This document shows positions 1-64,000 of a stretch of DNA of 64,000 nucleotides, piece by piece. The notes under the pieces were generated by a model that worked only from the letters and a program-made list of their open reading frames with translations, had not been told where the DNA came from and did no database searches. How positions within the stretch are numbered: the stretch's first letter is position 1; each line of letters starts with the position of its first letter. The position numbers and the translations under genes were made by a program. Location: positions 12,089,201-12,153,200 of the forward strand of contig NC_092670.1 of NCBI RefSeq assembly GCF_964355755.1, read 5' to 3'. The stretch is from Antedon mediterranea. Lineage: Eukaryota > Echinodermata > Crinoidea > Comatulida > Antedonidae.

Positions 1-404
1 AGATTGATAAACAGTCAGGGTACTTTGGTGGTCACGTACTGTCCAGAACCTATCTCACTGCTTGTTTCTATTTATAATACAACAAACTCCAAAAGAACAG
101 AAAAGGATAAGTATACTTTGTTTGTAAACAAAGATCATGTTACAGCCTAATTTTTACTATCAAAACAAAACCGTTTCTCAGCTTTGTGGTTATATTTAAT
201 GTCCATCATCCACATTACATCGTCCATATTTTTATTAACGATTTTAGTTTCATTTATTTGCATGACTGCAATGATGAGTGCATGTTCTACTCATGAATAA
301 TTCATGATTTTCACTGACAAAATCTATCATAATTGTAAATACTGTAAGATGTTCTGCTAAATTATTACAGAATACTTATTTGCAAGTGTGTTTCAAACAT
401 GCCA

Positions 405-485
405 ATATACCTAGCTCTCCTTGCTCAAGGCCAATGTCAGCTTATCCGGGTAAGCTGGGCACAAAATAGACTGGATTGGAACGAA
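405..485 (+). repeat. Interspersed repeat family, copy 1
   Basis: Contains the family core TTATCCGGGTAAGCT followed by GGCACAAAATAGACTG. Related copies occur at about 1,720-1,775 (partial), 1,900-1,995 and 11,205-11,285, each with TTATCC-GTAAGCT and GGCACGAAATA. No ends or target duplication could be defined. Confidence 0.6.
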
Positions 486-1899
486 TACCTTTTTTTTGAT
501 TTTCTGGGAATACATTTTTAAAGAAATAATTGAATACCTTAGGTTAGTATATAATATGATTCCCTAAAGAAGCAAATCGGCAAGCCCATACATCTCTTAT
601 TGGCTGCTGTAAGGTAACACCTTTTATGTAACAATAATGTAACAGGGGGAAAGCCAAGTATCAAAGAGAGATTGATACATGCACTACATAGTACAGGTTG
701 TAAATTATATCACTTTCCTCAAGAGATGTTAGAACTTGAAGGGTATAGAATTATGAAATAGGAATGATGGCCAACAGAAAAAAAGAACTTAATATTTTCT
801 AACTTAAGCTGTAGGCAAGTTTTAATGTTAATATCTCACTAGCTACAGTAGTAGAAGGATGGATACTGCTAGTGCACAATTTGTGACATCACAATCCTAA
901 GGGCGGGTGATGCTATCCTACAGTATGTGGATGACATTAGGACTAAAGACAATGAAGAGGATCTTCAGGGTGAATTGAAGATGTGTGGAGAGCCTTAAAA
1001 TAAACTTTGAATTTAGTATGACCTTTTAAGAGAGTTTATGTTATAAGCTTCCTAACATTAATTTCTATCTACTTAACTTCCCCCAGAGTAGCATACACAG
1101 TTTGGTAGACACTCCCTGAATGCTACAGACACAGGTATAGAAAAAAACCTTTGGATGTTCTGATCTAATGCAGACACTATTTGAGCCCTGCAAATGGACC
1201 ATCACATACTACACCCTGGTGTAATCAATGACATGATATACGATCTAATGCATGTTTTCTGATTCTCATGATTCTTAATTTCATGTTTTTTTTTCATATA
1301 AAATTTATCTACCTGTCAATTTTTTGGCAGATCATCTAAATTCTGTTTCCTGGTTCAAACTGTGACATTGATATGGTTCAGCATTGTCTTTTGGAAATGT
1401 TACCGAAAAAATTCTATCCCGTCTCCACTATCAGATTGGGTTTGTAGATTTCCCCCACTTTCCACAATTTCTCAAAGTTTTTTCAATCTTCTTTATCAGA
1501 CTAGGTTTATGACTTTCAACATTTTCTCAGGATTTTCTTCTAATCTTACAAATACTGAACGGCTACAAATCACTACTTGTCACAAATCTGAGCAAATTTA
1601 CCATACCAACTACGAGATTACCATAGCAACGGCACATACAGATAACATCTCAGGTGTAGACAAATTTGTAGGTCTCTACATAGATTAATTATGAATCAGT
1701 TTAATGTTTTGGTTCAAAGCAAAATAGCAATTGATCCATATTGATCCTTACCAGGCACGAAATAGACTGTATTTTCCGATTTAATTCTAAATATTCCATC
1801 TTGCATTGATTTGCCTTTTCTCATTCAATAAAATAAACAAACTATTTTATTTATTTATTTTTCATGGTCTATACCATTTACGGAGAGGGGGATTCAATG

Positions 1900-1995
1900 A
1901 AAACAAAGTTATATCTCGCTCTTCGAGCAGAAAGGCTATTGTTGGTTTATCCAGGTAAGCTACAGTAGTAGGCACGAAATACTGTAGACTATTTT
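1900..1995 (+). repeat. Interspersed repeat family, copy 3
   Basis: Starts with ATCTCGCTCTTCGAGC, then GGTTTATCCAGGTAAGCT and GGCACGAAATACTGTAG. It shares both blocks with the copy near 11,205 and the second block with the copy near 405. Confidence 0.6.
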
Positions 1996-2427
1996 TTTTT
2001 TTTTTTTATTCAACTTCTCATAAAAATGCACATATAAAGAAATACAAATTTAGTAAAGGATGGGACCAACAACAGGTGGTAAAACTGTCCAGTCCAAATT
2101 GCATAATGATTAATGAATAAGTTGATATAAATTATTTAAAAAATATTTAAATACTGACTGGACTATAATACTAAATCTAAGCCAAGGACATTGAGGAGTT
2201 GAAAATCCTGCTGCAGACAAAAAGAAATTCCATTTATAGACCTTATTCATTTGGTGTCAACAAAATCAACAATTAAAAACGTGTTATTTTAGACTGCCTC
2301 TTTAACTAAAATGTCAAATGATATTAATTCACTTTATGCTAATTAATTTTACCTGAATACCCAATTGAAATATCCTTGGCCTAGTGTACTCTAGCTTTTG
2401 TGGTCCATTGACCATTCAATTATGAGG

Positions 2428-3283
2428 TACCGTATATTTCGGTGTATAAGTCGCACTTTTGACACGCAAATTTGACCTCTAAATTAAGGGTGCGTCTTAT
2501 ACACCGAACATAAATGCCTCACCACACAGATTGTACATAGGCCTAGGCTATCATCACCTCGTTTGCTAGGCCTGAGTAGGCTAGGCCTAGCTACAGTAAC
2601 TAACTAACGTAACGGCAACCTGCTTCTGCCTAGTTTTCAAGTCATTTCAGCATGATGTACAGTTATACTAAATATGATGAAAAGATTTGTTCATTATGGC
2701 GCTCCGATAAAATTTTATTTGTAAACGTTTACGTCGTACGATTGGAATAGTATTTATTTATACAGTAGTTATACGCACGACCGCCGTACCCCAAGCGCAA
2801 GCCCTTATTTTGGTGGCCACATGGTGTACGGTATTCGACTAGTATATTCTCCAGGTGATTATAGCATGGACCTAGCGTACACACTTCTCGGATACATAGA
2901 TACTAATCGAATACGATTGTCCGTGAAAACGCGCGCCCTCTCGAAATGATCAAGCGAGGCTAGCCCACACACGTACGTGCGTGTTACACACACGGTCATG
3001 CACTCGATGTTGCGGCGAAACTCATGAATAACAAGTTAGAAAGAACTTGTTGAGGCTGGGCGCGGCCGAGCCTAGGTAAGAAAAAACATAAATAAAGGAT
3101 GCCGTTGTAGATATAACAAAATATATTATTACAATAATATTGATTACATTTTAAAAAAACATTGTTTTGATGAAATATAAGGTGCGTCTTATACATCGAC
3201 GATATAAAAAATACCGATATTTTACTCTCAGTTGGGGGTGCGTCTTATACACAGGTGCGACTTATACACCGAAATATACGGTA
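2428..3283. mobile_element. TIR DNA transposon, non-autonomous, 856 bp
   Basis: The two ends are perfect inverted repeats of 29 bp, beginning TACCGTATATTTCGGTGTAT. Subterminal copies of GGTGCGTCTTATACA lie at about 2,488, 3,180 and 3,236, a clustered binding-site-like arrangement seen in some eukaryotic DNA transposon groups. The element sits inside the satellite at 2,376-4,870. TA at each outer edge may be the target duplication or part of the TIR. No transposase is readable inside. The superfamily is not certain. Confidence 0.8.
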
Positions 3284-3554
3284 CACCCTATTGACAAAGG
3301 ATTGAGCACAAGGGAGCATCCAACCTGACATAAGATGCAATGTTCAACAAGTCATAGCCTACAGTAGCCTTTGGGAGAATCACTTTTACCTGTAGCCTTG
3401 GCCTGATGTCCGAACTTTTGCTGGTCCAGTGATAATTGTGGGTGTAGGACATTGGTAACTGGCCTTATGGGTTTGATGGAGTTTATATTGAACTTAAAGC
3501 ACCACAAGGGAGTGACTAACTCTGACATAAGATCCAATGTTTAACAAGACCTAG

Positions 3555-4740
3555 GCTGTGTTTATACAACATGCTTCTTATTTACACGCATGTTCGTAGG
3601 ATGCGTGTTATCACAGATCAAGGTCAATCCCCTAATCTGCATCGTTCATACATAAAAAATGAACTACCGTGTTGAACGTTCGTGTGTGCTTTGTGAACAG
3701 GAAGTTTCGTCAGATACAATAGTATTAGGCCAAAAAAAATTAAAGAAATTTGTTGGCCACGCCCGACCGACCCTAAAGTGACGAAAATGAAGGTCGGCTT
3801 TTTTTTTGTGAGCCAAACGGCAATCGTGAAACCAAATAGTGAAAACATATTGTCTTATTCGCCAAATTGGTGAATATATTTCCCTGCTCTGCCTCACGTG
3901 TAAAAAAGAAGTGTGCAACCAACCGTGACTCAATCATGTGATAACCGGAATACGCGATTATTAATTTTGGGGGGATCAAAGTTTTAACTAAATAAACGCT
4001 TTGATTACATAGTGGTTGATACAGGTTTTTAATAGTTATCACATTTTTAAACACCCTCATAATTAATGGACTCTACCAATGTTGATCTGCAAAGATCGTA
4101 CATCGCACGAGGTTGTTGAAGCGGTGTTTTTTGGTTTTACCAAATAGTATATATATTCGGTTTTACTGCACAGAGTACTACGATCCGATTACGAACTTGT
4201 TAAACGAGTCGCCAAGAAAGTAGGCCTATACATTTAATAAAAATTTACCTAAGATAAGATTGTCGTAAGCTCTTTTGTTCAAACTTGTTATTTATATAGC
4301 GATATAATCCACCCGTTCCGGCATGCATGTTAAGCCTCTCTAGCCTAGGCTTACTCCTCGCGATCGATCGATGTCTCTCCTGGTGGGGAATTACTTTAAA
4401 AACGATAAGCGGCATCTTTTGAATACTTATGTTGGTATCAGTCCTTCCTGAATACTGTAGGCATAGGCAAGGCTGTTGATTATTACCATGGAGATGACAT
4501 AATATCCGACGAAAGCTGGTTAGTAATAATTTATTACATTGGAGAGGTCAACTTGTCCCCCGAGGCTACTTAAAAAGGCTACTTCAGCTACTCCAACCAG
4601 CCAAATTTGGCCGGTCGGTCGTCAAGTAGCCTTTTCAAGTAGCCTTTCCAGATGGTATAGTAATTACACGGAATCCATTTCTGTTTATACAACACGCCAA
4701 CGTCGATGCGTGTAAATTTAGCGTGTTGTATAAACGGGCC
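3555..4740. mobile_element. TIR DNA transposon, non-autonomous, about 1.19 kb
   Basis: The left end has GTTTATACAACATGC and TTTACACGCATG; the right end has the same in inverted order (CATGCG/GATGCGTGTAAA, then GCGTGTTGTATAAAC). CCTAG flanks both sides (3,550-3,554 and 4,741-4,745), a likely 5-bp target duplication, and satellite sequence resumes beyond it. The right end is itself a foldback: TTTATACAACACGC at 4,683 pairs with GCGTGTTGTATAAA ending near 4,734. Overlapping open frames inside (3.62-4.06 kb, minus) are not convincing genes. Confidence 0.7.
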
Positions 4741-5673
4741 CCTAGACTACCTTTTGGGAGAATCTATTTTCTTTGCAACCTTGGCCTGATGTCCACACTT
4801 GCTGGTCCAGTGATAATCTTGGGTGGAGGGCATAAGGAACTAGCCTCTGGGTTTTAGGTTCCATTTACTGTACCTGTACCTGATTAATTTTAGCTAAGGG
4901 CATTAGCCAAATTAGTTCAATATACCCCAAGTTAATTTCAGTTCAAATGGCTAGAGCAGTAAAAAGCATTTAGCTCAGTAAAATTACAAATAATTTAATG
5001 CATTTAATTGGCATTAAAGTACAGAGGCTATTAATGGAGAAGATGCGGAAGATAGTGAGATTGATTAACTATGCACTGTAAACCATATAAGTCATAGAGT
5101 ATTAAGTCCACAAATCTATCAGGATAATATTGATAGTAATTTGCAAAAAAAAATGACCTTTTGGTGACCTTATTACTATGTTTCTTTCAATTTTTATCTC
5201 TATTTATTATATTCAGCCACTGATGCCTGTGACATTACTATTTCTCAACATTTTTTTTTTTATAATTTACTATTGTTCTCACAAAACCTTTTATTTGTTC
5301 AGTTCTAATACTGTACCAAACCATGACATTCAGGGCCTGTTCAGACCTACGGAGTTATGCTTTCGTATTGTACGCGGCGTACAAGTCCATACAGTAGGTC
5401 TGAACCAGGAAAAGATTAGTGGAAGCCACCTCGTACGACACTGATATTTCGTACGCTACGAAAGCTCAAGGTATGGGTTTAGTGGACGTCACTTATAATA
5501 CGAAAGTCACGCATAAATGAATATGACCTAGGTTAGATATCTAGCCAATCAAATCACAATATTCGCCACATCACATCGTGACATGTGCTCCTCATCGTAT
5601 AGCCAAGCTGATCCATTTGTTGTGATCGGTGAACGTGCGAAAAAATCATACCTTTTGTTGTTACACTATACAG

Positions 5674-5721
5674 TATTATTATTATTAATAATATTATTAT
5701 TATTAATAATATTATTATATT
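5674..5721 (+). repeat. ATT/AAT microsatellite
   Basis: Runs of ATT and AAT triplets alternate in inverted orientation, just upstream of the broken Myb/SANT frame inside the Harbinger-like element. Confidence 0.8.
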
Positions 5722-5733
5722 AATTAATTTAAA

Positions 5734-6108
5734 ATGTCATCGAAGCGTGCGCAATGGCGAGAAACCGAAGTAAAATACCTTATTTCATTGTGGGGAAGCC
5801 CTGAGTTCAGAGAGATCGGTTGGAAGTGAAAAAGTGGCGTAAAAGCGCCACCGGGAACAAGATGTCTGTGTTCAACGAGATGGCGGACACGTTAGCAGAT
5901 GGGCCATCCTCATAAAGAAGGATTTAATATCCAAACGAAATTGAAGGGGTCGTCGTATAAAGCGGCGAAAGACCGAGTAAATAAATCTGGAGCCGGTGCA
6001 AGTACGGGATTTGAACATTTTTCTGCCATAAATAATATTTTAGGTCATAGACCAAATATAAACTTACCCAAACCCCAAAACGATCGGCTGTCTGGTTGGT
6101 ATGCCTGA
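5734..6108 (+). pseudogene. Broken Myb/SANT-like DNA-binding protein gene of a Harbinger-type element
   Basis: The ATG at 5,734 opens a frame reading MSSKRAQWRETEVKYLISLW, typical of the Myb/SANT-like (trihelix) domain that accompanies Harbinger transposases. Homology continues in two other frames: KKWRKSATGNKMSVFNEMAD near 5,832-5,890, then a stretch to 6,108 with KAAKDRVNKSGAG and a closing INNILGHRP motif near 6,030-6,060. At least two frameshifts (near 5,820 and 5,900) and in-frame stops break it. In PIF/Harbinger elements this protein is the DNA-binding partner of the nuclease. The family call rests on motif memory. Confidence 0.7.
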
Positions 6109-6429
6109 CAACCAATCGATAATGCCGAGCCCAAGTGTTCGGTCTAGGCCTGTAACTCCTAAACCAACCACTACTACTTTTAATAACAACGAAGGTAAGG
6201 TCTATGCGTGCGTTTAGAGTTTGGTTAATCTCCAACGAGTGACATCATATCCGTTTGTAACGCAACTTCATTGTAATGAATCTGAACACTTTGCTCTTAC
6301 GACGCTCATTAAAATATGACCTTGGCTGTGATACGAAAGCATAACTCCGTAGGTCTGAACATACAGTACCCTCAGAAAGTGTTACATTTTAACAGCTGTG
6401 ATGAGTGTTCAGGGAATCCCATACTTGAC

Positions 6430-8200
6430 CAATAGCCTATGCTACGCTCGCGCTAAGGTCAAATTTTCGTTCGCCAAAATGGCGAAAGGTTTTGAAAAAC
6501 ATTAGCCAAATTGAAAATCCTTTAGCCAAATTTAAAAAACCATAAAAATTCGCAAAAATGTTTATTAAATAAATAATGCATGTATTTGTTTGTTATTTTA
6601 CTTCTTTTACATTTATATTATTATTATTTATCCCAATGAAGCTGGTTTTCGTTACCGCGATTTTAACACGTTCGTGAAATTTCAAAAAGTGACGTGTCTT
6701 TGAAGTTAAAAATATACTATTTCTTATGTACCCATGAGAATAAAAATTATATGCCTGGAAAGATCTTGTTTAAGGGATTATTTTTATATATTTTTAATCT
6801 ATGTTTATTAAATATTTTAATAGAAAACACGAGTTAAAAATGAGGTACAAAAGCCGGCGAGCCGAAATCTGCGCGCTAAAAATAACTTCGGAAAACACCT
6901 ACCCATTTTCGCACCCGATCGCACGAGGTCCATAATAGGTGGTGGAGTAATTTTTGTTGCATGTTATCAGGCTTTAAATACTCTTTATTTTGATATGTAA
7001 ATCGGTTATTATTATTATGTACATCCGCCTCATATGTCAATTTTAACGATAACAATTTTTTAGCCTTTCTCATTATCAAAATCTGGGTAATTTAGTAATG
7101 AATTAAAGCTAATTTATATTTCTGTTTGATAAACCACATCGTTTTATTTGACTTTGCGTGGACCTGGTGCGAAGAAGCCAACAAGACCAACCACTGAAAA
7201 AAATAATCCCTACCATAAATATCAGTGTTTACCATTTTCCTTACGGGGGATTCAGTTCTCCGCTTATTACTAAATTACCGTCGCCTAGGTATTAGCGCGT
7301 TAATTAATGATTGGATAACCCCCGCACAGTGGACTGTTCCATTTTCTGAACTAGTATTCGCCGCACACGAGGCATGTCGAAAAATGTCGCCTCTCATCAT
7401 GGAATACTTGCTTCGAAACGTCAATTTTACCGATTTATTAAATTATTTAATAAGTGGAATATTTATCAATCTATTATATAAAACAAGTACGTTAGGAAGA
7501 AATGTACCACAGAAATTTAAGAAGCTTTGAATTTGCTATGCAGCGGCCGTAACCCATTCTATGTAGGCGGCCGAAACGCGCTTTGGCCAGGGTTGCCGTT
7601 GTAGTATACGTTGTTTCTTAGCTATTCAATTTAAAGCGCAACTTTCGGTTAGAATAATCGAAAGGGAAATAAAATTAAACATGTTAACATTATACTATTG
7701 AGGTAATTACTTTGTTAAATTTAAAATTCCCCTTTTTAAATAACAGAACAGCCTCGTTTACGGAAGTATTCGTCCACATGTTTCTGTTTACATTTTCTTC
7801 TCGAAGTTCATTTTCTACGTCGAAGAATAGGGACTTCCCCTTTTATTCGCTCATCATCACGTCGACGACGACCGGCCACGAACCAATCACATTAACTGTG
7901 TGTCATTAAAACGTCATCGAGGCACGCTCTGCGCATGTTTAAACAGAACTAAAAAAATGAACACGGCGATCGTGACGTCGTCACATAAAATGCTGTTGTG
8001 GTAAAAAGTGTACCCGAGTCAGAAAGTACCGAAGTGTGGCGAATTCTCGCTCCCATAAGAAGTCACGCCGACCAGGCTAGGCCTAGGCTTGGAAATGTAT
8101 TTTCGCTTATTTGGCGAACGAGGCAATAATTATTTTCGCCAAATGGAGACTCCAGTCGCCATTGGCGAATTGGCGAGCGGTTAGCGCGAGCCTAGCCTAT
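6430..8200. mobile_element. Possible TIR element, about 1.8 kb, diverged ends
   Basis: GCTACGCTCGCGCTAA at the left (about 6,440) is matched by inverted GCTAGGCTCGCGCTAA at the right (about 8,185). Both ends continue into TTCGCCAAA-rich subterminal sequence. The interior is unusually CpG-rich and has an open frame at 7,225-7,530 (101 codons) that I do not recognise. Target duplications were not found. Confidence 0.5.
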
Positions 8201-8394
8201 GGGTTTTTAATTACTTACTTTACTATTAATTACTGTTGCAGTAAATTTAGGAATGTTTAATTGAAGGTACAGTATTTACTGTACATCACATACCGCCTCC
8301 AAGTTAGGGTCTATTTTGATTGCTTGCTTTCAGAGCAGATTATTCCTCCCTATTCTTGTTAATTTGATTTGTTTTCTCTGTGTATGACACATAG

Positions 8395-8560
8395 AGGGTG
8401 TGGCCATGTCAAAATTATATCATCTCTCTTTTTTTACTAAACTAGTTTTCTCATTTTTTTTGGTTCATTTTTCTTTCCATTTAACAAAAAATTAATACAC
8501 AAGTCTACTGACATAGTGGCTGGGGCTGATGATAAATTAATTGTAATTTTCGCCATGATA
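8395..8560 (+). repeat. Direct repeat, copy A
   Basis: GTGGCCATGTCAAAATTATA, CATCTCTCTTT, TTTACTAAACTA and GACATAGTGGCTGG recur in the same order at about 8,960-9,095. Spacing and divergence suggest an old local duplication or two copies of one short repeat. Confidence 0.65.
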
Positions 8561-8959
8561 ACACTTACACTAACAGAATTACAATACAATTTGCCAATGC
8601 ATCCATCAAAATAATCATGCTTATTTTATAAATCATTCTGCACACATATTTTAAAAAACCTAATGCCTGCTGTACTGTACACTTTTTCAACATGGATTAT
8701 TTTTTTTTCATAAATTTAATCCGATTAGAATACTTTAGTGAGAGCATGTTCACACATTAAGCACATTAGTTGAAATGTGTTGAGGCAACTGCATTTAGGT
8801 AGTGAATTTCCAATGATTTACACTACAGTATGATAATGTAAAATCATCTATAGAGGGAGGCCGGGGAAAATTAAAATTTAAGAAAGCAGTTTTGGTCAGC
8901 AGGGCATTTGGAATCCATTTTGGTTCTGAATTAAAATCTCTAAGTAATTAAAATAGATG

Positions 8960-9095
8960 GTGGCCATGTCAAAATTATATGAAAATCATCTCTCTTTCAT
9001 TTACTAAACTAATTTTTTCTCCATTTTTTTCCACTATTGACATAGTGGCTGGCGCTGACAATCAATTAACTGTAGTGTTTGCTATAATTCTGAAA
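8960..9095 (+). repeat. Direct repeat, copy B
   Basis: Second copy of the block at 8,395-8,560, with the same order of landmarks ending in GACATAGTGGCTGG and GACAATCAATTAACTG. Confidence 0.65.
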
Positions 9096-11204
9096 AACCG
9101 ATTGTCAAGCATATTTCCCGTAAATAAACATATTTTGAAGAAAAAAAACTAGCATCATTTTAACCAGTAAGTCCCCAGCAGACAGTAGTGTCTGAAGGGA
9201 GGGGTTCTACTACAGGTTGTTTATTAATTAATTTACGAGATCCAAAGCTATGACTCAAACAGCTCAGAGTTTCAAAACAGCAGTACTAGTAGAATCTGTT
9301 TTCAAAAACATATTTTGCCATCTTTATTTGCCATTATTCTATAATAGCTTTGTGTATATTGTTTGTTATTTTAAAGACTGTAGTATGACTCATTGCTATT
9401 TCTAAAGCACATAAACTTAATCTAAAGCTCCTTAAATAATAAAAGCATAAGTGGAAATTTGAGAAAAGAAAACATGTGTTTAACAAGACCCTTGGCTTTA
9501 TGAAATGTATGTTGATATAGCAGAACATAATATAACAAACACTTAAGAATGGGTTAGTTCCAAATTTACTTTAACTTAAGGTTTTTTTGTAAACATTTTC
9601 AATTGTGTTTGGTTTTAATTATATACTTTGCCAACGAGGTGGAAAGAATCATGAAATTCAAATTGAATAAAAAACTATTTTCTCTGTATATCCTCTGGTA
9701 TAATCTCACTCCCTAGAACACAAAATTGGTCCGAATTTGGTGGGTGGGACTACTGCTGTATACCCAAGAAACCCTGGTTCAGAAGGGTGGGATTAGACTA
9801 CAACATATAGTTTGCTTTTGTAGGCAGAGCTTATCAGATTTCAATAGAATTGGAAACCTGTTTAAAACATTACTCTACTGAAACTAATTAGTATTTTATT
9901 ATCTAACAGTAACTGCAATTCACAAATAATGTGATAATATCAGGATAAAATTTATTTGGCATTTACAGTACATGTCTATTAAAACATGTAACATTAAACA
10001 ATGTCAATAAAATTATGAAATCCTCCATATACTGTAATTACAGTAGCAAGGACAAATTTCAATAAATGTTAACTTATTGTTAAAACACATACCTGTGATT
10101 TGAGTAGATGAGAATGAAGAACAATGATGAAATCGAACCATGAAAAATAAAGAAGAAAACAAAACATTAAGATTAGATTTAAATACAATGTGTAAATTAT
10201 GCAAATAATTACTGTACTTAAGTTTATACTGTACAGAATTATGTACACAAATATTATATTATAATTAGATGTTTACATAAATCATATTCAACAACATAGA
10301 ATACTGACTAAAACACATAGTATTGAAATACAGCAGTTTATGTCTAAAAATACACACATTTTTCATTAAAAAAAAACCTACTGTACTACAGCTGGTCACC
10401 AGTTTAAATACAACATTCACAGAATGAATGGATGTTATCCTATGACCTGACGTACTGTATAGTATGTCCACAATATATTGCTAAATCTCATATGTGATAC
10501 AGTGCATAGTGACATTATGTAAACTCACCTATTCAAATATACGCATGATTATATTATCATCAAAATGATCGTTAAAAACCCAATAATATTTTATTATTAA
10601 ATTTTCTTTAATATAATTTTCATAATAATTAAAGATGAAAGAAAGCAATATAAATATATATCGTCTGTATTTTAAAATTGCATAGATTAATTTTATTATG
10701 TGCTATAAAAATGCTTGTCTGTTGTCCGACGTGACTCAATGTCTGTAGTATAAATAGAAGAAGCTCACAAACAGCCTGTGGGGAATATGTTGAAGAGATT
10801 AACTATTCATTGAACATTATTATGACAGTTATAATTCGAAAATAATATTAAATATGCATATATTTATGCTAATTAGGCACCATTTAATGATAATTTATGT
10901 GAAAATGAGTAGTAATCGATCAGATGAAAAGGAAAGTCTGGTGGGTCTATGTAAAGTACAGATTTCATTTTTGTTTTGACCAAAGATTTAGCCTTATTTA
11001 ATATTTAATAGTTTTGTATTGCATACATTAGTAGTAATATGGTCATAAGACGGTCTTTAATTGGAGGAGATTGGAAGATAGTCTGAACACTAACACAAGG
11101 GCACTATACCATACAAAAATTAAAGATGGAAAAAAGTTAAGAATCAAATACTTCATATTGGAGAAACTGCAGCCAAAATACATGGTGTTCAATGTTCGAG
11201 TACA

Positions 11205-11285
11205 TCTCGCTCTTTAAGGTGAACAGGGCATTTATCGGTTTATCCATGTAAGCTAGGCACGAAATAGACAAAAAAATACACTAGC
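11205..11285 (+). repeat. Interspersed repeat family, copy 4
   Basis: Contains ACATCTCGCTCTTTAAGG, then GGTTTATCCATGTAAGCT and GGCACGAAATAGAC, as in the copies near 405 and 1,900. Confidence 0.6.
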
Positions 11286-12059
11286 TAAATGGAGGTACCA
11301 ACAATTATTATTTTGTTACTTTAAGACATCAATTTCCTTATCCAACTTTTTAATAAGTCCACACCCTTTCCTAAATACTCTTTTATCACTGGTGACCAGT
11401 ACTTCACACACCGAGGTAAGTACCTGTAAACTATAATATTATTAAGTATACAGTGTACATCCTTCATACAGTATTCAACATTAGCAATAAACATGACAGA
11501 AAAGAAAACAGGCAGTTTGTTAATAAAAGTAGGATTATTGGCTTAGCTGTGAGACATTACAGTAATTCACATAATGCGATGTTTAAGGATCCAATTGTCT
11601 CCTGCCACACCTCATGAAATCAGACCCTAGGGATATGCTAGAATCTTTCTTGAAATAATGCGCTAGAAAATCACCTCTTTGCAGATTTATGAATCGTAAA
11701 AATGAAATCCACGCTTTATGATTTAATATAACTTTTAAAGAACAATTTAAATTTATTTTTTAAATGTACAAACGCAACATCTCTTTGAAAACAAGTTTAT
11801 GACAGCCTCAAAATGAATAATAATTTTATTACTCATTTGGAGATACAAAAGTAGGACACAAACATCTGCTTAAAACTAAAATACTCATAAAAAATATTAT
11901 GTCAATATAGAAATAATAATTTTCTAAATACATTACATTGTAGGTATTAGATACATATTTTGGAATGATATTTATACGAGTTTATAAACTGATAAACAAA
12001 AATATCACATTGTAAATTTTTATCCTGTTTTCATTTAAAATTGGTTCCTTTATCAAGAT

Positions 12060-12262
12060 TTGTGATTTTAAAGTTCTCGTTCACCATGTTCCTGCAGTTA
12101 CTGATTCTGTAGTTCAAATATACAATATTTTGGACAGCGTCCTCAATACTTCATGTAGTCACAAATTTGCAGTTCAAAGTTCTTGTTTGCCACATTCTCC
12201 AGTTAGTCCAAATCAACTGGTCATATTTTGGGAGGCGCCCTCAATACTTTATGAAACGAAAA
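12060..12262 (+). repeat. Two-unit diverged tandem repeat, about 105 bp each
   Basis: Each unit has an AAAGTTCT[CT]GTT-CCA-TTC block and an ATATTTTGG-GCG-CCTCAATACTT block, separated by a GTTCAAA or AATCAACTGG stretch. The short open frame across it (12,130-12,354) is not considered a gene. Confidence 0.55.
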
Positions 12263-13149
12263 CATATTGTTGTGAAATATTTGTTTCTGTATTTGTATGG
12301 TTGCCACACCTCACTATTATAAATCTAAGCCACAGTGGACACAAATTAAAGTAGGTACACTTTTCTGAATGAAGTCATACTTCCTCCAGTTTTTTTCTGG
12401 TTGTGGGTGCCGAATTCATGTTGGATCGTGTGGGGTATTGGTTTTGGGCACCATTCCTTTCTAGCCAGGGTTGTGCTTTAGCTTAAATCTTGAGCTACAG
12501 TACAGTAACGGATCTTGGGGACAGATTACAGTATGTTCACACTTTGTAGGATTAGTAAAATAACTTTACAATGAAGAAATTTGAATTTATAAGTTTTTTA
12601 CACTATAATATAGCAAGCTGATTTAAAATGCTGAACCAGAAGTTCAATGCTAACTTTTGAATTCTGCTGGGCCATTTTGTTATGAGATGCTACTGTATCA
12701 AGAATTCACTGCACGTTCCTCTTTTTTCCCTTTTTCTGATACTATTAAGAAATCTCAGTCAAGCAGAAACAGATAATCTAAAGTGATCACATCTGGGAAT
12801 GGTGACATTGATTTCCTTTGACCTGGGTCTAATTCGCAAAATTAAGATTTAGGAGACAAGATGACCACTGCAAAGAAGAAACCGTCTCGTAAAACATGCA
12901 AGTCATGTTCTTCATCCACGGTTCAGGTAACGTTAAAACTTTCGCCGCAAGTGACAGTGACTTAAATATCATCTTAGGATTGCTAATGCATGATTTAGTT
13001 ACTGTACTTATTTCAATACTGATTAGTAACTCCCAGTTCGTGCATTCAAAGAAAGGTAATAAAGTTACTCATGAAACAGACATTTTGAAATGAGATTTTA
13101 CGAATGCATTTAATTCTACCGACTAAAATTAAATATACATTAAAAGTTA

Positions 13150-13970
13150 ATACAGCAGAAGTCCCCCTTTTGGACACCACTATTCAGAGAACACCCCTTA
13201 TTAAAAGGGACACTTTTCCATGAAATGAACAATGAGCAATATGATTTAAGCCCACGCCTAACCTCTATTCAGGGACCTACCAATTAAGGGATCACTTTGC
13301 TGTAAAACAAACACTGGGAATGATATTATGCATCACTAAAGCTGACCGTTTTCCTATTAGTATTAAGCACTTAACTGGGTTCCAAAAGTATCCCCTTAAT
13401 AGGGGTACCGTATGGTCATTCTATTGCATAGTAAAATAGGTAAATTTACTCTATATTTTTAAAATCTTAAATGTTTATTTTTAATAATAACAACAAAAAT
13501 TGAAAATAAATACCACTTTTCTTAAGTAGTTAAGAAGAATGTGAAATAAGGAAATTTTCCAAATTGGAACCTGCAGTATTGGTAAGACTTTGAAAAACTT
13601 TTATGCATTTTATGTTAACGATAAATCTTTGATCTGTACGTAGAATTTAAAATCCCATGTTATGAATTTCATGCCATTTGAACCAGGAGAGTGGGATAGT
13701 CTAGTAGTAATTTGACGCATGACTGACAACTTATCACTTTACAATTGAACATTATGATTTCGGACCAGACAGACTGACAATTATTCACATTTTATTGTTT
13801 TAATTTTGGAATGTACCTAACTGAAAATATCTTAGGAACCCCTCCTTTGGGACACACAGTTACCTACTTTAAGACTCTCTCACTGTGAAACAAATGTTTT
13901 ATGGTCAACCATATTGAGGGGGACATCCCTATTAAGATATACTTTGTTAGGTGTAAGGTGTACAGTATGG
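13150..13970 (+). repeat. Dispersed repeat with GGGACAC / CCCTTATTAAGGG-type words
   Basis: Blocks such as CCCTTATTAAAAGGGACAC (13,190) and GAACCCCTCCTTTGGGACAC (13,835) resemble segments at about 19,030-19,105, 35,470-35,525, 37,045-37,190 and 58,960-59,105. They look like diverged copies of one family. Ends are not definable by eye. Confidence 0.45.
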
Positions 13971-15354
13971 TTCTACTGTGTGGCTACTTCTACTTTAGTA
14001 TGTACCAAATCATTATTGAGCATGGAAATTTGAATCATGAATTTTTCTCAATAATACAAATATTTTTATTTGTATGTAGTGTAACATAACAGGCTACAGA
14101 TGTTATTGTTATGTACAATAAATTGTTAATTATTAAATACAGTAATAATTAAAAAAATATAATTAACAATTAAATCAGTATACTTTAGCACCATCAATGT
14201 ATTATTAATGCAATATAGTGTCATACTGTGCCATACATTCTTTATAATATTCAAGTCAAATAACCCAAACAAATAAATTATATATTGACACTTATAATTT
14301 AATATTTTATAATACAATGAGTAGGATTGTATTATTATTTTAATAATAATATGAATTAACATCTATCCTTATTATAAATAAATTTGTACAAGTCATCGTA
14401 CTATTTGAAACATCTGATCCAATAAGCTAATAATAATTTTTTTTTTTTAACCAAAGAAATCAAAATGAACCTTACCTGATGTAAGCCTACACATTGATTA
14501 GAAACACCAACTTCAATTCTATCATAACTTTCATAAATCACCATCCTACTTCCGTCCATTAAAAAAAACAGACGTTTACACCCAACAATAAATCCACAGT
14601 ATATGTGAACAATGAACATCTACTGTAGATGTATTCAGAATATTAATCTAATACTGTAATAGTCAATGATATGCATGGTATTGATTAGATGGTAGGGGAT
14701 GCCCTCCCACATGAGTCACAAACACATGGTGGTAGGAATAGAAAAACAATGGCCTTATTAGTACTGTATATATCCAACCATGTCAGATCAATTAAGCGAA
14801 TCGAGAAAAAGCGATACATCAAGTGTGCAATTAAAACTATTTTCCCCCCACTATTTAAAGTAAAATTTTGGGGGAAAACAGTAGTACAGTATTTGGTTTC
14901 TTTTATTGTACTGTAAGTCTTCTTTAATAGGATGGGTACACTATAAGGTAAAAGAAAAAAGAAATTAAGACTAAGAGTGGTTCACTTCACCCAAAAATGA
15001 AAGGTTATGTGTGTGTCAGGTTATTAAAAACAATACTACTGTATGGATTTTTGGACTGCTAGAAGGATGAATTAGGTTTAATATTATAGATCCATCTAAA
15101 AACTAAACTGATCGTCAGTGAAAACTGCACCTTTACGCGGACATCAAAGTGGGAAATCTAACGAGCAATTATGCATAACAAGGGGTTGATTAGTGAAGCG
15201 GAATTGTGGGTAATAATATAATTAGATAGGTTACTAATCAACAGTGAGGGAGCTATTAATTAATATTGATTACGAATGCTACAAGAATGTTTCTGCCTGA
15301 TTTATTAGGTGGTATTTTTATGCATTTTGTTTACTTATTACTACTGTGTTACAG

Positions 15355-15384
15355 CAGGGAAGAGTGTAATTTAACTCTTCCCTG
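15355..15384. repeat. Short hairpin
   Basis: CAGGGAAGAGT and its exact inverse ACTCTTCCCTG are separated by an 8-base AT loop. Function unknown. Confidence 0.7.
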
Positions 15385-18300
15385 GTTACAGTATTACAGT
15401 AATTAGTAGTTTTGTATGGTTTGGAGTACAGTACTGGTCAGACCAAGGAAATCTAAAAACAAGACGTTGAGCTCAGCAAGATTGAAGGTTTACCTCTAGT
15501 TTCGAAATGATCAGTCTCCAAAAAAAAAAATTGTTGATAGTTGGTACTTATTAAGTACAGTGTCTGTCTATGTGTCCATATATTATGTTCTTATTCATAT
15601 TCATTCCCTTAAATCCCCATCTTCTTCCTTTGACAAACAATGTTGTACTATCCGTTACTACTGTATAGCTAAATCATGAAGTTAAAGCCAAACTGAACAA
15701 TTTGATATAGATTATGAATTATACGAGAAGAATGTGTCGGCAATATTATTAGAAATAGTATTGAATATTAAATCAATGGATTCATTGTAACGAAATGCTG
15801 ATTTGAATAAATTGATCATCACGCAATTAATTAACACATTCCAAAGCAGATCGACAGAAAAACCTAGTTTTCAAAAGCTGAAGTATCTAAAAATATTTCT
15901 TTGATAAGAACTGATAATTTATTAATGGATGCAATTTGTCAGAAAGCAAACTGTCTCTATGAAAAAACAAACACAACACTTGAGGACAAGTACACAAGGG
16001 AAAATATTTATCACCAATAGTAATAACACAGACTACCATAATTTGAATCATGTGCAGTGAAGCGTAGGCATTGTGCAGTCATGCATGCAAATTGTGCAAT
16101 GAGGTGTAGAAAATGAAATTCCATCTGCAGTTTAACCTGGTTGGGTGATGCAGATCTGTGCAGATATGTCAATAAGTATTCAATTCTTCATGGAAGTAAA
16201 CATAAACACAGCATAAATATTAGTCATAGATGAGGATAATGACAAATTTGTTTATTTTCCCACTCAAACAACTTGTTTAGTACCAGCAGTAGTAGAAATT
16301 ACAAAAGGCCTACTGACAGGCTCTGTCATTCATGAAGATAGAATATTCAAAAGAATAGTATCTGGTTTATATGGAGTAACAGGTACCATAGTACCATCAT
16401 ATAAATTTAAATTAATAAATAAAATACAAAAATAAAGATTATATAATAAAATAATTTAAATTTGCATTATCATCATACAGTACAATACATTGTTTGCACA
16501 CATAAACAATTATCAACGCCATGTTCACTGTTGTTAGTGTTACAGAGTTATCAACTTTACTATAGTATAATTAATGTCAGTTAGTCCTGATAAAAATGTC
16601 TGTAGTATTTTTTATTTAGGCAAAACATACATTTTACAAAATATAATACAAATCAACAAATTAAACAAACACGATCATATAGTCAAAAGTTGCCAGGAAA
16701 GCACAATTTAAGCAGCATAATGTAAACCCTGGTCACCAATTAGATGTACCTCCAACTAATGACTGCAAAAATGTGTCATTCTGCACAGTGTTTCTGTATA
16801 GAACTCTGCCAAAAACCTGTATAAAATACACAATAGACCTGAAGGAAAATCAATTCTGACACTTTATTTTGGGTTTTGGTAGATTTTAGGATTTTGAAAG
16901 AATTCTATGCAAATCACTTCAAAATATTTGAAGTCTTGTCTGGTGACTGACATTCAGGTTTTGTGAATGATTGCATCCGGGTGCTTTAATTTGTTAACAA
17001 CCATTCTAAAAATGCTTTACTATTTTTTATATTTTTTTCTGCAAAATGAAATAGTATTATAATTCTGTTGAAAAGGAAGAATAACAGGAGGTTGCTGTGA
17101 AGAAAACAAAACCTATCAGAACAAAGCCTTGCCAATGGCCAAAAGATTTAGAGTAAAGAGAGTATAAATAATGAAGTCGAAAACAAATATGTGGTTTTAT
17201 TACAAAGCAGTATTAAACATTGCAAATTTACAGTTGCCATTGAAGTGAAATTAGCACTTGCAAATGTGACCAGGAAACAGAGGTCAACTTGACCAAAATT
17301 TGAACTTTCTTTAACTTGTGATGTAAAAAAAAAATGTAAAAGTAATTGATTTAATATCAACATCTTTCTTTTGTCAAGTCAACCATTCTCTCATGTACAC
17401 TCTTTTAACTACAGTAACACAATTGTGTGTACAGTACAGTAACTTTATCTTTGCTGGAAAGGACTAACTTATTTTCAAACCAGACCAGACACTGAGCCAA
17501 CTTTACAGCCACTTTGATTCTCATTAATTAAAACATTGTTAATTATCTATCATATCAGACTTAGGACTTAATGTGATTATCCGATAATACAGTAGATACA
17601 GACCTGTTTGTCTGTGATAGTCAATCGTAGATTGTCATGATGTTATTAACAACATAAGCTACTAGTCTAAAAATATATAAAAGCATCAGGTATAAATAGC
17701 TTAATTTAGCTTTGAATCATGTTATTGATCGTCCCTATTTATAGCTACAGTACAGTAGCTTAATTACTAGAAAGTCTACAATGTGTAATCACCATAAACA
17801 TTGTGAATCCCAGTTTGAATTTATGGCAAATTGTGTTTGTATGCAATTATTCTGTACATATTTTACTTCTTTTTTTTCAAATTTAAATTTTACATTATAA
17901 AATTACGCATGAATCAGAAACAGTCCAGTATGGCCTACAGTACAATACTGTAGTGTACTTCCTTTTTAAGAAATTTCCATTTTTACAACAAATAAAGACT
18001 TTATACAGTGAAGTACTTTAGTGTTCTCAATACATGATGAATTACTGTAGAATTACAGTAGTTACAAATTAGCTTCAGCTTTGAGTTCTTTTTGGTAACT
18101 TGTAAATTATGTTTAAGAGCAGTCTCTGTGGACCAGAATAGATTTAATTTCTGGAGTAAAACTAAAATTTACATCAGTTTTAACAACAGACAAAGGAGCT
18201 TTTCATTCAAGATGAAAACCGGTATTATTATGTTGTATTTATTTGTAATACTATATCAGTATAAAGTTATGTTTCACTTTATGTATTTTTATGTCAATTT

Positions 18301-18887
18301 TCCTACAGTAATACATCAAAATCAACAGATATATCAAATCTGACATGAAAATCTAGTACAGTATGCTAAATTTAATTTAAAGTTAAAACAAAAGAAAATA
18401 TACTGTAACTTGTAAGTTTCAGGTGGAAAAATGTACAGTATTCCAAATTTATGCAAAAACACTTTTTAACAATATTTTTTTCAGAGAGGCAAGGCACACT
18501 GCAGCATTTTTAAAGGTAGTATACACGTTCCTTATGACATACTGTTAACATGAGATGAAAAGAATTATTTCCTTTTTCCAGGATTTAATATCCCTGCTTC
18601 TATGAAATTGCAAGGTTGAAAAACCACACTCTAATACAAAAGGCCTACTGTACACAGTTGGCCTTTTGTAATTGATAATATGCAATTGTTTGAGAGACAA
18701 AAGGAATCATAATCATCATTAATTAGATAATCAGAGTGTTAATTAATACTTACAGCTGATTACAATAAGTTGATTAACGAAGTGTTAATTAGAAAATGAA
18801 CAAAAGAGTAGTATGTTTTTTCTAACAACATACATTTCTTCATCATCATGAACATTTTCTTTTTCTCCATGTGAGTATGTATCATAC

Positions 18888-18909
18888 CATGGAGGTATAT
18901 ACCTCCATG
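18888..18909. repeat. Perfect 22-bp palindrome
   Basis: CATGGAGGTAT followed immediately by its exact reverse complement. It lies 18 bases before a second, longer foldback. Confidence 0.85.
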
Positions 18910-18927
18910 ATCATACAAACCTTTTAA

Positions 18928-18996
18928 AAAATTTCAGGCCAGCTAAAATACTGTACATGATGTACCTGTACAGTATTTTAGCTGGCCTGAAATTTT
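18928..18996. repeat. Near-perfect 30-bp foldback with 9-base loop
   Basis: The left arm (18,928-18,957) contains CAGGCCAGCTAAAATACTGT; the right arm (18,967-18,996) is its exact inverse. With a loop of TGATGTACC it would form a long stem as RNA or extruded DNA. It may be a minimal foldback transposon. No target duplication is evident. Confidence 0.85.
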
Positions 18997-19582
18997 CTTT
19001 AAACTAACATTAACAAGGAAACACACTGTATTGTCCAACACCTATTCAAAGGACACCCCCTACTCTATAAGGGAAACTTTGTTGGGCCCTAAATGTGTCC
19101 TCTTAATACTTTACTCATACTGTGTGTAATACTAACTTTTAAAAAAAGAAGCAAAAAAGATTCATGATTAAACAGTGTAAAGTAGAGTACCAATTTTTAG
19201 AAAATCAGATTTAGGTCAGAAATACTTTGAATTTATTTAAAGCTAACAATACAATAACAAGAAAATTGTATTGTAATCACAGTCTTCATTGGTTATTATA
19301 TAAACTGTGGTTGTGACTAAAGTTTTTAAAAAGACTCGATCATGTAAAGTAAATGAATAGCCATGCAATTACACAAAGCATTTTAATGCACAGTATACAG
19401 TATACACTTGGTACTACACTACAGATCAAACTACAAGTATTTAACTACAGTAATATCCTATTCTTTCTAATACCACAAACTGATGTAGGTTCTAAAGAAA
19501 GTTAGTCTTTCAATGGACACCAAAGGAAATGATACAAAACAATACAAAAACAATGCCACCACAGAAAGTAGGCTTTATTTTT

Positions 19583-19779
19583 TAGAGATCAAATTATTCA
19601 TACTGCAGTTACTGCAGTAAAACTTCATTTTATTACTGCAATAACAATAGATTTTAGTTTCTTTCACTCCCTGGTTTCAATTAAAATGTGTATATTATCT
19701 AAGCTTGCTAAATATAATATTTAAACAGATTTTAAAAAGAATTTATTCACTGAAGTGAAATAATTCTGACACGATCCCT
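19583..19779. mobile_element. CTGCAG-type MITE, copy 1
   Basis: The left end reads ATCAAATTATTCATACTGCAG-like sequence with tandem TACTGCAG words; the right end is AATAATTCTGACACGATCCC. Both ends match the better-preserved copy at 33,310-33,560. There is no coding capacity. Confidence 0.6.
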
Positions 19780-20426
19780 TAAAGTATTGAACAGTTGAAA
19801 ACAATGGGTAGAAAGAATTTTAAATTTCAAATCAAAATAACTGATATTCTGGTCACTATAGCCTAATTATTCGGCTCAACTGCATTTTTCATCAATATAT
19901 AAAGGATTTACAACTTGCTTGAACATTACTTGCATAGCCAGTGATTATAAAGTACTTGAGGGAAGACAAATTTTTATTGAATTTTTTTACAGATGCTGCA
20001 TAGACAATCTTGTTGCAAAGCAAATAAATGAATACATTACTGTATCTGTATTAATTTATTCAATGAATGTGTATCATACCTGTGTAAGTAAACACTGTAC
20101 AGTACTTGTTTATTGAATTTATTTACATTTTAATATTAAATTCTACATTGTACTTTTTCCCAGAAGCCATTTTTTTGTAGTAAAAATTACCATAACATTA
20201 ACAAATGTGAACTGCACTTTATTTGTGTTAGTTTTTTTCTGATTAATAAATTAACCATCAATATTTCACAAAGAAATCTAAAGAAAATCTTATTATACTG
20301 TACACATATACAGTACTCTGTGCAAACAAGGGTGGAATAAAAAGTGTGTTTGATTACAACAATATTTGTATTTAAATTGCTTTTTAGTAGAGCTTATGAA
20401 ACCTGAGGTACTGTACAGTACTGTAG

Positions 20427-21132
20427 GGGCCTGTTCGTAGGGGTTGAAAATACCAGCTTATTCCCGATTTCCGTTCGCGTGGCCCAATTAACTTTTGCCT
20501 CAGGCTACAAAAAATTCGAGGTAAAATGTTCACCAAATTTGCAGGTTATTTCAGCGATAATCCAATTATACTCGGCCTTCGAGGATAATAAATCTCCGAT
20601 AGAGGCAATGTGTCAAATTTTGACAAACGTTCGCTGCCTAGGCCCGTCATTTCTCCTACGAAGCTCTTCCATACACGCTTCGAGAGCGATCGTCAGCTGG
20701 TGCTGTCCTTGTTGGTGTAGACCGTTTAGGAATACACCCCGTTTAGTAGTAGGCCTAGCTGGTCGGTGGTGTTTCCGTCAAATTCTTCGCCAATGAGTAA
20801 AATAATGGTCGTCAGGAGAAGGCATATTTCGGCAGGATTATCGGCGTTAAGAGGCATAAGGTTTGTCGCAAGGATAAGCAGTGTAAAAGGTAGCAAGTAA
20901 TTGTTATTGTAAAGAAAGATCGCGAGTAAAAAATATACAACACGAAACTAGCGTGCGAAAATGGGGTCGTAGGTTGTAAAGACAACTGACCTTAAAACGT
21001 AATTTCCGGTTTGTGATTCGTCGATTAAGCATTTAAGCGGTTAAATATTTCAAGTACGAACAACGCTCAATTTATAACCCGAGGCATGGGTGAAATTAAG
21101 CGCTTATTTTAACCACCGTACGAACACGACCC
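20427..21132. mobile_element. Harbinger-like TIR element, about 0.7 kb
   Basis: The left end begins GGGGCCTGTTCGTAGGGG; the right end, inverted, reads GGGTCGTGTTCGTACGG. The interior is CpG-rich compared with its surroundings and carries an open frame at 20,479-20,796 that I do not recognise. A 3-bp target duplication is not clean (TAG versus AAG). It may be related to the 5,333-6,371 element, whose ends also begin GGGCCTGTTC. Confidence 0.6.
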
Positions 21133-24113
21133 AAGTGACCAAATTAAGGGGATTTGGGGTAATAAAGTTACCTGTACAATACATTGGGGGTTCAGAATCA
21201 CAGGCTAGAGTACTTGATATAATGTAATTGTAGGCCTACAGTAAAGGGTAACTCTCCACCTTACTTAATAAATAAGTACAAGGATAATCTCTACAAATCA
21301 AGAAATACAAGCTTACACAGTTACAGTCAGGTGTGAAATGTACAAATTACCTTTCTTAGGATGGATTCTAATGCTATACAGTTATTGAAACATTTAGGTA
21401 ACAATCATAGGTTTGACCCACACCCATCATCCATTCCATACAACAGAATATGCATTATTGTTGTTGTTTGGAGACTGTATACACAGTACAGTTACTTACA
21501 GTACTCCGCCCATAATACTACACAATGTTTTTTTCAGTACAATTACAATATCATGATGTCTATTGCAATCAATATTTATGGTAATTAAAACATTTATACT
21601 GAGCTTACCATACAGTAATCAGAACGTACAGAAACTCAGGCATAATGCGCCATCGTAGTGTATTGTAGTAATAGTAATATGGAAAAGGCCTTGGTTTTGA
21701 AATTAGTGTATGAAATGTATTATTGACTGCCTAGTCAGTTCAGACCAGAAAGATAGCACACTACATTGCTTGTGATGTTTGCGATTGGATTTCAACAAGA
21801 GTCACTCTTCTATTTCAAGCATATTTAGTTACATTGTATGTCGGCATACAAAATGAATGTACTGTATCAAGGAATAAGGAGCGTTGACACTCGGTTTTAA
21901 ATTATTGTTTAAGACATCTGTAGAGTAGAGTGGGTAGAGTAGAGTGGGTAGGGTAAAGTGATGGGTCAGGCAGTTTTAGACTGTTTTTAGCCCTTTTCTA
22001 CCCAGATTTCACATACTGTAAACTCTACTGATTGAGTACTACTAGTGCATACACAGCATACTGTACAAAAATAAAGTACAGTAGGCCAGTTTCCTAAGAG
22101 CAGTTGTACAGTTAACAGATTGAAATCCACTGTCTATCCCTGAATACTATCACCATTACTGTATCCTACAGTACTACTAGCCTGGATAACTAACTACCTG
22201 TAAACTCAACTCTACTCTTCCTAGGACAATTACAGAACTATAACTAATAGTATGTCCAATTTGGGGATACAAGTATGCAGTACCATACAGTATACATATA
22301 CAGTACCATACATTTATTGTAAGTACTGTTTCGATTACAGTAAATTATTAAAGGAAATTAGTTATTAATATTTTAAAAGACAATAGGAAGTAATTGACAT
22401 CCTTAAAGTACTTTTACAGAACATAATGAACTATCATTAAATAATTAAATATATTCTAAAACTAAATTTGACCACTTACTGCAGTACTTTATTGTAACTA
22501 AATAAAGATCTCAGATATTAACACTTTAAATATTATAATGATCCATTTTGGTGAATGTATTTTTTTGTTATACCATTACTAATTTAAATAGTGGATACTG
22601 GCATGAGATCTTTTTTTTTTAAATTAAATTATTTGATCCTGATGATCATTAATACATTTTATAGCCTCAATTTCATTGCTTGGATCCATAAAAAATACTG
22701 GCTTCTCTGATTTAACATGGGTTTTTCACTCAGGCTGTGGTAAAACAATAGGCCTATTGTGTATACTGTAGAAAAAGACAACAGAATGACTACTATACTA
22801 CAGATACTATTCCTAATCATACATTTTGTATGCACTGTAATTGTAACCTTAGCATTATTATGAATGACTCGTAAAGCAATGCATTTAGAACATAAAACTC
22901 GCAATCGGCCATTTCACATTTGTCAACGTGATCGTCATTGAGACTGTTAGCGCAAATATTCCCGCAGCAAAGTACTATCGCTTTTAACAATTGATCCGTT
23001 AATGTCTTTACTAAACTATTAGAGACTCCACTGTTAATAAGTGCACTAGTTTTTTACTAAACAGTGGTAATAAATATTCATTGGAAAAGGCAAGGCAGAA
23101 AGCATTCATGTAAAAAATCAGGGAGAAGGAAGAATAGCCATAAAAAATTAATTTTGATTTAGTATACTATCATGTAACAACTAATTGTGTTAAACCACCT
23201 ATGTGTTTGTTACAATTATCGCATCATACTGTATAAGCATGCAGACACATATTCTCTTAATTGTTGGTATAAAATATCAAGCCCAGCATATAGTCACTAC
23301 ATTTTTACCAGAATCTGAATGTTCTTCTACTGTAAATCATAACTGTAGGCCCTGTTTTAAGCAGGGCTTGGGTTTTACCACTCGGTAAATAAAGCACATA
23401 CTGTACATTCAGTATTACTCTTAGTCTTGCTTTACATAAACTTATTTGTAGTAAAATTATATCTACTGTTCTGTAGAATATGAAATAAACTGTACAGTAT
23501 GGCAACTACAGTTAGTAATAGTTAGTAGTACACTGTACACACAGTACAGTACTACAAACGCCTTTGTTTAACATTTTGACAGAAACCTACATTTTAAAGA
23601 ACAGTTAGTACAGTTTATTTAGTCTGTTCAGCACAATCACAGTAATCCCTGAGTGTGATGCACTTTTCCAGATCCAGAGGGAAATTCTTTTCATGGAATA
23701 GCCTACTGTAGTACAGTAGCAGAACTGCAAAAGTCCTAAAACCTACTTGATGTCTAAAGTTCACTAGGAGCAAAAGATCATTGAACTTCAATTGACAGAC
23801 AAAATTTCAAAGTAAGATCGAATATTGTTAAAATCAATAAAGACCTTGTCTCTAAAAAGGTGAACGTCTTTAATACAAGATTTACTATATCCACATAGTA
23901 ATGAAAACAAAGTACAGCAAAAGTGCTAAACTGTGTATGATAGTTGTGAAAACAATTTCATAGTATTTAGGTTATTGTCCTTTTTACAAATAATAATGAA
24001 AATCATTTTCAAATTCATGAATTAATTTAATCCTGGGGATATAATAGGTGAACAGACTGATGATGTTGTAGAGACAAACCGACTCTTCACAATCACAGCC
24101 CATACTGTCTGTC

Positions 24114-24180
24114 TAAAGCTCTGTCTACACTATCAAACTACAGTAGTTTGACAAAAAAAAGTGTGATGTGCCTAAATTCT
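24114..24180 (+). mobile_element. GCTCTGTCTACAC MITE, copy 1 (truncated)
   Basis: Begins AAAGCTCTGTCTACACTATC and continues with TTTGACAAAAAAAAGTGTGA. The right terminal repeat is missing. It belongs to the family of copies at 30,711, 34,469, 43,597 and 44,787. Confidence 0.7.
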
Positions 24181-24914
24181 AAATGTAGTGTATTCATGTC
24201 TTTGGGTTGAAGTACAGTAATTATAGCTTTTAATCCTACACAAAAATATTTCTTTAAAACCAAAAAAAGTAGGTTAGTTAGTTACATTACTGTAGTAATG
24301 TAGCAGTTAGTAATTTCATTACAATCTTCATTTCCAATTTCACAACATTTAAATCAATAATTAACAGATAAGAAAATATTTTCTGTGAAACTTGCTAACT
24401 AATTTTTAAAGTTAAAAGAATATATTCATAGAATTTTATTCAAAAAAATCTAAAATTACTGGATTTGCAATGAATGAAGACAATTCTATTTCTAGCATAA
24501 TGGTAGGGATTAAATGCCACATAATGGCTCTTCTGGGTTACTTCATTAGATTCTTACTTACTGTACAGAAATAATCTGAAGCAATCTCGTCTTCTCATTT
24601 TTTATTTTTCACAATACCTCAAGGATTTGTTGCAATTTAAATAGATTCTTAGTTTGACCAAATATCATACAGACAAAACTGGACAGAATGAATTTTTTCC
24701 ATACAATTTTTACAGTCTATTAATGTACAGTATGTGAAGGAGTGCAGATGTTACTGATGTGCATTGGTGTTAAGACATTAAACACCAAGATGTACTGTAA
24801 CATATTTTTAACAATCGTAGCCAAAGTATTAAATAATAAAACACATTTTTTTTTTAATATGGACATAAGAAATTCAGTGAAAGAAATTAATGTCTTGTTC
24901 AGTTTTTTTTTCTA

Positions 24915-25163
<249 letters not shown>

Positions 25164-25651
25164 TCAAATCATTTGGAAAATACCAACGTTATTTCTAAAT
25201 ACAAACTTACTTCTCACAATTTCTGTTTCTTGGAATATTACTTTTTTATTTTACTTCATGTTTTTTTACCTGAGAAAAAAAAATTATTAATAGTTTCGTC
25301 AACATTTAAACAGCTGTTTTGTTTGTAAGCATAATAATATACTTTTCTAATATTATTCTACTACACTACAGTAGTAATTATAATATAATGCTACAGTACT
25401 TTGATTGAAATCACATGCAAATATTGTGTACACATACTTACTCTACAACTGTATAATTAGTACAGTTTGTACAGTCGGTGGGCCTACATTTTCTGTTTTA
25501 TTTTGTTTAAATGGTTTAATTCAGCTCATTGTATTCTATGATTCTACCACCAGGAAACTGATTTAATAGGTGAGCAGGGAAATAACCATCTTGGATGTAG
25601 ATTTAAGGGAAAAAAGCTCTCTCACACCATCTGTACAATGTGAGCAGAGAC

Positions 25652-26496
25652 CAGAGTCCGACGGGATATGACCGGTTGGGCCGCCGACAAGTTGAGCCGC
25701 CGGTAATTTCTATGAAACGTCCAGTGCGTCTTTTACGACATTTCGCGTAGTGATAGAGGGGTTTCCTAGTACATAAGTTCATGGTCTTTAGGTTTATTGT
25801 GTCATGAAAATAAATAATATATATAATTACATACTACAATTTTGTTGGTTTGAACCGCCATAACAACACAGCAAAGGAAAGTAGTCATATTTAATAATTT
25901 AATTGTTTTTAATCTTTCAAGGTAAAAATGCAGTGCACTCCATAATATTTTTCTCGCGTAAAATCACGTTGTCTCTCAGGACTAATAGAGTATTGATACT
26001 CTTCAAATGAGGTTAAATAATTATTATTTTTTATCTACTATCTTTTAATATCATATTTTATTGAATTTTACAATGTTAATACACAGAATATTTTACTAAA
26101 AAACGGTGATTTTATGCAATTATTTAACCGAAAAATGGAGTAGGCCTAGTTCATACAACTGCCGCCTAAGGGGGAAACATGTTTACGTCATTTTTGGCTA
26201 AAAACGATCACTTTCGGTCATGTTTTAGGCCTTATATTTTGGAATCTACAAACAAGTCAGATATTCATAATTATTTCTCTTTAATTATAATATTTAATAA
26301 TATATATTAAAAACCGTGATATATAAACTTTGGAATATACATCGTTATATCTAATAATTAATATAAATAGAACTTCTATTAAATAGAAACGAGCACCGGC
26401 GAAAGTAAGCATTTGGCGTTTCATAGAAAATAACGTTTTTCTGGCGGCGGCTCAACTTGTCGGCGGCTCAACTTGGCCTAATCCAGTCCGACTCTG
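25652..26496. mobile_element. TIR element with GCCGCC-AAGTTGA repeats, 845 bp
   Basis: The outer ends are CAGAGTCCGACGGGAT (left) and, inverted, CAGAGTCGGACTGGAT (right). Inside each lies GCCGCCGACAAGTTGAGCCG, partly duplicated in tandem at the right end, then TTTCTATGAAACG. The interior is AT-rich and non-coding. It lies just upstream of PARD3 exon 1 and could overlap its 5' UTR or promoter. Target duplication unresolved; superfamily unknown. Confidence 0.75.
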
Positions 26497-29442
26497 AGTG
26501 AGATCAATCAAGTTTGTAGCTAAAAAAAGACAGTTTCCAAACAAAACATGCATAAAAAACATCAATTAACATTAGGCATTTTATCTAAATATAGAGACTA
26601 TTATGAAAACTATTAATATCAACGAAATATTAACAAAAAAACAGACTTACAAGTGAAGATACTTTTTAGGCCTGCAAAGGCAGATACGTGATTCTTGCAC
26701 CACCACCACCACGGCGGGTCGAAACCACGGGCAGCGTTTCCGAACGGAAACGGCTAAAGCCGTCCCGGAAAGCACATGAATTGATTAGAAACAATCGTGT
26801 TAATTAACTTACCTTATTGATATTAACACATCACAGGCAGGCAACAAGGTTTAAGGAATCATCATCTTTGTTTTTAACAGTTAATATTTATCCATTATTT
26901 CCTAAAAATAGTAATTTGTGGAATAAAAATGTCAAAGGTTAGTGTCGTGAATTCGCGTTTGGGTTGACGAAAAACATAACAAGCATTGCACATTCCTAGA
27001 TTGGACTCGACGATTATCTTTCCTATTCTAATACACTGTGCACAGCGGGGGGATTTCCTGAGTGGTAAGTGTATTGTGCATTGTTTCGAATTCTGGCATG
27101 ATATACACCGCCCTCAAGTACAAAAGAAAGTTTTGCGTGGAATTTTAATTAAATGTACAATGGAGAATTGTGTTGCACCACCTCTAATAAAATATAAATA
27201 AAAGTAATAGCAAACCTACAGCCAACAACGTAAAAAGTCAAACTAGAGGTAATTTGTCAAATTTGTATTATATCGCTACATCTAAATACGATACCAATGA
27301 AGGATTATTTCAAGTTTTAGTTACATATAAAATATAAAGAATCAATTTTAATCAGACTTTAGATGTAATCAGATGATGTCCCCTTTTCATTGATTTTCAA
27401 AGCAAACAAATTATTATTTTAGATAACTCATGAGTAGTGTGAGAAATTGAATGGCAGCCAAAAAAAAGAAAAATTGTTAAGTTCAAAGAAAAAATCATAT
27501 ACACACTACATTCCACGGTTTCATAATGTACATTAGGTCCTCGCTCAAATGTCTCAATTCAATAACAATCATACTTTTGACGGGATCAATTATTAACAAA
27601 AAAATGATCTCAAAATGTCTCTCAGACTCAGCATCACTTTGTTACAGATAACAGGATATAAACAAAACACTGTTTTGAAGTCAGATACTTTAGTCAGTTA
27701 TATTGTTAAAGCAATTTAGATATTTACATTATTCATATTGAAAAGACTCAGTTATTAGTTTGTAAAATAATCTAAAAAAAGTCTAACCGAGCTATAAATA
27801 AATACATACTGGCTAATCTTAATATTTCTGAGTATTTATCAATTATTTGTTTTAGTTCTCAGAGAGTAGGTACCATACTAAAAAGTATAATATATACTCC
27901 AAACAACGAAATACACTGTATTGTGATAGCATTCAATATTTCAGCATTAATTATATCAAGGTAATCTAACAACAGGTTACTGACTTCGCCTTGATAAATC
28001 ATAACTCATAACAGTCCTTTGATCTTATCTCTGGCTGCAACATATACCAACATTACTGTCCTGTGTACATATTCTCCACGGCGCACAGTGTCTGTTAAGT
28101 GGTGTGGAACTGATCATGTCGCAGCCACAGATAAACCTTTTGATCTTCGGAGCTCAGCATTCTGTTGTTAGATTGCCTTGATTATAGGAAGTATTATTTA
28201 GATAATTATTTAAATAATTCCTTCATTAAAAATATCACCATCAGGAATGAAATATAAATATCAGCTGATTCAACAACATACAATAAGTTTAATGAGCTTA
28301 AAATCAAGGAAAAGATTGCAAGGGTCAGGATATATGGATTACAACTATGAAAACGTATGGGTGGTGGGTAGAAATTGGACTCATGTATGGTACTGTATAT
28401 GCAAATTGCAGTATAAAAAATTTAATATATATCTAAAATGATATTATTTATTTAATAGCACATATCAGAACATGATGATGAATAAGTATTGTCTAATATA
28501 AAACAATAATAACAAGTTTTATGGTAAAAAACATACATCATTAGCAAGATAAAGAGCTATATAAAACACATAGGGAGGCCAACATATAATAGCCCTTATA
28601 TGGTTTGAGTAATAACATTTTATACCTCAGATGTTAGTCTAGTATACACTATGAAACTAAACAATGTTGGTGTGACTTAATGTGCGCTTATGTCGACACG
28701 TGACTAAATTCAACTGAAAGAAACTAGTTCTGTGAGAGAACTGACGTCGACTTTCACGGAACCAGTGCGCGAGCGCTTATGTTGACACTGGAACTGATCT
28801 GTATGGCGCGCATGACACAATTCATAGTTGTATGGGAACCAGTATGCACAAGCGCTTATATGATAACATTAAACTTGGGCAACTGAAAGCAATTATACTT
28901 ATGTTAACATTTCTGTGTGCCCGTCAGTTGTGTTCAGTTGCTTGGAACACTTACATCAACAAAGTTGAGTTGAATTCCATGTCGACATAAGCTCATTTTT
29001 TAGTTTTGTCTACATCACCAAACTTTGGACAAAATGATTTTTAAATAATACTATATTGTTGTTGTGTATGTATCATTTTATTTTATATTTAACCTCTCAG
29101 CCAATAATCTAAAAATGTGGACTCAAGCCTTAAAAAAAAATAATCATTACACTAACGTATGACCTTAGAGCAACCTTTCAACTAACTATAAATGGTATTT
29201 TATGTCACCCACAACCAACATACAGTATGTATTCTTTGCTGAGGTTCATTATGAATTCTAGTATATGCATTTAAGCATGGGAGGTCATCTTTGATTTGAC
29301 CTACCAACTTCAATCCATTTTTGGCTACTGAGAAAGAAAAAGTTGCCAGGTAATGTAAATTAATGATCCTTATTTTCAATTACCACACCGATTGTTCTCA
29401 TATATTATATTTAACTATAAGGCATATTTCTTCTAATAGGAT
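26497..29442. other. Spacer between PARD3 5' end and CUL2 3' end
   Basis: No gene recognised. A CpG-richer patch at about 26,680-26,775 (CACCACCACCACCACGGCGG and flanks) is a candidate PARD3 promoter or UTR region, by position only. An imperfect inverted pair, GATCTTATCTCTGGCTGCAAC near 28,022 against GTCGCAGCCACAGATAAA near 28,117, looks like a small MITE. The CUL2 3' UTR should occupy the right end. Confidence 0.5.
28638..29030. mobile_element. MITE-like element with GCTTATGTCGACA repeats
   Basis: GCGCTTATGTCGACA near 28,684 and its inverse TGTCGACATAAGCT near 28,981 lie toward the ends. Related words GCGCTTATGTTGACAC (28,776) and GCGCTTATATGATAAC (28,852) lie between. Outer ends show weaker inverted similarity (TACACTATGAAACT versus TACATCACCAAACT). 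Confidence 0.5.
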
Positions 29443-41160
<11,718 letters not shown>

Positions 41161-42576
41161 TGTTGAAAACCACTTACTTTTTATTACTTTTTCAGTTTTA
41201 GCAGTTGATTACTTGTACGTTTTAAATATCATTTATTCATAAATAAAACAAATATCCAAAGGAATTTCTTATTTCATCATATTAAATAGTGTCTCAAAAA
41301 AATGTAATTCTTTTTTAATATTAGGCCTATTGAATGTAAAAATAAAACATTTGACCAATCATGATTGTTTTACAAACGTATTCAAGAAAATAGTTTTAGT
41401 AATATATATAATAAAATAATAATAATAAAATGGTTTGCATTAAATGAATGGATCGACACTCAAATAAAAGAAAAAACTAAAAACAATTTATTCTTATATT
41501 TCATTTTTTTTTTCTTATTTCATACCATGGAGCTTATTCTTTACTCCATGTTCATACTCACCCAACAATTATGAGCAACTCACAATTACAAGGTGGATAA
41601 AATGTATCGTGCTTATAAACTAAGTCTCATTTGAGGCTTGGGGAAATGCAGTTGAAACAGTCGTGTGTTAAAATGCTCACACTAGGTCAGGATTGAACCT
41701 TGCACCTTGGTAGTCAAGCATGTCATGCTACTTGATTTGTATATGCCGTTTTTGATCTTTGAACTGGACTGAGGAGTTGATAAAAAAAACTTCATACAAA
41801 AAGCAGGGAAATGAAAACAATCAACAATCATTTTTTTTAAATTTATTTCATAAACTTATCTTTCAGTAGCAGCATATTATACATTAGCATTTACAATACA
41901 TCTATGCAGGTATATAAATATATGTCTGTTTATATAATTAGTTTTCAATTCTATCATAGTATATAAATATAAAACTATTTTTAGCTGGCTTGGACGCGTT
42001 TTTTGTTGTTGCATAAAATTGATTTCCTCTCCTTTGTTTTCCTTTTACATTTATTGCTTTATATTTTTTTTTTCATTAAAAAATGTAAAAATAAAGTACA
42101 AAATATTCTAAATTCGAAAATACTATTATTATTTACGGTATGGTTCCACTCTAAAGGGGTTGCCCGACAGTATCAGCCAGATTACTTGCAAACCTACATT
42201 TACTTTGAATATTCCTTTTCAACATATTTTAATGCCTTTTTCCCTCTTTACCCCTTCTCATGGATGGCCCCTCTATTAGCTGCGGGGCTCCTGATTTTAT
42301 TCAGTGAGTATTCATAGCAGTTATGCCACTGCATAATATACCACTAGTGCCACAAATAACTCTGGTACTAGTACTTCAGAAAAGGGCTTTAGGGCCACAA
42401 GAAATCCAGCAGATACTAATAACAGTACATAATCACATCTAATACTTCTTTTTTTTAGTTCTGAAGTCTGTGTAATACATTATCATAAGCCATCATCCAT
42501 CACATCAGTTTTAATCCTGAGTCATATCTGAACAAATTCATAAAAATTAAATCTATTTCGGTACTTCATGGAATCA
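41161..42576. other. Spacer between CUL2 promoter and OLAH-like 3' end
   Basis: AT-rich with no gene signal. A tRNA-like segment with inverted B-box (GATTGAACCTTGCACC, about 41,640-41,730) is probably a SINE fragment. The rest may hold the thioesterase 3' UTR. Confidence 0.5.
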
Positions 42577-45500
42577 TCAAAGCAATTTCTCAGTAATATA
42601 TTTCAAAAGTTGACGTTCATTTTCCTTATTATAGAAATAAAAATGACCACCGGGCATCGTTTGACTCTTGAACTCTCCGTTGGTGATCTTAGCCCAACCT
42701 TTAAAAACATAAATATTTATGTTGGATTAATATATAAAACCCTAAGGCAACAAGTTTAATCCAACTCGGAAATCAATATCTCTATTTTACCTATGTTTTC
42801 ACAATTTTTATTTAACTATAACTATTTTAAGATGGCAGCAAGTATGTTAGTAGTAAAAAAAATAATTTGTGTCTCTCTTAAATTATGCAATTTTAACGGA
42901 CAAAAAGTGATTTATTTTGATCAGTTTTAATATTTTTGTGGGTACTTCAGTAAAAAGAAATAAACATATACTAGTAAGGTAAGTGTAGTCTAGGTTCCAG
43001 ACGAATGACTTACTATTTGTAAAGAAGATCAACATTTTTTTTATTTTTTATACATAATACATGAGCTTGAAATAGTTAAGAAAGATTCTCATAGGGATAT
43101 CTACTTTGTTTACCAAACCAACTCAACAGAGGCCTACAATCTTACAAGTGTCAAAACCCTACTGTGCATAGTGAACTCATGGGCAACAGACATATCAGGC
43201 CCACTCAGCTGCATGATTTTTGTTAAGTGAGGGTTAGGCTAAGTTTATTTAGATGTTGGGTTGCTTTAGTTTGTCCTTTATTATCGTCTTATTCTTGTGC
43301 CCAATCATGTTACAATTACAACTACCACTTATTAGCACACCTCCACTCTCAGTAAACAAGTTATTAAAATTTTTACCAGCAACATCATGAGGCTTATCAT
43401 TGTCTCCATCTGTAAAACTCACAGGGCACGTCAGAGGGACACTATCTGGAAGATTATACCTGAAAAATCATAGAAATGCAAAGTTGTACAAGACTGGCTA
43501 TTCACACAGCAGCTGTGTGTATAAAAACAAAACATTGTATTAAATATTATGATTATGATAATGTGAAGGGTAAGAGGTTACTAGTAGAAGCAAGTATTAA
43601 GCACTGTCTACACTATGAAACTAGTTTGACTAAAAAAAGTGAAGTGCCCAAATATGGTAGTGATATGACATCATCATGTTCATATATGGGCACATCACAT
43701 TTATTTGTCATATAAAGTTTGATAGTGTAGACAGAAATTATAGTTTGACATAATGGCAAATAAAGAGAAAAAATGATGCTGCCATGTATGGAACATCAAT
43801 GACCTCATAAGGAGAGGGCATGGTATTGGAAAATAAACAATTTGTAAAGTACAAATAAAAATTAACAATACCTATAATGTGATACCATGTGAAAATCAGC
43901 CCTAAGGGATGGCATATACATTTTCATCAAATCACGGTTTTCTAAAACTTCTTGCGGTGTTCCACCGATTCGTTTAATATTTTCCAAAAATTCATCCTCG
44001 GGCATATTTATCCAATCGGTTGCAATTCTTTGTCCTGCAGACTAAAAAAAAAAAGAAGAATAAAATATTGGGTCAATTCTTCCTAAAGCAGACAATTAAA
44101 TAGATTCTTTTCTATTCTTTATTTGTATTCAGAAAATGAGATTATAATGTGGAAGTGTTTATGTCCAGGCTTGAATATATACCACATATTCAAAAGCAAA
44201 ACAAGGAGAGTCAACTTATGCCAAGTTTCTGATTATTGTGTTCCTTTATCAGTGGGAATTTCAATATTTCCATAACTAGACTAATCCAGCTAAAGTAGGT
44301 ATGACACACCAAGTGTAAAAAATGTTTTTTCTTTTACATAATATTAAACCAAATTGCTCTGTGTAGGACCTCGACTAACAGAAGACATAAACAACATCTA
44401 GATGGAAACCCAGGTTCTACTTATTTTGATCGCTTAACTTTAGTATTGTGGGTTTAGTTCCACAACACAACACCGTCACCAGCAGGAGACACCAATTGAA
44501 ACCATGAGGACATCATCAAACCATTGCTTAGTGTCTTGACCAAAGCTCTTACCTGAGGAGAGGTGAATCCAGAAACAAAGAGATGAACTGGTTCTAATCC
44601 ATAGTACTTCTTCAGATACAGAGCAACTTCGAATGAAAGAACAGATCCCATACTAATAACATTTAATAAAACATAACACCACATATAATTTTAACATCAA
44701 AGGGTTGAAGGTAAATAAAAAACATCAAAAACGAAATACTGGACTGGAGAACTATTCACTTAAATAAGTTTTTTTTTAAAGAGCTGTAAAGCTCTGTTTA
44801 CACTATCAAACTTTATGTGACAAAAAAATGTGATGTGCCAATATATGGACACGATCATTACCATATTTGGGCTCTTACTATTTTAATAGTGTGGACAGAG
44901 TTTACCTATGACCGAAGAAAGCAAAGGGTTTTGATTGAAACTTTGGAAGGAGTGTGTTAGCAATGTTAGCTACAGTTGTTAACATATCACCACATGGTTT
45001 GTCATTCAAACGAATCTCTCTTCCCGCTAATCGAACTGCACATACTATAAAATAAAAACAGATATTTAATAATTATGATATTTCAATAAAACGTTATTCT
45101 TTATGTATTGTCTGATATTTAATTGGTTACAAATGTGAGGGCAGTATTTTGAGTTTTTTTAATTAAAGTTGTATTGTCCCTTTGAACACAAAAAATGAAG
45201 GTCAAAATATTCTAAATTTAAATTGGCCATATCAAAGTAATATTAAAGTTATTCACTTTAAGTTAAAAATTCGAGCCAAAAACAACAAGTTTACGTAATT
45301 AACAGGTAAATTAGTTTGATTAAATTTCGTCTGGAAAATCATTCCGAGCGAAAGTAAACAAAGATTTCAAACCACGAGTATGAATTATGCATGATATGCT
45401 AATTAAGATTGTTTACAACTTGTCACGGTGGTTGAGGAGATGTTTTTACACATATCGCGCGATCGAGAGAGGAAGTTTTATGATTATGCATATAATATAG

Positions 45501-48500
45501 CCAAACTGTACGTAACGCGCGCCGCCGGCGCGGCCGGCAGTGTATGCCTAGGCCTAGTTGCGGAACGAATTTTGTTTTAATGTATTCAAGAAACCCATGG
45601 ATTTATCGGTAAATATATTACTATTTTTTACTTAGTTTCTCTCAAATAAAATGTATACTTGTGGCCTAGTTTAGATACTCTAGGCTACTACTACTAAGCC
45701 TAGCTCTAAGCTGTAACTTGCACAGTACCTACCTATAGGATAGGCCTAGCCTTCTACTCTAGCCTAGGCCTAGGCTACTCTAGGTAGGTAGGTCTACCTT
45801 TCAGGTTCACGTTGTCTTTTTATTAATATTAGGCCTATGCTTTAGACTCATTTTTAAGTATTCGTTGGCTACCCGTATTAATTTTTGCCAGGTCCGATCG
45901 GTTCATCATTACTAATTATCGAGTATAGGCTAGTAAAATGTGCCCAAGTTAGCCCACTGTACTGGCAACTGATTCGTCATTTTGACGATAGATGCCAGTT
46001 CTATTTTTAAAGACTAGCCTATTACTAGTAGTAGTAGCCTAACTATTGAATTGTACTGTGTATAAAAAGAAATACACTAATCATATCCATGGGATTTTTT
46101 AATTAGAAATATGTTACTAATAATTAATACTATAATTTCCATATACAATATATATAAAAATCTATAGGATCTGTGGTTATTTACTATTTTTGTGACAATA
46201 CTTTTAAAAATATTCGCAACTAATTAGCTTCACTGTTAATGTTACTTGTCAATGGACCAGTAATACATAAAGGTAAAAAGATATTGTGAAACCTGGTTCA
46301 ACATTTGAAATTCTGGTGGCAAATGGCAAAGATTCCTCACGATAAATATTTCATATTTCCATATTTAGCAGTAAACAATTTATAACAATTTTATTTTAGG
46401 TTAAAATTAATGCATTGACAGAGGTAGAGGCTAAAGACCTACTAACTAAAGGAAGCAGCAGAGAAAAAGTACCAGAGGGAGGTCATCATTCTGTACCACC
46501 AGCAACTACACCAAGTTGGTGTGTTTGCAACAACTGCTGGCAAATTCAAACTGAAAATGAAAGAGTGTTCTGTGGCTATACACACGAAAACACAACAAAT
46601 TTCAGGTAATTGCACGTGTGAAACATTACAGTATATTAATTTAACATACTTATTGATAAAATGCATTACAATGATAAAGTGTCGATATAGTGTATCTAAA
46701 AAAACACAAAAAGAATTGTCTTTTTGTCAAACTAATTTTAAAAGTTCTGCTTTATTTTTAATAAGTACTGTTGTTAAAATACAGACCTGTTACCAGCTTA
46801 TATTATTTTGAAAAATAGTGCATAACATAAACTAAACAAAAAATACTAAATAAACATTTTTTTTTTTCATTTTAGGACTTTTAGTTGCTCATTCTAAATG
46901 AAGCAATGTTGCAATTGGCACGAGCCTATCATCAAGATATATTAGCAGCGCCTATGGACAACAAATGGAGTAGGGGTCATAAACATACAGCCTACCGGCA
47001 GTATGTTTTGTGACCACATGGTCGTCTCGGTATTGGCATCAGAATATAATACCCAGTTGTGTATGGGCAGTACGGGACAAATACCCCGATGCATTTGGCC
47101 AGTATGTTGGTTTTCAACCAGGACGAATTTAAAGATGTATTGTCCCTTTGTACAATTCCCACAAATAGATTTCCAAATTTAATTGCTCATTTTAGTACCA
47201 TAACAGAAAAAAATAAATCATTTTTAACTGAATACATTAAAAACTTAACAGGAATTGCCCAGTACTGTTTGCACGAATAGAAAGGTAACTGATACATCAT
47301 AGTTTTTTTTTAAATCTTGACAATTTCTCTTCAACTAGTTGATGAGTTGGTAATGCTGGTACTGAAGCAATGTTTCTGCTGAGCCTTCTTGGGTCATCTT
47401 CTCCTAAGCCTGTTACTGTTTTCAGGCTAGTTTCATCAAGTAGTCTTCTGTATACAACCATTTCCACCAATTTCTGGATGTAGCTGTAATCCTTTTCTTC
47501 TTTAACAGGCACCACTGTCCACCTCTTACTTTTTTTGTTAAATAAGCGTTGATATCTACACAACAGAAAATAATTGTTTATAATTTTTGACAGCAATTTG
47601 GAATATTTTGCTTAGATTGCAATTCGGGAAAACCGATTTTAAAATTAATTGTCAAATTTCTTTTGCCCATATACCTGTAGCTAGTTCCATGGTAACTCCG
47701 TTGTACATGGCATAAAGATACAATTGATTTAAGAATAGACTTGTCGGTTTCATATGTAGTACGGTATTTAGTAATTAATATAGCCAATTAATATTCAACT
47801 GTAAAAAACTATGGAATGTACCTTGTGGTCCCATCTTTATTTTTCTTGATCTCTCGTTGATGGTTTGCTGTGTAATCCAATGCTGCCAGAAGATTCCTTA
47901 CTTTGTACATTGGTGGACTGTAATGGAATCTTTTGGCCGCATACATCAAAATACATTGGTGGAAATTTTCCAGTTCAGCAGTTCCACTAAAAATACACAA
48001 TATGTATATATAAATAGCTAAGTCAATACTGTTGTCAAATGCAATAAAATATGCAAGTTTTAAAGTAATACTAATAAATGTGTTTATTATGTGTATATTG
48101 TTCTGTTGAAATGTATATTTATTGTTTAGAGCACCTGTTTTTTTTTTTTTAGCTTTAATCAATACTACAGAATATGCACAGAAATGCTTGTACAGTATAA
48201 ACCATTCCTCTATTTTTAATCAATTTGCTCACCGAAAATTAAGCCAATATGGGATTTTCTTTAGAAATCTGTTGTTTAGGACGATCTTTCGTAGTGCATT
48301 GTGCGCTGGATGACCCTTTGTCATCCATCCCTTTTGTCTCTCGCTCTCAAGAGGTCTATGACTACAGGAGGCTGTACCAACATCACTATATGATAAAGCC
48401 CACTGGTGTTCATCCACCACATGGTGAAGAATTCCACACCATATTCCCTATCATTGAACAAGAAAATCAGTAAAATACATATCTCAAATACAGATTTCTT

Positions 48501-51500
48501 TTTTTAAATATGGAAAAAATGGATACAATATCAGATACACACAGAGATAATATGACAATGTCAGTATCTGAAGATAGCTGTGAGCCTTTAAAATTGATGA
48601 ACATAGTAGAACCAGAATAAAGAAATTAATTCCACAATAAAGAAGATCTTGTGCTAAAGTTTATGTTCAAGAACAATATAACTTGTCTTTGAGAGTGTAT
48701 ATACAGTATGTGCATCATTAAATTAAAACATGTACATACAAGAAATTCATCATATGTCTTTGAAGTCTCGCAGGTATGCCAGAAATGGTTTACAATATCT
48801 TTGCTCCAACTTAATAAGACTTTGCAGTCTTTCTTCTGACCAGCCTGTTAAATTGTATAAAAAATACCAATGAAACAAAAGATTAGTATTAATTTGTATA
48901 ATAAATATCCTATTTTACATATTATGAAATTAGGGTATAACTATAATAAAATAATTTACATTGTCTGCAAATTACCAAAAAACTTACTGCAACCAATGCT
49001 TTTGCTAGATTCTTGGCAGCATGCCAAATATTGTGTGAGTGTTTGATGTCTGGATATTCGTTTTCTAGAGTGATGAAGAAAAACAAATATAAAAATAAAC
49101 CATATTTTACAGAATAAAAACATGTTAATCAAAAATTTATTTTAGATTTTGGTGATCATCTAGAATTACGATGTAAAAATAAAACATACTCATCAATGCG
49201 CCAATCTGTAAGTGTGCATCGGTTACACATTCAACTACATTCACATTTTGTTGTTTGAGAAATGAAACACTCTTCTGAAATCCTACTTTTTCCATTAAAG
49301 TACTTTTGCCCTCTGTCTCCCGCTTATCAATTGTCATAATTGACAAAATACTTTTGTCAGCATTGTCCATCATAGTATACGTGCAAAATTGGGCAGAGTG
49401 TCCTGGACTGTCCATCCTTCCATCTCCTATGAAAAAAAAATATTTACAGTAATAACATTCTTGTACTGTATATAAGTAGATTTGTACCTGACCACCACTA
49501 AAAACAGTTTTTAATAGAATTTCTCTTCACTATAACTCGTCAAAAACAATATTAGCGTTTTTCAGTAATTTAGTTCCATCCTGCATTTTCATTTGCACAA
49601 TGAAGCCTTGACCTATGAACTTTAGTTTAGTCACATTTATTTTTTTTCCATACACCTCCATTTTATATTATAATACCTACCAAGCAGTACAACATCTTTT
49701 CCTTCATGTGCTGTCAAGATTTCTTTCTGGGTATCTTCCCATAATTCAGTAACTGCAGGCACAAGATATTTTCTCTGAATTCTATAGTAGGTGTTGACAT
49801 TCAGAATATGAAGTTTTAAAAACTTGGCCAGAAGAGCAATCTTTGCATAGTTGTTTCCAGAAGCTAAAAGTGCCGTAGACATTAACAAATCCCCTCCATG
49901 CAATTTGTTCTTTAGAATTGGTAGAGAACACCATTTGTTGTTCAGGTGGCCATTTGTACAAATCTAAGTAGATCACAATAATATATTTATTAAATAAACC
50001 ATTAAACCAATTTCATAAAATAAGTCATTTGACAAGCTGAAACACATTACATAGCAACCATCATTGTTTGATGGTACCATAGACTTGTTCATAAATTGGT
50101 TTCAGGAATTAATTAGAATTATGAATTATTAAATTAAGATAAAATGTTTACAAAAATTGAAAGTAAGACTTTTTACCCATTTGAAATACACAGCAGAACC
50201 AACAAACTTTGAATGCAGATCAACAGGACTACTACAGGATTTTCTAGTACAAGATTTGTTGATTTTGATTTCTGCCAAGGTTTTCAAACAGTTTAAGTAC
50301 ACTATGCAGGTTTCATCTTTTATAAGAAAGTCAGACTCTTCCATAATATCAATGTGTTTAACATAAGGGCTTTCAACTTCCACACCTTCAATGTCCTCCT
50401 CAATCTGACTGGATGGATCATCATTTTCTGCCTCAATTTCAAATTCCTCTTCAACGAATGAGGTTTCTCTGAGGTTAAGTGCATTGTTGGGACTGAAAAA
50501 TGTATGTATGACTTAATTTCAAACATTAATTTTTTTTTAAATGATGCTTTACTGCATCACAATAAAGTTTAGGTTAAAGGAATAGATGATGACTTACCAA
50601 AGGCTTATGTCAAATGATGGTTCATATAAATCATAATCTTCATCTTCATCACAAGTGCTCTCTGACTCAGATTCACTTGACAAGTTAATGTCAATGGTCA
50701 TACTGAAAGAATAATAGTAATACTTGTGCAATGATGTCAACCTCTTAATTGTGTGATTAGAAACACTAGCAATCGAGGGGGAAAGGATTTTAAACTATGT
50801 AATTAAAATTAATACATTGTAACATATAAAATGAAAAGTATACAGAATTCATTTACTTTAATATTTCAGCAGAGCATCTGGGTCTGTCCTCTTCTTTAAT
50901 GTTGCTTATACTAAAAAAATAACAGTTTTAATGCCATTTTATTTCTCAATAACAGTAATCAGATTGGCATAGTGTATAAAGAGTGCAGGGTATTATCAAG
51001 CCACAGACAAGGATTTTGCTGTGTTCATTCCATTGGAATTAAGTGAAACAGAAAAGTTAAAGCGCTGCAATTTTAGTTTAAACTTACCTTCCATCTTCAG
51101 AAGCACTTGGAAAATCTATCAATTCCAGATATTGAAGAAATTCTAAAGAACAATTTATGATCGATGACAATTTCTATATTTTTTAGTTATATTTGTAGAG
51201 TTCCTATTGAGAAGTCAGTTAGTAGTGAGTGTTGAAGCCATGTAATCATGAGTGTAGAAAGCAACCGTTCACTATGTGAATCCCATGTGATCTAATTTAA
51301 GTACGGTATTAATATTATTAGTAATATATTTCATAACAAAATTTGTATTATATCTAAATTTTCATACCTTGTATCTGAACCACCAGATAGTGTAGTTCTT
51401 AAATAAGCACCTTCTATAGGCGTCGATGTTGTAGGAAGGTGAGTAGAAACTGTTGTCCTGGTCGGCCCAGAAGCTGTGCTATGTCTTTCTGCATGACTAA

Positions 51501-53213
51501 ACGTAAAACAATAAAGCACAGTGTGAAGAGGTATAGAATAAGGGAAAACAATTTTACAATTTAAATAAAAAAAAAAATTAATATACCAAATCATCAAATT
51601 AATACTGTACTAAAATTGACACTGGCTAGCCCTAGTAATGTAACAACAGAGGAGGTACCAAAGTTAATTCCCACTCTAGCTAGGAAAATAATTATTTTAC
51701 TAGCCCTGTTTGTGAAGGCCCTCACTACCAAACAGATGGTATTGTAATCAATTATCTACTTAAAATTCCAAGTCAAATGGTTAGGAGGTAAACCTTTTCG
51801 TCATGGGTGGCCAATTTTTTTATTAAAAAAAAATGGTAGGACCTGTGCTGTGTGTATGTTCAGCTAGGTAACCGGATCTATGATTTTAATTAGGCATAGG
51901 CCTAGCGGCTAGCTATTCTATGCTAGATTATATATAACACTAACACTAAAAGTATACTTTCTGTCTCAAAATACCTGCTGTACTACGAAAGGTGTGTTGT
52001 ATTACTCTATCTACCTAGGCCTATCAATCCGCCTGTTTTCGAACGATTCATCTAATTGCAAAGGTAGGCAGGCCTAGTAGTAGTAGTAGTATAGGCTATA
52101 TAGTAGTTAGTATAGATAGGCTAGCTAGGCCTAGCCTGCCCTGGAGGTCTAACCTAACCTATTTATTATTATTAGTATTATACTAAATTCAAAATTATTA
52201 GGCTATCTATAACTCTGTGGAACTATAGTACCAATAATAATAATTATCATTACTTACTAGTATTGCCTATTTTACTAAATAAAAGGCCCTAACTAATCCC
52301 TAGAGCCGATGGACACTGTACTATTTCTAAAGAGAGAAGTTACCTGTCAAGCAAAAAATTTGCAACATCAGAATTACTTGCTAAATTATTTGCTTCTTTT
52401 ACTACGGACCATCTCTGAAATGTATCGAAGTTTAGCAAAATTCTGCGAGCATTTGACGCTACATTACGTGTAAGTTTGCGCCTTTTCTTTTCCGATGATC
52501 TCAATCCAGAATAAGGGCCTCGTTTACCCATCCTTTACCACGGGTTCGTCTCTCTCGTGATGAACGATGATAATCAACTCACACGTGTGTTCTCTTGCGG
52601 TACGTACAGAAATAAACAAGCCAAAAAAGGAGTCGTATGCATAATTCATTAGCAAGCGCGTTGCATTATGGGATATGTTTTGATCGAAAACTTTGACTGG
52701 AAGTCACAGTTTTTTTTTTAACAAAAAACCGTTTGTAATTCAGTTGAATGATTTTTTTTTCGACTAATTTTTATTGAAAGTTAAATTACTATTATGATAC
52801 TTCAAATTGACCCATTTTTTTTCGAAATCTGTTATTTTTTATTTTTTTGGAATTAGTCAAAGGGACAATACATCTTTAATATTTGATAAGATAGTAAGTG
52901 TAAAATGTTAGACCTTCTAGTCTCTAGATTATCATTTATTTTTGTGTAGAGGCACAAGAGGCTCACTAAAGTCAAAATCTAATAAGCCAAATGATCCGTA
53001 TAAACACTGGATATGCTAATTATTCTGAAGTCTTATCCATTTCTTGACTTTATTGTTATTGCATGACCTGTGATCTTTCGTACCTTCTATGGAGTCAGAT
53101 AAAGTTTTAGCCCAATTTACATAATAATTTGTTCCACCTCCAGCCCACGGAAAGCAGAATAAACGAAGCTGAGAATTTGGTCGTGTATGGCGACAATTAA
53201 TCATGCTCTCCAT
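42577..53213 (-). CDS. OLAH: OLAH-like medium-chain acyl-ACP thioesterase (type II), complete
   Basis: Type II thioesterase of the alpha/beta-hydrolase fold, which releases medium-chain acyl groups from fatty acid or polyketide synthases in the cytosol. Exons: 53084-53213, 44906-45044, 44553-44652, 43872-44041, 43377-43459, 42577-42698; phases join to 247 residues (human OLAH about 265). Motifs: LRLFCFPWAGGG near residues 17-28; AVRLAGREIR; nucleophile elbow GHSMG with Ser90; candidate Asp201 in GDNDK; catalytic His226 in MPGGHFYFY. The start follows a TTTAG acceptor one base before the ATG, so an upstream non-coding exon is likely; a GATAAG/GTAGGT donor near 53,662 is a candidate. The first intron is about 8 kb and contains a complete TTAA-flanked transposon on the same strand; the exons are intact. 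A polyketide-synthase-linked thioesterase cannot be excluded. Confidence 0.9.
43597..43740 (+). mobile_element. GCTCTGTCTACAC MITE, copy 4
   Basis: TTA duplications at 43,597-43,599 and 43,738-43,740 enclose AGCACTGTCTACACTATG on the left and GATAGTGTAGACAGAA on the right. It is in the OLAH-like intron between exons 4 and 5. Confidence 0.85.
44787..44908 (+). mobile_element. GCTCTGTCTACAC MITE, copy 5, touching an exon edge
   Basis: The left end is AAGCTCTGTTTACACTATC; the right end is ATAGTGTGGACAGAGTTTAC. The right end overlaps the splice donor of the OLAH-like exon 44,906-45,044: the element terminus supplies the intron's GTAAAC donor on the minus strand. Confidence 0.7.
45597..47132 (+). 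pseudogene. Decayed gene for a P2X7 C-terminal (ballast) type cysteine-rich domain
   Basis: A candidate first exon (45,597-45,608, MDLS) follows a GC-rich patch and joins in frame to 46,400-46,605, which reads LTEVEAKDLL and then WCVCNNCWQIQTENERVFC, matching the WCxCgxC-P-E-CC start of the P2X7 cytosolic ballast domain. The downstream part (46,876-47,132) reads LNEAMLQLARAYHQDI, then AYRQYV, PHGRLG, IPSCVWAVRDKYPDAFGQYV, the domain's closing block. Lesions: in-frame TAG at 46,882, TGA at 47,011 where the family has Trp, and a frameshift near 47,048. The junction between the two exons does not keep phase. The expected stop is TAA at 47,130-47,132. In P2X7 this region binds zinc and guanine nucleotide and acts cytosolically; free-standing versions occur in many invertebrates and are uncharacterised. 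Confidence 0.72.
47129..47151 (+). repeat. Internal copy of the transposon terminus with TTAA
   Basis: TTAA (47,129-47,132) is followed by AGATGTATTGTCCCTTTG, identical to the right end of the element over 18 bases and in left-end orientation. It separates the ballast-domain relic from the transposase gene. With the right end at 52,875 it could delimit a shorter, transposase-only element of about 5.7 kb. Confidence 0.85.
47297..52531 (-). CDS. Kolobok-like DDE transposase, 13 exons, apparently intact
   Basis: Exons: 52344-52531, 51411-51496, 51088-51142, 50857-50910, 50598-50702, 50177-50492, 49681-49963, 49190-49426, 48988-49064, 48740-48844, 48233-48447, 47822-47986, 47297-47555; 714 residues. 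The stronger donor for exon 2 (end at 51,368) breaks phase with exon 3; the weaker GTGCTT donor at 51,410 restores it, so that junction is uncertain. The N-terminus is basic (MGKRGPYSGLRSSEKKRRKL), followed by an acidic middle. The core has NTALxASG-type STALLASGNNY, TYYRIQRKYLVP, GDGRMDSPGHSAQ (Asp364/368), VECVTDAHLQI (Asp432), HSHNIWHAAKNLAK, ASCSHRPLE and RGTAELENFHQCIL (Glu578/580), candidate DDE residues. No THAP zinc finger was seen, though many Kolobok proteins have one. No stops in the assembled frame. Confidence 0.83.
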
Positions 53214-54679
53214 CCTAAAAAAAAATATATTTTAGTTTTTACAAAAATAAAATGTATTATAATTATTAATATTAAATTTATATATTAAATTAGGCTAGGT
53301 CTAAGTATGCCATGGGCAAACTCATACAATTATATGTCTACCTAATTTAGCAATAGAACCTAATTTCGCGTGACACCGGTGAGGGGGAAATCCCAGTGAG
53401 ACACGCACCCAGTCACACTTCCGACAGGGCGCAGGAGGCCAGTAGCCAGGCTCACAATATTAAATCACAGATAGCTTGGAGTAGAGGCCTAGCCACATTG
53501 TAGCTTCTATCTAGCTGCTTAGCTTAGCCTATACATAAGAATCGAATGCTGTTTCGTCTCGCTTTTTCAGAGATAAATCACAAGTAACGTAAAATTAGCA
53601 AAACATTTATGCTTAAATAAAGAAATAATATCCTAAAAAGCTTAGGCCTAGGCCTACCTACCTTATCAACATAAAACACTCAACAACCAGTGCAGTATCA
53701 ACATGTTTTTGTTTAGCGCCACCTATAACTACTACTTTTTACATAAACTTTCACAACAATGAGGAAATTATTTATATAAATATTTCTAATAAAAAACGCC
53801 GCTTGACATTTTGACGTGTCATTAAAGGATGTTTTTAAAAATTGATATTCTATTTAATAATATAAGAAATAATGATTCATTATCGTAAATTGTATTTGTT
53901 TAACAATCAGCAGGCCTAGCCTAGTAAACATTTATACATCTCATAGACTCTGTTCTCACAGCTCTGGGGTTTGAGCATGCCCAGTCCGAATATTCGTAGT
54001 AAACAATAAGCTACCACATATTATGCTAACTGTTTCCTAATTATTCCGCCGTTCTCTTGAATATAGCCTAAAGGAGCGGCGCAATCATTTTTATCTGTAC
54101 ATAATATTTATATATATATATATATATTTAGATTCAAATTTTAGATTGTTCAATTTGATGCTGCGCAATTTTTAAATGTTTATCTTTGTATTTTATTGTT
54201 TACTTATGTTCAAGTGCAGTATATGGAGATCCATCTCAATAGTGCTTTGCACTCATGGCAATCCTCAGGGTGCTACACCGCTGTCTTGTTGTCATGTATT
54301 TTTGTGCCTGAAAATTGAATAAATAAAATAAATTAAAAAATTAGTATTTTAATAGATTTAATAACCTCTTGAATATAACTGCCTAAAAGCGCCCGCGACA
54401 AAATATATACAAAAATGTTCATCCTAGAATAAACTAATACGTCCAAGAAGAGCAATAATATCATGACGTCATTTAATTGGATTTTCTTTTTAAATTAAAA
54501 GACAACATAAATGGTTATCCAATAAAAATGTTTCTAACGTTTTACTTAGAATTTTCTCTTTTTTTGTAAAATTCATGTTAGTGCCATAATAATTTTAATT
54601 AAAGCTCATCTCCATTTCGTAATTACCAAATCTTGTCATCGTCAAATTAGATTCTTTGTTTTCAATATTTTAATATACG

Positions 54680-55200
54680 GCTTTACCACCACGTTGAAAC
54701 ACCGGTTCTCGTCAGATCACCGAAGTTAAGCAACGCTGGGCCTGGTTAGAGCTTGGATGGGAGATCATCTGTGAATAACGGGTGTTGTATTATGGAGCTG
54801 GGGTCCCGTTTGGCATTTGAAATCAGCATTGCTGACTCGTATGGCAGCCCTGAATCTAGTATCTGCCTCAGACGTATTGGCCCATGCCTTTCCTCTGCTG
54901 GTCAGGGTGGACACTGGACGAGAGAAGCTCTTAATCAATGTTAGGACCAATCAAGGTGCTTTAAATAGTTCTGGCTTTGTTTGTATCAAAACCTGTTTTT
55001 TATTGAAAAAAAAAAGCCATGACAAAACACTATATTTCATGTTATGTATAATTTATTTGTATTTTTCTTGTATATGGTTTTATCTTTAACTGATTGTATT
55101 GTATGGAGTGAGTGCAGAATCTGTTTGGGCTTTAGCCTATTCTCATTCCTGGTTATTTTTACATTGATGACCGAATAAATATTATTATTATTATTATTAT
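54680..55200 (+). mobile_element. 5S rRNA-derived SINE (SINE3 type), about 520 bp
   Basis: 54,680-54,791 is a 5S rRNA-like head: CCACGTTGAAACACCGGTTC, GTCAGATCACCGAAGTTAAG, GGGCCTGGTTAGAGCTTGGA and CGGGTGTTGTA. It covers the internal RNA polymerase III promoter. A unique body follows, then a LINE-like tail ending TGACCGAATAAAT(ATT)n at 55,185-55,200. Divergence from 5S at the 5' end and middle (for example ATCATCTGTGAATAA) and the attached tail argue against a functional 5S gene. Target duplications not identified. Confidence 0.85.
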
Positions 55201-55627
55201 GAGATTAGATAATAAAATAAAACAAAACACAGACGTTTTTCACTGACTGATATCTTTATTTATTTATTATAAAATTAAGCTATATTACACACTTTTCCTT
55301 TTCTGGTGGGATTATCTCTCATTCATTGGCACCCCATTAGGCCTATAGCTTTAACTTAAGTAATCGATATCTAGAATTTAGCACGATAACACAAGGAAGA
55401 TAACTTCACATTGTACGTACTAGCTCATTTACTTATAAAAAGTGACACGTTTGGCAACTTTCACACATCAATACTGTTATTGTTTATCATTAATATCAAG
55501 AAATATATTTATCATGTGTTTAGGCATATAGCAAAAAAAAACAACAGAACCCAGTGGGTACCGATATTCCAACAGTGCATTATTCAGCCTAGCACTAATC
55601 AACCGTTGATAATTATTATACTATAAC

Positions 55628-55646
55628 CAGGGAGTTCAACTCCCTG
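55628..55646. repeat. Short hairpin
   Basis: CAGGGAGTT and AACTCCCTG are exact inverses around a single C. Function unknown. Confidence 0.7.
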
Positions 55647-57846
55647 CTATAAAAATTATTGACACGGACTGTGTGTCCGCCACCGTTGGGCCTCTGTTTG
55701 ACGATGTTTCCAACTTGGATTTGTAATCGTATTCAGAACTAAGGTGTTTATTAGTATAGGCGACCCTATAATCCAATACGACAGGAATATAAATAGGATC
55801 TATGTATGCGAATATTAACAATTAAATACGATGGGAAATAGTGTATAAAAGTAATATTATATAATTCAACTTTTGCTTCTTATACATAATACCTTGAAAA
55901 TAAATGTTGGAATGAGAGGAAGGGAATCGTTCTATTGATTCGTCTGAAGATTTTCAGTAACCTTGCGAATGCAGACCCAATTCGTAAACGGAAACAAGAA
56001 TATGCTATATTTTACTGTACAGGGCCGACGAAATTCCGTTTTACGGTACCTATCATCCATTTGAGTGGAATTCACTTCTAACTTGAGTTAACTTTAATAA
56101 TATTCTCTTTATTTGGGAACGGTATTATTCATTAATAACAATGAAAGTAAAAATAGTAAAATAGTAACAAATATAGGCCTACAATAATAATTACATTCGT
56201 TTCGTTATTGTCTAATAATCGGGTTATTGCAATTGTATTTAATTTATAACCTTAAATTCAATTGATAAAGTATTATATATAAATTTTTTTTGTAGACATT
56301 TAAAAATTATCATTAAACACTATTAACAATAGCGATGAAACGTCACAATCTTTTGTTATTATTTTTACCAAGCCGTATTTTTCTTATCTTACACAGTGAT
56401 GTAGCAAAACAATTCAACAAATGAACGTTAGTATAATATTTTACTTCGGCTGATAATAATAGGCCTACACTCATGGCCCATAAAATAAATTAATATACAC
56501 TTCCACCTAAAAATAAAATTGTATTCACTAAACTATACTTAGTCCCGCACCATAAATTAAAATAGTTGAATGAGCTGATTATATTAAATTCTATTCCAAC
56601 ATTTCAGTTAGTTTAGCTTTGACACTTGGTTTAGCTGCAATTAACGTAAACAATAAAATTATTAAAAACGCATGATAAAATTACGCGGAATTTATAAAAA
56701 CATATACACCTTTTATTTATTTCAGTTACTTATAAAATTAGATTACGTCACAATGACAACTCGAAACGACACATAGTACGTCGCGACGACAATCAATGGT
56801 ACGCCACAGTACAATTTAAACGATTATAGGTAAATGCTATGGGACGCCGTTTATGAAATTGGCGTAAATAACATTTACAATTAAATTGATAGAACATCAA
56901 ATAAAAAGTCTATATTCTACAGTTTATCTTATGCAGGAATATAATATGATAATGATTAGCTAAACGTCATAACTCTGATCAATCGCAAACTGTTCCAGAC
57001 GACCAAGTCGATTCATTATTCATTCTCATCAATGACGTCATTGGAATTATATAAAAATAGAAATTTTTACACTGAAAGACAAATTAATATAGGAATGTAT
57101 GATGTCACAATGTTTGTTTCCATCGTAGTCAGACAAGCAAGCAAAACCTTGGCGGGCAAATCGTCTCTCTTTTCACATGGTGTTATCGTCTGCTCGGGTA
57201 AATTATGAGCCTGAAAACTATTCAATCATGCAGATAGGTGTTTTGAGAAAAGGGTAAAAGTTGATTCCCAATTACCATGAGGCGCAATACGACGTGATTA
57301 AGACGTAGGCCCTCGTGCAACGCAAGTAATTTGAATAATCACAATGCTTGTGATTGGTCAAATTACTCACGTGTTGCTTTCTACCTAAAAACCAAGCGCA
57401 GTTAACGTTTTTTGCAAAGAGACTTTGAGTTGATACTTTGAATTATTGATTAATTCTACCTTTTCATAATTCCTTCTTCGCAGTCAAATTGACTGTTAGG
57501 AAACGCATCAATCAGATATCGTCTTCAGTCATATTATTCTATAGCATTGTAATGATACGATTTTAAAAGTACTTCGCCGTCTTCAGACATACAATATAAA
57601 GACATTGGCATCGCGAAGATTGGCACATAACAACAGTTCCATTAAAGGTCTATACAAACAACATAATATACATATTATTCTATATACAAATATCTCGGCA
57701 GCATTTTGTCCAAGTTAAAATATGTTGGCAGAGTTTCCAAATTGAAACATCACCCATCCACGTGGTAAAAGAACCATTCAAAAATTCACACTTAACGTCT
57801 TCTCTGGTCAACTGCCATCATTTCCATATTCAGCACAACACGTATA

Positions 57847-60800
57847 TCAAAGCTGCGTGCCTATAGCCAAACCTTTTGGAATGATCATACTGTTTTTATG
57901 TTTAACGTCCAAGCACAATTCGTCTGATAAAGATGTGTCATCCGTTTCTTTAGTCATAAGTGCAGAGTACTCCGTATCTCCATCTCCGACGCAATCGTCA
58001 GCAGGCCGTGGTTCAGCCTCGTCTGTAAGCCTATTCTGCAACAGTGCTTCCTGTTCGTCCTCCGGTTCTGAAGATTCGCGACACTGCTCTTTATTTGTTA
58101 AAATATCTTTTTCTTTCGACGGCGTTAAATTTATTTCTACTGCTTTCAATCCAGAATCATTCGATTCACTATATGTTGGTAATTTATTAACAGATCCATT
58201 GTTAGACACAACTTTCAGATTTTGATTTGTATCTGGATGTTTCTCGTGGTAGACAACGGAGTTCTCAGATTTGCTGTACGAGTTCTCTTGTCCAGTGCTT
58301 ACCTCAGATATGGACTCAAACCCTGGTTTAGTAAAGCACTTCTCACTGGTAATACCATCTAACGAACTTTGGCGTGTACTCGCGTCAAAAGAATTCGCGG
58401 TCATCATATTATAACCCTCGTTCTTTTGTGTCTTGGTGAAGTTGCAACAACCGACTTTTGAATTATTCCTTGCCTTGTCGAAAACAACATTATTGTCACC
58501 GTTGTGTTTGGCGTACATAGCGCTAACGATACTGTTTTGGCGGGAATGAGACCCGCGTCGCGATACTTGCCGAGTGGGCAACGACTGCTCCTCTCTCCAA
58601 TGATGAATTTTTCGTTTGATTACCCTTTTTACCTGACAAAAGATAAAGAAGACATGTATTATTACGGAAGGATGGTTTTGATTTGGGGACATGTGAAATT
58701 TGTGTTCCTGCGCCCAATGTTGGCACAACATGGTAATTTACAATTTCTGTAGACGTGTGTTTCTTCAATCTTGTATATTATACTATGAATTGAAAATATC
58801 GCGGAACATTCTCACTTATCTCCAACACCCCCAGGCAACCACATGAACATCTGGCAATAGTAAATCTAGCTTAGTAATCTTTTTTGTACTTGAAGTACTT
58901 TAAATCAAGAAGTAAAGTTTAAGCACACAGTGCTGATATGAAGTACAACCTTATTATTAAGGGAACCATTCAGGACCAAACAAAGTCTACCCTACGAAGT
59001 TTTTACTAGCAGTGGGTGTTCCTAGAATATGGGTTGGCTAAAGTTAAATCATGTTATTAGCCTTCGTTCGTTTCTCGGGAAGTGTCCTATTAATGGGTGT
59101 CCCCGGGGCTGTCCCACACCAAGGTTCTAATGTAGTTTTGCAATAACTATGCCTTACCTCTTGGTTGCAAAAGACATATATCAAGACGACAAAAAAGCCC
59201 TCAAACGAATGAAGCAAAGCGTTACTGATAACCACGGATGGATGGTTACCACCACCAGTATTGAAGACGTAAACAATTCCAGTAACCCCAAGTAGCGGTA
59301 AGAGAAGGACGATGCCACGTAAAGCTTTCCTGAAACGACAAATAACAATTCATCGACAAGTTAGGTGATCTGACAACAAGCGAAAGAAAACAATGGCAAG
59401 TGGTGGTCCAAACCTCCTCCAGTCTCAGTCCTTGGTCTAATTTATGTCCTTATTGTGTTCCTTGATAGGTTCACGTCCCGATAACGCGGTATTAGTTTTG
59501 ACCAGACATTCCAATTTGGAAAAATGAAATATCGAGGGCGCTGTAACAATGCATCAAACCATAGAGGGCTATTATAATCTATAATTGTAAACATGGGTAC
59601 TGATGTCTGGCGTAACCTTATTTCACTTAATAAAAAACGCATGAGTTGTGTAGGCCTACAGATATTACTACTGTATGTATTAAATTCTCTCGAGTAAATT
59701 TATACATAAATAAATCACGGAGTTTTTTTTGGTTTATCCAAAATATCGGGATAAATTGCATTGTAGCGGGAGAGCGGGTGATGACTCGAAATTTAGGGGA
59801 TGTTGACACCCTTCGGTCGGCACGTCGAGTCAATATCCATGGCCTCTTTCGCAAGATTGGCGTCATCGGTACTATACCAGTCACTACCGGTATCCAGAGG
59901 TTCTCCTATTGGTCGGATTGGTTAATCAAGAAGTAAAGAGAAGTATGTCGTCATAGTTGATGTGTATTATGATTCAATCAATACATACCTGTACTGTTTG
60001 GTTTCAAACGAATGCGATGCCTTAAGTTTCGTCATTAAAATGAAACTAATGTGAAATAAGAAGAAGCAATTCGTCTGTAACACAAAGAAATAAACATAAT
60101 AATATATAGAACAATATTTATATATTACATTATTGTTTTTTGTAAACTATCAACTCCAATTGATTGACAATGACAGTTATTTAAAAGAATTCAGATGGAT
60201 CTGTATGTGGCATAGGCTAGGTAACAACGCTACTGCCTAGTTCACATTTACTTACGTATACTACACCATGGAGAAAAAAAATTGTTCCATGGTTACGTCA
60301 GCTACTTACTCCGTATGTGTGATAACAAAGTGAGAGGGAATGGACTGAATTGACACCTGTGTAACCAAATAAGCCTCACCATTGCGTACGCTACACATAA
60401 CCTTAGACTTGCCGTAAGTCTGTAGTTTATTGGTTTATGTTAGTCCACCAGTCGGCGTTTCGATTTTTGTTCTGAATACTAGGAGCTCATGTATTATACT
60501 TATGAAACGCCATATATGCCAACATATTTATCTTTTTACTAATTTCGGTCTAGAACCAAACAACACATAACACCAACTGCACAATATAATTATTGTTTCT
60601 GTATTCAAAATTGTAAAACTTTACTTACCACCAATATGGCAATAACTGGTCCAACAAATATGAATTCAAGGTATTCAACAGAGCCCTTTATGGGTTCACC
60701 ATTGTCGTCATACAGGTCAGCCCCAACAGATGCCCAACATCTGCAATAAAGAACATAATGGAGTATAAAAGGAGGTTTCAAGAAGTCTCTTAAAACTCGC

Positions 60801-63800
60801 AGGAGTCTGACTAATGTTTTCCCACTCGCTGGAAAAAAGCCTTTATCCAAATGCAACTAACTAAAGCTTGGTATTATACGCAGAGCACGAAAAAAAGTCG
60901 AACATAATAATCAACTCTCGCTTGTGATTGGTCAAATTAAATTGCGCATACGTCCTACGTTGCATCACAGCTGGAGCCATAATTTAAAACAACGTTAGTC
61001 AAGTTTTGATAACTTATTCGCTGCAACAAAAAAACTGAATTAATTTTTATTCTTACCCTACGCCAAGTTGAAGTTCACATATTGCATAAACAATAGTAAT
61101 TATTAACGGAATTCCTGAAAATACAAAAGAAATTAATTAATTTTGTTTATATTATTTTTTTCTTTTTATTTTGTTTACAGTTTTTAATTAGGTGTCGTAA
61201 CAACAATTTCTTAAGTTAATGCGTTCTATAATTAATGCAAAGTGCCTTTTGTTTTTTTGATAGTGTGTAAAAATACATGTTACATGATTCATGTACATAC
61301 AAAGTTGTATATTCTTACCCCATCCAATAAGACAATACTTGATAATCGTCATTTTCTCAGGTTTCAGGGCCATGACAACCAAAGTATACAAGTATAGTCC
61401 TTCGACAAACATCCAGAAGAAGTTTGTACATTGAGCGTATATGATCAATGTCATCAGAATACGACATACAGTCTGAAAATTAAAGAAAATACTATGAAAA
61501 AATCCACAATAGAGATACAACATAGATGCAGAAACATACATAAGATAACAACACATAAGATATTCCACTTAATAAAACGTAACGACAAATTTGCATGATG
61601 GGAAGAATCAATACTGCACCACGTATGTCAGGACTTTTTGTATCAAAAACAAGTCAAATTTGTAAAAAACTAATTAAAATATTTTACTTACTAGATTATC
61701 CAAACTTTTCTTAATCATCTGATGGTTGCAAAAGAACATTATGTAGAGAAAGAGGAAACTTGCTATGAAATTCCAGTGAATATAATTCCGAAGACATCTC
61801 AAACTCCTACAAAACAAATGAAAACATTTTAAGAGTTATATGGTAATAGAACCCGCGCTACTATTGGATGATCTTGACTATTGCTCTTTCTTGGGTTGAG
61901 AAAACTGTGTAAATATACACACCAAACTATACGAATTCAACAATGAAATACATCATTATGTTTTTTTCCTGCAACCGTTTGAGAAATTGGATTCTTTTTT
62001 TTAACGGTTTGATAAATTAAAGATGTTTGAAATTATTGTACTATAATCAATACTTCTAATTTGCTTTGTGAATTATTTAATTATTATCCTACGGTAGAAT
62101 AGACAAGGTGATAGAAAACAGTTTGGCTATATAGTGATGTAGATCGGCTAGGGATAAGAAGAAACTGCGAAATAGTAACAGCAATGGAACGTGTAATTAA
62201 TTCATAACTAAATTCAATATGTATATTTATTTCGAGACCGAAAATAAACTAAATTGAATTTAATTATTTCTTTCACCACTTGATAATCATAACACTTTTG
62301 TATAAGCAGTCCACCATACGTTAGAAATGTAGTTAGAAATGAAAATAAATAATTAATTAAAGTAGATTTGAGCTTTTTACGAAGATAATTGCTCGACCAA
62401 GAACAAATTAATAGCATTAATTAAATTAACATCACTTACTTGAAAGATAAGAATATACAGAATGCGATGACAAGAGAAACAAATGACAACGAATAGCCAG
62501 CGTATAGAATGACGGTAGCTATGTCCAAGTATACGGCACTCTGAAAGAAAAAACACAAGAAAACAATGACACTTACAAAATAGACAGTTTTAATACAGAA
62601 ATTAATATGGTACGATATAATTATAAGTAACGCTATGCATGCAATTATCTTTTTTTTTAATAATTCTAAAATTAAAATACAAACCACAGTAACAGCCTGG
62701 CAGTTTGTGTAATTAGCTTTATTTGCCCAAGTGCCATTCAAATAACAATTCCTAGTCACCTCTGAAATAAAAATAAAAATTCCCTCAATATTATATTTGT
62801 GTTTTCTGTCCCTTACACTATTAATCCGACAAACTTGGTCAACCTTATTATGAATAAAAAGTTCATTCATTCATTCATTTTCTTTATTTCGGATAGTACA
62901 TCATATACAAATCAAACAAAAACAAAGAGAAACAATTTATATAAAGAGAGAAGGATCAGATTATGTATCGATCAGAGATAAAACGTACATTGTATCTTGC
63001 CGCCAACGAGTTAAACAGAGGGCAGACCAAGAAAATCTTTTGTTAAAACACGAATTTTTACGGCAATTCAGATATTGATCACAGTTTTGTAAAAACATGA
63101 ACATTATTGACCACAGAAGAGGTGCTCATATTTGCATATTGACTGCCAACATTGGCATATTGTACAACAGAAGATACATGAGAGTCGTGATTGGATTGTT
63201 GGAGAGACCAAAGCGTACGGCCTGCCTACCTGACTTGTATGCGACGCCATTCCAGACTCTTGGGCATTTCAATCGTACTTCACCAGGAGGGCTTGGAGGC
63301 CAACATGTGATATTGTCATACAAACTTGGACAGTAACGACCTAAGTATGAGAGCAAGATGATGTTACCCGTTATGTATCTGACCACAGACGCCAAAGTGT
63401 TAATCTTAATTTCCAAAACAAAGAAAGTTATGGTAACATATTCATGGAAGAGGTTATGGAACCTCCCCACCACGACTCCAATTAAAGACCCATCTTCAAC
63501 CTATTTTGATCCATGTCCATACTTAAATAGCGCCCCTATATATACTAATTTAAATCACAATATTACAGGCCTCCCTCCGATTACTTATACTTTTACAATC
63601 ACTACCTTCGGTTCCGTTTGGCTGCATATCTATTAGGTCTTGCTCTTCATATATTTTCCACAATGTGCATGTTGTAAATTGGGCATTCTCGTCTTCTGGA
63701 TGTAAGTTCTCTTGATCTAAATATGCCTGTACAACCGGAGCTAGAACTTCCACAGTATACTGATGATCATCGAGTATATCCGATGTTTCATTATCGTAAT

Positions 63801-63885
63801 CCGTGGGTGCCGTGAGTAAATCCGAGACATTGTATTCACCGAATGTACCATCAGAAGACAAGGCGATAGTGATAGTTGCAGCAAT
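57847..63885 (-). CDS. Class B1 GPCR, CRF/DH44-receptor-like, 5' partial
   Basis: Peptide-hormone receptor of the secretin family, expected at the plasma membrane coupling to Gs. Exons: 63606-63885, 63230-63340, 62685-62761, 62440-62540, 61692-61806, 61319-61472, 61057-61114, 60629-60740, 59989-60074, 59158-59329, 57847-58632; all phases join to 683 residues. The signal-peptide exon is beyond the window. The hormone-binding domain has six cysteines (TTCTLW, RYCPSLYDN, ITCWPPSP, KCPRVWNGV, RNCYLNGTWA, YTNCQ). TM landmarks: SLRCLRNYIHWNF (TM2), TNFFWMFVEGLYLYTL (TM3), GPVIAILV (TM5), ILMTKLKASHSFETKQYRK (ICL3), LLPLLGV (TM6), HSFEGFFVVLIYVFCNQE (TM7). ICL3, TM2 and hormone-domain wording resemble CRF receptors more than calcitonin or PTH receptors. 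The C-tail is long, about 260 residues in one exon, Ser/Glu-rich. Confidence 0.82.
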
Positions 63886-64000
63886 CTGAAATATACAATG
63901 CAACACATTATGATTAGTAAAGAAGGCAAAGCTTATCACGATTGCTGTATAACAAATAACCATACACATTTTAACTATACATACACACTCACTGTTAGCT
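63886..64000 (-). other. Upstream intron of the CRF-receptor-like gene
   Basis: The acceptor is a TATTTCAG immediately above 63,885. An open frame continues upstream (MCMVICYTAIVISFAFF near 63,969) and looks signal-peptide-like by hydrophobicity. Because a good acceptor intervenes it is treated as intron, but read-through from that Met cannot be excluded. Confidence 0.4.

Follow-up and report, generated by a model that had tools for sequence, protein, structure and literature searches.

A broken ballast-domain gene in a crinoid genome, probably the KolX gene of a Kolobok transposon with two genes

A relic of a P2X7-type ballast-domain gene in the genome of Antedon mediterranea is, with a probability of roughly 0.92, KolX, one of the two genes of a Kol0-type Kolobok transposon. 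The relic lies in the window, by which we mean the whole 64,000-nucleotide stretch of DNA that was analysed, within a 7,709-bp Kol0-like DNA transposon (45167-52875) that has TTAA flanks, AG...CT ends and further copies elsewhere in the genome. Within this element, KolX, on the left and in plus orientation, converges on a DDE transposase gene, on the right and in minus orientation. The Kol0-type assignment is based on TTAA, the AG...CT ends, the DDE residues and KolX. The first-pass annotation had seen the domain as cargo carried or picked up by a transposon. Rather, it is one of the element's own two genes and no recent acquisition, and therefore the likely direction of transfer is from transposon to host.

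Three stretches remain of the gene. A possible exon 1 (45597-45608, +) consists of a start codon and three codons followed by GT; it was assigned by eye, and its letters were checked. Exon 2 (46400-46605, +), whose splice sites were also assigned by eye, carries the WCxCxxC zinc-ligand motif in the form WCVCNNC. Exon 3 (46876-47132, +; limits by eye) encodes the C-terminal half of the ballast domain, including the stop codon, and contains YRQYV, GRLG and IPSCVWAVR. Both the WCxCxxC opening and the YRQYV...GRLG...IPSCVWAVR block had been reported in the first-pass annotation, which also proposed a comparison of the relic with profiles of the domain. Exon 3 is disrupted twice, once by an in-frame TGA and once by a frameshift of 2 bp.

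Taken separately, three pieces of the relic score 19.4 (exon 2), 11.6 and 21.0 bits against the Pfam model PF20478 (P2RX7_C), all below the cut-off of 23.5 bits; the window's two matches in a genome scan with the same model (20.2 and 14.5 bits) are below it as well. A read-through protein, in which the pieces were joined manually, with the stop replaced by X and without a few frame-shifted residues, matches P2RX7_C with 55.8 bits (E 7.5e-15; model positions 70-192 of 192). Such joining favours the relic's ballast match, and the piece-by-piece scores give the cautious side. A phmmer search of PDB with the read-through protein returned P2X7 sequences only (four distinct; best E 1.9e-7). These sequence matches identify the relic (about 46400-47132, +) as the broken remains of a ballast gene and as a homologue of the P2X7 ballast domain. 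The P2X channel part was not found in the read-through protein, where P2RX7_C was the sole match; the element has a transposase instead.

The limits of the element are marked by TTAA target-site duplications at 45163-45166, where homology among the copies starts, and at 52876-52879. Directly inside them are terminal inverted repeats at 45167-45185 (+), starting with AG, and 52857-52875 (-), which pair over 19 bp with one mismatch. Counted with the TTAA, TTAAAGTTGTATTGTCCC at 45163 (+) pairs with the minus-strand motif at 52862-52879. The end motif TTAAAGNTGTATTGTCCC has three exact matches in the window compared with 0.45 expected at up to three mismatches, and three were reached in none of 100 shuffles. 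The AG-type TTAA end-pair score of the element is 16; this score did not exceed 8 in any of 100 Markov shuffles or 7 in any of nine window tiles, and pairs of any type reached up to 9 (shuffles) and 10 (tiles).

The sequence from 45167 to 52875 was searched against the whole genome (354 Mb in 18 contigs), with 40 of 1,652 first-look candidates scored. Two uninterrupted full-length further copies were found on C3 and C2 (98% identity), and four more are complete yet split into two or three pieces (C5, C2, C9 and C4; 97-99%), the right end of the C9 copy being ~28 kb away. A truncated, partly inverted copy is present on C8 (L007; 92-94%). TTAA precedes the left end in all seven of these other copies, and homology starts exactly at this TTAA in four of them and 1, 7 and 16 bp earlier in three. 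Beyond those 1-16 bp beside TTAA, the flanks of the seven copies do not resemble the window flank; the exception is L007, whose flank gave two repeat-like matches (76 and 83%). The segment is a repeat family with dispersed copies. Short non-autonomous derivatives, in which the left 340 bp (45167-45506) is fused to the right 223 bp (52653-52875), occur at many genome places; in the scored rows, their left part is 87-89% identical and their right part mostly 83-92%. The idea that the ballast domain travels in a TTAA transposon whose ends are of the Kolobok type is supported. Elsewhere in the window, outside the element, there is a 5S rRNA gene (54673-54793, +; 68.4 bits), and several open frames at 57847-63969 (-) resemble, by eye, exons of a membrane-receptor gene.

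The conserved exons of the DDE transposase (47312-49963, -) were located by tblastn with five exons of the sister family F1 (L008). The homologous exons, at 49963-49679, 49427-49191, 48447-48247, 47979-47818 and 47548-47312, are stop-free and 67-87% identical. Open frames at 50132-52534 (-) are probable N-terminal exons of the same gene, with a predicted exon structure. By eye, two catalytic D residues fall in the exon at 49427-49191 and the E in that at 47979-47818, and the acidic residues are common to the window family and F1 in the homologous exons. Between the second D and the E, again by eye, another family, F2, has CNLH and the window family VDEH, in which only the H of C/DxxH is conserved. 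None of nine transposase pieces from the window family matched a Pfam model. The transposase cores of F2 and F5 gave sub-threshold matches to MULE/ISL3, and that of F5 also to two DUFs below threshold. THAP domains are present in the transposase genes of F2 and F7 (67.5 and 60.1 bits).

A terminus-like stretch that is not an element end lies inside the transposon at 47129-47206 (+); the TTAA at its start overlaps the stop codon of KolX. Earlier, the relic had been described as flanked by two transposon termini; the one at 45163 is a real end, and the one at 47129 is internal. The motif at 47129 has the same strand as that at 45163 and thus cannot close a unit starting at 45163. Moreover, homology among the copies continues through 47129, and the stretch 47129-47206 is present in all eight copies. 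A small transposon closing at this point was rejected, because the copies run past it. A host ballast gene captured by such a transposon, with ends at 45163 and 47129, would account for the TTAAAGATGTATTGTCCC motif directly 3' of the ballast gene. Nonetheless, this origin is extremely improbable, given that the two motifs are direct rather than inverted, that every copy found extends through 47129, and that the pair of ballast gene and transposase recurs, almost always convergent, elsewhere in the genome.

In inverted orientation, the 18-bp motif at 47129 is identical to the right end, and the first 78 bp from this position match five other genome places with 75-77% identity. Both observations would fit a composite, in which an inner, transposase-only element (47133-52875) acquired KolX as an outer segment and, with it, a second left end. 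However, the eight full matches to 47129-47330 all lie within the long element, and the inner element alone was not found. Furthermore, F1 and other families have KolX beside the transposase tail, so KolX looks ancestral, and a composite history is very unlikely. The DNA match to F1 (L008) stops at the internal stretch. This stretch is probably a fragment of a related element that was acquired before the family's spread.

Most ballast-domain loci of this genome are transposon genes. A genome search with PF20478 at E up to 10 produced 112 matches, merging to 100 loci; by hand count, 84 matches exceed the cut-off singly and one jointly with its neighbours. The 106-aa transposase core of F2 produced 66 genome matches, merging to 53 loci. 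A ballast locus lies no more than 6 kb from 40 of the 53, against a chance expectation of about 0.18 pairs. The two genes are convergent in 39 of these 40 pairs. Because many pairs are copies of the same family, the 40 are not independent events. For the other 13 transposase-core loci, no ballast match falls inside this 6-kb distance. Counted from the ballast side, 40 of the 100 loci have a transposase core exon within 6 kb, a further 45 were assigned by hand as element-family copies or as carrying other transposase traces (including 19 loci of F4), and 15 are tied to no element.

A search with transposase peptides found traces at 26 of 31 tested ballast loci: 22 of 23 in a set read at E up to 0.001, and four of eight in a set read at E up to 0.01, whose hits were at 4e-4 or better. 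At three of the 26 loci with traces (L016, L024 and L050, of one family), the trace consists only of a THAP match, and host genes can carry THAP too; four of the 23 loci (L009, L012, L013 and L044) were themselves sources of the query peptides. The eight-locus set was limited to 4.3 kb, such that a distant transposase would be missed. None of six window control tiles had traces of the same peptides. The tested loci without a trace are L010, L046, L048, L049 and L053, of which L010 and L046 are, at the DNA level, copies belonging to families F3 and F11. The F3 copy at L010 (L010:3818-5656) is 1.84 kb long and has KolX and TTAA/AG ends with no transposase trace; another F3 copy, L021, has one. 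L053 (C8:3535500-3539799) is a decayed ballast exon, one of three neighbouring matches on C8, with no trace in 4.3 kb. Copies that hold domain and transposase together, which the first-pass annotation had suggested looking for, do exist.

Both TTAA/AG ends were located for seven ballast-bearing families, namely the window family, F2 (L009 and its relative L019), F3 (L010 and L021), F4 (L011 and L017), F5 (L012), F7 (L013) and F11 (L016). TTAA is present on both sides in the nine fetched copies of the six other families, and AG...CT termini are found in these nine and in the window element. For F1, F8, F9 and locus L018, one end only was found, and for F6 and F10 none. The end-pair scores are 10-77 for seven of 21 fetched loci and inside the control range for 14. 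The score of 10 for F3 and F11 is near control, and the ends of L010 (score 7) and L019 (score 6) were accepted because they are homologous to those of their own family, not by score. Thus, the expectation that other ballast copies would reside in elements with Kolobok-type ends holds within this same genome.

The in-frame TGA and the frameshift are common to all seven copies that cover exon 3, which indicates that KolX was broken before the family's last spread; the C8 copy L007 was omitted from this comparison because its exon matched only in part. The KolX frame of F1 is uninterrupted over the part of exon 3 that was read. Between the window family and F1, two of three transposase pieces entered the comparison and have dN values of 0.114 and 0.165; the values for three KolX pieces are 0.156, 0.13 and 0.384, the cysteine-rich piece being the least conserved. 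Silent sites are saturated in both genes, and therefore a dN/dS ratio cannot be given. As read from these protein-level distances, both KolX and the transposase were constrained before the KolX break.

Family F4 is 3.1 kb long and accounts for 19 ballast loci. Two examined copies retain only the C-terminal transposase piece, and one has stops upstream in KolX. Among 17 KolX sequences of F4, 14 nonsynonymous and four synonymous changes were counted (pN/pS 1.0; two-sided p 1.0), where coverage in most sequences extends to about base 290 out of 324, and insertions or gaps relative to L011 (in five of 16 sequences) were excluded. In this small sample of 18 changes, the pattern looks neutral, as under drift. 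Selection keeping KolX in F4 is unsupported at this pN/pS. The open-frame KolX stretches of F2 and F5 match PF20478 with 67.5 and 45.1 bits. A search of viral contigs for relatives of the F2 KolX gave five pattern hits, none of which was confirmed.

The transposase presumably cuts and pastes at TTAA, and KolX may be an accessory factor that helps it, stabilised by zinc and possibly binding guanine nucleotides, as does the P2X7 ballast. Intact relatives could supply KolX in trans, in which case copies with a broken KolX would still spread and KolX would drift where most of the transposase has been lost. We offer this trans-acting role tentatively, at less than even odds; spread after breakage may equally mean that KolX is dispensable. 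KolX might also be a passenger that has no role in transposition and is retained by its position near one end. The spread of the window family with a broken KolX, the neutral-looking KolX of F4 and the abundance of short derivatives without KolX all agree with a passenger, but most KolX pieces are little changed as protein relative to F1 at saturated silent sites, and F2 and F5 retain open KolX frames, which makes a mere passenger unlikely.

With KolX acting in trans, elements with a broken KolX and transposase-poor KolX derivatives (the 19 loci of F4) might have been moved by the proteins of intact relatives, scattering ballast exons, although we regard this as doubtful. If true, such transposase-free scattering would be a route to repeated capture by hosts, as in P2X7 and nanor. 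The near-identical open-frame families F2 and F5 provide material for testing the role of KolX.

The connection between KolX and the ballast domain, which the first-pass annotation had ranked as the window's best candidate for something undescribed, is already present in Kojima & Bao 2022 (PMC9587614). According to that paper, KolX in the Kol0 lineage adopts the ballast fold of P2X7, P2X7 is proposed to have arisen by fusion with KolX, and nanor is also derived from KolX. Among the open-licence papers searched for Kolobok together with P2X7, it was the only relevant one. New here are the count-based association of ballast domain and transposase in one genome, the convergent arrangement, and the evidence that elements can go on spreading with a KolX that is broken or drifting. 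The association counts independently confirm that the ballast loci of this genome are mostly transposon genes, which bears on the origin of the P2X7 tail and also on the work of Rump et al. 2020 (PMC7016195).

The type element of Kol0 is Kolobok-1_XT (PMC9587614). Like Kol0 as described there, the window element has a TTAA duplication, 5'-RR ends, a DDE transposase and a second protein with a ballast domain. Unlike Kol0 as described there, the window family has a KolX that is broken in every copy covering exon 3, and the window element has an extra internal terminus-like stretch. The THAP domain in the transposase genes of F2 and F7 may be a further difference. With KolobokP, as that source presents it, the element shares the Kolobok superfamily and TTAA, but the terminal direct repeats of KolobokP, which are 450 or 660 bp long, are absent from it; a His-Me finger nuclease gene is another mark of KolobokP. 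A self-comparison of the whole element gave a sole plus-strand match of 26 bp, between the left end and 47129, and no long direct repeats. Finally, the relic shares with the P2X7 ballast (PF20478; PDB 6u9v and 8tr5) the cysteine pattern and the YR...PSC...R...GF block. Unlike P2X7, in which the ballast accompanies a channel, no channel part is seen here, and the ballast gene belongs to a transposon.
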